A stretch of 64,000 bases of DNA from the NCBI GenBank assembly GCA_030062745.1, contig CP099839.1, positions 19,654,733 through 19,718,732 of the forward strand, written 5' to 3'. The notes under the pieces were generated by a model. It worked only from the letters and a program-made list of their open reading frames with translations, made no database searches and was not told the DNA's origin. Positions within the stretch are counted from its first letter, which is position 1, and each line of letters begins with the position of its first letter. Positions 1 through 64,000 of this stretch are shown here, piece after piece. The DNA is from Capitulum mitella (Eukaryota; Arthropoda; Thecostraca; Pollicipedomorpha; Pollicipedidae). The translations under genes and the position numbers were made by a program.

Positions 1-862
1 CTCGTCGTTTTTCGGAAGTTGATGGAATATTTCATAACATTTTTAGTGTGGAGTGAAGCAGACATCTAGTTACCGTCACTGGACAAAATATCAATGAATT
101 CCAGCCATTGACCTGAGGTCAGGTCACGAATAACTGTAGTGAGCCAAAATGTACCACCGTCAAAATCGACGATGAATTACTCAGAATGGGTAGAAAATGG
201 CAGAACTAGCTTGCACAGACGTAAGTAATACCAGGTACCTCAAAAAGTTTGAAAAAATGACATATCTTGGAAATAAACAGGCTCTCGCCAATAAATCTCC
301 GCCAATTTTGTAGATTGGTAACTAATCAATTTTTCCACAAATTTAAGCATGAAAAACCATCACAAGAGTCGCTAAGATTAATCAAATATACATATATCAT
401 CTTTTTCGCGAAAATAAAGGAACGCTAAAATTAGTTCCCGTCGATTTGTTAGTGTATACGGCAGCAGCGCACGCCCACAGCTGCCGCGAGAAATGTCATG
501 TCTTTAACTCAACGTTTCGGCGTATATATTGAACAAAGCTGGGAAATTAGACGTGTATCGGCATCCGCGGACCTTTACTTGTGCGCTCGTGCCTTTACCT
601 ATGCGTTTTTAGTCAGAGCCCTTGAGATTCAGGCCATTTCTCGGTCTCATGCAGTCGGCTATAAAAAACATATATAGGGCGTAAATTGCTAACATATTAT
701 CTAAAACTAAAAATGAGACCAGTTTCGAGCTCTACTCGTCAAAAGCTTTCCAACGGTATGCTTATTTTTATCGTGCGACCAACCGTTCGTGAGTTACAGA
801 GGGCGGCCAATTCCCCCCCCCCAGTCGCCCATGTTCGACACGGACTGACGGTCGTGCGCGGG
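1..862 (+). mobile_element. TTAA element family 1, copy 1 (left end off window)
   Basis: This is the 3' part of a roughly 1.2-kb repeat that recurs at 13243-14429, at 24160-25370 and, inverted and truncated, at 62270-62946. The right end reads GTCGTGCGCGGG followed directly by TTAA (863-866). A subterminal G/C-rich stretch is near 803-824. The copy aligns to the others along its whole visible length with scattered substitutions and small indels. No transposase is encoded, so it looks non-autonomous. TTAA flanks with CCC/GGG termini suggest the piggyBac superfamily, but this is inferred from the ends only. Confidence 0.8.
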
Positions 863-866
863 TTAA

Positions 867-1107
867 AAACAATATTTTTGGAGAGCATTTTTTATTCTTT
901 TACTTTTAACTGGGCCAAAAATGGCCTGAGGTGCTTCCCAAAAACGTTGCCTGGCTCCGTCTTTGAGCAAAACAGAATTACGAAATTTTGTTACAGCAAG
1001 GGGAATAGGCAGGAAAAGTGACCAATTTTCGTGAAGATGCGTCAAACCCCAGAATTGGCAACTAAAAACCCGAGGAGGCGGATTCGGCCCCCTGCCGGGA
1101 ACAGCGT
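867..1107 (+). mobile_element. TTAA element family 2, 3' fragment (nested host of copy 1)
   Basis: The stretch matches the last 240 bp of the family 2 element at 33516-34707, including the shared CCCAAAAACGTTGCCTGGCT block and the terminal CCCCCTGCCGGGAA. It begins exactly at the TTAA that ends the family 1 copy. The intact family 2 copy has a TTAAAAA at the corresponding internal position, so the family 1 element appears to have jumped into this one. The 5' half should lie left of the window. Confidence 0.7.
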
Positions 1108-1139
1108 TCAAAATACAGAAACTCGTCAAATTTGGACTG

Positions 1140-2150
1140 ATCTTTGATCATTAGGGGAGAGGCTTGACCACATTGCCCACCTTTGAATACGCCGATGCTA
1201 AACTGCCAAAGGAGCGCACAGAAATGTGCAAAAGGATTTTGATTTGCTATAGGGAACTCTAAGCTGTCAATATCATACCCAAAGCCGCCCAAGATCCGCA
1301 CTTAAAGAGCCTTCCTAGCGACGCAATAGCTATAAAAAAGCATGTTGAACCGCCAGATGGAGGTCCCGAGCTTTCAATAGGGCATTCGGAGCTGTTGTAA
1401 GGGTATCCTAGGCCGCAACACAGGTTTCTTTGTCTGTCAAAGAGGCATCCTGAGCTGCCTGAGGCCACCTCCAGAAGCTACCATACAGGCACTCGCTACT
1501 AACGGAATATACTGAGACGTGGGTGGGCCACTTTGATCTGCCACAGGACATTCTTAACTGCCAAGAGCACACCGTAAGTTGCCCAAGGTCCGTCTTTGGC
1601 CTTTTCAAGGACACCATAAGCTTCCAAAGCGGCACGCAAGGCTTCTAGGGGACATCCAAGCCTCCATAAAGGTACTCCGATCAGGCTTAGGGGCAACTTG
1701 GCCTGCCAGAGGGGCGTCTTGAGCCTGTTGAGAGCCCTCGGAGTTGCCTGAAAGGCACTCTAAGCCACCAACAGGGCACCTTGGTATGTGAGAAGGGCAC
1801 GTTAATCCGTTACCGGGCACTTTAAGCCGTCAGCCTGAGCTGCCCAATGTCGGTTCTCATCAGTCTTCGGGCACCGAAAACCTTCATAAGGACATTCCGA
1901 ACTGCCAACGGGGCATGCAGAGTCGCCGAAAGGGCACCGAAAGTTCCCATAAAGGCACTCTTAGGCGGCGTCGGGCATTTTGACGTGTCAGAAGGGCACG
2001 TGGACCCGCCAGAGGAGCTTCTTAAGCTGCCTGAGGGCATCTGGACTTCTGCCGAAGGGACACTTCAAGGTGTCAAGGCGCTCTGGGTGCCTGAGGAGCG
2101 ATCAGGCTTGTTGGAGAACTACGTACCTTAGCATGCCAGAGGGTCATCCT
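1140..2150. repeat. Diverged ~20-21-bp tandem array (1)
   Basis: A GGGCA(C/T) core followed by an AGC(C/T)G(C/T)CA-like segment recurs about every 20-21 bp, for example around 1735-1830 and 1890-2060. Units are strongly diverged. Open frames here (e.g. 1847-2131) arise because a period near 21 keeps frames open. No gene is supported. Confidence 0.55.
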
Positions 2151-3989
2151 GGCCATTAGACTGCATTTTCTTCGTTGTCCCCAGTGAAGTAGAAATCGGG
2201 AGGCTGGCCAGACACCTCGGTAGAGCTATGACACACTTGGGCTCCCCAATTTTTCCTTACAAAAATGCTTTGGCTCGGACCCATTAAATGAATAGGAAAC
2301 TCCGACACTGGTTCAGGCGCTGTCACACAACGCAATAAAGGCCCGTTGTGAACAATGCTGGCCACATTTGGGTAACATTCACAGGGTATTTTGATAAAGA
2401 AGGGAAAATTATGTTTTTCCCTTGTCAATTTAATCCAAAAGGGGTACTTCTGACTTGTGGGGACAGGCACAGAGATGGTGGGCACAGGCCGAGGACCAGT
2501 AGGAAAATGCCCATCATTCATAATGTAAAAACCCCTGCTCACTTTTGTGAACCTGGACTTTTTCTGGCGTTCCGTACTTAAATGCAGCTGCCCGACTCGA
2601 ATGAGTGGCAACTTTTGATGAAAATGGCTCGAAATGATATAGGCGCAGTTACTGATAATTTCACACTGTGTCCTCTTCCATGCTTGGAAAATCTTACAGA
2701 ATTCCCGACAAACACCCGAAAGCCTGTGACAAGAAAACGTTACAGAGCTCCCGACAATCATCCCAAAAGCCTGTGACAAGAAAACCTTACAGAATTCCCG
2801 ACGAACACCCGAAAGTCTGTGACAAAGTCAAAAAATGGCACTGAATGAACATAATGAACAAGGAAAGAACTGGACCGACACATCACACGAGCCATCGCAA
2901 GGGTGAACGCTTCCACGACAGCACGGACACGCTGTAGCGCGGTCACGCAGCATGCTACCGGCATCGCTCTGTGCCCGAGACAGGGCGCTGATCGCCCCAG
3001 GAACGGAAAGCCTTCGTAGGTATCCGGTTAATACCACTTCCAAATACAGCGGACCCCGCGTTCTGCAGCCTCGTCATTCGCTGGTTCGCGTATTCGCGGA
3101 TTTTTTGGAAATTAATTTACAAAACCACAGGATGATATCTCCTGCGTATTTCACGTCGGAAGTAGTTCCTAACGGTTCATAGTGCTTATATTGCATGTCT
3201 TGGGCAAAAAATACTGCTTTTTATGACCATACTGTGCAGCTACTCTAGGTACGCGCTGTGCGGCACCGGAATCATGCATTCTACCGTAATAAATCTCCCG
3301 GCCTTTCCTCACATTGAGAGCTTGCCTGAGATTGGCTAAAAGGAAAGCGTTCCTTTGTTTACGCATACACATCTTGTTTCTCCCTATCCTATGCGTCGAA
3401 CAAAGGCCGGACCCAATCACAGGTCTGCGACTGGATCGCAGTGGGCAGGGATGTAGGGGATGACGATGTAGATAATGACGCATCGGTGAGCACTGAACGT
3501 TACCCAGTAAGACTTGTGTAATATTACATTTATGTATCTGTGCAATTTTGGCAGGAAGCACTACTGAATAGCTGTGCCTTAAATGCATTTACTGGTCTCG
3601 TAGAGGCTCTGTAGGTAATGGGAAAAACTCAGACAGTAAAAGCAGTTGTTTGCAGGTTCAGTCCACTGTGTGTGTAATTGGTGACAGGATTTAACAAACG
3701 GATCGTAAAATGTTTCTTACATCAGAGTGTAGGTAATCTTCCCTATGTGTAGTCTAAGGCGCAAAAAAGCATGGGACATCACAAACGATTTCCGCTGACC
3801 ACTGGCTTGCTTTAACACCACGAACGCAGGCCATGATCCCTGGACATGCTGTCCTCTCCGTGCATGCAGCGTGTCTTCATACGGGAAAGGCACGTCTTAT
3901 TCCAACAACAGATCACATGGCCGATCTCTGCTGGATAGGGCGCAGGGTCAGCTCATTCAGGCGATGCCTTTACCCTACTGGACTGTAAG
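2151..3989. other. Unassigned stretch; short 46-47-bp triplication
   Basis: I see no recognisable gene. A 207-codon minus-strand frame (2156-2779) has no family resemblance and part of it translates a local repeat. Between about 2690 and 2826 a 46-47-bp unit containing TTACAGAATTCCCGAC and CCTGTGACAAG occurs three times in tandem. Confidence 0.4.
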
Positions 3990-4706
3990 ATGAGGGTTTT
4001 CGTTACAGGGCTGTCTATAACTGAAGGCTGCGGACGGTGGCGCAGGCACCACTCACATTGTCCCATTCACCGGGAGTCCCCGACGCGTCGTGGTCATGAC
4101 GTGGTCTCGTCAGACTCGTGCCATTCGGTTAGTAAAGTCGAGCGTCGCCTGCGAGTTTGCGGTGGCCGCTGAAGCGGTCTGGTTGGCACGCTCGCCGACT
4201 GTTACAGTACGACACAGGGGACGGCGAGGCCAGCCAGAGACCTTGGCGGCTGCGACTACAGGCGGCGGACGGCGTCGGCGGGCAGCCACTCCGCCCCACG
4301 TGCCAGCACCGTCCACAGGTGGCGGCCTGCGGCTGCCAACGCCGAGCTGCGGGACACGGTCACAGGGGGACCGGGCGGTGGCGGCAGCGCCCCTTTACCC
4401 TTGCTTGTAATAGGTGCCGGCCGATATGGCGTGCCCAATTTCGAGCAGCTCATTGGTTGGGGTGCCGAGAGGCGAGCTAGCCGCCTGGCACCACGTGTGG
4501 CCGTCTCCGATCTGACCCAGCGTCGACTCCCTGGCGGCAGGCAGCACAGCTCAGGCCCGGCGTCTGGTCGCTGCTGGAAACCTGTCAGAGATCAGGTGCG
4601 ACACCCCCGAAAGCTCCGCACGGCAGCGTCCTCCGCTGCTGAACTCAGCCCAGCGGGCTGCGGCCGTGCAGGCACGGCCCCCGCCTCTCCCGGCGGACGG
4701 ACTTAC

Positions 4707-7346
4707 TCGGGGTTGCGAATGCTCGACTGAAAGGCCTCCCTAAACACGCTGGTGCGCTGAGTGGGCGCGGTGAGGCGAGGGCGCTTGCGGCGGCGCAGGG
4801 TGCGCGGCGGCGCCGTGGGCCCGCCGTCAGACGCCGTGGGCCCTCCGTTGGACTGCGCTGGGCCTGCGGCCGGCGCAGCCTCCCACGGCACGGTCGGCGG
4901 CTGGGCCGCGCCGCGGCGCGGGTTCGCCGCAGGCGTGCCGACCGCCGAGCCGGCGCGCGTCCCGGCCGGTCCCGGGCTGCCCGACGAGCCGTAGCCGGAG
5001 CTCTTAGGCGACGAGAGGGCGCCGCCGCCGTCCCGGCGCCGGGCCGTCGGCGTCGAGCCATCCGAGAAGTCACTCGCGCCGCCCAGCTGCAGCGACGATG
5101 GCGCCGTCGACGGCGATGACGACGGCGCGGGCGAGGCGAGCCGCGGGGAGCGCGAGCGCGGCGGCTTTTGTGGCGCACCCCGCGCCGGCGCGCCGCCCAG
5201 TTGGCCAGACGGTGACCCGTTCGGCGCGGCGCCCGCCGACCGTCGCCTGCGATCAGAGTTGTTTTCGTCCGGAGCTGGCCGAGAAGACATTGACTTTGGC
5301 ACCGGCGAAAGCGGCGAAAGCAGAGGCGGCGGCGGCGGCGGCGGCGTGGTCGGGTGCACGGGCTCGCGGTACGGCGGGCTCTTTGTCCGTTTTTGTACTG
5401 CTCTCTTGGTCAGACTGAGGTGCGAAGTCTGCGGAGGGCTGTCAGTGCCGCGTGCTGGCCGCCCCAGCGGCGAGGCCGCCTTCTCCTCCTGCAGGGTGGG
5501 CAGCGGCCCGTGCAGGGAGGCCACGGAGGCGGCCCGCGGCGGCGGCGGCCGCGGCGGCGGCGTCCTCCGGGCTCGCATGGGACGGACCACCTCGACCGGC
5601 CGCGCCGGAGACGGCAGGCTCAGCTCCGGCTGCGGACGACCAAAGCCTCCGGCCCTGTCCATGGCGCGCAGCCGCGCCAGCACCTCGTCGCCCGAGTGCA
5701 GCGACATCTCGGAGCGGCAGCGGCGCCGCTCCGTCAGCAGGATGTTCTCGTAGCTCTCGGGCCGCATGAACCGGAACGTGTGCGACGTCTCGACGGACGC
5801 GGTCGACAGGCCCGGCTGGAGGCCGGCGGGATCGGCGCGGCTCAGGTCGACGCTGGATGCGCTCGGCTCGTCCGCGGCGGCCGCCGCCGGACACCGCCCG
5901 GCCGACGGACGACCGCCCGGCAACGAGCTCGACCGTGTCCGCCGCTTGGGACGCACTCGGTCTATTTTCGAGAGCAGCGCCTCTCGTGCTCTGCCAAAGA
6001 GACTGGGGTTTAGCCGGCACGAAAGAGTCGCGCTTCTTGGCAGGTGGAGCACAATGCGCATCCAAACAGGCAGTGTCCGTGAAAGCCGCCACCTACCGGT
6101 GGTGAATCATACAGCCCGGTGCAGTGCCACCGGCGGAAAGCGGACACACACTGAGAGCAGGGAGCGAGACACCCCGGCCTGGCCTGAATAGAGCACTTCC
6201 GCTCGGTCGACAGGCCAACAATACTGCCCAGCTATTCCGCTGCTGCGCGGAATTCGACGAACACGGCCGGCTGTCATGGCAACCAGTGAGTTCTAGTATC
6301 AACAATCGATGCAGTCCGGGGCTCATAAGTTGGTCCGCATGAAACTGATCCGGTGTCTCTCTCCCTGTATAGTGCGTGTTCGATTTACGCAGGGTGAACA
6401 GGACATGCATACTGCATTACCACCACATTTCACATACCCCAGTGGCTCCTGCCTTTGTAAGCAAAGAAAAAAGAAATCGCATCAGTACAGGACAGGAAAG
6501 AAATCTGACACTCATGTTTGGCGCATATCACACGGGCTCCGAAAAACACACTCAGTTATCCCTTTTCTTGTTGTCTGGAACATGGAGAGCATAATTTACG
6601 TTAACAGCCCCAATGGGCGCACCACGCCATCAATCGCCGAGCCTGAGTCACCAGCACTTTCGGCTGGTGGCTGGAGCCAACCAGACAAATTGGCTTCGCG
6701 ATTGGGTGCCGAGGACAGCCGCGTCCTCTGCTGGATCAAAATGACATTCCCGGTCGCGAGAAGAAAGGTGCCATTTCCACACTTACGAAATTCATCCTTT
6801 AAAGTGCATCGACGACAGACGACTGCCGAGTCATTACTACTGACGGCAACTAATACTCAACAGCCTGATGAATCCAGCATTCCAACTGAAATTTTTGTCC
6901 CTTTACGTGATGTCTAGATACAGACGTATTTTCGGTGCCAAGGTGCGGCATCCGACCACGAAGGCCAATAACTAATGCGTTTCCCGAACTGTAAATTTTC
7001 GCTGGACGGCATCGTTCCAATAAATTCGAAAGATAAAACTAGACTGCTGCCATGACATACTAACTCAAACAACACAAGACAACGACCGCATACGGTTGGT
7101 ATTCAGGAGCAGTTGTCGGCAGGCGACCAAGAGAACAGTTGTCGGAGGACCACAAAGAGGAGCCGGCCGGGCCAGGCTGGCTGGCCGCGGCGTTGGCCAG
7201 GCTCACCTGCTGATGTGCTGGTCGATGTGCTCTGCCGGTCGGCCGAACAGCGGCCGCACGCGCGCCGTCCGCAGCGCCGGCAGCTGCAGCCGCCGCCTCA
7301 GCCGCTCCATGTCGAGCGACTTGGCCAGGTCGAGGCCGCCGCACAT
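4707..7346 (-). CDS. Proline/serine/arginine-rich protein, exons 1-2 (3' exons not found)
   Basis: Two exons fit together. Exon 1 runs 7346 to 7207 from ATG in a strong Kozak context (GCCACCATG); it encodes 46 residues plus two bases and ends at AG|GTGAGC. Exon 2 runs 5990 to 4707, starting after TCTTTGGCAG and ending CCGA|GTAAGT. The phases agree (2 bases plus 1 base make Arg 47), giving 474 codons so far. The N-terminus is Arg/Leu-rich. Exon 2 carries a basic PKRRTRSSSL patch, the segment SHTFRFMRPESYENILL, long proline runs (PPPRPPPP), an SSGYGSSGSPG stretch and a basic tail near RRRKRPRL. It looks mostly disordered, perhaps a scaffold or cytoskeletal/SH3-binding protein, but I do not recognise the family. 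The apparent stop after the exon is part of the donor site. The remaining exons would lie below 4707 or off the window. The link between the exons rests on splice consensus and phase only. Confidence 0.55.
5991..7206 (-). other. Intron 1 of the 7.3-kb gene (predicted)
   Basis: This interval lies between the two predicted exons. Base composition drops from GC-rich at the edges to mixed between 6300 and 7080. I see no further coding exon or repeat in it. Confidence 0.45.
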
Positions 7347-7438
7347 GGTGGCCGGTCGGTCCGGCCGACTCGGGTCGGCTCGCTGCCAGCGGTCACGGAC
7401 GCCAGCCGCCTCGGGCGCGCGCTCACAGCTGATCGCCG

Positions 7439-7470
7439 TCCGCTGACGACACCGCGCCACCGTATTTATA
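7439..7470 (-). promoter_or_regulatory. TATA box and initiator of the 7.3-kb gene
   Basis: On the minus strand TATAAATACG (7470-7461) is followed about 25 nt later by TCAGCG (7446-7441), which resembles an arthropod initiator. The Kozak ATG lies at 7346, leaving a 5' UTR of about 95 nt. The surrounding 7.2-7.8 kb is very GC- and CpG-rich, as expected for a promoter island. Confidence 0.5.
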
Positions 7471-8394
7471 GCGGCCGGCGGCGGCCGCCAGCCGCCGGCC
7501 GTCGGGACCGTCGCGCCGTCTGTCAGCGCTATGTCGAACCTCGTCGGCGTCGACGGGCGGCGGGGCGGCGCGGCCGGCGCTGGGGCGCGTGCGGCCGCCG
7601 GCGCGGCAGTGGCGGCCGCACGCCCCGTGCGTGAGCCGCCCGCCTGCGGCCATTTAAACCGGGGCGGCGCGGCCGACTGGAGCGGCACGGCCGGATGACT
7701 CATCGCGTCGGCGCGACGCGGCCGTCCGGCTCACCTGGCCGCCGGCCGGGGCCGCTGTGAAGGCCGCAGGCGGTGACACGCGCCGGCCCCGGCTGGAACC
7801 GGAGCCAGTGGCGGCTCCGCCCCCGTGCCCACTGAGCTCACCGCCGACACCAGCGACCGCCTGCTGAAGTCACGGCAGAGCAGGTCACCGTCGGAGCAGT
7901 GGACCACCACCAGGAGTGCCGACTTTCCACTCAAAAATTTCTTCGGGATTTCCGGCCAAAATTAAACTCTGAATTAGCTCAGGTTACGAGGCCGTTTTCT
8001 GACTTCCCTGTCTTGAGGAACGGCTTGTCCGGTTCATTTGATAACTCAGAACTTTGTAAGTCTGTCGGCTCCCCTTTGACGGCCGCGGGCAGGTATCTCA
8101 GTCAGACCACTTCTGTGATATCTGACCAGCTTGGCACAGGCAGGCCCATTCGACCCCTACGGCCCGCCGTTGTCATCCACGATGGTATTCCCCAATGCGT
8201 CACGTGCTCTGCCAGCTACAACGCCATCTTGTTGTTTCGATTGTTCTTTCTTGGTGTTCTCTCGTGCACTTCGGCTCACATTTCTGAGCGGTTTTCAATG
8301 TTGCTGATACGCCCCGCGTACTGGGCAGACATCCAATACGGTCAGCCGACCAATGTCGAACGTCCAAACAGCGGCCACCGCCAGAATTCGGTAG
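7471..8394. other. GC-rich upstream region, no gene seen
   Basis: This CpG-dense sequence lies upstream of the TATA box and grades into ordinary sequence after about 7920. Frames open on both strands here are composition-driven. A 216-codon plus-strand frame (7899-8549) runs into the tandem array that follows and has no recognisable domain. Confidence 0.35.
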
Positions 8395-8665
8395 TCACTG
8401 CCACGAGACTCCAGCACAGCCACCGCCACAAGAATCCAGCACAGTCACCATCACCAGAGTCTCGTACGTTCGTGGTCATCAGAGTCCAGCATAATCACCG
8501 GCACCTGAGTCCACACAATCACCAACACCAGAGTCTAGTACAGTCATGATCATCAGAGTACAGCATAGTCACTGTTACTGGAGTCCACTATGGTTACAGT
8601 CACCAGGGCCCGGCACGGTCAGTGTCGAAAGTCCACGCAGTCACCGTCACCAGAGCTAGCGCGGC
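8395..8665. repeat. Degenerate ~25-bp tandem array
   Basis: About ten diverged copies of a unit close to AGTCCAGCACAGTCACC plus ATCACCAG are arranged head to tail, with unit length 24-27 bp. It lies 330 bp before the 33-bp minisatellite but has an unrelated unit. Confidence 0.65.
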
Positions 8666-8995
8666 CGCCAGGGTCGGGCGCAGGCCGCAGACCACCGTTC
8701 CGGCACCCCGCCATTCCTGCAGACAGCCCTCACACTGCCCTGGAGCCAGACACAGGGACAGCGCGCCGGCCATGGTGACGGCGAAAAAAGCCCCCACGCT
8801 CGTTCTGGCAATCAGGCCGCCCCCGCTCCGGCGGCCGCCGCGCGCGGGTCCTTGACCCCGGAACGACGCCGGGGGTGGTCAAACGGCGGGATTCACGGCC
8901 CAGCGCCGCCGCGCTGCCGCCGCACGGACGGCACGTGCCGGGCGGGCTCCGCCCCGCGGTGGATCCGGACCCGGACCGGATGCCAGCCGGCGGTC

Positions 8996-9430
8996 GGCCG
9001 GTCCAACACTCCGCCCCGACCACTGAGCAGCTGGTCCAACACTCTGCCCCGGCCACTGAGCAGCTGGCCCAACACTCTGCCCCGGCCACTGAGCAGCCGG
9101 TCCAACACTCTGCCCCGACCACTGAGCAGCCGGTCCAACACTCCGCCCCGGCCACTGGACAGCCGGTCCAACACTCTGCCCCGGCCACTGGGCAGCCGGT
9201 CCAACATTCTGCCCCGGCCACTGGGCAGCCGGTCCAACACTCTGCCCCGGCCACTGAGCAGCCGGTCCAACATTCTGCCCCGGCCACTGAATAGTCGGTC
9301 CAACACTCCGCCCCGGCCACTGGGCAGCCGGTCCAACACTCCGCCCCGGCCACTGGGCAGCCGGTCCAACACTCTGCCCCGGCCACTGAGCAGCCGGTCC
9401 AACATTCTGCCCCGGCCACTGAACAGTCAC
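8996..9430. repeat. 33-bp minisatellite, about 13 copies
   Basis: The unit, containing CAGCCGGTCCAACACTC and GCCCCGGCCACTGAG, repeats about 13 times with few changes. Because 33 is divisible by three, several frames stay open on both strands: for example plus-strand copies of PATEQPVQHSA and minus-strand copies of WPGQSVGPAAQ. I see no splice signals, start context or flanking homology that would make any of them a gene, so it is annotated as a repeat. Confidence 0.85.
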
Positions 9431-12400
9431 GGGATCCGGCGGCGGCGGCTCTGCCGTTGGAACCGCTGACAGAGCTGGCCATGTTGCCGATGGCAGCCAT
9501 AGACAAACAGCCACGTATAACATGCAGCCGACGCTGTCAGACAGCAGCGGAAACATCGCCTCCTGTCGGCTCAGGTACCACGCCTAATGCGCGATCAGTT
9601 AAATTAACGAGGCAAGTTTATTTTGTGGTTGGATGCTGTGGGCGTGGGCATGGATCCTCTTTGCCGTTGACGGGTTCGCTGAGGCTGAAGAGAGCACTCC
9701 CAGAATGATAAGAACCGAAACCTTGGCGGTTCTTGAGACAAGGCAAGCGCTTTATTTTTACGACCAGAGAATGATGAGAGCAAAATGAAAAATCAGAATA
9801 CAGAGCGTATTTTTCTGTGTGTCTAGTGAGATAAGTGTACCTCGGCACATATTCGGAGTAGCGTTTACAGGATGCACATTCAGATTTATGATATAGTTGC
9901 AACTTGAGCCGACGGAAACATCGCACTGGTATTCCGGAATAGGCAGATTGATAATCCTGATGTGTGATAAACCATGTAACGATTAATAAGCACTACTGTA
10001 ATGGGGAATTTGGACGGGTCTGCGGGGCAAGACTCGTTCTCCTTATCTGAAAACAAAAGAAATGATTTTGCCCGGTGCGAAAATAAACAAAATGCCTCTA
10101 GGTCCAAAAACTCTGAAACGTGCCCGAAATTCTAACCTTCCATATGAGGCATTTCCAAGGGCGAAGAATCGATAAATTGTTTTCTGTGGAAAACCATTGT
10201 CAACAAGCGTCTCAAGCCAAATTCCAGTGAAAACATTAAATATACATATCAAGATCGTTATGGTCGCGTTATAGGTGACTTCTCTGATGTTATACCGGAA
10301 GGATTAATGCAAATCTTAATTTCAGTCAATGAAGGACACTGCGCACAATTCAATGCATATTGTTTTCTACGTACATTTCTGGTGGCACCCAGAAGAATGT
10401 TAGTAGTAAAGCACTGCTGTTGGATTTGACAGTAATGTTTTGTTTGTTTGGTGTTCATTACTAATCATGTACAAACAGTACCCTTGCACAGCCGTTAAAT
10501 TCACGTTCCTTGCCGGGAATGACACTATTCCTAAATTGACCGTTTCCGATGATGTATTTTTACGACCCTATGCAGACAATTAATTCGCAGTTCCTTCTTG
10601 GGAACGGTGCAGTTCCTCAGTTCACTGTTCAGATGATTCGCTTTTGCAATGGCAGCGCTGGAGTTATTTCGGCGAGTGTCACAACCGAGCATCGAGGAGA
10701 ACATTTCTGCTTCTGTTTTCTCGTAACCATATGGCGCTGGAAGATCTTTACGATGTCGTGAAAGTCCACAGCGCAGCCACAATGGCCAACCGACACCGCC
10801 AGTTTCTGGCCAAAGACCGGGGCCCGCTCTCAGAATCCGCCAGTGCCGACCACACGCCGGGTCTGTTGATCTGTCGCATGTCTTCTCGACAACGGCGGCG
10901 GGCTAAAAACCGTCTGGAAGTGTACGAAACGGTCCAAAACGGTTTTTAGCCTGCTTTCTGCACGACACAGTTTATCCACTGTCTATCTTGTCTACCTGCA
11001 GTCCAGTCTGCCTTTTGTCCCAACTTGAAGAGGCGCAGTCATGATTCTGTTCCCAGGGCGGAAGTGAATGACGCAGCATTTGGCAGTCCGGAGTCGATTT
11101 CTGGTGTCCGGAGACCTAAACAGGTGTTTAGAGACCCGTTGTTTCCAAACGGGGTCAGGATATCGGAGCGACATCTCCAAAGGCATGAACACAGGAATTG
11201 TGATTCGCCGGCACACTTGCGAAATTCCCATACAGTTTTACAAATTTTAACGAGGGTCCGCTTCCACAAACGTTCTAGAAGTTTTTGTTCTCCGGGAAAC
11301 TCAGATTTGATCGTGGAAGATCCATTGGAATCTACGAGGACGGCGTTTGTAGCTGCGCGTTTTTTTTGCTTTTCGAACAAGCAAAAATTGATCTGAAATG
11401 CTTAGTACATCTACCGTCACCTGAGCACTACAGCGCTTCAAAAGTCTGACTGGGTCATTGCAGGTTCTTTAATTATGGCACCACCATAGATGTATTTCGA
11501 TCACATAATATGCTCCAGTGCCTTCCTGTGTCATTTCAAGTCGGTTCAGACAAGAATAGCACATAGCATGGCTAGAACAGAAGCGGAAAATCCGATGGAG
11601 ACCTCGCAAAACTTTTCGGAAATCCCCAGTCATACACATGTTTACTGGTCTAAAACCATCATTTTCGAAATCCGAAGTATCCACGAGGTACGCAGCTGGT
11701 ACTAGACGAATGCGCCACGCCAGTCCGAGGTCGCGTTCAAATGATTCGAGGCGCGGCGTGAGCGTTGACCTCGGCTTACGGCGGTCGGCTGTTGTGCGGC
11801 GGCACGTTTGACGAGCAGCGACTTCAGGCGCCCGCTGGCGGACAGCAGCTCCGAGGAACTGCGGCCGTCAGCTGGAACTGTGCCCTGTTCAGAACAGTAT
11901 CCCTGGCCACTGTGTTCTGGCCGAGGAGACGTTAGCCGTTGCCGCCAGCGGTTCTCGCAAGACGTGTCTCAGCTACAGCAGTCGTGAGGAGCCCCAAGGT
12001 TAATTGTAATTGTATTTGTTATTGTAACCTTGTATTGTAATTGTATTTGTTATTGTATATAATTGTTAATTGTAATTTGTGAAAATCGCAATTAAAGCCC
12101 ACGAACCGGCTAGGCTGAAACCCTTCCTCAGTCACCGAATGTCACACCTTTGCGTATCAACTGAAGGCTCGTGACATTCTCTTCCGTCAGCCGTGGGTGC
12201 GACAGAAAAAGTAAAGATACTGTTGGAAAGGCCTTCGCGAAACTGGAAAGAAAGCACCCAGATTTAGTCCGGCCAGGTCAACATTGAGGGCATCAGAGAT
12301 CATCTTAGATCATGATGACGTCTTGGGAAGAGAACTGTAATAATCAAGTCGTTCACATGACTCCAAAGATGTTAAAAATAAAAGAAGCCCTCATGTACAT

Positions 12401-13238
12401 GTTTGGTGCCATTGCACGCGAAACTGCGAGTGAGGGAAAAATGTCGTCTTTTGCAAAGTCAGGAATTGCGTTTTTTCTCATCCTATTGACTATGTTCGGG
12501 CTATATCGCACTACAAATGTGTTAAGGGTACATATCAAATCTGAAAACATCATATTCATCACCAGGACACCGTTGCCAAACAAGGCGAAACTGGGCCGAA
12601 ATTTTGACGCATAAAAGCCGGGAGTTTCTGATGCTCGTATCATTTGCCGAACTGTCACTGATCTAACACGACACAGCATAGGATCCTACAACATCCGTTC
12701 ATGCATTATGATCATGAAACCCATGCCCCAAATCATTTCCTTCACGAAGTCGCACAGACACCGCGCGGCGGGCGCGGCCGTAATACAACAGCTCAATATC
12801 TGTTCGGAAATTATTTTATCGATGGCGAAGGGTTTTTTGGCGACCCAAAATGAGAGGAACGGGGCAGAAAAACTTCAAAGAAAGTAAGCATGGGTGCTGT
12901 TCTTACCATCTGTGGCCATATAAGCTATGTACGCATTGAAACGAGCAGCATTTTCTTCAAAAGAACAAATGAGGTCAGCCCGGGGTAAATGGGATTCGGT
13001 CAATCGTGAAAAGTAAGTTGTCACCATATATCAGTGCTTCTAAAGCACATATGGCTACTGATAAACATTCAAAGATTACACCAATGAAGCTGCATTTGGC
13101 CGCTGGTCCCAAAACTCGGTATAGAACGCGACCTGACGCTACATCACGGGTCAACAGTTATACTTACTGGTTCAAAAAATGTGAGAAGAACCAGATGGTA
13201 TATTCAAAGTGCAAAACTACCGAACTAGACTCGCAATC
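9431..13238. other. Long unassigned intergenic or intronic stretch
   Basis: No frame shows a recognisable domain. There is a locally GC-rich segment at 11700-11990 and a simple T/A/G-rich tract of TTGTAATTGTATTTGTTA-like repeats at 12000-12080. Frames at 10531-10950 and 11025-11396 overlap on both strands and look accidental. Confidence 0.4.
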
Positions 13239-13242
13239 TTAA

Positions 13243-14429
13243 CCCGTCCCCGAATGGGGGGGGGGGGGCAGTTGACTGCCTCCCCTGACGTTTTTCTGGG
13301 ATTGCGAGAGAACGAACAAAAACAGAGTACCGAAACTTTGTATACCTTTTGCTTCATCAGTTTTACATCTCATGTCAAAATTTTGACTTCAGGTCAGGTC
13401 AGGTGCCTGACCTATAGGTCAGGCCAAACAGACCTATGTGAAAAAAGTTTAGCGCCCTGGAACTTTTTCGCAAAACAAAATATCTCAATAATACTTTCAG
13501 GGATTAGTGACCGTGAAAGATGCAACAAATCTGCTATCTCAGATTTTTCGGAATTTTCCGGAGCATTGACCTAAGGTTAAGCCCATTTTTAGGACATCTC
13601 GTTTTTTTCGGAAATTGACGGAATACTTCATAACAGTTTTAGTGTGGAGTAAAGCAGACATCTAGTTAACGTCATTGGGCAAAGTATCAATGACTTCCAG
13701 CCATTGACCTAAGGTCAGGTTACCAATAACTGTAGCCAAAATTTACCACCGTCAAAATCGACGATGAATTACTCAGAATGGTTAGAAAATGGCAGAACTA
13801 CCTTGCACAGACGTAAGTAATACCAGGAACCTCAAAAAAAGTTTGAAAAAATGCCATATTTTGGAAATAAACAGGGTCGCGCGAATAAAGTTCCGTCCAA
13901 TTTTGTAGATTGGTAACTAATCAATTTTTCCAAAATTTAAGCATGAAAAAAACACCACAAGAACCTCTAAGATTAATTAAGTTGACATAGATCGTCTTTT
14001 TTGCGAAAATAAAGGAACTTTAAAATTAGTTCCCGTCAATTTGTTACTGCATACGGCAGCGGCGCACGCCTACAGCTGGCGCGAGAATCGCCGTGTCTTT
14101 AACTCAACGTTTCAGCGTATATATTGAACAAATCTGGGAAATTAGGCATGTATCGGCATCCGCGGACCTTTACTTGTGCGCTGGTGCCTTTACCTATGCG
14201 CTATTAGTCACAGCCCTTGAGATTCAGGCCATTTCTCTGTCTCATGCAGTCGGCTATGAGAAAACATATATAAAATGAGACCAGTTTCGAGCTCGTCTCG
14301 TCAAAAGCTTTCCAACGGTATGCTTATTTTTATCGTGCGACCAACCGTTCGTGAGTCAGAGGGGGGCAGCCAACTGCCCCCCCCCCCCCAGTCGCTCATG
14401 TTCGAGACGGACCGACAGTCGTGCGCGGG
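13243..14429 (+). mobile_element. TTAA element family 1, copy 2 (complete, 1187 bp)
   Basis: The copy is bounded on both sides by TTAA (13239-13242 and 14430-14433). It starts CCCGTCCCCGAATGGGG and ends CAGTCGTGCGCGGG. Near each end is a G/C hairpin: a G-run, CAG, TTGA, CTGCC then CCCC on the left, and GGGGGGCAG, CCAA, CTGCCCCCC on the right. The interior carries several AGGTCA-type motifs (about 13391-13430, 13710). It has no transposase. A frame of about 60 codons at 14093 is shared with the other copies but begins GTG in two of the three and is probably not translated. It sits next to a retrotransposon endonuclease fragment. Confidence 0.85.
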
Positions 14430-14433
14430 TTAA

Positions 14434-14620
14434 CCGATCATTCTGTTAACATCAGCGAAGAAATGCGGGCTATCTCCGTTTGGACCATATATATTAACCA
14501 ACCACAGTTTAAGCTTCCTTTCTAAGCCCACTTTCGTTATAATGTATCTGCGATTTTGCTCGTCTGTTATTGTGTCAGAGAAGCAAGGATTTCGGTCTTT
14601 CTTAAATCCTAAAGAAAGGA
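14434..14620 (-). pseudogene. Non-LTR retrotransposon endonuclease fragment
   Basis: The minus-strand translation includes RYIITKVGLERKLKLWLV followed by NIYGPNGDSPHFFADVN. This fits the segment of apurinic-type LINE endonucleases (L1/Tx1-like) where a strand with the NxYxPN motif precedes the helix. Only a short piece survives, and the sequence immediately 5' (14600-14650) contains a small direct duplication (AAGGATTTCGGTCTTTC). The fragment ends at the TTAA where the family 1 element begins, and no continuation is evident beyond that element. Confidence 0.6.
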
Positions 14621-14649
14621 TTTCGGTCTTTCCCACTCCTCTGAACGAA

Positions 14650-16740
14650 ACGGGGAAGAAATGCTGAACTGTACGAATGGACTGCCTTGAGGGGCCACGT
14701 ACCCGGGGCTGCAAGGCGGACGCATGAAAAGGTGAATGACTGGGTTCCATTTCATATCTCGTTCGTGACACTGGGTAGCAATAATTAATGGCCTCGACCA
14801 AACGTTCGTCCTTTGTTTTTGAGTCTGAATGAGTCTTTTAAAAAGGTATTGCAATACGGGTTGCAGGTTCTTAAACAGCGTGGTCGATTGGCCCCGTGAA
14901 CGCTGCATGGTTTTATTATGATCTGGTTTTATTTGTTTATTTATTTATTTATATGATCATGGTTTTATTATGATTACGACGCAGTTCAAGATCATCATGA
15001 CTTTGACCCAAATTTGCGTTTTATTTTGCCTATTGTTTTACTTTTTTATTTTCGTATTCCCCAAATTTTACTTTTCAAATAAGTCCATTATTGACTGAAG
15101 AACAAAACATAACAGCTTTCCCAGAGCGAAGACATAATTACAGTACATGTGACCTGTTGTACATTTCTGAAGCGTGTAAGACATACCACCATACTGTCTT
15201 GCGATCCCTAGTCGTCCCGAAACACGCGATGCTTTTTCAAACTCGTCAAGGAAAGGTGATGCCCTGCAAAAGCCACCTAAAAGCATTCTATATCCTTCTG
15301 TGATTCCGTTCCGATGCAGCTGCGTCCTCCTTACCATCCCATTATCGCTGCACGTCTTTCACCGGTACAGTACGTACGTAGTAATCTCGCACGATGTCGT
15401 CAGGCATAGTTACCAACCGAATCTGTCTTCAAATTAGTTTTTCTAGTCATCTTTCATTCGTCTAGATCTGCGTTACTTTCAAAAATGCTTCAAATGTCCG
15501 GACTGCCATTCCAAGACAGGATCTGAAACCCCTCTCAGTGTTTAAAAAAAATCCAGCAGCCTAGCGGCGTACAGACAAAACGTCCACGAGAAACACTACG
15601 TAGCCAAGCAAACACAGTTGCAGACGTCCATCTTCCCAGTCCCTTTATCTTTCCCACTCTCCACTTCCATTTTGATATTCATCTGTTCAGGACCATTTTT
15701 CGGTTTTAACATGATAGCAAGGTATCATGCCAAAGTACATAAAAACATGCCAAGGTACATCACCGGCCAAATAACCTTGGCGGGTGGCAAAGCTAGTCCG
15801 ACAATCTTGGCAAAAACCATGGAGAATGCATGTTAAGAGATCGGAATGACCGGGTCTCGAACACAACATTACGCCAAGAATGTTCCAAAAATTGAGATCA
15901 CAGTTACACTTTTTTTAAGCATGTGGTGCAGAAAATCCAATGAGGCATAACTTCGCCACCCGACACAGTCTGGACTGGAATAAAGTTAATTGGTAACACG
16001 ATGAAATATTTTTGAGCCCTGGTTCATCTCAGCAGCGCAGTGACCATCACGCAAGCGCCGCAAGGTTCTCTTTTTACCGCAAGGCTCTTCGAATGAGTTA
16101 AAAGGGGAAAACGCCTGACATTTCGAACCGCCTCCGGCTCGCTATCCCATTTACCGTAAAAACCAGTGCACCGGCCGTCCAGTTTTGATTCACATGTTTC
16201 AATGCTTTCCACATCAGGTGAACAACCCGAATCTATCACACAAACACGCTGGCAACCTCGCCGCTGAGTGGGTGGAAAACCCCACAACTTACCCCTGAGA
16301 GCAGATGAAATTGGCAGCCAGCAAAGTGTTGGCAGCTCTCTTCCACGCTGACGCAGTGCAGTAACTCGGAATAACTTTCGCCTGGTCCGGCTCTCCGCCG
16401 CTCAACCAGGCAGCCAGCGTCGAGAGGCTCTCCAGCAACATGGCAGCGACCACAGATGTCTGGACTATTGTCAGGGTGGTGACCGGCTTTGCCCTTTAAC
16501 GTAGCTGCATCACCAACTGTTTTACTGGCAGAGCGGCAACAGCGACCTGGTCTTCTGCCAAAGCGATCAAACCGTGCTCGTCCTTCTGACAGCCGAGAAC
16601 TGTACCGGCACAGAACAGCACAGGCAACCACGGCACAGTCCCTCCGGCGGGCAACTGTGTCCTGGTGATGACTGTCAATGCACGCCGCCTCGGCGGACGG
16701 CCGTGTCCCACTGATGACTATCACTACACGGTGCCTCGGT
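14650..16740. other. Unassigned stretch
   Basis: There is an AT-rich part (14930-15070, with a TTTATTTATTTA tract) and then mixed sequence. Frames at 15068-15337 and 16236-16724 (both minus) have no recognisable domain. GC content rises after 16300 towards the CpG-rich block that follows. Confidence 0.35.
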
Positions 16741-17480
16741 AGGCAGCGGAATCCCAGGCCGGTGTCGCCACCGTGAGTCGGCGCAATCCGGAGGTCGGCG
16801 CCGCTGACTGGACGCCGGCCCGTGTTACGCGGCCCGTTCGACCGCCGGCGGCACGGTCAGCTGACGGCGGCCGCCCGCGGCCACGCGCCCAGCCAGACCA
16901 GGCGGCTGCCCGTCTCCAGTTCGTGCCGACGGGCTGCGGGGACGCCGCGCACCCCGCCAGGGAGGCTCAGGACGCGCTGCGCCAACAGACGACCCCCCGC
17001 CGATGACCGGCCTACCCAGGCCTGTGGTCCCGCCGCGACGCCGCGCGCTTCCAGTCGGCTGGGCCGCAGCCGCCCGGGTCGGTCTTGACGCAGATAACCG
17101 GCCCACTTCCTGCGTGCTGAGAGCCGGCAGTTCCGTGCACGACGACCGCTGCGGCCTGCTGAACCTCGGCTGTCGTACCTCCGCGCCAGGCGACGCGTCA
17201 GCGCAGCTCCTGATTGGGCCCGGCCGGCCGGTCGTGCTCCTGCACGCGACTGACGGCGACTGCCGCCGACACCGCTCAACAGTCGCGGCGCACTGGGCCC
17301 AGGAAAACTCGAGCAAAAGCCAGTGCAGCGTTAAACACGTGACGAGGTGACGCAAACATGGTCTGCGACAACCTTGCCTCGCGCGGCCACTCTGAGTCAC
17401 CGGCGTCAAAAGGCCTAGTGTCCTTTATATTCAAGGAAATGGAAACTCATGCGTGACGAATCAGTCACGTGTCCGTGACG
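16741..17480. promoter_or_regulatory. CpG-rich island, probable promoter or first exon, gene unknown
   Basis: The block is strongly GC- and CpG-rich with long overlapping frames on both strands (the longest is 194 codons, minus strand, from 17409). Nearby are a plus-strand CACC|GTGAGT donor-like site near 16770 and a palindromic CRE (TGACGTCA) near 17476. These suggest a transcription start, but I cannot decide the strand or define an exon. Confidence 0.35.
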
Positions 17481-18112
17481 TCACAGACGGCAGGGAAGGC
17501 CTGCGGTCGAACTCAACGGAAATTTTTCACAAGGTTAACCACAGCCAATACCGCAGTAATTCCCTTTAAAAATGGCGGGACGCAAAGTGATAATGATAAC
17601 TGGGTTTTATACAGCGCTTCGGCTATTGCGGTCATTTCGCGCTGGGGAACGCAAAATGGGTGCTTCAAGTGTGCACTTATGTTGAATTAGTTCATGGTGA
17701 ATAATCACTCAGTTATGAGCTACGAAGCACGGATGTAGCCAAGGATGGAACAAGATTGTGCGCTAAGGGGAGGGGACAAATATTCATCCGATGGTCATGA
17801 TTTCATTTTATATATTCATTCTACATAAGAATATTTATTAACATACCCCCGAATGTTGATTTCTCATCGGGTTTCGGCTGCTTTGTTTCACCGCTTTAGA
17901 AGATTAGCATGTCTTGTAAGAAATGTTGCTTCTGCCAAAAATTCAACTTTTCGTCCGACAGGATGGGGCGAGACAAAAGACATGTTGGCCCCTTTTTCCA
18001 ACCAAAGGGGGGCCGTGACCTCGGTAGCCCCGCCCGTGGATCCGCTAGTTGATGTAACAGCCCACAAGGCAGGTGTGGCAGCTGCTACATCAACTCTGGG
18101 CAATTTTTAGCA
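17481..18112. other. Unassigned stretch
   Basis: Mixed sequence with no recognisable gene or repeat. Confidence 0.3.
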
Positions 18113-18116
18113 TTAA

Positions 18117-19325
18117 CCCGGCACCGCCTGACGTGTTTTTGTACCCGCGACCGCCTGGGGGTGACAAACAAGGGCATCCCTCTGTTCTTTTGAGGACCTA
18201 ACTGTCGAAACTGAACCGGACAACAACCAATCGATAGCCTCGAATCTTGCAATTCAGCCAAGACTATGTTGGCCCTGGTCACGTGACTGACGACGTCAGA
18301 GGTCACGTAAAACGCATAATACGATGTCGGAAAAACCAACGCCGGTTCGTATATCATATAATTGGCAATACTGATCTTAGAGCCTTCACCTGGGTATGAA
18401 ACGTGAGGTCATGATCTTCCGTATCAGAAGCATGCCATAATATTAAAAAAATATTGGTTCAATGTTGGACTACGTCAGGTGAAATACTCGCCCTATTTTA
18501 CATGCCAAAGACTGCTACTTACTCGCAGCCGTTTTGATCCACATGACAGAAAGGACGGAAGTGAAACCTTCTGATGACCGGTTTTGTATTACCTGCTTTT
18601 CATCCGGTCAAGACCAGTCTAGGTCAGGTCAGATAAGGTTGCATTACTCTCCCTGGCAAAGAGCAATAATGACTCGCTTGGATTCTTAACTGTGTCAAGG
18701 ACAGAACTGAAATGACTCCTCGTGATAATTAAACCTGCGCTGTCTTCTCTTTATCGAGTCATGGTCAAGCCAGGTCAGGACAGATAAATATTTTTCATTT
18801 TCTGACTAGGAACAATAATTGCTGTCTGCTGCTGCTGAACGATTTTCCACAGACAATGTTGTATTTCATTTCATTTTGACATCTACCTATGACGTGACCT
18901 GACGTGACCTCACGTTTTGATTGTCTGATTTCTCAGGAGGAGGAAGGTCGGTGGTAATCACTTCTTTCAACCCACAATACAAATCAGTCCCATTGTCATC
19001 ATGCATGTTACCTAGCATGACCTCTAATGTTAACGTTTTGCGTTTGTATATGTTTTTGGTACCGTGTTCTATGTAAAACTAAATAATTTATGCTCTACAT
19101 TCGCGAATGTTATCAGAAAAAGACGCATATTCGCGCCATCGCCCAAAGAGGCGTAAACATGCATGCAAGGGCTCATTTATGACGTCATATCCCCATGACC
19201 TGACCTAGCATGGGAATGGTTTTGATGTCAAAACATGCAAAAATGATTCATAAACAGGCACTGAAAAAAGTTATTCACGAAAAACCGAGAGGGTGCTCTG
19301 CTTGACATCCCCAGGCGGTGCCTGG
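18117..19325 (+). mobile_element. TTAA element family 3 (1209 bp)
   Basis: The element is flanked by TTAA at 18113-18116 and 19326-19329. Its ends form an inverted repeat: CCCGGCACCGCCTG on the left, and CCAGGCACCGCCTG when the right end is read on the minus strand. Weak subterminal G/C-rich pairing is visible (GGGGGTGACAAACAAGGGC; GACATCCCCAGG). The interior differs from families 1 and 2 but has the same length class and is rich in AGGTCA-type motifs, for example near 18620, 18775, 18895-18915 and 19196. It is non-autonomous. Family assignment rests on end structure. Confidence 0.7.
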
Positions 19326-19329
19326 TTAA

Positions 19330-21530
19330 CCCTATGGTGTTACGAAGAAAAAAATAGCCTTAAAGTGGTTCTTGTCATGTCAGCTTTGAAAGTGCAGACG
19401 CGTGCGGTATTTGGGAGTCACCGACCGCTACAAGCATTCCAGACGCGGGTGAGGTCATTCTCATGGTAGATTTATGTTTGATTCCACTTCGGGGGAATCG
19501 ATCCCAACTCCAACTTTTGGCTTGGTGAACTAGTTCTGATTCTGAATTAAAGAGGGCTTTCCAAAATCGAATCGATACTGATTCCGATATAAAATAAAAT
19601 GAGTCGACGATTACAGAATCGACTCCACAAAGATCATTTTCAAAAATGTTTCATGCCGGCACACGAAATATACTAAAAAAGTAATAATCGCTTTTACAAC
19701 AAAAAAACATATCATTGTAACATGTCCTGAAAGGCAGACATCTGCCTGGATCCCGATGGAATGCAGGTTATCTCGTTGACTTGGGCAAGTCGTTGGGTAA
19801 TTTCGGAAAAGTCGTGTCTCTACGAAGCAAAGCGGTGCCGAGGTGACGCAGCATTTGCTCTGGTCAGCTTAGAATCCGACGGAAAATGAGGATGACTGCA
19901 TTCCATCAGGATCCCGGCACATGTCTGATGGAAGCACTTCGCTGTGTCTTACTTTCACGCCATCAGTAATAAGCAGAACGCGATGTCACATCCACATGGA
20001 TTTCTATTAAATCATTTCAAATCTGAGTTTTATTACATACATTACAACTCTGTGGTGCTTCTGCCTGTGGAATTGTAGAGGCCTTACTGCCTTTCCTGTC
20101 GAAAAATTCCTAAGTCGTTTTCATGTTAACTGGGTTGCAACTTTGGAATTCGACTTTGCCATTAAAATCGGTTCTAATTCCGATTCCGTAGCTCACCGTG
20201 TGATTTCGCTCCGACTCTGATTCAGGCACTTATCAGTGAAATCGATTCCGATCCCGACTTTGACCGGAATGGAATTGATTCCGCAGTCCATTCTGATTCC
20301 GATGGGACCGAAAACAAGCCTACCTCGTGGCGTCGCTGCTGGACGGGATAGTCGGTGCGGACCACGTCGCTATGAAATGTATAACAAAACAGGTGTTCCG
20401 GGTATATCAAGGAGGAACATGCAGCATTCCGGACAATGTTAGCCCACATGAATACCTAGTGTGCTATGGATAGGATATATCATAGAACCAGGGTTGGTAA
20501 GCCCTAAAGGACAGCTGCGGCCAAAATCGCATGTATGACTCACTTAAGTCTCAGGAACAGAAAGCCAAGATGCGGTGCGGTGGAAGAATGGCGGATGTTA
20601 GATAAACACGCAAATCGCGAAATTACTGTCCGCAAGTGCCGTGTAAAGATGGCTAAATGCCGCGCATTTGTCCGTTCGACACACTCCTCTTTTTCCGAGT
20701 GTACACGTTAAGAACTATTTTGTTGTCAGCAAAGCAGTTTGATCGCGAGAAAGTTCTTTCGCGGAGCATAAAACCTCATGTCGCGCTCCCCTTGCTTCTA
20801 AGGCTTAGCAATGGGCGTGAAATTTGGCCGCGCTACGCAGGACGCTGGACGGTTCCGTTGTCATCAGACTACGCGATAAGACCTGGTGTCAGGCGAATTT
20901 TGCTGACTGTCGGTCAATTCAGTTCGTGCATAGGTTCTTCCACACTGCCCAACTATCCAGTGGGTGCGAAACACGGTCCTCCTGAGCTGATGAGATTCGA
21001 AACACTCCCGAGATGAATTCCCAAGATGATGAGATTTGAAACACTGAATTCGCTAGAGATTATTGGGCTTTCTTACGATGACAGTGGCGCAGATAGTGAT
21101 GGTAAAAGCTTCGGATATTTTGGTTTCATACCTACGATTGTTAAATACTGCGGACAAGGAAAAGATTGCCCTTCCATTGTTGGCAGACATGGTCTGATGT
21201 AGACCGTTCCAGCCCCAAGACCCCTTCAAGATGGCGTTCGTGCCCTGGACACCGGGAACAAATCTGACGATTTCTATTAGTGGAAATATTTCCTTACTTC
21301 CTACCCAGATGCTCATTCGCCTGGTGGTGTATAGAGATGTATACATCTTTTCCCCAATGTAAATGGCCTAGAGGGTTGTCGGTCGTCGTTTGCCTGATGT
21401 TTTGGCAATGATCGTTGTGCTTCGGAAACAGCAACAAAAAGGCAATGAATGAAAGTTACACCCACATCATAACCACACACCCAGTAACGAGCGCATCCAT
21501 TGTAGGTATTGACATTGAGATGTAGGAGCG
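19330..21530. other. Unassigned stretch with degenerate GATTCCGA-type repeats
   Basis: Between about 19490 and 20300 the words GATTCCGAT, GAATCGATTCC and TCCGACTCTGATTC recur at irregular intervals, which hints at an old simple or satellite-like sequence. No gene is recognisable elsewhere. Confidence 0.35.
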
Positions 21531-22640
21531 CGACGAAAAGTGGGGGGGGGAGCATTCGTCCAGGGGCGCCAACCATCAAGGGGGGCGTCGATCTCCACCA
21601 GGGGCGCCATCTATTTAGAATGAACTTTATACCTTACTTATGTATTTACGGATTTAAAGGCTCATATATCCAATGCATTTGTTTATTTAGATGGGTGTAC
21701 GAGTCCCGCACGTCCGTCTCGTCTGTAAATGGGCACCAAATAGATGAGGGGCGCCTGATCTGTGGAGGAGGGCTGGGGGCGTCTGGCCTGAAAGGGGTGC
21801 CTGATCTGTGGAGGAGGGCTGGGGGGCGTCTGGCCTGAAAGGGGCGCCTGCATCGTAGATGTATCTGGTCTGTAAGGTGGCCAGGCGTCCCGTACGGACG
21901 CCTGGCCTGTAGAGGAAGCACCAGATATGTGAAGGAGCCGGATAGGTATGAGGTGCCTCGCTCGCCAAGGGCGCCGAGCCCCGAAGGGCGCTTCATCTGT
22001 ACGGGGGCGCTTGGCCTGTAAAGAACGGCTACATTACAGATGTGTGTGGTCTGTAAGGTGTCCCGTACGGGCGCCTGGTCTGCAGAAGGGGCGCTAAATA
22101 CATGAGGGGTCTTTCATGTGCACGGGGCGCCTTCCTCGACATGGCGCCGAGCACCCGAAGGGCGCCTGATCTGTACGAGGGGCACCTGGTCTGTAAGGGG
22201 TAACTGTATCGTAGACCTGTCTGGTCTTTGAGGTGTCCCGCACGTGGTGCCTACAGGGGTGCCGGAGGCAAAAGGGCACAGGGGGGCCTGTAAGAGGCGG
22301 CTATATTCCAGACGTGTTTGCTCTTTGAGGTGTCCCGCACGGACGCCTGGTCTGACGCCTTGCTCATCAAGAGTGCCGAGCCCTCGAGAGGCTCCCTTAT
22401 GCATACGGGGGCGCCTGGCTTGTAAGGTGCGCCTGTATCTTAGACACGTCTGGTTTGTGAGGGGAGCCAAATTCTTCGGAGGCGTTTCATCTGTATAAGA
22501 CGAGGGGGCGCCTGACCTGCATGAAGCGCCGGGCATTTCAGAGTTACCTGGCCTGTAGAGAGCGCTTACCTATAAGGGACGCCGCGTCCATGGGGAGTGA
22601 TTGATTAATGTATAAGGGGAAGGGCACCTGGGGGCTGATG
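21531..22640. repeat. Diverged ~20-bp tandem array (2)
   Basis: A unit close to GGGGCGCCTGGTCTGTAAGG recurs along about 1.1 kb with variable spacing, mostly 18-21 bp and sometimes 28. A longer unit of roughly 60 bp is duplicated near 21760-21845. Open frames on both strands follow from the period and are not taken as genes. Confidence 0.65.
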
Positions 22641-23376
22641 GCAGCCAAATAATTTAAAAAACCTCCCTTGGCAAAAAAAAACGCACGCACGCACAAAATA
22701 AGAGAAGAAGAATTCCCGAGTTCGGCATCTATTTGAGGATGTAGCTAAAAAGATGTTTTTCCTCTTCGAAGTCCCTTTTTTGCTACGGCGTAAAAAGGTC
22801 CGACACCACAGGCCAAAAAGTGGAATGACATGTCTTTCATCCCCTCTCCTCTGGTAATTGCACCCATGACGGCATCTTCAGGTATGTTAAATATCTTCAT
22901 AACAGTCGAATGACAACGCTGAATACATTGGCGACTTCTACACAGACCATACAACAAACCTGATGATTTTTTGCAAAAGACAGGGCAGACGCTAAATATC
23001 ATCAATGGGTAATAACAGTCACACAGCAAGATAAGCAATGCCATGTTTTCGGTTCAAAGTGACAAGAAGGCGGGTGTTTCATTCGACACATTTCTGTCTT
23101 CTAGGTGCAGATGCCTGAAATGCCGTACAAAACGAGCTGTGTGGGAAAGGCGTCACTGTTAGAGAGAAAGGGGTGTTTCCTCAGCTACCCGATTTGACCA
23201 AGGCCCTTGCCATCGACCCCTCCTCGTCGACTCTCAAGCACGGCAGCATATGAGCAAGGTGGAAACTGCAGCTGCCCTTGCTGCAAGGTGATCTATGCAA
23301 TGTCAGGGAAATGATACTCTCAAATATGTACATTTTAATGTACATATGGGGTGGTTTAGTGTATGGTGCGTGCTGG
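22641..23376. other. Unassigned stretch
   Basis: Mixed sequence with no recognisable gene. Confidence 0.3.
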
Positions 23377-23381
23377 ATATA

Positions 23382-23440
<59 letters not shown>

Positions 23441-23870
23441 TAGGATGACCCATTTTTTGACCTTTTTAAAAATTTTGCTTGCTTTGTGTTTTTGATGTGT
23501 TTTTTAACGATCATCCCAAATATGACCTTAGATTTACAGTTTTCGAAAAAACTTACCGCATCAGCCGTTTGAATTTTTCATTTTGCTCATTTTTGCATAT
23601 TTCGCCGACTCTGCCACAAGCTAAAGAAGGAAAAGGAAAATTGGGCATTGAATGAAAATGCCAAACATTCATCAACACGTTGGTGTTAACATGATTTCTT
23701 TATCGTCATCCGTTAGCTGACAATATCGGTCGGGAAATTCTTTCCGTGGCAGTTCACCCACACGGCAACAGGCGCTGCTAGTGTGCTTTGATGGCAGGTT
23801 GTCGCTGCAGTGACGTTGGTTGTGAAAATCCCGGCTTTGATAAGGGCGACGATAGGTTCACCTGCCACCA
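23377..23870 (+). mobile_element. Interspersed repeat with (TA)n end, copy A
   Basis: A (TA)n tract (about 23385-23442) is followed by about 430 bp that reappears inverted at 31230-31738, again with the (TA)n at the same end. Shared landmarks are TACAGTTTTCGAAAAA, ATCAACACGTTGGTGTTAAC and GTTGTGAAAATC. The constant association suggests an element that inserts into, or carries, a TA microsatellite. No coding capacity was seen. Confidence 0.65.
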
Positions 23871-24159
23871 GACGTATTGGCAGCTCTCTGTAGGTACAAA
23901 TGGACTAGATAAAATCGTACAATTATTTACTGTGGCTGCGAATAAGCGAGACACAGTCAGCTAAGATGCCACCGGCACACTCGAATCGCACACAACTATG
24001 GTAACCTACTTACCGATTAACTCGCTTACATATTGACTCATGTGAAGTACATTTCCATACTTTCTATCGCTTATTCAACGACTCTGGGATGCTGGCATGA
24101 GAATGAACTTTTCATTCCACACAAGGAACCAGAGAGGTAGTATTAATGGCAACCTTTAA

Positions 24160-25370
24160 CCCGCCCCCAACTGGGGGAGAGGCGGTTGATTGCGGTTTTT
24201 CTATGATTGCGAGAGAACAAACAAACGCATCGCCACGAAACTTTGTACACCTTTTCAATGCTTATTTTTAGAACTCGTGTCAAAAGTGTTGACCTTGGGT
24301 CAAGCCAAATGCCTGACCCAGGTCAGGTCAAATGGACCTATGTCCACAAAAGTTCAACGCCCTGTAACTTTTTCGGAAAACATGATATCGCAATAATACT
24401 TTGGGGGATTACATATCTTGATAGATGCAACAAATCTGCCGTCTCAGATTTCCCGGATGTTTCCGGGCAATTGGCCTAAGGTCAAGCACATTTTTAAGGC
24501 GTGTCGTCGTTTTTTGTAAATTGATGGAATTTTCCATAGCATTTTTAGTGTGGGGTGGTGCAGACATCTAGTTACCGTCAATGGGCAAAGTATCAATGAC
24601 TTCCAGACACTGACCTGAGGTCAAGTCACGAATAACTGTAATGAGTTAACATGTATCGCCGTCAAAATCGGCGATGAATTACTCAAAATGGGTAGAAAAT
24701 GGCAGAACTGGCTCGCACAGCACCAAGGAATACCAAGGAGCTCAAAAAAGTTTTAAAAAATTGCATGTTTTGGAAAAAACAGGCTCTCGCGAATAAAGCG
24801 CTGCCAATTGTGTAGATTGGTAACTAATGCAGTTCCAAAATTTAAACAAGAGAAACCATAACAAGAACCAGTAGAATCAATGGAATTGAAAAGGATAGGC
24901 CTATGTCGCGAAACTAAAGGGACGCTAAAATTAGTTCCCGTCAATTTCAAACTGCGTACGGCTATGGCACCCGCCGGCAACCGGGGCGGAAATTGCGGTG
25001 TCTTTAACTCAACGTTTCCGCGTATATATAGAACAAATCAGAGAAATTAGACGTGTATCGGCATCTGCGGACCTCTACCTAAGCGTTGGTGCCCTTACTT
25101 GGAAGTTATTAGTCACAGCCCTTGAGATCCAGGCCATTTCTCGGTGTCATGCAGTCGGCGTTGAGAAAACATATATAGGTCGTAAATGGCTTACATATTA
25201 TCCAGAATTAAAAAATGAGACCAGTCGTGAGTTCTACATTCCACGAGCTTTCCAACGGTGTGCTTTTTTATTGCGCGACCAACCCTTCGTGAGTTAGAGG
25301 GGGTGGTTCACCGCCCCCCCCCCCCCACCCAGTCGAGCGTGATCGGCACCGACCGTCAGTCGGGCGCGGG
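24160..25370 (+). mobile_element. TTAA element family 1, copy 3 (complete, 1211 bp)
   Basis: TTAA lies at both ends (24156-24159 and 25371-25374). It starts CCCGCCCCCAACTGGGGG and ends CAGTCGGGCGCGGG. It is more diverged than copies 1 and 2. The right subterminal hairpin (GGGGGTGG, TTCA, CCGCCCCC) has different bases from copy 2 but still pairs. Confidence 0.85.
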
Positions 25371-25439
25371 TTAACGAACCATTACAAGCCGAGAACATAA
25401 TGCAACATTTGTTTGGGGAGTTATTTTTATTTAAATCAT

Positions 25440-25680
25440 AAGGACGACAACAGACATGGCCATGGCGGCGGACGTGGACCAAGGTGATGGCGGCGGGTCC
25501 AGTGGTGGCGACGACGGAAGTCACGGCAGTGGCAACTGCAACGGTGACGGCCGCGGTGTCAGTAGCCGCGGCAGCCCAGGCAGCGACAGCAGTGGCGACA
25601 ATGGTGGTGTAGGTGACGTTTCACTTCTTGCTGACGGCGGAAGCCGACTTTGGTGTACCTGGCCTGGACAATGACGTTGG
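25440..25680. repeat. GGC/GAC-rich low-complexity tract
   Basis: Imperfect trinucleotide-like sequence (GGTGGCGACGACGG, GGCAGTGGCAACTGC). A similar alanine/glycine-encoding tract occurs at 27200-27450, so the two flank the 3' part of and sit within the pseudogene region. The 72-codon frame at 25456 is a product of composition. Confidence 0.45.
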
Positions 25681-25830
25681 AAAGCTTTCCTGTTTAGAGC
25701 GTGGCCATCTGGGTGGTCGGCACCAGTTACGGCGGCCGCTGCCTCTGTCGTCAGTTTCACCTCGCGCTGCGTCGACTGCGTGTGGCAGGGCACGCTGGTG
25801 TTCAGCGGCATTTGTAAACATCTGTCGAGC

Positions 25831-27776
25831 TCAAACTCGTTTATGACCTTTACGTATGGTGGCTCCGCATCGTCTTTCCTCAGCGGCTCGCCTGACGTCG
25901 ACCAGCTCGGTGTACCTCTGCGCGTGAAAGTTGATCTCCAGCGCTTTGAAACTTCGGGTCATCCGCCCCGGCCAACGGCGATGACGGATGGACCTGACCA
26001 GGCTGACCGCCTCGGCCCTGATTGCCCGGTCTGCACCACCTAGCATCGCGAGGACCACGTTCTCGGGGTGCGCCATGAAGGAGTTTCCGACCGTGCTGCA
26101 CTGCACGGTGGCCAGCGGGACGCCGCTGATGTGCTGTCGCTGCCACCGCATCTGGTCGACCAGGTGACCAGGCGCGTTCACAACGTCCTGCTTGTGTTTG
26201 ATGCTTTGATGTCGGTAAATAAGCACAGACCATATATCGAGCTAAGGTATAAAGCGCGTCGGATGGGTGCGGGATAGACACAAAATACTGGAGCAGGCGG
26301 CTCTGAGCTGTGTACCACTTGGCCATGCATAATTTGCCGTGCACATTTTCTGCGACACCGTTTGCGTCGCCGGTGACCACACTCTTCGTGCACTGGTACA
26401 GCAGTTTTATGTCAGAGCTCATGCTGCCCTCTACAGGGTCCGGCAGATCAGGGAAATCATCACATCGCACGTTTGAATGTTTCCACAGGCAGCGTGTGCG
26501 GGCCCCGCGATGCGCTTGCCTATTGGGCCGGAAAAGGTGGTCGGCCCAGCGGTCTGGCCGTCGAGCTGGCGGAAAAGGGCGCGATACGGCCGCTCGCTTG
26601 ATGACAAAGGCACACAACCCTGCTCAGCGGCCGACCGACAGTCTCTTCGAACTAAGTCAACCGTCCGCCCCACCGCTCCACATCCTGGTTGGTGCCATCA
26701 TCGTCAACAAACGCCACTTACCACATCAGCACCACGCTCTCCCATAAAAGCATACAACTTTTGTGACACTGTTTCCCCGGTCTGGATACCATCACAGCTA
26801 AAATGACCTATATGAACATCGCCTGGGTGCATATTCACAGACAAGTTATGCTCGGTAACCTTAACATATTTTTTCGAACCAGCCTCAGACACGATCTCCT
26901 TTTGCGTTTGATCATCGCGGCCATCACAAAATTTAGCACAGTACTGTGAGGCGTCCATACTCACTCCTTTAACCTTCTCTTTCCTGATCTCATCAAGGGC
27001 CCTCTGCAGTTTGGTTTTTGTGACAGCATTCCCCCTACCGCGACCGAGAATGAAGGAAGTATTCTGAACGCCTTTCGACCACCACTGTCGGCGGTATCCA
27101 GATCCTCGGCCACCGCAGCCAATGTCTCACTTTTTTAGGAAGACCGTAGGGCATGACGTAATCGGGGGCAATCCCGTCGCTTTCGCAGCTGTCTGACAGC
27201 TCATGAGACGGAGCAGTGGCGTTTGCCGGGCCGTGGAGGCGGTGGCGGTGACGGCAGCAGCTAGTGCTAGTGGCCGTGGCCGCGGCGGCAGCGGAGGCAC
27301 CAGTGCTGCTGCGTTGGCGGCAGCGGCACGGGCGCCGACGACCGCAGCGCGTGCAGCAGTAGCGTCGGCCGTGACAGTAATGGCAGCGGCGGGCTCTGAC
27401 GTCTTTGGTCTACTCGTAGCACGCGCTCTGTGGTGCTGCTGCTCCCGCTTCTCCTAGCGTACTGTTGTAGCCTGATCTACCGTCCCGACGTACAGGTGCA
27501 GGCCCGCTCCCTGGTTCTTGAGAGACGTCCTGTCATAATGGTGCTCAGGCTGCGCAGTCGGCTTTGAAATGCCAAGAAGTGACGCCATGCGAGTGTCATT
27601 CTGAGTGGCGTCGCGCTGCCGAGGACGATTCCTGTCTCCTTGAGCTTCCATAGCTCGGTGACGGCTTTTCGCACCTTATCGCTTGTTCTCGTCGGAATCG
27701 ATGCCCGGCTCCAAACTTCGATGGCATCACCAGCCACCTTATCCATGTACTTTTTCGCGGAGACATGCCTCGTCAT
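25831..27776 (-). pseudogene. Decayed copy of an uncharacterised repeated arthropod gene family (LDGxTxGPxxFxGPIGK type)
   Basis: Reading the minus strand across three frames recovers a series of blocks in order. These include EVWSRASIPTRTSDKVR (about 27.7 kb); AVTKTKLQRALDEIRKEKVK then MDASQYCAKFCDGRDD (27.03-26.9 kb); a DGTNQDVERWGG-like block and RPLSRVVCLCH (about 26.65 kb); QLDGQTAGPTTFSGPIGK (about 26.55 kb); a PDLPDPV-initiated block with KLCMAKWYTAQSRLLQYFVS (26.45-26.3 kb); and FMAHPENVVLAML (about 26.08 kb). I recall these blocks as a recurrent family of hypothetical, probably transposon-derived proteins in arthropods and cnidarians; I cannot give a firm family name. Frameshifts and stops between blocks show that the copy is dead. 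A GC-rich alanine-coding tract interrupts it at 27.2-27.45 kb. Confidence 0.65.
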
Positions 27777-28212
27777 CGATACCTCGTTCTTGCATGTCTT
27801 CTAGCCTGAGTGTCATGATTCGCCCCACGATATGATCGCAATTTGGAAACTGACTTAAAGGAAGATTGTATGGCTTCACAGCAAAGTGTGCGTGAAGCAG
27901 TCCCATCTTCTTACCAAACGATGCTCATTCCATGTTCAACTCGTATCTGTAGCAAGAGCAGCAGTTATGTACCTACTTTCTACTTTTGACAGCCTTCCCA
28001 GACTATTGGTACCCGTTACAATTTTTCATACGTTTCATGAAGCGAAAATAGTCAACCCATATATTTCACACATTCAACCTTTATTAAGCATTTCTGTATA
28101 CTTATTATTTATTCAAAATTACTTGTAAAAAAATAGAAACGATATTTAGCATTTTTTACTATCATATTATTATCTATAAAATGTTATATTACTTCACGGC
28201 CTTAATTGTATA

Positions 28213-31118
28213 GGGGAAGGTGGGGTAAGACGGACCAGCTAAGGTTTGAAGTCACATTTCTCGCTACCATGCTATCCAACCTCACATTGTTCATAGTCTT
28301 CTGAATGTTGATTCTTTCCTCTTTTGATACGTGGAGACGCTGGATTTGAAATTCAAGAAATTTAGGTGGTGCTTGCTCTTAAAGGGGGACGAGTCAAAAT
28401 CAGCGACAAGAAAAAACGAGGGGTAAGATGGACCACAAGTGGTCGGTCTTACCCCAACAGTGCCTGCTATCCATTTATGTTTGTATAACTTCTATACTCT
28501 TGTAAACCAAAGGAAAAAGAGCGATAAAATAACACAATAAACGTTTATTCTGTACTCAGATATGTGATAGAAAATGAACTAAAAACAAACAAGGTGCGTG
28601 TTAATACTATCGTTTGGTATAAAATGCATGTCAGCTCAGCACTTAGACGCATAGTTCACATGCGAACCACTCATCTTCCTCCCCGATTCCCGCACACATA
28701 TCATGCGCCCATTTCTTGCAAACGCTGCAGCGCACCCATCCCTCCTCTGATACTGAGCGCGTGAAGCTGTCATTGCAGTAAAGACAGAGTGTGTCAGGAT
28801 CTTCATCCTCGTCACTTGATAAGACATGGTCGCGTACTTTAGGCTTACGGTTCGTTTTGGATTTCTTTTCTTTGCTGTGTGCTTTCCTCTTTTTCGTGGG
28901 CGCCTTGGCCTGTTCTTTTTCTTCTTGCAGCATGTTTTTGTACGAAGAGCTTGTTAGCACTGCACATGCTCCCGTTATGCGACGCCTCTTCGTTTTGCCG
29001 TTCTGCGCTTGGCGGCATGCTCTCGGAACCGGGATGATGTGATGAGGTGAGACAGCGAGACCCTCGTGGCTGTTGCTTGGCAAGGGTTCATCTTTACGGG
29101 ATGAGTCTTCTGCCTCAGATGTAGGGAGCTGATGATGCGTCTGCCCTGAGCTGGCTGAAATCGTTGCTGGACTAGCAGCAGGGAGCTGGCTGCGCGGCTG
29201 CCCTGAGCTGGTTGAAGCCGTTGCTGGACCAGCAGCAGGGGCTTGTCTGCGCGGCTGCCCTGAGCTGGTTGAAGCCGTTGATGGACCAGCAGCAGGGGGT
29301 TGGCTGCGCGGCTGCTCTGAACTGGTTAAGGCAGTCGCTGGACCGACGTCCTCATCCAGTCTCTCTGTGACTTCTGCCGCAGCGAAATCTTCCTCCCCGA
29401 AGACGTCACGGTTGCACGGGAAGATGCCAGTCCGGCGGAATGCGTTAATGGCAGTCGTTGGAACTGCAGCCCGGAGATAGGCCTCTCCGAACAACTGGCC
29501 AACCTGGTAAACAGTCACCACTCTGCCGGGGTTATTTCTGAGCCGTTTCTCCACTGCTTGGCCATAGAATGTGTTCAGTGGAAGCATGAAGCCCACATCC
29601 AGAGGCTGCATCTTGTGCGTGCAGTGCGGGGGCAGCACGATCATGGTGCTGGTCATGATCACGTAGTTCGCTCTAGCCAGCTCGATGACATCCAGGTTCT
29701 TCGTGTGGGTCACGTGACCGTCCAGGATCAGGAGCACCGGATCCTCCTCGGAAGGCTTAGCATGGCTTAAGAAATGGCGGAACCACTGGGTAAAAATGTC
29801 GGTCTGCATCCAGCCCGACGGATGGCAGGCGTGTCCGGTTCCAGGTGGACAGCCATCCAGCAATTCAGGTTTCATCCGAACCCGTGGGAAGATCAGAAAC
29901 GGTGGGGTGTAGTTGCCTCCTGCAGCCATACAGACCACGGCCGTTGTGAGGATACCACGCTCCGCTGAGGTCAGGGTGCCGACCTGAGACTTCCCTTTGC
30001 GTGCGAAGACTTTGGTCGACTTTGTCTGGACAGTCGTCAGCCCCGTCTCGTCACAGTTGAAGGTGCGGTGAGCCGGAAACTTTGTTATGTCCATCTCATG
30101 CTCTAGAACATAAAAAAAACTTCCCCACGTTCACTCGATTAAATGCCCTGGCACGGGCTGCCGATGTCGCCTCAGGCACACGAAGCGCCACCTCCGGATG
30201 CCTGCGCTGGAATCCGGCCAACCAGTCTTTTCCGGCGAGACCGCTCTCCTTATTGAAGTTGTGAGTTATGTTATTCTTTTCCGCCATATGAAAGGCCAGG
30301 TATCGCACGTCTTTGGTTGTTAGTCCGAAAAACTTGCTCTCCATCATAAGGATGTGGTTTACCAGCTCCTTCTCCTGAGCTGGGCTAAACACAGTCATCC
30401 TGGAGCCTAACAGCTTATCAGTCCCCTTGGCACATTTGTTTTGATTTTTCACCCTTCGCTTCAGGGTTGTCTTGGGGACGCTGAATGCTCTGGCAGCTTT
30501 CAAAAAACCCATCGATTTTGATTTCACAGCTTCAATGGCTAACGCCATTTTCTCCTCGTCCCAACTTCCACGATCGGTTTTACGCTCGTACTTGCGCGGC
30601 ATCTGCAAAAATATTAAAAAATTAGCTTATTGAAATTTGTAGATACATAGGTACTTTAAACAAGTCACAGTGTTTTAACGAGGTTTTGTATCTGTGGGGT
30701 AAAATGGACCGCCACGGGGTAAGACGGACCACTAGTGGTCCGTCTTACCCAAAACTAAATTTTGGAAACATCATGACGTAGATACTAAATAGCCCAACAT
30801 TGCGAAAACTTGCCTGCCCTAACTTGTGCTTCTATCATTGCTCTTCACAGCAAAATACAAAGAAAAATTAATGATGCAAAAAACGCGTCTAAATTTAATC
30901 ATTCTTAGACCTCTTACCTTAGATCAGCGCGACGAAAAAGACCATTTTACTCAATAACTCAATATCCGAGCGTCCTGGAACCATTAGCCCAAGATGGCGA
31001 CTGGCGCGAAGGAAAACAAAGGTAGTTAGTGTATAGTGTAGCAGATGGCAGCAGCGGTTCAGCCGGGAAGGCTGGTGGTTCGTCTTACCCCAGTGGGCCG
31101 TCTTACCCCACCTTTCCC
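28213..31118 (-). mobile_element. pogo/Tigger-type DNA transposon, nearly intact
   Basis: The terminal inverted repeats read GGGGAAGGTGGGGTAAGACG on the left and GGGAAAGGTGGGGTAAGACG when the right end is read on the minus strand. Each is flanked by TA, the target duplication typical of Tc1/mariner/pogo. Subterminal palindromes made of head-to-head copies of GGGGTAAGACGGACC lie at about 28429-28458 and 30714-30750, and another partial copy at 31078-31092. The body holds one minus-strand transposase gene. On the minus strand an AATAAA signal (about 28549-28544) lies some 95 nt past the stop. Confidence 0.9.
28643..30608 (-). pseudogene. pogo/Tigger-type transposase with C-terminal PHD finger, one frameshift
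   Basis: The gene is read as two frames. The first (30608 to about 30119, start MQMPRKYERKTDRGSW) encodes a Psq/CENP-B-type helix-turn-helix DNA-binding region: EEKMALAIEAVKS with AARAFSVPKTTLKRRV, then AQEKELVNHI and a second HTH ending GLAGKDWLAGFQRRHPEV. The second, continuing to 28643 (483 codons from its first Met), is the DDE endonuclease: FNCDETGLT (first D), LLILDGHVTH (second D), LPPHCTHKMQPLDVGF (third D). It then has four imperfect ~22-residue repeats (ATASTSSGQPRSQ type), a lysine-rich segment and a Cys/His finger (CLYCNDSF, CSVCKKWAHDMC, CELCV). The frames meet at a run of eight T at 30119-30112, where one base fewer would join them. There is otherwise no internal stop. The break may be recent decay, an assembly error or slippage. 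Pogo-like transposases with such a C-terminal finger are known in animals. Confidence 0.85.
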
Positions 31119-31229
31119 TACCACGACTCTGTCTAGCCCATTAGCAAACACTGCGGATAATCGCTCTGTTTCAGTCCATCGATAGTCCACGGTCCATTGA
31201 TAGTCATCGAGGGTTGCCAACACGTCTGC

Positions 31230-31654
31230 TGGCAGAGAAATCCATTCTCGCCCTCATCACAGCTACGATTTTCACAACCAGTGCCACTGTGGCAACGGCC
31301 CGCCGCCAAGGAACACTAGCGCCACCTGTTGGTGGGAGGATGAACTACTCCGGAGGGACAATTTTCAGACTGACATTGCGACCTAACGAATGGAGAGGGA
31401 GAATTCATGTTAACACCAACGTGTTGATAAAGCATTGGCATATCCATTCAATGCTAACTTTTTCCTTTCCTTCTATAGCGTGTGCCAGAGCCAGCCAGAC
31501 ATGCAAAAATGATCGAAATGAAAAAGAAATCTTTAAACGGTCGGTGTGGCCATATCTTTTTCGAAAATCGTAAACCTGAGACCATATTCGGAATAAGGGC
31601 TGAAAACACGCCAAAAACACCTAAGGCAGGATTAAAACACGATTCACCCTTATG

Positions 31655-31738
<84 letters not shown>
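31230..31738 (-). mobile_element. Interspersed repeat with (TA)n end, copy B (inverted)
   Basis: This is the reverse-orientation copy of the repeat at 23377-23870: GATTTTCACAACC, GTTAACACCAACGTGTTGAT and TTTTTCGAAAATCGTAAA, then (TA)n at 31660-31734. It lies about 110 bp beyond the end of the pogo element. Confidence 0.65.
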
Positions 31739-31739
<1 letters not shown>

Positions 31740-33156
31740 TTATGTGTGTGTGTGTGCTAACAGAAAATGCGACATTTCGCCAGCCTGTTTCCCCGAAACC
31801 CACTTGTTTTGCTCACTCGGCGTGACCTGCTTCATAATGTCATTCCCGTTAATAACCAACCGACACAGGAGCTTAACAAACAGGGACCATTTCAGAGTAT
31901 GCCTCGCCCCAACTCCTCTTCGACGTCCGTTCAAAATGCAATGGCCTCTATCCGTTATCACTATCATCTGTACGTCTGCTTTGGTTTGGTCCTGTTCTGT
32001 ATTGTTTGGAACAACATTTTGGTCATTTAGCGCGACATATAGATATGCCCTTCGAACATCCGCCACTCTTTATAATGGTTTGAGGAAACGCCATGAAGGC
32101 CAGATGGCTGAAATAAGGAAAGCATGCGGACTATTTGGTTATGCATGCATTACTCCCTAATGTAATTCAGACAAACACCCAGTCGTGAACACTCGCTGCA
32201 GTTTCTCTTTCAAACTGCTGTCATCAGTTTTAACATCACACAACTGTGGACCAGAAGTTTTCCTGGGTCTGAGCCAGGCTGAGCCAATAGCCCGTCTAAA
32301 GCAGCACGGTGCGTCCCTCCCAAAAAGCGGAAAACAACTGAACCCACCGAAAATCAAGATATTGTTCCATACCAGAGACTCACTCTTTTGTAATCATTTA
32401 AGAACTTCACCCGTGGTACGATCCCTTCCAATATCCTCTTCTCAATAGATTTGCTTACATCCATTATCTTAACGGCAAAAAATGTCGCAGGTGTTGCACA
32501 ATTCATATCCATTGGTGAACCGTTCTCAGCAAAACTGCATCCTTGCTCAGGCGCTGTAGCAGAATTCTGTCCGTGCGAAAGCTCGACTAGTGACGAGTGA
32601 CAAACTCGCTCATGCCAGCCTTTCGAGCCAAAGAAAGAGAAAATCTTCTAAGTCCAGTTTCTAGTCATTTCACTATCATTTGCCAGACACCCACACCAGC
32701 AACCACACTACACGAAGACCCTTACACTCTGCGTTCAAAATCGCGAGAGCAAACACGACGACGAGCGGCTCGCCTTTTATAGTCCCTACAAACGGAAACG
32801 ATACGGGCCAGGAGGCACAAAAATTACGTGATCTGAACTAATAAGAGACGGCTGCATAATCGAATAAGGGGCGTAAACCGGTGGCGTGAGAAACGTTGAA
32901 CCAGTCAAAAAGGGATGAACCGCCTTGTGATTCTGAGACTCACAGGATGTGGAGTTGTACTGCTGCCGCTTAGGATGACTTTTTCGCGGGAAGTATCGAA
33001 TCACACTAAGAGCAAAGAATGTCAATAACCTTTTTGTCAGAAGTGGCACGGCCTCGGGCGTCGAAGTTGGCCTTGAGACTTAAGGGCTGGAGATGTTTAG
33101 TACTGGAGGTATTGTTAGTAAATCTTGAGCATAAAAGTCCCCGGAAACAAAAGCAT
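31740..33156. other. Unassigned stretch
   Basis: No recognisable gene. A GT tract (31740-31756) adjoins the TA tract. The 138-codon plus-strand frame from 31744 starts inside the microsatellite and has no family resemblance. Confidence 0.35.
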
Positions 33157-33173
33157 TTATATATATATATATA

Positions 33174-33229
<56 letters not shown>
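33157..33229. repeat. (TA)n microsatellite
   Basis: About 70 bp of TA dinucleotides with one AATT interruption. Confidence 0.9.
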
Positions 33230-33232
<3 letters not shown>

Positions 33233-33515
33233 CATCCGACAGAGCTAGGTGAATGACTGCCTTCAGTTTTAAATCTTTAGCCATGAAGTGAACTTTGTTA
33301 CAGAAGGCATTTCATGTGAGATCGACCAGGGAGTAACACACCAATCTCAAATTATGGTGGAAGTTTAACGGGGGGGGGGGTAATCTGTGACTGAGATGTC
33401 GGATTTTGACTTCTCAACTCCGTCTGATGATCGGTTTTTGCGCTAGAGCAATGTGAATTTTTTTTAATTTCATTAGTTTTGGCCAAACCTTTTGTAAGGT
33501 AAGGTTATTATTTAA

Positions 33516-34707
33516 CCCTACTCCCAGAGGGCTAGACGGTATGGTCGATTCTCGGCAAGGGGGGTGGCGGGTTCGGTACCCCGTGAGATCTCGAGAACTA
33601 CGCATCCAATTTCATCGCAACAAACGGCAATCGATTTGCCATGATGTGAACTACATTTTTATAAAAAGAAATTTTCAAAGTTCTGAAAAATGTGGATACA
33701 GGGGGGCAAAAATGTCAAAATTGGGGCATTTTTGGACTTCTTATAACTCCGTCGTTTATGGACCGATTTCGATGAAACTGGCATGAATCGAGAGATTATG
33801 GATACGACGTTTACCATTGGTACACACATCTGAAATTTTGGCAAAATTCATGGGCGTTCACAGGGTTTCAAAAATAGGATTGGTTCCTTTAACAACTGAA
33901 TGAACAAAAAAGGCCAAAACGCTTTTTTGGCTTCTGCTAGTCATGTTATGCTAAAGAAGTACAAATCGCAGTACAATTTTCGTATAATGTTAGCATAGGC
34001 TGTGCCAAGGACATGAAAAACGGGGAACTGTCATGGTCAAACGTTCTTTAGATCAACTTGTGACCTTTGACCTTCAGTGACCTTGGGGTCACTTGTAATG
34101 ACTTCGTGTTCATTTAATATTGTCTGTAAACGTTTTCAATCATTTTAATTCACTCTATTTAAAAAATTGTATTTTATGGCTATTGCGATATAGGGTACGC
34201 GCACTGACATTTTAGGTCATAGCTCCGTGACCCGACCTGATATCAAGCTGAAACTTGACACACAAGTAGAGGGCATTTTTACGCCATATGTATTCCGGGT
34301 TTGGTATTTGAAAAAACAGCGCAAAAATTACTGCAAAAAACAAATTTTGACTTTTGACCTTGACCTGACGTTGTAAAGTGACCTCAGACAAACAAAATTA
34401 TATCTGCACATTACCTAACTATTTTGCTATTTATCCATATAAAGTTTCAAGTTCTATCTTAAAAAGGCTGTTTTTGGCAGACATTTTTCTTTTACCCTCA
34501 ACATGGCCAAAATGGTCTGAGATGCCTCCCAAAAACGTTGCCTGGCTCCGCCCCTGAACAAGATAGAATTTTGAAATTTTGTCACAGCACGTAGAAAGAA
34601 TAGCTAGGAAAAGTCACCAAGTTTCGTGAAGCTACGTCAAAAAGCCTGGAATCGGCAAGCAAAAAACACGAGGGGGGTCGAATCCAGCCCCCCTGCCGGG
34701 AATATGG
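33516..34707 (+). mobile_element. TTAA element family 2, copy A (1192 bp)
   Basis: TTAA lies at 33512-33515 and 34708-34711. The ends are an imperfect inverted repeat: CCCTACTCCCAGAGGG on the left, and CCATATTCCCGGCAGGG when the right end is read on the minus strand. Subterminal G/C hairpins are present, for example GAGGGGGGTCGAATCCAGCC followed by CCCC near 34673-34692. It matches the inverted copy at 38433-39637 over its full length. Near 34064-34090 are adjacent TGACCTTTGACCT and TGACCTTGGGGTCA motifs. No coding capacity was seen. Confidence 0.85.
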
Positions 34708-34711
34708 TTAA

Positions 34712-35999
34712 GTAACCGATGATCACATTTTCAAAAGATGAAAATCGTTATGATGAGGACGAAATGCTGCGATGTTTCGCTATTACCATTTAGCACATCC
34801 CATTAGCTATTAGCACATCCAAATTTCTTTTGGTTTTTATGTGACACTGAAACCTATTTTTAAGGCCAAATTTTAAAGGTATGGCAGGTGATTCCGATCC
34901 AAACTGTGAGCAGGTAAAATGTTTTCCAAAAAGTTTTGAATCTTTTTAAATCGAGAAAATTTCATGTTTTCCGAATGACAATGGGATTTTGTAATTAATT
35001 TGTTTTGCATCATGTTAAGTCTACTTTTATGGTTCCATCCAAAGGCGTTTTTTTCCTATGATTATGGCTCCGAAGTTGAAACAAACGGGTTTTCAGACGC
35101 CCCCTGGTACGGGAAAGGTGGATCTGATGCTAGTAGTGGGGCTGGTGAAAAGAAGCCCAAAATGTTCCCAACTGGCCCAATCAACAATCCTTACAAATCT
35201 CGTACCTCAAACATCTAACCTCTCAAACCTCTTAAACCTCACATTGTGGAACTTGGCCCCCAATACTTCATCAGTCCGCAATGATAAGAGCTTAACATTC
35301 GCCGGGCGAGGGGGTGAATGCCACCCACAAACTTTGCTTCCGAGACCACGGCAAACGGCAAGCGACAGCGCCGTGGAATTTGGCATAGCTGACGACACAC
35401 TCATTACGCATGTTTAAAAAAGAGTGACCCCGTCTTACCTCAGAGCACCGAGCTATGACGTTCTTATAAAAAGCTTGCAGAGCAATTTTTGCTCTAAATG
35501 TCGGTTTTTTGCCGTTTTAGGGCAAAAGACATGCATAAACGGCAGATGACGGGCATGAAATCGGTTCAGAATCGTAGTCCACATGAGAGTAAATCACTAT
35601 AGAGTAAGTCACTCAATGACCTTTTCAAGGGCAAACGAGGACAATGACCTTAGATGACCTTTTTTGGTCTTGGAACGTTTCTGTGCATTTTTTTCCTGGC
35701 GGGACGATTTTAGGTCTAATTGGCCCTAAACGTGTCGTTTTTAAGTGAGAAAAGTCGATTTATAGCTCCCAAGCACACAGTTTCACCTGGCGTAGGAGGT
35801 CATTGGCTGGCCTGGCGGGGTCGACACGGTTACAGTCGGATTCCTTGGGCATACGGCTATCGATTTCTTCTTGTCCCGAGGCGCTAGTTCAATTTGGGGC
35901 CAAATTGCAGGAGGGTGCCTACCCCCTCCCGTCATCGGTGCGAGTGACAATCGTTCCCGTCTGGCGAGGGTTGAACAAGCGTACGCATTAGTGCTGTGA
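34712..35999. other. Mixed stretch with a diverged TTAA-type relic
   Basis: The stretch 35540-35790 (CAATGACCTTAGATGACCTT, then GGAACGTTTCTGTGCATTTT) resembles the AGGTCA-rich part of the element starting at 46074 and may be an old relative. A frame at 35058-35417 has no recognisable domain. Confidence 0.35.
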
Positions 36000-36190
36000 G
36001 ACGGTGAGACTGTGCCGTCTCAGGACCTCCGACAGTCAAGACCCCTGAAAATCCCAGGGTCTTTGATCATCCCGGGTCCCTGACCCTCTCGCGGTCCCTG
36101 TTTTCTCAGGACCTCTGACCATCCTAGAGCACCTGACCATCTCGGCGCCCTGGCGACCTCAGGGCCCCCGGTTGACCTCCAGGATGGGAC
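36000..36190. repeat. Diverged ~20-bp tandem array (3)
   Basis: Units close to GGTCCCTGACCATCTCAG recur about nine times (e.g. GGGTCCCTGACCCTCTCGC, GGACCTCTGACCATCCTAG). The word structure is similar to the arrays at 1.1-2.15 kb and 56.1-57.5 kb. Confidence 0.6.
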
Positions 36191-36194
36191 GGTC

Positions 36195-36995
36195 TCTCCC
36201 GTTGCCCTCCCTTGGCCACGTCACTGGTAAAGCAGCGAAAGGAAGCATTATCAACACGTCTTCTTTAGAAGGTGGGACAGTGATTAAAAACAGATGGAGC
36301 AAGGAACTTGAACTTGTCCGATTCCGCAACTACGTATGTTGAACATATTGTAATGAGACGCTCTATTGTTTTTCCCCTGTAATCGATTGGTTTCGCCATA
36401 ATTTTTCCCAAACCGCGAGATTCTTGTTAAAATGCCTACACCTCTTAAGGCCGGTAGTGGCATGTGGGAGCGAAGTTCAGATATCTCGCCAGATGATTGC
36501 TGCAGGCGGCCAATCGCTGACACTGGCCTGAATGGCCGAAGGACTCCGATAAACTGCTCGCACGGGGCAATGCAGTTCCAAGGAAGTAGCATGCACAGCA
36601 GAAAGCGGCGAAAATTTCCAGAAATTAATAGTGACTGTCATTTTTAAACTCAGTCTTTCCATGCAATAATGAAGTGGTGATCTTAATTTGTCAGGATGGG
36701 GACGCATTTACGGATTCCCCATTTACGCAGTGGCTCGGCGTTCACCCGTTCATGATAGCGGGTGTGGCGCCAGCGATGCGTGCCGGCGATGAGCACATAG
36801 CATCGTTACGGGGCGTGCGGCTTGCAAGGTGTTGTGTGTGCCACTGCGGATCCAAAGTAAGTGGCGATGAGTCACGTTCAGTCACAACACCCATATCCAG
36901 GAGTTCTACGTACAGACTTGACAGTCGAAGGGGACACCTCTTCATGAAAAAGTAGGCCTTGGCGAGCCGGCGATGTCCCCTCCACTATTGCTCTG
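36195..36995. other. Unassigned stretch
   Basis: No recognisable gene. If the candidate exon at 37003-37070 is real, this would be its first intron. Confidence 0.3.
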
Positions 36996-37002
36996 TACTC
37001 AC

Positions 37003-37070
37003 GGTTGAGAGGCGCGCAGGCCTCGGCCGGGCCGGCAGAAGATGGTCCGGTGTTGGTGCGTCCACTTCAT
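37003..37070 (-). CDS. Candidate first coding exon in a CpG island
   Basis: In a GC-rich island (about 36990-37260) the minus strand has GAGCACCATGA, a good start context, followed by 22 codons (MKWTHQHRTIFCRPGRGLRA, then SQ) and a strong donor, CAACC|GTGAGTAC. The upstream side contains CpG-dense sequence and a CACGTG E-box near 37211. I found no matching downstream exon and do not recognise the peptide, so this remains a splice- and context-based guess. Confidence 0.3.
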
Positions 37071-37794
37071 GGTGCTCAGCTGCGCCGCGGGCAGCCGGAG
37101 CGGGCAGGGAGAAGTCCCCTGAACCTCGGCCCGGCCGGCCTCGGCGGGGACCGGTGTCGGTGCAGCGCTGGCCGTCACTACGTCACGGGTCTACTGGGGC
37201 CCGTCCCCGGCACGTGACACGGCCCAGCGCCGAGTCGCACGTCCTAACGCCGCCGCCACCAATCAATGTGTCAGTTCGCGCCAAAATAGAGCGGTGGCGT
37301 GTCGACAGGTGCCGAGTGAGCCCGGGAGGTCGCGTAAACAGAGCAAAAACTGCCTTCTTGAACAGGGTTGCGAGACTCGGCGAACCTTTGCGAACCTAGT
37401 GACATTCTCGGGCATGGAACACGACAGTTTCGTATGGAGATACCGGCTTTCGTCATGCATGTATTTTCTCAAGTCTCAGTGAGAGGATGGTTGAAAGGGA
37501 AGCATGCAGGGCGTAGATCGCCTCCTGGCGGAGCGCGAAATAAGGCAAGCCCGGCGTCTGGCACAGGAGTGCGCACCAGGAGAGGGGGGCGAAGACGATG
37601 CGTGGTTTGACGGAGCAGGCTGACCCGGACTCTGACAGCTCCAGGGAGCCCAGCCCACGGTGTGCGACGCCATCAGCGAACGGCTGCGAAGGCCACAACC
37701 AGCCCACGACCTTAAGTGGGCTGGTTCGCATGCGCCGCCGCCAGGCGGCGGCGCATGCGAACAGTGATGAAGATGAGGACTCACAAAAATAGGC

Positions 37795-40110
37795 ATCGGG
37801 CGCCGCCAGTCGGCCGCTGAAGCGCCGAGGGCGACAGCAGGTCATTTCGGCAGAGGGGGCATCGCGCTGGACCGCACGCAGGTTTCTGACAGGGAGGCTG
37901 CTCGCATCGTGACAGCAGCAGCCGTCAGTCTCGGACAGAACGGCCAGGACCTCGCCATCGACTGTCAGCCGATGCGCCGCTTGCCCAACAAGCACCGCGA
38001 GGAGACTGCCACTGCCATCAGACAGTTCTCTGTCCCAGACAGTCCGCTCGTTCTGCGCTGGGACGGGTAACTTATGTCGGACGTAATGGAAGGCCGTGTG
38101 GAACGGTTGCCGCTTCTCGTCTCCGGTGGAGTCATTAGGCTGCTCACCGTTCCCAAGCTCTGCGCTGCGACCCGACGAGCGATGGCAGAAGCCGTTGCCG
38201 AAACTCGAAGGCTGGGGCGTGGCAGACCGCGTCGTCCGCATGAGTTTTGAAACGATATCTTCCAACACTGGCGCACGCGCTGGTGCCTGCGTGCTCATTG
38301 AGTGGAGGCTGGACAGAGGCCTTCTCAGCCTCGCGTGCCGACACCATATCTTGGAACTCATCGTCAAAAAAGCGTTCTTCGGGTGCTTCGGTGCTTCCAC
38401 TGGGTCCGAAGTGTCACTGTTCAAGCGCTTTAACCCTATTCCCGGCAGGGGGAGGGGCTGAATCCGCCCCCCTCGGGTTTTCTGCTTGCCAATTCCAGAG
38501 TTTTTGACGCAGCTTCACAAAACTTGGTCACTTTTCCTAGCTTTTCTTTTTACGTGTTGTGACAAAATTTCGAAATTCTATTTTGCTCAATGGCGGAGCT
38601 AGACAACGTTTTCGGGAGGCACCTCAGGCCATTTTTGGCCCTGTTGAAGGTGACAGGAAAATGGCTGCCAAAAAATCGCGTTTTTAAGATAGAACTTAAA
38701 ACTTTATATGGATGTATAGCTCAATAGTTCGGCAGCGTGCAAATACAATTTTGTTTGTCTGAGGTCACTTTACAAGGCCAGGTCAAGGCCAAAAAGTCAA
38801 AATTTGGTTCTGTAGTAATAACTTTGGCATTATTTTTTGAAGTGCCAAACCCGGAGCGTGTTTGACGTAGATGGGTGCCCTCTACTCGTGTACCAAGTTT
38901 CAGGTCGATATCAGGTCGGGTCACGGAGCTATGACCTAAAATGTCAGTGCGCGTACCCTACATCACAATAGCCGTAAAATGGAATTTTTGAAATAGAGTG
39001 AATTCAAATGATTGAAAACGTTTACAGATACTATCAAATGCACGCGAGGTCATTCCAAGTGACTACAAGGTCACTGGAGGTCACTTAAGGTCAAAGGTCA
39101 CAAGTTGGTCTGGAGATGGTCATGGCAGTTCGCCCTTTTCCATGTCCCTGGCACTGCCTATGCTAACATTATGCAAACATTGTAATACGATTTGTACTTC
39201 TTTAGCATAACATGACTAGCAGAAGTCAAAAAAGTGTTTTTGCCTTTATTGCTCATTCATTTGTTAAAAAGCTAATCCTTCCATTTTTGAACCTCTGTAA
39301 ACGCCTATGAGTTTTCTCAAAATTTCAAATGTGTGTACCGATTTTGAAAGTCCCATCCATCATCCCTCGATTCATGCCGATTTTATGCAAATCAGTTCAT
39401 AAACAGCGGAGTTATAAGAAATCTAAAAGTACCTCTCATTTAAAATTTTTTCCCCCTGTATCCACCCCTTTCAAAATTTTGAAAACTTCTCTTTTCAAAG
39501 TGTAGTTTACGTCATGGCCAATCGACTGCCGTTTGTTGCAATGAAATTGGATGCGTAGTTCTCGAGATCTCGGGGGCCGAATCCGCCCCCCCCCCTGCCG
39601 GAAATCGGCCATACCGTCTAGCCCTCCTGGAATAGGGTTAAGAAGAGGTGGAACTTTGCCGACACGCAGGGCTTGCTGATCATCGACAAAGAGGAAGCCA
39701 CAGCGACCCTCATCGATGACCAAGACAGCCACATCGCTTGTTCAACGCTCACCTCTCGCAAAAGCAACCATGGAATGACTATCGCGAACTTCTGGAGCTG
39801 TCCGTCATCGTCCTCGGCGGTGTTCCCGCACACGGCATCAGGTCCAGGCATCCTGGTGTCCTCAGCCCAGCGTGCTGGATGGCTAAGATGATTTGCGCCC
39901 TCGAGGTCTTCCTATTCTGCGAGCAGTTTGCCCTCACTAAGTCCGAGCGTGTGGGCTTAAAGAGCTGCGAACTTCGCTCTCGTCCTGTCCGCCCCGGCCT
40001 GGCTCACCGCTCCAAACCGGGCCGCGACGCCGGCGAACGATCTCTCTCTCCTTCAGACTATCGCCGGCTACAAAGACAACATCGCCTCCACCCTGGCAGT
40101 GACGGGTTAA
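37795..40110 (+). pseudogene. Decayed repeated-family gene (SNTG / ACRHHILE / YRELLEL type), split by a TTAA element
   Basis: Blocks in order on the plus strand: LDRTQVSDREAARIVTAAAV (about 37.87 kb); MRRLPNKHREETATAIRQFS then VPDSPLVLRWDG followed by a stop (38.05 kb); GRVERLPLLVSGGV and LLTVPKLC (38.1-38.16 kb); after a frame change MSFETISSNTG and GACVLIEWRLDRGLLSLACR then HHILELIV (38.24-38.37 kb); TGSEVSLFKRF (38.4-38.43 kb). The TTAA element follows, then KKRWNFADTQGLLIID (39.64 kb) and, after another frame change, PWNDYRELLELSVIVLGGVP plus WMAKMICALEVFLFCEQFAL (39.78-39.95 kb). I recall this order of motifs from unnamed, highly repeated gene families in arthropods and cnidarians, probably transposon-derived. 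Stops and frameshifts outside the inserted element show it was already decaying or has decayed since. Confidence 0.65.
38433..39637 (-). mobile_element. TTAA element family 2, copy B (1205 bp, inverted)
   Basis: TTAA lies at 38429-38432 and 39638-39641. It begins CCCTATTCCCGGCAGGG and ends with the complement of CCCTATTCCAGGAGGGC. It is the reverse complement of the element at 33516-34707 throughout. Subterminal hairpins include CTCGGGGGCCGAATCCGCC and GGCTGAATCCGCCCCCC. It sits inside a coding region: removing it with one TTAA puts the codons for KRF and KKRWNF in one frame. Confidence 0.9.
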
Positions 40111-41439
40111 AATACATTCGCTTTTTTGGAATACGAATTGCACTGAGGGTGCCAACGTCCCCATGTAAAACTCAGTGGGTTTATCACTGATGACGGCAGG
40201 TAAAATATTCACTTCAAAACAAATGCTTGTCGTAGGATATGAAATGCAACTTAAATTGTTTCTAGACATGCGTGTGTGTTTAAAAAAAAAACGAAACAAT
40301 GTTTTCCCAACAAATTCGAATTTACCTGAAGGTCCGAGGCTGTCCATTTTATTACGAATGAAAATGGTCATAAAGAACCATTTGTATGACAATGCATCCA
40401 TTGGATGATCAAATCTCAAATTAACATGGCTTCGTTGTTTACTTCCACCACAAAGAAAAATCTCTGCCAGTAACAAAGCCTGATGTTCCCGTTTGGCAAC
40501 AATGGCGCAAAAAAGTGTTCAGATCCTACATATGCACACAACAAATAGACAACTAATGACTGTTTTTAGTCTTTTTCAATGGTAACCTTTTCCGTCTTTG
40601 ATGTGACGGCACTGACCAATGTTTTGCCAAACCCCGTCCCACGCATCCCAAAGCTGCATAATTTGTGGACGACTCCTATAGGTATCTTTGCGCAGCTGGG
40701 CATTTGTTACGTTTTCAGGACCCATTCGTACTTATTGCATACCTATCTTTCCAAGCGTTCCATCGAAATAATCACCGCATGCCACAGGCGCAGTAATGGG
40801 GGAGGACCAGGGGCCCACGCTCCCCCCCCTCATCCGTTTCGAAAATTTAGCATTGGCCCTATAGGCGTCGACTGTAAACAAAGCATCCAAAAACATCCCT
40901 GTCCCCCACTCTGCACGTTTTTGGAGGCTCCTACGTTCCTGTTGCATAAGACGCCATACGAAACTGAAGAAGTGACGGAGGACTGAACAGCAGAAAAACA
41001 CTAACGGTAGCGTCACTTAGCGGACGGCACGAGAAACATCGGTTTTTGGCCGCGGCGCTGTGTGGCTCTGCTGTAGCCAGAGAACGCCAACTTTCCGGCC
41101 GCCACCTGTGATCAGAAGCGTAGAAACATGCAAAACAGCGGAGGACAGGGGAGGACGTTTTCCCCACAGGGCCAATGCTCCATTTCCAAGGAAACCGGGG
41201 CCATGGCCCCCGCCTCTCCCCATGCCTACGCCTATGCTTGTGATTTCCGCTAGGGGGCCCCGAGAAAAGGATGAAACTTCCTATCGACTAGTTGGGCAAA
41301 TGATTCTCCACAGGTGCATAAATAACAAATCAAATGCCTATTTTACTGACTCTTTCACTGTTAAATTAAATAGTCATGAGACAAAGATCTTTTAATATGT
41401 ATCTATACTATCTCCACTATGAAAATAAAGAGCTTTCTT
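40111..41439. other. Unassigned stretch
   Basis: No recognisable gene. Frames around 40579-40986 and 41017-41223 overlap on both strands and lack known motifs. Confidence 0.35.
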
Positions 41440-41490
41440 TATACCGGGAAGGGCCTGGGTTTACACGCAAAAAACTTAAATATCAACAAA

Positions 41491-41522
41491 GACTCAATGT
41501 TTCAGCCACAGGCCATCTTCAG
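41491..41522 (-). ncRNA. Hammerhead-like ribozyme motif, minus strand
   Basis: This is the mirror arm: CTGAAGA (core position 7 is free in hammerheads), stem II GGCC-TGT-GGCT, GAAAC, ATTGA, GTC. Compared with the plus-strand arm, stem II has C in place of U in one strand, changing a G-U pair to G-C and keeping pairing. Stem I is again weak. Confidence 0.4.
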
Positions 41523-41527
41523 GACTG

Positions 41528-41559
41528 CTGATGACGGTCTATGGCTGAAACATTGAGTC
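41528..41559 (+). ncRNA. Hammerhead-like ribozyme motif, plus strand
   Basis: The order is CTGATGA (41528-41534), one base, stem II GGTC-TAT-GGCT, GAAAC (41547-41551), a two-base-pair stem III (AC with GT) closing ATTGA, and the cleavage-type triplet GTC (41557-41559). The core fits CUGANGA...GAAA...GUH. Stem I is weak, with only a G-U pair next to the core, so self-cleavage is uncertain. Confidence 0.4.
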
Positions 41560-41570
41560 TTTGTTATTAT

Positions 41571-41632
<62 letters not shown>

Positions 41633-41674
41633 CATGTAAATCCAAGTCTCTCCCGGTATAGAGGAGCCATGTTA

Positions 41675-43139
41675 ATTATGCCTTCTCAGGCATGATTATG
41701 TTTTCACAATTTCCCAGACGTAAAGCCCGTGAACCTGTATGGATCATTTTTTCTTTATTTGTATCTCATTGCTTTAAAGTATTCATTTAAAACTGTTTTT
41801 TTTTGTTTGGGTCCTTCTTTCTTTACTGCACGAGGTTCTTCCAAATGCAATTTGCATTTTTACAAGCGAAGATAGGTCTACAAAACGCAGGTGTCCGTCC
41901 GCTGCGATCTAACTTGCTAACAATACGCGCCGCCGTCCGCTCGCTTCGCAATCAACACTCGCCTGTCCTGACCAGCTCCGTACGCAATGCGTGTACTGAC
42001 CATTGAGGCGCCGTCTGCTCGCCTCATGCGATCGGGAATCCCGACTACAACCAAGCTCACCTGACCTGTCCGCCCCGGCCCTGGATAGAAAACGCCGATC
42101 CACAATTACATGAATAGGTGCAGAGACCTCTTGCACCAAAAAACGTCATTTCCGTACTTTTATCAGAATCTTTGCCACCAGCTATTCACCAGCGTCGTAA
42201 ATTTTTGCACACTTCGGAAAAAGTACGCCATGGAACTACGTCCTTTTCCTTGAATTCTCTTTCACCACGGCAGAAACGCGACAGTTTAAGGCGCAGTTGC
42301 CGCGTAATGTTTGCATTCGTGACGTCAAATTTAAAGGACGTTTAAGGTCGCGGCCGGCCCGATCGCCATGCGAACGGTAGCTGGGCGCTGCCGGGGCGGG
42401 AGGGGCAAGACGTCAGCGGCAAAGATCGCTCTGATTGGTTCATGCTGCTTTGCAACCAGAGACGGGAATCGTCAACCGCCGCCCCCTTCATGATGGCGGT
42501 GCTCTCAAATGATTAGAATGAGGAAAAAACCAAATCAGATCAACCAAGCTTGGAAAAGCGTGCATCAAAACCATGAAATTTATCTTGTTATAGAAGATCA
42601 TTCCATAACAGTCTTAATACAGCAAAAAATGGTCTCTAGCGGCTCTCGGGACCTGGGCATGATTATGCAAACAGACAGCCTTTTTCATGCCGGTAGAAAC
42701 TTGGGTTTACATTTACAACATACGTATTGGTACGAGCATATCATTGGTATGAGCCTCCCCTTTTGTTTCCAATGCATCCACAGACAATATTAGACCAACG
42801 TCTCCGGGGTGTTTCAGAAGTTCTTTCTCATCCTCCGCCTGTATCTTTGGTCCTATAGCTTCAGCACTTTCTACATTCAAACAACGGAAATAACCAAAAG
42901 TCATATGCATTTTGCAATTTATCGCTTGACGCGTGCGAGGTTGTAAAAAAATTGACTGACCAGGTTTTATTGGGCCAGAGAATTCAGACATCGCCAAGCA
43001 GCAAAGATGGGTGTTACTAAAAAGGCTCTCTCCCAAGAAACTGTTCTTGTAGTGGCCATGGGGTCCAGGCTGCCGCCAGCCAAGCAGATGTGGCCAATGC
43101 ACAGGGCCTGTCACGCCGTGCGATGAATACATGGTGAAG
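41675..43139. other. Unassigned stretch with a small CpG-rich promoter-like block
   Basis: At 42340-42500 a GC-rich block carries an ATTGG (CCAAT) box (about 42433), a GACGTCAG half-CRE (about 42409) and GATGGCGG (about 42491). It may be a promoter, but no exon could be tied to it. The rest shows no recognisable gene. Confidence 0.3.
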
Positions 43140-44062
43140 AGGATTTTCAGAGGACGAAGCTTTCAATGACTAGCAGCGTTCAGGCAGACCCTCGCAGTTC
43201 AGCCGGACGGTGAAAGTTGTCTGTGCTAGTCGCGCTGAAGAGTGACCAAAGCGTGCGAAAATGACCTGTCAAATCCAGACGTAAGGGCTGCGAGGTGTCC
43301 GGCACGACTGTTTACCGATACATGAAGTGCTCTTCAGGACTCACCGCACACAAGAGGGTCAAACAGCCAAAACTCAGCGAAAAACAGCAGCAGACGAGGG
43401 TGGAGCTGGGCAAAAAACTCATCACCTAGAGCAAGGATGAATTCAAGATAACGATTTCGACTGACGGGTTTGTTTTCGAGATCACACAATCATCAAAGTC
43501 CCCCCCCCAAAAAAAAAAACGACCACGTATGCGCTAAAGACAGGGCGGAAGTGCCGCGTTGCCACCTTCAGAAGTGGTCCGAGAAGGTGATAGTCTGGGG
43601 GAGAATGAGTGCTCTGGACATCATAGAACTGCATGTGGTGCCGCAAAAACAGACGGTCATTACAGACTACTATATCAAGGAGATTCTAGAAAAGTCTCTC
43701 ACTAAAGCCGTAAGGCGAATGGCGAGCGCCGCCCTTGCAAGTCAGAGGAGCATGGTGCGCGACATGTCGGCCGCCATCTCCATGCGAGACGACGCGGTCG
43801 GTTACATGGTGCAGGGAGCCGAGAGTGGTATCACGTGCACCATCCAGAGTTCAGGGACAAGAAAACATGGCCAGGGAGTCCCCTCACGCGAACGCCATCG
43901 AAAATGTGTGGAGTATCCTGAAGGCGCGACTCAGCGAGATGGACCTCCCGAGAACATCGCGGAGCTGGAGACAGTGCTGCAGTGAGAGTGGGCGAACATC
44001 TCGCCCTTCATCCTCCGCAAGCTGGCGGGTGGGATGCCAGAGAGGATCGCCAGTGTCTGAAA
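43140..44062 (+). pseudogene. Tc1/mariner-type transposase pseudogene
   Basis: Plus-strand translation in changing frames gives KMTCQIQT, SGTTVYRYMKCSSGLTAHKR, QPKLSEKQQQTRVELGKKLI (helix-turn-helix and linker), STDGFVFEI (around the first catalytic Asp), KWSEKVIVWGRMSALDIIEL, TDYYIKEILEKSL, then a damaged middle and AIENVWSILKARLSEMDLPR (the NPIENxW-like region of Tc1 transposases), ending near KLAGGMPERIASV and a stop at about 44060. A stop in frame (LITxSK), a C/A homopolymer run at 43501-43519 and frameshifts show it is dead. Terminal repeats were not identified. Confidence 0.75.
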
Positions 44063-44438
44063 TTTAAGGGATATGTTCATAAAAAGGCACGTGAATGAAA
44101 AATGTCGCCTGAATATGATGAGTCTTACAGATGGTGGAAAGGCGAGGAAGAACTTTTAGAAAACCCCGTATATTTCACTCGGTATTCAGTTTTGCTCGTG
44201 CTCCTTGGAACAAGTTCGGCAGCAGGCATCGGCAGCAAAATGTGATTTTTGTGAGAACAAGTTTACGGCTGTGCTAATTATAACGTGTTAAAACATCCGA
44301 ATGCTCGTAAAGACTACTCAAATTTAGTGAGCCGACGGTAGTACCTTGACACTTCCGGTGCCGCAATTTACGGCTTCGGTTACAGATCGACACATTACCG
44401 CTGTATTACTTCCGTGGTATCACTAATCACTACCGGCC

Positions 44439-45130
44439 CCCCCCCCCCCGCCAGTTTTGCTCGTCATTTCCAGGATTTTTGAAGCGTTTCCAGGCGGCGA
44501 GACCAGAGGTTGGGCCGTGAGGTCAAAGCCCAAGGTCACAAACGAGGTCGAAGAACGGTGTATCGCAGAACAATGTACCGCAACAGAGCCAGGCTATGGG
44601 ACAAAATGCCGCAAACGGAGTGTCATATCTATTGTAACACACACGAGCGGGCTCCATTCACGAGTGCATTCAGCCCCCACGAACCGTCCCAGGTCGGCTA
44701 TGGCCGCGGGCGTGGCCCAGCCGACCTGGGACGGTTCGTGGCGGCTGAATTCACTCGTGAATGGAGCTCGCTCGTGTGTGTTACAATAGATATGACACTC
44801 CGTTTGCGGCATTTTGTCCCATAGCCTGGCTCTGTTGCGGTACACTGTTCAGTCCCAGTGCATTATCTAAGGTCTAATCCGTTCCCGGGTGGCGCGACCA
44901 AGACGTGACCCGTGAGGGCAAGGGTCAAGGCCGCAGACAAGGTCAAAAGACGGGGTATCGCAGCAGAGTCAGGCCCAGACAAGGTCAAAAGACGGGGTAT
45001 CGCAGCAGAGTCAGGCCATAGGACAAAATGACACAAATAGGGTGTCGTATCAAAGGTCTAGTCCGTTCCCAGGTGCCGCGACCAAAGCTTTGCCCGTGAG
45101 GTCAAAGGTCAAGGTCACGGACGAAGTCAG
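44439..45130. repeat. AGGTCA-rich repeat block with long palindrome and partial tandem units
   Basis: A repeat with the order GTGAGGTCAAAGG, CGGGGTATCGCAGCAGAG, CAGGC, GACAAAATG, GTGTCATATC, TCTAGTCCGTTCCCAGGTG appears in several full or partial copies, including a direct duplication at 44970-45020. It recurs inverted at about 46815-47015. The first copy is part of a near-perfect palindrome. Confidence 0.6.
44575..44843. repeat. Long palindrome, arms about 126 nt
   Basis: The left arm from GTACCGCAACAGAGCCAGGC to CCAGGTCGGCTA pairs with the right arm from AGCCGACCTGG to GCCTGGCTCTGTTGCGGTAC. I count three mismatches per arm. The loop is about 17 nt (GGCCGCGGGCGTGGCCC). The arms include the same tract seen once in the neighbouring repeats, so it probably arose by inverted duplication. 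Confidence 0.85.
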
Positions 45131-46069
45131 CGGGTGAATGGGGGTTGTGTGACTGAGAGAGCGAGCAGAAGAGCGGACGGCCTTGAGATGGGCTGTTGCT
45201 CGTCTGCCGGCGCCGGCGCGGTGAGGTGGCTGCCAGTCATCCGATGTTTCTGGCCAGCTCGGCTGACTCGACGCACGCGTACATATGGGTCGGCTACACC
45301 ACGGGTGTAATCTCTGCGGGGACTGCGGGGGGACATTTCACGCGCAACTTTCCAGAAGTGGTGATTTGTTCTCCCTAATATTTAAGGTATCAAATAGGTA
45401 TTTTCCATTCGCGACACAATTTCGTGAACTCTGAAATCTAACAAAAGAAATATCAGTCGTAGTTTAGTAAGTGACGCCCGAAAAAAAGGTAATTTTTACC
45501 CACTACCCTACCTGTTCTTGGTGGTTTGCAGTCAGCTTATCCCCCCCCCCGTGTCTGAACTCTGGCTACATCCATGAGCTACAAGACGCGGCGCCTTACG
45601 GAGTCTTCCCTTCCTCTCACAGCGTGGTAGCTGTGAGAGGAAGGGAAGGAATGCCTCACCACCCACCCCTGCTAGCGACAGCGTGACACCACCTAAATGT
45701 AAAATCTGCACACGCCAGTTGTTTGTTTTGGTCGACCCAAATCGCCAACGCCGCTCCGACTTCTCAGTACTTCTCACCTCTTAACCCCGACTAGATACTT
45801 CCAACAGTGTTTCCCTCACGTTCCCCGACACATGCACCCATCGGCACGCAAACATGGCGTGGCACGCAAGGCATTCACCCTGTAACCACCGGATGCGGCT
45901 GCAGTAAAGGCGCGATCATGGTCGGCAAAATACACGTGCGGCGATCAGTCCCGGCTAGCGACAACACCAACAAAACAAAGCAGACCGGTAAGTAGCACTT
46001 CCCAGGGCCGCTAAAAATACATCTCAGCTCCTTAAGTTTCCATTTAACTTGGCTGCCTTAACTTAAGGC
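45131..46069. other. Unassigned stretch with a short perfect hairpin
   Basis: A hairpin with arms CTTCCCTTCCTCTCACAG and CTGTGAGAGGAAGGGAAG lies at about 45603-45650 with a short loop. No recognisable gene. Confidence 0.4.
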
Positions 46070-46073
46070 TTAA

Positions 46074-46820
46074 CCCGAGCGTTGCCCCGCATGTGACCTC
46101 GTCTATGGGTTTGACCTTAAGCCCTGCCCTCGCCAGTGTAGGGGGATGGATGCAACCCCCGCAGGTTTCTCTGGGACTGCAAAAAACGGCGCGCCTTGGC
46201 GCGACCAAAGTTAAAATATCTTATTGGGCCTTCATTGCAGACTTTTCGTGAAAAAGCATGGGGCATGTCAGTTTACTTACCTATGATTCCATTCCTCAGT
46301 CTCTGAAAGGCCGATGCCAAAATGTCGGGAAATCTCAAACTTAAGACAGCGAATGGCACTCTTGAGGCTGCTTGGAGTCAGACTAGATGTAAACTGAAAA
46401 AAATCCTAGGTTTCTTTAATTTTGAGACCGTTGCGAGGTCAACCGAGGTCACTGACTTCAGATGACCTTCTTGACCTCGAGACGTCTCTGGGGTGATTCA
46501 AAGCTCGGATTTCGAATTTGGCATCCATTTTGCACCATTCCAACTCATTCACTTTGATTCGGTAGCCGCAAGAGGCTTGACCTGAGGTGGCCTGTGTAAC
46601 TGACGGGAAACAGCAATAATGGGTGTCAATGGATTCGCAAGGTTCACGGAATCCTATGATTATTGTCCAGTGTATCTCACTGAAAAACTGTGTTCTGTAG
46701 CCTTTCCAACAAAAAGGTTGGCGATTCCCACGAATTTCGGATCATTAACCTGACCTCAGAGGTCGGGTTTCATGTAAAACATTAAATTTACTTTTGACAT
46801 GCTATATGCTTGCTTTTATT
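46074..46820 (+). mobile_element. TTAA-type element, 5' part only (fourth, related to family 1)
   Basis: The stretch starts at TTAA (46070-46073) with CCCGAGCGTTGCCCCGC. It has a subterminal hairpin (GGGGG, ATGGATGCAA, CCCCC at about 46140-46164), then TTTCTCTGGGACTGC, similar to family 1 TTTTTCTGGGATTGC. It carries many AGGTCA-type motifs (46438-46480, 46578, 46748-46765). The right end is replaced near 46820 by the inverted AGGTCA-rich repeat. Confidence 0.5.
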
Positions 46821-47015
46821 TCACTGCTCCGGCCCAGTTAGGGGCCAAACGCCAGCGGGGCGTACCACCCAACCCCTCCTGCGCCGTCGAGTCCACTGCT
46901 CGCGTCACCTGGGAACGGACTAGACCTTGGATATGACACCCCATGTGCGGTATTTTGCCCCGTAGCCTGGCTCTGCCTCGGTACCCCGTTGCTTGACCTC
47001 TCAAGGTCAAACAGT
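46815..47015 (-). repeat. Inverted copy of the 44.5-45.1-kb repeat
   Basis: On the minus strand it reads GGGGTACCGAGGCAGAGCCA, CAAAATACCGCAC, GGGGTGTCATATCC, TCTAGTCCGTTCCCAGGTGA. These are the same landmarks, in the same order, as at 44.9-45.1 kb. Confidence 0.6.
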
Positions 47016-47029
47016 GGGTGGTTAAGGAA

Positions 47030-47802
47030 AACCGGCTGTAGATCTGTGAATAACGCCTCGAGTTTGACCCAGCATAAAGCTGTTTTTGAAAGCTCGACTC
47101 GACGATGAATTCGAATACGAATACGACGCTAAGTTAATGGACGTAGGTCGTATCACCTCCGACATCCTCTGGGTGATCCGGTTGTACCGTCTTAGGTGCC
47201 GTCCATGTATTACGTAATGCGTTTTCTCTCAGTCTCCCTTGAACCTGTATCGTTTTCACGTCCCAGGTCAGCTCCAGAGTTCAGCGTTCGATAACTGCTA
47301 GCGACGTTTGGCTTATAGACGACACATTCATGCGTGGCAAATCAGCTATAACAATGCACAACGTACTGCGCCGCTTCCATGGAAACAAGGCCGGGTGACT
47401 GCGTTCGCCCATCGACTCGCCGCAACAAGGGGTCGATGTTTCGAGTCGGATCTCTCTGCTTTCATGACACGAAACATCTGACGTCGTGATCACGTTTCGC
47501 ACCGCAATACAGTTTCACTCACTTTGTGCAAACATCAAACAGCTACTGCAGCATTATAGCAATGTATTCAGATGATGCAAACGTCAAACAGTGACAATAC
47601 TTGCATCAACATCGTAACGGCTTTTACATTAACACACCGACTGGAGCGGAGTCCAACAGTCAAAGAGGCGAAACCCGTGCAAGTCCACAGTTCAGTTACC
47701 GCGAAACGTCAGCCAGTGGTGCGAGATAAATAATTATTACCAGGTGCAGCCTTCCACCAGTGCTGCCGGTACACCAGTAACATCCTCCAGTGATCCGCGG
47801 GA
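47030..47802. other. Downstream flank of the SOUL gene
   Basis: No gene is recognisable. It includes the 3' UTR of the gene that ends at 47803. I see no clear AATAAA signal close to the stop. Confidence 0.35.
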
Positions 47803-50800
47803 CTAAGCCTTCGTATACCAGACCTCGTTGCGACGGTTCCAGAACTTCATAGGGGAATCGTAGCCAGCCCTGAACAAACATACCGGCCCAATGTTTCAGG
47901 AGACAAACATGAGTGTACAAATGAACAAAATGATCGTGGAGTGAATTCGCAACTGCATGACGAACTTGGTGTTTAATCGATGCCTCCAATTGTTGTTCAC
48001 GAATTACGTTCCGTAAAGCAATTATAATAAATCGTGTTTTTCTCTGCAAAACAGTTTCACTGCAGTTTCCTCCACCGTAAAGAACAGCACAGCGTGGATC
48101 AATACAGAAACTAAAATATGATTTCATGTACGCAAAATGTCAATGTATTGAAGCGTGCCAGCCGGTTGTAATGAAGACATGGGGCGGGGACGGGGGAGTA
48201 AAAAAGAAAAAGTACAAAGAGAATAATGAGAATGTGCTCGTCGGCATGGATGTATCTTTTGTCACCGTCTTTTTGTTGTTTTTTTCAAAACATAAACAAA
48301 CACGTCCAAAACTCAACATCACGCAACAGACAGCTCTGAAGACTCCTTAAATCCGGGAAGGCTCCCCTCCACCCATGAATCGTCAGGAAGATGGGCCTCG
48401 TGGTAGGGAGTGAGCAAAACATTTGCAGTGATGAAATGTATCTTCCTTACGGGATTCTTCGAAAAGGTGAGTTTTCGTATCGAGCGTGCAGTGCCCACCA
48501 CACCCATCCAACCAGCTACCCACCGGTAGAACTTGGAGAAGTCGAAATCGCTGTCGCCCTCAGCTATGGCATCCTGCTTCAGCTTCTGTGCCATTCGCTC
48601 CCAGTCGGCTTCGTCCGGGTATCCGCCCTCACGACTGAGGAAAACAACACGAAAAACATGTATCGACAACCCAGAACGTGCCTTCGCGACCTCAAACCTG
48701 GTTGAAGTGCTTGCATCTTTGCCCCATCCTATCTCAGCCTTCAAGAAATTAAGTGTTCGACAAAGTACTGGATACATGTTCCAGCCACATTAGATGAAGA
48801 CAGACGCTACCATGTGCTGATACGACGTTTCCGTAATTCGGGGCATAAAAAGCTTCACAAGGCAGCAGAATTATCAGCCAAGGCTTACCGCAGCATACCA
48901 ACTTTGGACGTTGATAAAGATAGAAATACACAATACAGATAGCCATGATATCTGGCATCATAAAGGCAGCGTTTGCGTCTCTAATGCGTCTTAATCAAAC
49001 TTTCCTAATATAGGGTTCGGACAGAGTCCCGGACACATTTCGGTCATGATCACTCAGCATTGTGATCAGCATCGGTGTTATTTACACGATTTTGCTCGAG
49101 TGCTGATATTCACGGGGCTGCGCAACAAGTGTCTTACATGTACGTTAGACATGTACTGCGCACGTTTACGTGTATATGTCTCTCTATGAATGCGTCAACT
49201 CTCAGCTCTGGTGTGTCATGCGTCATCTCGATAACGATAACCTTACCTCTATATGGCAATAGTAATACGATGTCACACAGAGCAATGGGAAGTAACCAAT
49301 CCAGTATTCACTGCCCATATCTCAACTCAAAACCTTTAACATTTCAACATTTTCATCATCTCAAACCCTTCAAAAAACCTACTCGGCCCAATATCCTTCG
49401 TTTCACTTCACCGATATCAATATTCCAAATAAAACAAGTTTTTGCAAAGACCACGCCAAGACATAAAAATAGGGTTAGTTCCAGCTCCATGTTTTGATAT
49501 AACTACAAATCAAAACGCCTAGAAAATCTTAAACGCATAAACTTTCGAAGGATTTTACCTCAAATCCATGCATGCCGTTTTAATGTTTCAAATTGCAAAA
49601 TACTACAAATTTCTTTTTTGGTTATTCAGAAAATTGGCTCCTAAAACCGCTACATGTTACTTTCTTCCAAAAAACTACATGGTTCTGTTTGGCTCAAAGC
49701 TCGCGAAACTCATTTTTACACGTGACGATACTGAATATCCTGATCTCGTTCAACGCAAAGCTCCAAGCTCGAAGCCATCTCAGAATGCCATGAAGAAAAA
49801 TTCGATATTCAGTAATTATTTTGTAGTATTAACATCTTCAGCGGTGGACACAACCTGTGAGAAATGCTGAATCATGCATATTATCATTTTCTACACTTTT
49901 CCCGTTTCGACACCACCTCTGCTCAACCGCAATCTTAAATCCTACACCAAGAAAACACGGGGCACACAGACGTACACTATACGTTCCATTCGAATATTTC
50001 TGGAGGAAAGGATGGTTTTTTTTTCGCGACAGCATATCTCGCGCAACTGCTATTACGATACGTCGGACCCAGTGTTCGCACACTTGTACTTTAGCTGCTA
50101 AATGACACCTAGCGAAGATCTTATTTTCATTCCATAAAAATGAAACTCCATAAAAAATCTCATCGCCTTATTTCAGTAATACCTCTAAATAACCGTCATT
50201 TTAAATCGCCAAGCGTCCTTTAATCGCTACCACTTGCGAATACTCTCAATGCAATGACGTCTCATCATTCCTAGAAATCGCATTTCTTAATCCAAGCCTG
50301 CTCACCATTCATCACACAGCAGACAACATTCAACACAGTGCACCTAAGACTCTGGCGCCATAAATGTATCACATGCGTAGTATTTTTCTTGCTCATCATG
50401 TAAAATAGCCAATATTTATCCATAGGCTCGCCGAACCGCGTCGAAATACAGCTCATTGAAACTCCGTATATTCAAGCTTTCGAGAAGGGAAAATGGATGT
50501 TAAAAAAACAAGACAACGGAAAATGATAAAAGAACTGATGTTGTCGAGGGATACGCCAAACTGATATATTCCAGTATGCTTCCATTTTACTGAAATCACA
50601 TATTCTACTAGAAATTATTTCAATGTACAAAACAAAAACTTTCATGACATGACACCACGGATCCCAAAGACACCCAACTGTAGAACAGGAAATAACTGAC
50701 ACTGGTGATGTTTCGTAGCAAAGTGCTTCAGTTTTCTGATCATTCAAGACTTTCCAACATGAGAAATATTTAACAAGCACACAGAGGCCTACTGTTCATG

Positions 50801-51272
50801 ACGACAGCTGTTTCTTCTTTCTGTATACTTTGCTCATCACTCACCTTTTCCTCTGTGTTAAATTCACATTCTTGGCGTGATATTAGTTCAAACTCCTAGA
50901 TCGAGGAAGGACAAACTATGCGCCGGAAGTGCACGGGTAATACCTTACGTAACTGCTTATCATGATTGGATTGTGGATCAAATGTGACTTAGCAACAATC
51001 TGCTGCCCAAATAATGCCTAGAGTATACAAGTTCGCGTCTTAGTCATTGAGTTCGGCACTTTCAGCACTTAATGAGCCTGAGTTATGCTGGTAACAAATG
51101 TTTCAGAGTACGGTGGCGAATGGGGTAAAATCTGAGTAGAACACTGAAAGAACAAAACAGAGAATCATCAATACCATGTAGAGCTTAGTCATTGGTTAGT
51201 GGGTTACAATTTATCATTTCCCTATCCCTCAGTCATCTCGAGAACAAAAGGTCGGATTTAAGTTATATACAT

Positions 51273-51328
<56 letters not shown>

Positions 51329-54300
51329 CAAATACTCATCAGTACTCCACGACCCCGAGGACGCATTTATAATTGTTTCAGCCATAAGTTCTCAAAATAA
51401 TAACAGCCTGCACCTGTTTTGTTGATGCAGAGTTTCTCGTTACTGGGATATGTTACCTGATGCACTGTTTATGAAGGGAACTTAAAAAAACAACAAGAAA
51501 TTGCATTACATTACATTAATTACTAAATTTCGTACCACCTGGCAATATTTCTGTCATCAGGCACTCAATCGAAAATGAAATTGCGATGAATCGTCTGACC
51601 TGATACGGAAAAACCGCTGTCATAAAAAGGCTTACTGTTACACATAATACTTGAATTACAAAAAATTATTTCCTAAGACTGTTTAGACTTCTGCCTTATA
51701 CCCTTCAGTGGTTGCCTTCTCGCGGTAAAAAACGATCCCAAAACATTGGTAATATATGTCACACGCAACTGTGCAGCGCATATTTGGATATTCCTTCACG
51801 TAGATAAAACTAGCACGCGTCTAACTTACCTTCAGCGACACAGCATGAGCAAGACGTTGGTGTCATGCATCTCCTTTCCGTTCTTGGATCAATGGCTGGA
51901 AAGGGCATTTCGACCCCTCTGTATGTAAGCTGCACCAGTGCCACGAATACTCCAGGCTTACCAGCATTGCGTGTTAAGTAGGGTTAAGTAAGTAAGGAAA
52001 AGGTTACTGTAAAAGCCTCCTGACCGGCCGGCCGCCGTTTGATAGCGCGCTGACGGCCCTCGCCTAATTTACGCGGCGATCACGGTGGGCTCCGGACTCA
52101 CACTGCGATCGCGGTGAGCTCCGAACTTACACGGCGATCACGATGAGCTCCGGACTTACACGGCGATCACGGTGAGCTCCGGACTTACACGGCGACCACG
52201 GTGGGCTCCGGACTTACACGGCGATCACGGTGAGCTCCGGACTTACACGGCGATCACGGTGAGCCCCGGACTTACACGGCGATCACGGTGGGCTCCGGAC
52301 TTACACGGCTATCACGGTGGGCTCCAGACTTACACGGCGATCACGGTGAGCTCCGGACTCACACTGCGATCACGGTGAGCTCCGGACTTACACGGCGATC
52401 ACGGTGAGCTCCGGACTTACACGGCGATCACGGTGAGCTCCGGACTTACACGGCGATCACGGTGAGCTCCGGACTTACACAGCGATCACGGTGGCTCCGG
52501 ACTCACACTGCGATCACGGTGAGCTCCGGACTTACACGGCGATCACGGTGAGCCCCGGACTTACACGGCGATCACGGTGAGCTCCGGACTTACACGGCGA
52601 TCACGGTGAGCTCCGGACTTACACGGCGATCACGGTGAGCTCCGGACTCACACGGCGATCACGGTGAGCTCCGGACTTACACAGCGATCACGGTGAGCTC
52701 CGGACTTACAGGGCGATCACGGTGAGCTCCGGACGGCTCTGGAGGAAGACGGTCGGGTCGGATGGCGCCGGAGGGCTCGCCTGGAACTCTTCGTTGACGT
52801 AGAAGCACATGGTGAATTTGCGCGTCGAGTCGGTGACTGGCTCCCACATCATGGTCACCGGGCTCGTCATCGCCATGGACTGGCCTGAGGAAGACACAAG
52901 GACTGTCAGCGCTCAGCCGGGCGGAACGCCGCCCACCGGTGCAGAACAGGAACACTTGTAACACCAAAAAGGCACGAAACGTACGGGTACACATTAATTC
53001 ACGAATCACCAATTGCCAAAAGACAGAAACACTTAAAAAAGCATATAAAGCTTACATTATTAATATTCTCAGACACAATGGGCGCCTCACCATTCTCGTT
53101 GTTTCCAGTGATGTAGCCGTACAGCCTCATAAATAAACCTCTCCTACCCCCCATGCCTGTAATGTCAGTGACGTTGCTGGTGCAGACCCATTGTCTTGCT
53201 GGGTACAGCCGTTCTTCGTACGTCTGCAACGACACAGCGCAGTCTAAGGCGAAAAAATGACAACTCACTGTTGCATTCATTACTTCTCAACGGCTGGGAG
53301 TGTCCACAGTAATGAAATCAGACCGTATGTGCGTGGCTCTGAGGGCTTACATCACTGTAAACATACGCTGCAGTCTAAAAAAGTAACGGCAGTGTATGCC
53401 ACAGAAAAGTTTTCGAAGCGATGCGGTGAAAAAGAACGATGAGTTGCATCTAGCTGCGGCTTATTTTCCGGTGACAGAGATGCTATTGTGAGGAGTGACG
53501 GCACGAGCGCCGCAGACCTTGTTGGAGTTGATTGGGGTGAACGGGGCCGTCTCCGTCTCGGCGAACGTGGAACGGATCTGGGCTCCGGCGCTGCTCAGTC
53601 GGTTCCTGATGGACGCCAGGAAACCGGGGCTCTGAAACAAAACCACATCAGCCGAGTCAAACGGCGCCAAGTCCAGCGCACCACGCGACATCGGCAGCAG
53701 CCTCACCGGACTGGAAACACTGTGCCAAAAGGGTGTGCGCGGCGAGCACCAAACCACTGAACGTGAACTCCCGTTTCTCAGCCCCTGAAATAGGCGTGTC
53801 GCGACGGTATATCACAATATAGCACCACCATGGTGTTCACCGTCGTTAATATCAGTAAAACCAAAAGCTACACTGCAGACATTTGCGTTAAAAAACGAGA
53901 GATTACACAATGAGATCGCCGGTTGTAACTCGATAACCTTAATTTTCAGACACGGGACAACGACCTCCTGCGACAGTTTCGTGCCCAACGGACAGCGTGC
54001 GGTTACTAGAATGCAGTCCTCAGAATGTCAGAACTTCGTTTTCGTATCTACAGGATGCGAAACCCCGCCGGAAGTGGTCTGTTTGTTTTCCGGCAGCTTT
54101 AACTTGAACGCTGCGGCAAGAACGAGCGCCTGGGCATCACCACTGGAGCAGTTACATCAGCATCCCTGCTCGCGATCCTGATTCGTCCACTCCAGTGATG
54201 CTCATACGCGTCCAACCTGCGGCAAAATCGCAACCTTACTTTCGTGCAACAGATCAGGGCGAGCCGCTGTGCGCGGTAAGCCGCCGCTCACCTCTTGCGC

Positions 54301-54348
54301 CTTCGTCAGGCCCACCAGGGTCAGCAGAAGTGCCGCTGCGGTGCGCAT
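47803..54348 (-). CDS. Secreted SOUL/HEBP2-family haem-binding protein, six exons, complete
   Basis: Exons on the minus strand: 54348-54292, 53631-53518, 53223-53091, 52884-52710, 48634-48524, 47869-47803. All introns are GT-AG, phases match, and the 657 nt encode 218 residues. Exon 1 is a signal peptide (MRTAAALLLTLVGLTKAQ). Exon 2 ends ETAPFTPINSNK and exon 3 continues TYEERLYPARQWVC, with LYGYITGNNENG just before the next junction. Exon 4 has MAMTSPVTM, then FTMCFYVNEEF and PPAPSDPTVFLQSRPELTVI. Exon 5 has EADWERMAQKLKQDA and exon 6 ends AGYDSPMKFW, NRRNEVWYTKA, stop. This order is diagnostic of the SOUL family, whose members bind haem or related tetrapyrroles; the leader implies secretion or lumenal location. 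Length is normal for a secreted member. Oddity: the exon 4 donor (52709) has been amplified into the 29-bp array that follows in intron 4. Ligand and role are inferred from the family. Confidence 0.92.
48635..52709 (-). other. Intron 4 of the SOUL gene (about 4.1 kb)
   Basis: The intron begins with the 29-bp minisatellite (52709 to about 52070) and then is AT-rich ordinary sequence. It contains a (CA)n(TA)n microsatellite at 51271-51327. Several frames of 60-140 codons (e.g. 49075-49497 plus) are not recognisable and are taken as noise. Confidence 0.8.
51271..51327. repeat. (CA)n-(TA)n compound microsatellite
   Basis: About ten AC dinucleotides are followed by about 18 AT dinucleotides. Confidence 0.9.
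52070..52732. repeat. 29-bp minisatellite, about 23 copies, built from an exon/intron junction
   Basis: On the minus strand each unit is GTAAGTCCGGAGCTCACC plus GTGATCGCCGT. The last exon 4 bases are CCGGAGCTCACCGTGATCGC plus CCT before its GTAAGT donor, so each unit duplicates the last ~20 coding bases and the splice donor. Most copies keep GTAAGT; a few have GTGAGT, also a valid donor. The part of exon 4 from about 52732 to 52710 is itself the first unit. Confidence 0.95.
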
Positions 54349-54399
54349 CTCTCCCACCACGTGCCGCTGCCGACTGCTCTCTGAGCGGCTGCGGCGAAG

Positions 54400-54420
54400 G
54401 GCCGCCGTATACATTCCGTC
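54400..54420 (-). promoter_or_regulatory. Possible TATA-like element of the SOUL gene
   Basis: On the minus strand GAATGTATACGG lies about 65 nt upstream of the start codon at 54348, in GC-rich sequence. The match to a TATA box is weak and no clear initiator follows. Confidence 0.25.
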
Positions 54421-54808
54421 ACGCCTGCGGCGACCTGTGACCGAGCCCCGCGCCACCGGCCCGCCCCGCGCGTCCTCCGTTACATAAGCGGGCAGCGGAG
54501 CGGAACAGCGCGCGAACGAAGGTCGAGATCCGCCGCGGGGCCGGCTGTTGATTCAGCCAAATAGGCTCCGGTCGCCCGGCTCGCCGCGGCGGCAAGTGCT
54601 CCAGTATATCGAGTTGTTCCACATCGATGTCGCTGTCGGAGTTGGCAGGGCCGAAACTATTTCTAGTCAGTTTCTTTACATGCAGCTTCTTAGAGCTAAT
54701 GTTGAAGTAACCCGAATTCAGAAGGGCCACCGGGAAGTCGAAAGAACCGCCGTCCATGAGGTGCAACAAGATTTGACCAGCTCCGACAGAGGTTGGTTCG
54801 GGGATCAT
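54421..54808 (-). other. Unplaced open frame upstream of the SOUL gene
   Basis: The frame starts CCGCCATGATCC and runs 129 codons without a stop, including an acidic NSDSDIDVEQLDILEHLPP segment. It lies directly upstream of, and partly over, the putative SOUL promoter. I do not recognise it. It could be a separate small exon or a chance frame. Confidence 0.2.
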
Positions 54809-54829
54809 GGCGGAGGGGGGTGCTAAGTC

Positions 54830-56089
54830 CTGTTCTAGTCCGTGCGGTCAGATCGCTGAAGGCGACTCGAGCCTTTTGTGCGCCGAATTCGATTTTTCCG
54901 TGACAATGAAGCCAGCAGGCCGTATCAGCTAAGGCTGACTAGAGATGTTCCTATGAGGGTGGGCCGGCAAAAACACGAGCTGAAGTTTCAACATTCGCCA
55001 CGGACGTTGGTGGCTGATTGCGGCATCCGCTGCAGGGCGACAGGAAATGACAGCATTCAGTGCCTGCCTGCAAGCCTGCACGCGACGGCGACTGGGACGG
55101 TCCAGGCCGGATGACGTCCTGCACACCGAGCTCGGCTACGCAGTTACATAAAGCGCACCTTACATAAAGCGCATTCTGCGAAGAGCATGGTGACATCTCT
55201 GACCCTTTTAACATGTGGTTCATCGGAAAGGGAAAAATGACCGACAGTCGGGGCGACGTACCGTCCAATGCCACTTGTCACGCCACAAACTGATCGACTG
55301 TACGACAGTGTCAGTGTTGTGATTTGATGTGCAGGCGGCGTCCCGTGCGGACGGATGCAGCTTCCAATCCTCCTGATGTGCTGCGAGGACGACGACACGC
55401 CCACTACCACCGCCCAATCATGGTACTTCCAACGATGCCAGACAGTTATGACGCTCCGTTCGCACCAGGTTTACAGCCACTCTAATCAGGAGAACGTTCT
55501 GGATTTCAGATGTGAAGCAAGGTGCCGGGTCTGGCGGCCAGCCTCCGAATGGATTCTTGAGCCAGCTTTCCTGTCCGAGGAATTTATCTATTAGGAATCT
55601 TTATAGGAATCACTAATCCTGTTACGGTAACGCCCAACGTTAAATGTGATGAGAACGCATATTGCCTCGTCACGCCTTTCATTAACACGGAAAGCATTCA
55701 CACTGCCATACAAAAATGTTGCGCTCTCACGGTACAGGTTTTTCGTACATACCTCAAACTGTTGTGTCCAAGGGTGCAGGAAACGGCGGAGGGCAGGAGG
55801 CAACTTCACCCCGGTCTTTTTTTAAACTTGGCATTAGGCCTACCGGCACTGACTGAAAAAATCGACCCAAAATGCTTCTCTCCCCAAAGCCCCTCCCCCC
55901 AAATATGTAGGACCTGGTTTTGTATAATGTCTGAGACCGGCGATTTCCGCAGACGTAATTTTCAAGTCTTTTTCTTTCATGGTTTGAAGCCAATTGTTAT
56001 TTATTATTCATATTTTCCCATATTAACTCTTTCTTCTTATTTTTATTCTTATCCCCCCTGGTTGTGTCTCGCCAATAGGCACCGGAGTC
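54830..56089. other. Unassigned stretch
   Basis: Mixed sequence without recognisable coding or repeat content. Confidence 0.3.
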
Positions 56090-57590
56090 CAGGCGCGGAT
56101 TCAAGAGAGGGGCCATGTGGGCGATCGCCCTCCTTCCCGGGGCCTGAGAAAGGGCCCAAGAAAAGGGACGCCGAAGGGGCCCATCTCAGGCCGGACCCAA
56201 GGAGCCCTTCTCAGACTCAAAAGGGGCTCCGGGGCTCAAAAGGGACCCGTATGAGCTTCACGGGATTTCTGTGAAAGCGTGAAGGGTTCTTCATGCAGTC
56301 GGGGGCCTTTGGGAGGGTTAAATGACCCCTGATAAGCATTGAAGGGCCACTGAAGCTCCCAAAGAGCCCCTGAGACCACAACAGGGCCCCAGCACGGTAG
56401 ATTGCCCCCGAGTCCGCCAGAAAAGGTCCCAGGGACCCTGAGACGGCCGAGTCCTTAAGACGGTGTAAGGGCCCCTGGAATATCATAAGGGCCCCGAATG
56501 GGTTTCATGGGATTGTGCGAAAAACTGAAGGCTCCTGATGCGGTTAGAAGGCCTCCGGGAGGGTTAATGAGGTAATGAGACGGCATGATGGCCCCTAAGA
56601 TGGAAAGAAATGCCCCTGAAATTCTCCAAGGGTTCCTGGAACCGCAAGAGGGACCCCAACACGGCAAAGGGTCCATGAGGCTGCTAAAAGTGCCAGAAAG
56701 TCTCCTAAACGGCAAAAACCCAAGAGTGTGCCTAGCACGACAGAAAGAGACGCTAGCCAGCCACAGTGGTTTCCTGAACAGGGATTCATCAGTGACCTCA
56801 GCCTCGAGAGGGGCCTCAAATGAGCTACAATAGTCTTTTTGAAAACCCGAGGAGTCCCTGGTGCAGTCAGTGGCCCCGAGAAGGTCAGGTGGTTCCTGAG
56901 ACGGCAAGGTGGGTCCCTACTCGGCAGATGGTCTCTGAGACCGCCAAAAAAGTCGAGGAGCCACTGCGAAGCTAGGAGGATAAAAGAATCTCTGAGACGG
57001 TATGGGGGCCCTGGACGGCCAAAGGGCTCCCGAATGTGTTCGGCGGGCTCTAGGCAAGGGAAGGTCCCGCAAAGGCCGCCAGTGAAGCCCCTGAAGCGCC
57101 AACAAAGGCCCATGATACGGCTGTAAGGGGCCCCAAGACTGTCAGATATACGCCGTGTTACAGAGGAAGACCCATGGTACAGCCATGGCGACTACCGCAG
57201 ACGTTCAGAGGGCCCATGACACTGTTCAGGGGCCTTGAAATCGCCGAAAGGTCTTTTGTAACTGCCAGAGGGCCCCTGAGGCTGCAGAGGCCCCCAGAGA
57301 CGACAAGAGGGGCACTTAGGACAACAGGAGGTCCGCTGAGCCTGCAAGAGAGAGGCCTTTGGGACTGCGAACTAGGAGTCTCTGGTAATAGGGAGCCCTG
57401 AGATGACCACACGTTCCTCTGGGACTTGCAAACCTTGAGGCGTCCAGAAAGTTCAAAGGACCTAGAGGCGTTGCTAGAGGCACCTCTGTCACGGGAGAGA
57501 GGGACTAACAGGGGGTCCTTGTCGCTGACTGAGTGAGTGGAAGGGTGGATTGACGGAGGGACCCCCCTGTCTTCCACAGACGTCCGGTCA
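56090..57590. repeat. Diverged ~20-21-bp tandem array (4)
   Basis: Units close to GGGCCCCTGAGACGGCAAAA repeat head to tail over about 1.5 kb, for example 56340-56460, 56860-56960 and 57200-57330. Two halves near 56230-56330 and 56460-56560 look like a larger duplication (GAAGGGTTCTTCATGCAGTC and GAAGGCTCCTGATGCGGTTA, each followed by GGGAGGGTTAA). Overlapping long frames on both strands are a by-product of the period. Confidence 0.7.
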
Positions 57591-59149
57591 CTTGGGGCTA
57601 CTAAACAATAACGGATAAATGGGCTTTCCCAACGGCTTGGGTGTAATATTTAGGAGGCTGGGTCCGTCCCATGGCCCAATGAAAATTTATTTCCTTCCAA
57701 GACCCGTTGCCAATGCCAATCCCTCTTAGCGTCAGTCAGCTACCGCTAGGCCCTAACCCCCCCCCCCCCGTCAATTGCCCTTGCGTTAGATACGTCACTG
57801 TCCATCCTTTGTCATCGAAATAAATCTTTTACCTACCCCTTTTTCCCTTCAGCGTTGCGGGGTATCAGAAGTCACGAATTTCTCCAAAGCAGCGTAAATG
57901 CTCAAATCCGCGAAATTAAGAGTTTAATCCAACCTGACGGACTCTGGATCTGCAGACAACATTGTCTGCACCAACACTGTCGCAAACCGGTCCCCTATCC
58001 CTGTCTCTGGAGTAACTGAGACGCCTTTCTGACGGTCCTTGGCTCCGGTGAAGCCATACGACGAGGAGTTTCAGTCGGCATCGGAACGGCACCCCCCTCC
58101 AATTTAAGTGCACTCATCAGCCCTAGCCGCAACGGGGTGGCTTCATCAAGTTATCGCTCCTTGGCCGGCACCGGACCGTTTGCTCCTTGGTCTCTCCTTG
58201 ACCTCTCCTGGCTCCTTTCTTTGCTCCTCTCCTCGCGAGCAGGGGCCCCAGTCCTGGCTGGGTCCTGGGCCCCGCCGGGTGTCGCGATACTGCCCACTCC
58301 CGAGTGCTATGGTTCCGGCGCACTTGTTCCTCAGGTAATTATTCTCCCTTCCCTCTGGTTCTCCTCGCCAAGCCGACGCCCCGGCCCACCCTTGCCGCGG
58401 GTGATTTCCCTTCCCACAGGCGGAACCCCATCGCCAAGCCGGGACCAAGCGTATACCCGCAACGGGTGTCTACCGACCCCAGGCTACTGCCGAGATGGTG
58501 GGCGCCCCCCCCCCCCCACATTACCAGTGTGTTAACCCAGCCCTTCTTTTGCTTGACCATGTTACCAAGCTCTCCGGCGAACCACCCTTTCCTCGAGACA
58601 TTCCGCTAAGGTTTCCGCCGTATTTCGCGTAGTTCATCAGTTCTCCCTCCATGTTATAAGGCCCAGAAAATGAATAAAAAAGGATTGCCCCAATGAGGTT
58701 GTTGTGCTGAAATTGCCTTTAATTCTACCTTTCCATGGCTTGTATCCATCGGTGTCAAACAGGCGTCTTCACGGACAGAGCCGCTGCACACGAATCGTCT
58801 TAAGCCTCACACATCCGACCGGAAAGGTGTTAATTATTTTTGAGGTGGCGAGGACTCCATCCAGACGATCTCCGGTGTTTCGTGTGAAGACGAAGCTTTC
58901 TTCCGCCGCCAGGGGAACGGGACCACTCTGGAGGCCTCTCCGTTGGTTAATCAGCTGATGTCCTAAGCTGGGTGCGGGAAACCATATGACGATGGCTCCG
59001 GTCGCTTGGGACGTTTCCGCAGTAACCAGCTGCAAGGACCCGGGGCATTTACCAAATTATTAAACGTATTATTACTCGTATTAAACGCGGCCACTATATT
59101 AGAAGATAGTCATCGTATATCATCTCTCCACGGCCGGTCGCAGCAATGC
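57591..59149. other. Unassigned stretch, partly C-rich
   Basis: The part from 58080 to 58620 is C/T-rich on the plus strand with poly-C runs (57766-57776, 58505-58518) and resembles untranslated GC-rich sequence more than coding DNA. No gene is recognised. Confidence 0.35.
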
Positions 59150-59480
59150 GTCCCGTGATCCGGTCTCTCCAGTCCGCGGTCATCGTCCTCCGCTCACAAC
59201 ATCAGTGTTCAGCCGGTCCCCGTGACGTCACCCGTCGTGAATGACCGGCGCGGGCGCCAGTCGGTCTGGCCCCAACCGCCGCGTGGCCGTCGCCCGGCTC
59301 GGCCCGCCGCCGGCCGGGGGCGGGGGAGGGGGAGAGCGCTGCTGTCTACTCTACTCTATGACGTCACCCCCTGCGGGCGCCGCCGCAGAGCGGCCCGCCG
59401 CGTCGGCGGCCGGCCGGCTGGCCGGGTCACCCGCCTGCCGCATGAACCGCAATTTGCGCAGCGCGCCCGCTCCTGATGTG
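59150..59480. promoter_or_regulatory. CpG island with two CRE palindromes
   Basis: GC-rich sequence containing TGACGTCA at about 59223 and again at about 59359, with GC-box-like GGGGGCGGGGG near 59317. The spacing and composition suggest a promoter. The strand and the gene it serves are not evident. Confidence 0.35.
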
Positions 59481-60990
59481 CCAAGGTCCGAATGCAGTGC
59501 GCTGTTAAATCTCGCTCATGATGCTGAATGGAAGATCTCTGTCTGGCTGTATTCATGACTTTTCTCGATTTAACTTTCTTTGTCCCTCGCCATAGGGTAT
59601 CCAGTATAATTTTTGCCAACCGCCAGCGCTCCGTGAGCCGACGCTCTCCAAGAATTTCACGCTTAGCGATTCCCGTTAATGTCAGTCCTGTTCAGTTTTA
59701 TAGCATCTCTTTGGTTTAAATGCCCACGGGCAGCCAATCGCCAGGGGTACTAGGGGCGACAAACCCTTGATCAGAGGACACACGCTGCCATTTCCGTCGA
59801 CCTGACTACGATTTTGTTTGGATGTGCAACTTTGATTGTAAAACGCTTGGTACTATAGGAAGGGAACCACTCACGTGTCGGACCTGAAACTCAACCGACA
59901 CCCTTCCAGCGAACCCAGCATTATGACGCCAGATCGAGCCAGTTATGGTAAATTATCAGGATACTGGACGTCTCTAACGTCGGCCAAAAAAGCCTTACTT
60001 AACGCCCGAATGTAGTACGTCTATCTCCAGCGACCTGCTGTAGATGGAAATTCATTTGATGCCAGAGCAATGTGATCAACTCAACCTATACGTTTGCTGA
60101 GACGTAAACTGGCAATACGGACCTGAATGAGCTTGCAATCATCCGTTCATGAAAGCGTTGGTCTAAAGTGAATCAAAGTTTTCGACCTCCGGGCTCAGGC
60201 ACAGGTGAGACAGCGAAACAATGCCTGCACTGAAATAGCCTGACGCGATCTGAACACGCCATGTCAGTGCACGCTCCGACAATCCTGCTGCCTTGGATCA
60301 CAAAGTAAATTGTCTGCCTACGGAACTGTGAAAAATAAAAGGAAAACTGGGTCCGATACGTGACCGAATCGTCCAGTCGCAACAATTTCCTGAAGATTAT
60401 ACTGCCCGTCCCAGAAAGCCTCAACCAACAGCGTGTGTTGGTTGAGCCTTTCACCCATTTCATTGGCTGAGCCAAATCACACCCCACTCTGAAATCACAA
60501 CAGTGTGTGGTGTGATTTCACGCTATTCAACGAGCCACGGTATGACTTTCAGAGTGATTGGAGCTGCGTCGTGACGCGTTCCAGAGGGCAGTTTTACCGT
60601 CGATGGCTACAGCTGTGGCGGGGCATCTGAACAATATGATCCGAATCGAAGTCAGATGTCCACCTGGCCGTCTGCTCCGTTCTACGTCGCCGGGTTCCGT
60701 CGGTCTTCTCGCGGGCGCCATCTGTCGAATAATCTAAGCGTCGTGCATCGCGAATCTTGCCAAATCTTGGAGACACCTGACCAGTATGAACCTGATTGGA
60801 CATCGATGCCACCTGAACCGTTGGCTTAGTTTCAAGACCGACCTAAATCCACAAATCAAAGGTTGCGACAACAATTTAGGAAAGTTCAAGCAGCACGGGC
60901 CAGAAATCTTGCCGCGTCGAGGCATCGGACAGTAAGAAACGAATCAAAATCCGATACCAGCCTCATCGTCAGCCCAGCTCGAAGCCCGAC
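59481..60990. other. Unassigned stretch with small hairpins
   Basis: Short inverted repeats occur at about 60420-60447 (CTCAACCAACA / TGTTGGTTGAG) and 60462-60520 (AAATCACACC / GGTGTGATTT). No gene is recognised. Confidence 0.35.
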
Positions 60991-61390
60991 CTTACGACAT
61001 CAGTTAGTTATCGTGATACAACTTAGAATAACTTCAACGGCGCAGAAACAACTCTTGTCTCGGAGAGCATCTGAGAAACCTGAACTGCATCAGAGTTACA
61101 TTAGCTCTGCTTAAGGCCAACACGAAGGCATCTTTTACTTACCATTTAGTTTAGTTATTGTGATGAATCTCAAGACAATGTTAACACCGCGGAACCAAAG
61201 CTTGCCATGGAGAGCATTTCCAGCAATCTAAGCCAGCTCGAGACTAGCCTGAACATCAGCTCGAGTGCGACCTATGGATATCTTAGTACCGTGACAAAAC
61301 CTAAAAATAATTTAACCAGCGCCGACCATAATTTTTGTCTCAACGGGATATCTAAGCAATGTAACTCGAACCCGGTATCAGCCTAACTGC
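60990..61390. repeat. Degenerate ~135-150-bp tandem repeat
   Basis: Landmarks TTAGTTATCGTGATAC (61004), TTAGTTATTGTGATG (61149) and ATCTTAGTACCGTGAC (61280) are each followed by AACTTxxAATAA / GTTAACAC / TTTAACCAGCG-type sequence and by AACTCTTGTCTCGGAGAG or its variants. Copies are strongly diverged. Confidence 0.4.
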
Positions 61391-61399
61391 CATCGCGAC

Positions 61400-62268
61400 T
61401 TTCAGACCGAACTGAACCCCCCGATGGGGCACCACCTTTCCGTGGTGGGGGGATTGTGTGCTCCAGTGATCCGGCGGGCGGTCGGGGTTGCTCGTGGAGC
61501 TCCCCTTCCGGCCAAAGGGGAGGAGCCAGACGAAGAGTGCCTCACCGACGGGCACTGGCTTTGGTCAGTGTAGGGGAGCAGCGCCCCTCGGTCCCCAGCT
61601 TCTCCCGCAGGAACACCACTGTTGGTGTGGAGTGTGGCGACCCCCCGGGTCCCAGCCAAGGAATTCCTCTGACCGTTATCGATCCTAGCGTCCCCTGCCC
61701 ACGCCGACCCTGGTTGTCCTATATCCGGACCTTTTGTTCACCTCACCTCTGGTAGCAAGCAGCTCAGCTGCCTCTGACTGCTCAGGTCTAGCAACCCTGC
61801 CAGTCCGCCAGCTCTCGGTTTTATCGGAGTAGCCGCGCTCCCTCGGCCCGTCCCCCGGGTTGACGGAGCCCTGGAAGTTGAGGCCCCTCGCCGCACGGTG
61901 CTAGTCGTGGCGGGGGGCCAACGCGCCTCTTTGGTCCTAATATCCCGGAGGGGCGGGCGGGTCCGTATTGGCCCATGCGGACCAAGTGGCTGGTCGCCTC
62001 GGGTCGTCGAACCCGGCTTGGCTCGGGTTCGTTCGGCCCGGCCGGCCGGGGTCAAGGGGCGGGCGGCGCTGGAACCCGGTTTAGACGGGGAGGGGTCTCG
62101 CCGGTTGCACCTGGCCGGGCAGAAGGCGCCGCCTGTCCCGTATAGCACCGGGGAAGCCCTGGCGTCCCACGTCCCGTTTTTTGTGGGGCCGGGCGTCCCC
62201 AGTTGGGCTCCGAGGTGGGTGGGGAGCCCTGGTGCCGAAACCAGAAAACATCACTCATGGAAAACCCA
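61400..62268 (+). other. GC-rich block, possible 5' region of the retrotransposon
   Basis: This compact GC-rich block (hairpin GCACCACCTTTCC / GGTGGGGGG near 61427) precedes a truncated family 1 element and then retrotransposon coding sequence. Frames on both strands are open but unrecognised. It may be the 5' UTR or ORF1 region of the non-LTR element, based on position only. Confidence 0.3.
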
Positions 62269-62269
62269 G

Positions 62270-62946
62270 TCTATTTATTTGCAAAATATGCTACTTTTTC
62301 AAGCTTTTTAAGAGTCTGTTTATTTGCAAAATATGCTACTTTTTCAAACTTTTTGAGGTCCCTGGTATTACTTATGTCTGTGCAAGCCAATTCTGCCATT
62401 TTTTACCCATTCTGAGTAATTCATCGTCGATTTTGACAGTGGTACATTTTGGCTCACTACAGTTATTCGTGACCTGGCCTCAGGTCAATAGCTGGAAGTC
62501 ATTGATACTTTGCCCAATGACGTTAACTAGACGTCTGCTTCACTCCACACTAAAAATTGTTTTGAAATATTCCGTCAATTTCCAAAAAAACGGCGACATG
62601 TGTTAAAAATGGGCTTGACCTTAAGTCAATGACCTGGAAAACTCCGAAAAATCTGAGATAGCGGATTTGTTGCATCTATCACGATCACTAACCCCTGAGA
62701 GTATGATTGAGATATCTTGTTTAGCGAAAAAGTTCGAGGGCACTAAACTTTTTTGGGCATAGGTTCGTTTGACCTGACTTAGGTCAGGCACCGGACCTAA
62801 CCTGAGGTCAAAATTTTGACACGAGATGTAAAATGATGGAGCAAAAGGTACACGAAGTTTCGTGGCTCTGTGTTTGTTGGTTCTCTTGCAATCCCAGAAA
62901 AACCTCAGGGGGGGGGGCAGTCACCTGCCCCCTAGTCGGGGACGGG
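62270..62946 (-). mobile_element. TTAA element family 1, copy 4 (inverted, truncated)
   Basis: On the minus strand it begins after TTAA (62950-62947) with CCCGTCCCCGAC and a subterminal hairpin (GGGGGCAG, GTGA, CTGCCCCC). It follows the other copies for about 680 bp, then stops near 62270. A ~44-bp segment (TTTATTTGCAAAATATGCTA) is directly repeated at the broken end (62272-62361). Confidence 0.8.
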
Positions 62947-62950
62947 TTAA

Positions 62951-64000
62951 TGCTCACCGTGCTATTTGGGGTTGTGACAACATCGACACACGTGGTCGAC
63001 TTTTAGAACGCTTGTTGAACGACAAATTTCTGTGCCTTTTAAGCACTGGAGCCAAAACACATTTTACTTTGCCTACCGGACAAACATCGGCTCTAGACCT
63101 GAGCATCTGTAGCCCACAGGTGATGCAGTACTTTATGTTGTCGGTGGATGACGACCCACGCGGAAGCGATCACTTGCCAGTATGGCTGCACTATAAGGAC
63201 GGTGCCGTGCTTGGCTCAAGGCCACCACGGTGGTTGCTTTGACATGCTGACTGGGGCCAGTTTGAGGCACAGGTTGAATTAGCCGTGCGTTGGCGTCAGC
63301 CGGAGGAGCGGCCGATGTCGGTGGACGAATTTACCGAGATGATCGTGCAGTCAGCCGGACAAAGCATCCCCAAAACATCTGGTGCTCCCCGCCGCCCACC
63401 AGTGCCATGGTAGACGAAGGTGTGTAGAGACGCCATTCGTACACGCAGGCGAGCTTACAGGGCATTCGATCGTTGTAGTACACTTGATAACCTGGTCGCT
63501 TTTAGACAAGCGAGGGCCTCGGCACGTCGTGTTATCTTGGAGGCGAAACGGCAGTCATGGCGAGAGTATGTGGGCGGCCTGAACCGCTCCACCCGCACTT
63601 CGGAGGTCTGGGACCGCATCAAGAGGATAGCGGGCCGACACTGCTCTACGCCGCTGCCCGTGCTGCGCGTGCACGGCCATGACGTGTTTCACCCTGCTGA
63701 AGTTGCCAACGAGATCGGCCGCGCCCTCGCAGAGCGCTGCCGGGGTGGCGGCGCCGATCCTGAGTCTGTGCGCCACAAAACTCGCTGTGAGCGGTCGCCA
63801 GTAAACTTTTATACCTCTGAGCGGCACTCGTATAACGAAGCGTTCACAATGGCTGAACTCAGGTCAGCAATATCGTCTCTGCGCAGTGTGTCGGAGGGCC
63901 CAGACGAAGTGCATAACGATATGCTTCGACACCTTCCACATTGCGCGGTTGAGACATTGCTGACTATGTTCAACGCCATTTGGACCAATGGCGAGTTCCC
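62951..64000 (+). pseudogene. Non-LTR retrotransposon (Jockey/CR1-like) endonuclease-RT fragment
   Basis: The frame starts in the endonuclease domain (NAHRAIWGCDNIDTRGRLLE, then SALDLSICSP and GSDHLPVWL) and continues through the linker (IRTRRRAYRAFDRCSTLDNL, RVILEAKRQSWREYVGGLN, VWDRIKRIAG) into the start of the reverse transcriptase (LRSVSEGPDEVHNDMLRHLP, then FNAIWTNGEFP). It runs off the window. Two in-frame stops, TGA at 63240-63242 and TAG at 63411-63413, replace what is probably Trp at the second site. The 5' end is cut exactly at the TTAA of the family 1 element. The copy cannot make a functional protein. Confidence 0.85.

Follow-up and report, generated by a model that had tools for sequence, protein, structure and literature searches.

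How did an intron of a SOUL gene in Capitulum mitella come to be filled with near-identical copies of a splice donor, which of these donors is used, and what do the other copies mean for the gene? The locus lies in a stretch of 64,000 nt (contig CP099839.1, positions 19,654,733 to 19,718,732), referred to here as the window. A minus-strand model of six exons, all open and separated by introns of the GT..AG type, yielded a protein of 218 residues, which is predicted to be a SOUL/HEBP heme-binding protein, in agreement with the SOUL gene named in a first-pass annotation of this DNA: the Pfam SOUL profile matched over 170 residues (1.1e-43, 149.7 bits, cut-off 27), and the best match in the PDB was HEBP1 (2hva, 2.3e-25). 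The features of the gene and of its array are listed below in window coordinates, with a slash marking a splice boundary and the evidence for an exon in brackets.

54292-54348, minus: SOUL exon 1, coding part, signal-peptide-like (start codon chosen by the analyst)
53518-53631, minus: SOUL exon 2
53091-53223, minus: SOUL exon 3 (HEBP1 alignment)
52710-52884, minus: SOUL exon 4, 175 nt, donor CCT/GTAAGT (HEBP1 alignment, Pfam, paralog intron position)
52710-52734, minus: tail of exon 4, 25 nt, founder of the repeat, encoding ..PELTVIAL
52706-52734, minus: first array copy, equal to the end of exon 4 plus GTAA
52069-52734, minus: 29-bp minisatellite of 23 copies, 22 of them within intron 4
52475-52502, minus: the sole 28-nt copy
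52069-52097, minus: last array copy, degenerate donor CGC/GTAAAT
48524-48634, minus: SOUL exon 5, beginning TCGTGAGGGC (..L/REGGYP; HEBP1 alignment)
47803-47869, minus: SOUL exon 6, up to the stop codon (HEBP1 alignment)

In this model exon 4 runs to 52710, where it is interrupted in phase 2, and the reading continues with exon 5 from 48634. The alignment with HEBP1 (VIAL/REGG, PELTVIALREGGYPDEAD aligned with GITVYSTQFGGYAKEAD) crosses this junction without a gap, which confirms the exon end first annotated at 52710; a paralog whose intron has this position but lacks an array agrees with it. Since the founder stretch encodes PELTVIAL, which is homologous to HEBP1, the intronic copies derive from the exon; judged from this homology, the array grew from the exon into the intron. 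A SOUL family search of the genome gave nine matches. The C3 paralog has an intron at the same place (...RPALRAIAL/KKGGYPD, donor GCCCT/GTGAGT), and no tandem repeat was found in the 363 nt of this intron; in the C2 paralog the exon ends ...TFVVR with the donor CCG/GTGAGT, and no array was present in the stretch examined. The first-pass annotation had noted CCCT at the exon and CCGT in the copies, and CCGT is indeed the form in most copies; because the C3 paralog also reads GCCCT/GTGAGT, CCCT is probably the ancestral form, and CCGT would then have arisen within the array. We also considered that the birth of the array might have upgraded a weak GTAAAT donor, an idea weakened by the two paralogs, which already carry G at +5 (GTGAGT).

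Tandem Repeats Finder (TRF) placed the minisatellite at 52069-52734 with a period of 29, 23.0 copies, 93% matches, 0% indels and a score of 1164, which bears out the approximately 23 copies of a 29-bp unit counted before; the span given at that time, 52070-52884, covers the array and takes in the rest of exon 4 as well. The minus-strand unit is GTCCGGAGCTCACCGTGATCGCCGTGTAA. It had been described as the end of exon 4 plus GTAAGT, which identifies the right unit, and its precise composition is GTAA preceded by 25 exon bases; the donor hexamer is completed by the first two bases of the next copy, GT. A consensus donor had been claimed for every copy, and we found GTRAGT in 22 of the 23 (GTAAGT 18, GTGAGT 4), 21 of these downstream of the authentic donor, with GTAAAT in the last copy. 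Twenty-two copies are 29 nt long and one is 28 nt; the former show a mean pairwise difference of 6.4% and are invariant in 17 of 29 columns, and the exon-tail copy has one mismatch in 29 to the array consensus. All 22 occurrences of GTRAGT inside the array are on the minus strand; outside it, the window (GC 0.505, CpG ratio 0.985) has 19 on the plus strand and 23 on the minus strand.

The unit pattern with up to 3 mismatches gave 22 matches in the window, all inside the array, compared with 0 in 100 shuffles. When the whole genome (477,042,490 bases, 16 contigs) was searched with a 161-nt exon/array query, by a method that skips simple repeats and very common words, only the SOUL array was matched, in 7 pieces; the unit is thus not spread elsewhere in the genome, whereas wide occurrence would, by the first-pass annotation, have refuted its proposal. 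Viral and prokaryote contig collections gave 0 exact matches each to the unit. Higher-order repeats were not detected in the array, whose lag differences did not fall below those of 5000 shuffles (lowest p 0.059), and two stretches of the SOUL gene searched for mirage-like direct repeats at its other junctions contained none of at least 16 nt. Neither the Rfam scan nor the tRNA scan of the window returned a match.

Several other features were observed in the window. Pogo/Tc5-like transposase pieces (HTH_psq, HTH_Tnp_Tc5, DDE_1) lie at 28646-30626 on the minus strand, with a 57-bp tandem repeat at 29137-29344 inside this region; a LINE-like endonuclease reading frame occupies 62832-63239 on the plus strand (Exo_endo_phos_2, 3.7e-9); and a 33-bp repeat of 13 copies is present at 8997-9426, in reading frames open on both strands.

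We computed the product of each later donor. With exon 5 joined to any one of the 22 later donors of the array, the protein would have 160 instead of 218 residues and end LTVIAL, so that the addition of CTG TAA and the end after VIAL foreseen in the first-pass annotation hold for every one of them. The premature stop lies approximately 136 nt or more upstream of the last junction (recounted), and at such a distance nonsense-mediated decay is expected. Donors were scored with a donor matrix, giving 7.3 for the authentic donor, 5.56-7.19 for the array donors and 2.43 for the last copy; exon and array donors score alike, and strength alone therefore fails to explain the choice of the first donor. 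By the same matrix, eight lone sites elsewhere in intron 4 equal or exceed the authentic donor, and lone minus-strand pseudo-donors stronger than it include AAG/GTAAGT at 51829 and AAG/GTGAGT at 50844. The first donor would be favored for ordinary reasons, being transcribed first and bordering the exon, and we infer that it is the one used.

Is the SOUL array alone in this genome? Three GTAAGT motifs spaced 15-45 nt apart were found at 238 places, against 517 for the pattern read backwards; the corresponding numbers were 44 against 45 for GTAAGT preceded by G and 60 against 39 for GTAAGT preceded by T, all of these being coarse counts of places rather than of arrays, in which one array is counted repeatedly. 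The possibility that donor sequences are hot spots for the birth of arrays received no support from the hexamer counts and their backward controls. After simple sequence, AT-rich or irregularly spaced matches and a dispersed repeat had been left out, the upstream edge was examined in 25 arrays among the matches listed (SOUL, the 14 of L047-L060 from the plain GTAAGT pattern and the 10 of L061-L070 from all three patterns). Among these, 3 of the 25 GTAAGT arrays (SOUL, chitin deacetylase and mu-class GST) have a proven start at an exon end, a share that stands without a matched control. The two further arrays and one candidate are as follows.

C5:27003416-27003720 region (L057): chitin deacetylase array, exon-anchored, 30-bp unit, 9.5 copies
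C14:21573300-21574000 (L063): mu-class GST array, exon-anchored, 45-bp unit, 3.9 copies
L047, 2564-3611 (C1:5569563-5570610): ERM-like coiled-coil frame ending GTAAGT, then an array with a 33-bp unit and 27.6 copies

The chitin deacetylase exon (...GGCPTSQYPG) has a tail identical to the array unit at 23 of 24 positions; it matched 5zns at 2.2e-7 alone and at 4e-11 when joined over a 606-nt intron to the next exon, VWEIPL, and three of five later donors would add sequence in frame without a stop. In the mu-class GST the exon (...RELDLLEGV) is identical to the unit at 31 of 39 positions, including 19 of the last 20, with a Pfam GST_N match of 9.9e-7 and a further match that improves from 3.9e-16 for the exon to 1.9e-35 when it is joined to SQDLRGWW; here the two later donors would lengthen the exon by 45 or 90 nt, equal to 15 or 30 in-frame residues, with no stop. 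The protein is continuous across the intron at the SOUL, chitin deacetylase and mu-class GST arrays. L047 is possibly a fourth, ERM-like exon-anchored array: its edge matched ERM_helical at 3.2e-5 but with 24.4 bits against a cut-off of 40, no PDB match was obtained at 0.01, and a motif search for the next exon gave nothing. The other 21 of the 25 edges had no accepted homology; the coding-like edges of L055, L056 and L069 were rejected because no homolog was found (best PDB match 0.45, none and none; Pfam none), and the weak, sub-threshold Pfam matches of L050 and L051 were taken as chance. Two other repeats were seen on the way, namely a dispersed repeat with three GGTAAGT sites (GGTAAGTGGTCGTCGCTTCCGAG...) at approximately 11 places among the G-preceded matches, e.g. 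C2:4561734, C5:30926274 and C7:15614487, and a 36-bp repeat at C2:15034152-15034938, whose unit contains CTCCAG, a short stretch and GTAAGT, resembling a tiny exon, and which reads as an open repeat on the opposite strand too. A far-reaching interpretation is that donor-anchored minisatellites recur in this genome, outside lancelets, with repeat number acting as a heritable splicing dial that switches decay in SOUL and varies the protein in GST; taken as a whole, we regard this as rather unlikely.

The explanation that we prefer, and consider likely, is a donor-anchored minisatellite of the type described in lancelets as mirages, arising by neutral duplication, with the original donor in use and a slight leak to decayed isoforms. 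A stretch straddling the exon 4 boundary, with 25 nt of the exon and 4 nt of intron 4, would have undergone tandem duplication into the intron and grown to 23 copies, presumably through slippage or unequal exchange. Such growth would be tolerated because the 5'-most copy keeps both the coding sequence and the donor and all additions are intronic. The authentic donor at 52709 would serve nearly all mRNA, and the occasional use of a later one, which always adds CTG-TAA, would give a truncated and decay-prone transcript and lower output slightly at most. This neutral reading is supported by the array-free paralogs, by the two further exon-anchored arrays, by the GTAAGT counts, which do not clearly exceed those of the pattern read backwards, and by published cases: lancelet mirages are reported to leave regular splicing undisturbed (PMC3087553, PMC3902484), and retention of one unit at the human ABCA7 VNTR amounts to 2 ± 1% (PMC5954066). 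The similar strength of the donors and the T-preceded arrays, which exceed their control, count against it.

It is improbable in our view that the array competes for U1 snRNP, so that a sizeable share of transcripts, dependent on its length, uses a later donor or skips exon 5 and copy number sets the dose of the protein; the first-pass annotation had suggested that copy number may change donor competition, isoforms or mRNA decay. Such a role would fit the 21 GTRAGT donors of similar score downstream of the authentic one, the truncation of all later products at one codon well before the last junction, and the ABCA7 VNTR, where exon 19 skipping rises and expression falls with length (PMC5954066); it is at odds with the undisturbed splicing reported for lancelet mirages, for which RT-PCR argues against a large effect (PMC3087553, PMC3902484), with one-unit retention at ABCA7, described as independent of length (PMC5954066), and with the eight lone pseudo-donors of intron 4, such as that at 51829, whose scores equal or exceed that of the authentic donor.

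Less probable still is that the copies pair with one another in the pre-mRNA and hide the array donors, leaving the authentic donor open through its C at -2, where most copies have G. In favor of this idea, the array RNA folds far better than shuffled sequence (z -15.9, 0 of 20), and in 11 of 12 folding settings the authentic donor was predicted to be more open than the inner copies (rank 1-4 of 23); with local spans of at least 100, its 9-mer was approximately 5-19 times more open than the inner median. Changing C to G at -2 of the authentic donor reduced its predicted openness from 0.0312 to 0.0028 and abolished the advantage, and the reverse change opened the inner copies by a median of 6.3-fold over 21. 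However, at the shortest span the 9-mer kept only a twofold advantage (rank 4 of 23), and the hexamer, the twelfth setting, had none (rank 13 of 23). The four other true donors of the gene have predicted openness of 0 to 0.0014, below that of the exon 4 donor, which argues that openness is not needed for use. Arrays of shuffled units, moreover, folded equally well in 33 of 100 cases when composition was kept and in 4 of 100 when dinucleotides were kept, and 36 of 75 exonic changes also raised the predicted openness of the donor.

It is very improbable that the array merely marks a single haplotype or a decaying gene, without any lasting role: the analysis is based on one assembly and two paralogs lack an array, but the gene has six open exons, GT..AG splice sites and a SOUL match over 170 residues. 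That an ordinary intronic minisatellite happens to touch the exon is extremely improbable, for all that the window holds eight minisatellite-like arrays (analyst's selection) and that, under random placement, 0.053 overlaps with the five donors are expected for the SOUL array (0.149 for the eight arrays together), since the exon tail is itself the first copy and encodes conserved SOUL residues, and chitin deacetylase and the mu-class GST carry arrays of the same design.

Near-identical donor arrays are natural experiments on how the spliceosome chooses among equal 5' splice sites, and also inform how introns lengthen or originate by tandem duplication. As the outcome of leakage differs by gene, with a stop in SOUL and in-frame additions in GST, the arrays lend themselves to comparison by RNA-seq and by length, and at least three arrays in one animal genome would broaden the phenomenon past the lancelet and human cases. 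Growth anchored on a splice site had been called unusual in the first-pass annotation, a judgment that does not hold in view of the published lancelet mirages and ABCA7 VNTR and of at least two more arrays in this genome. By title and abstract, we recognized no donor-anchored array in another invertebrate in the literature, which is weak evidence of absence.

The lancelet mirages (Adh3, the globins BflGb6 and BflGb9, PGBD5 and TnC; PMC3087553, PMC3902484), all cephalochordate in the cited passages, are described there as tandem repeats that span exon-intron boundaries, many with splice signals, and are unstable in length. The SOUL array resembles them in a unit that spans the boundary (25 nt of exon 4 plus GTAA), in the splice signals of its copies, in an edge copy that is the real, intact exon with the others intronic, and in copies that are near-identical inside and diverged at an edge. 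It differs from the globin mirages, with their units of 150-160 bp, in its 29-bp unit and 23 copies, and in being known from the sequence of one assembly, whereas splicing and length variation have been measured for lancelet mirages. Lancelets, with about 41% GC and 19 or 20 chromosomes, do not fit the GC of the window or the 16 contigs of the present genome. The ABCA7 intron 18 VNTR, as reported (PMC5954066), has a 25-bp unit, 23.7 copies in the reference and a unit GT equal to the exon 18 donor. At both loci every unit offers the donor of the exon, and the next donor gives a disrupted transcript, predicted to be truncating at SOUL and out of frame at ABCA7; however, the ABCA7 array begins at the donor GT with no exon bases, whereas 25 of the 29 bases of the first SOUL copy are exonic, and in the sources cited polymorphism, skipping and expression effects are established for the ABCA7 VNTR only. 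Internal tandem repeats at exon-intron boundaries in human segmental duplications likewise affect gene structure, but the cited passages tie them to novel introns or elongated exons (PMC2812944), whereas the intron and the exon length of SOUL appear unchanged. The 38-bp repeats of TERT intron 6 are also an intronic minisatellite with pairing RNA; unlike the SOUL array, they are described as lying more than 1 kb from the junctions and are not built from a splice site (PMC3948165). Collectively, these comparisons place the SOUL array in a known kind of repeat, and the new part is its recurrence in one genome.
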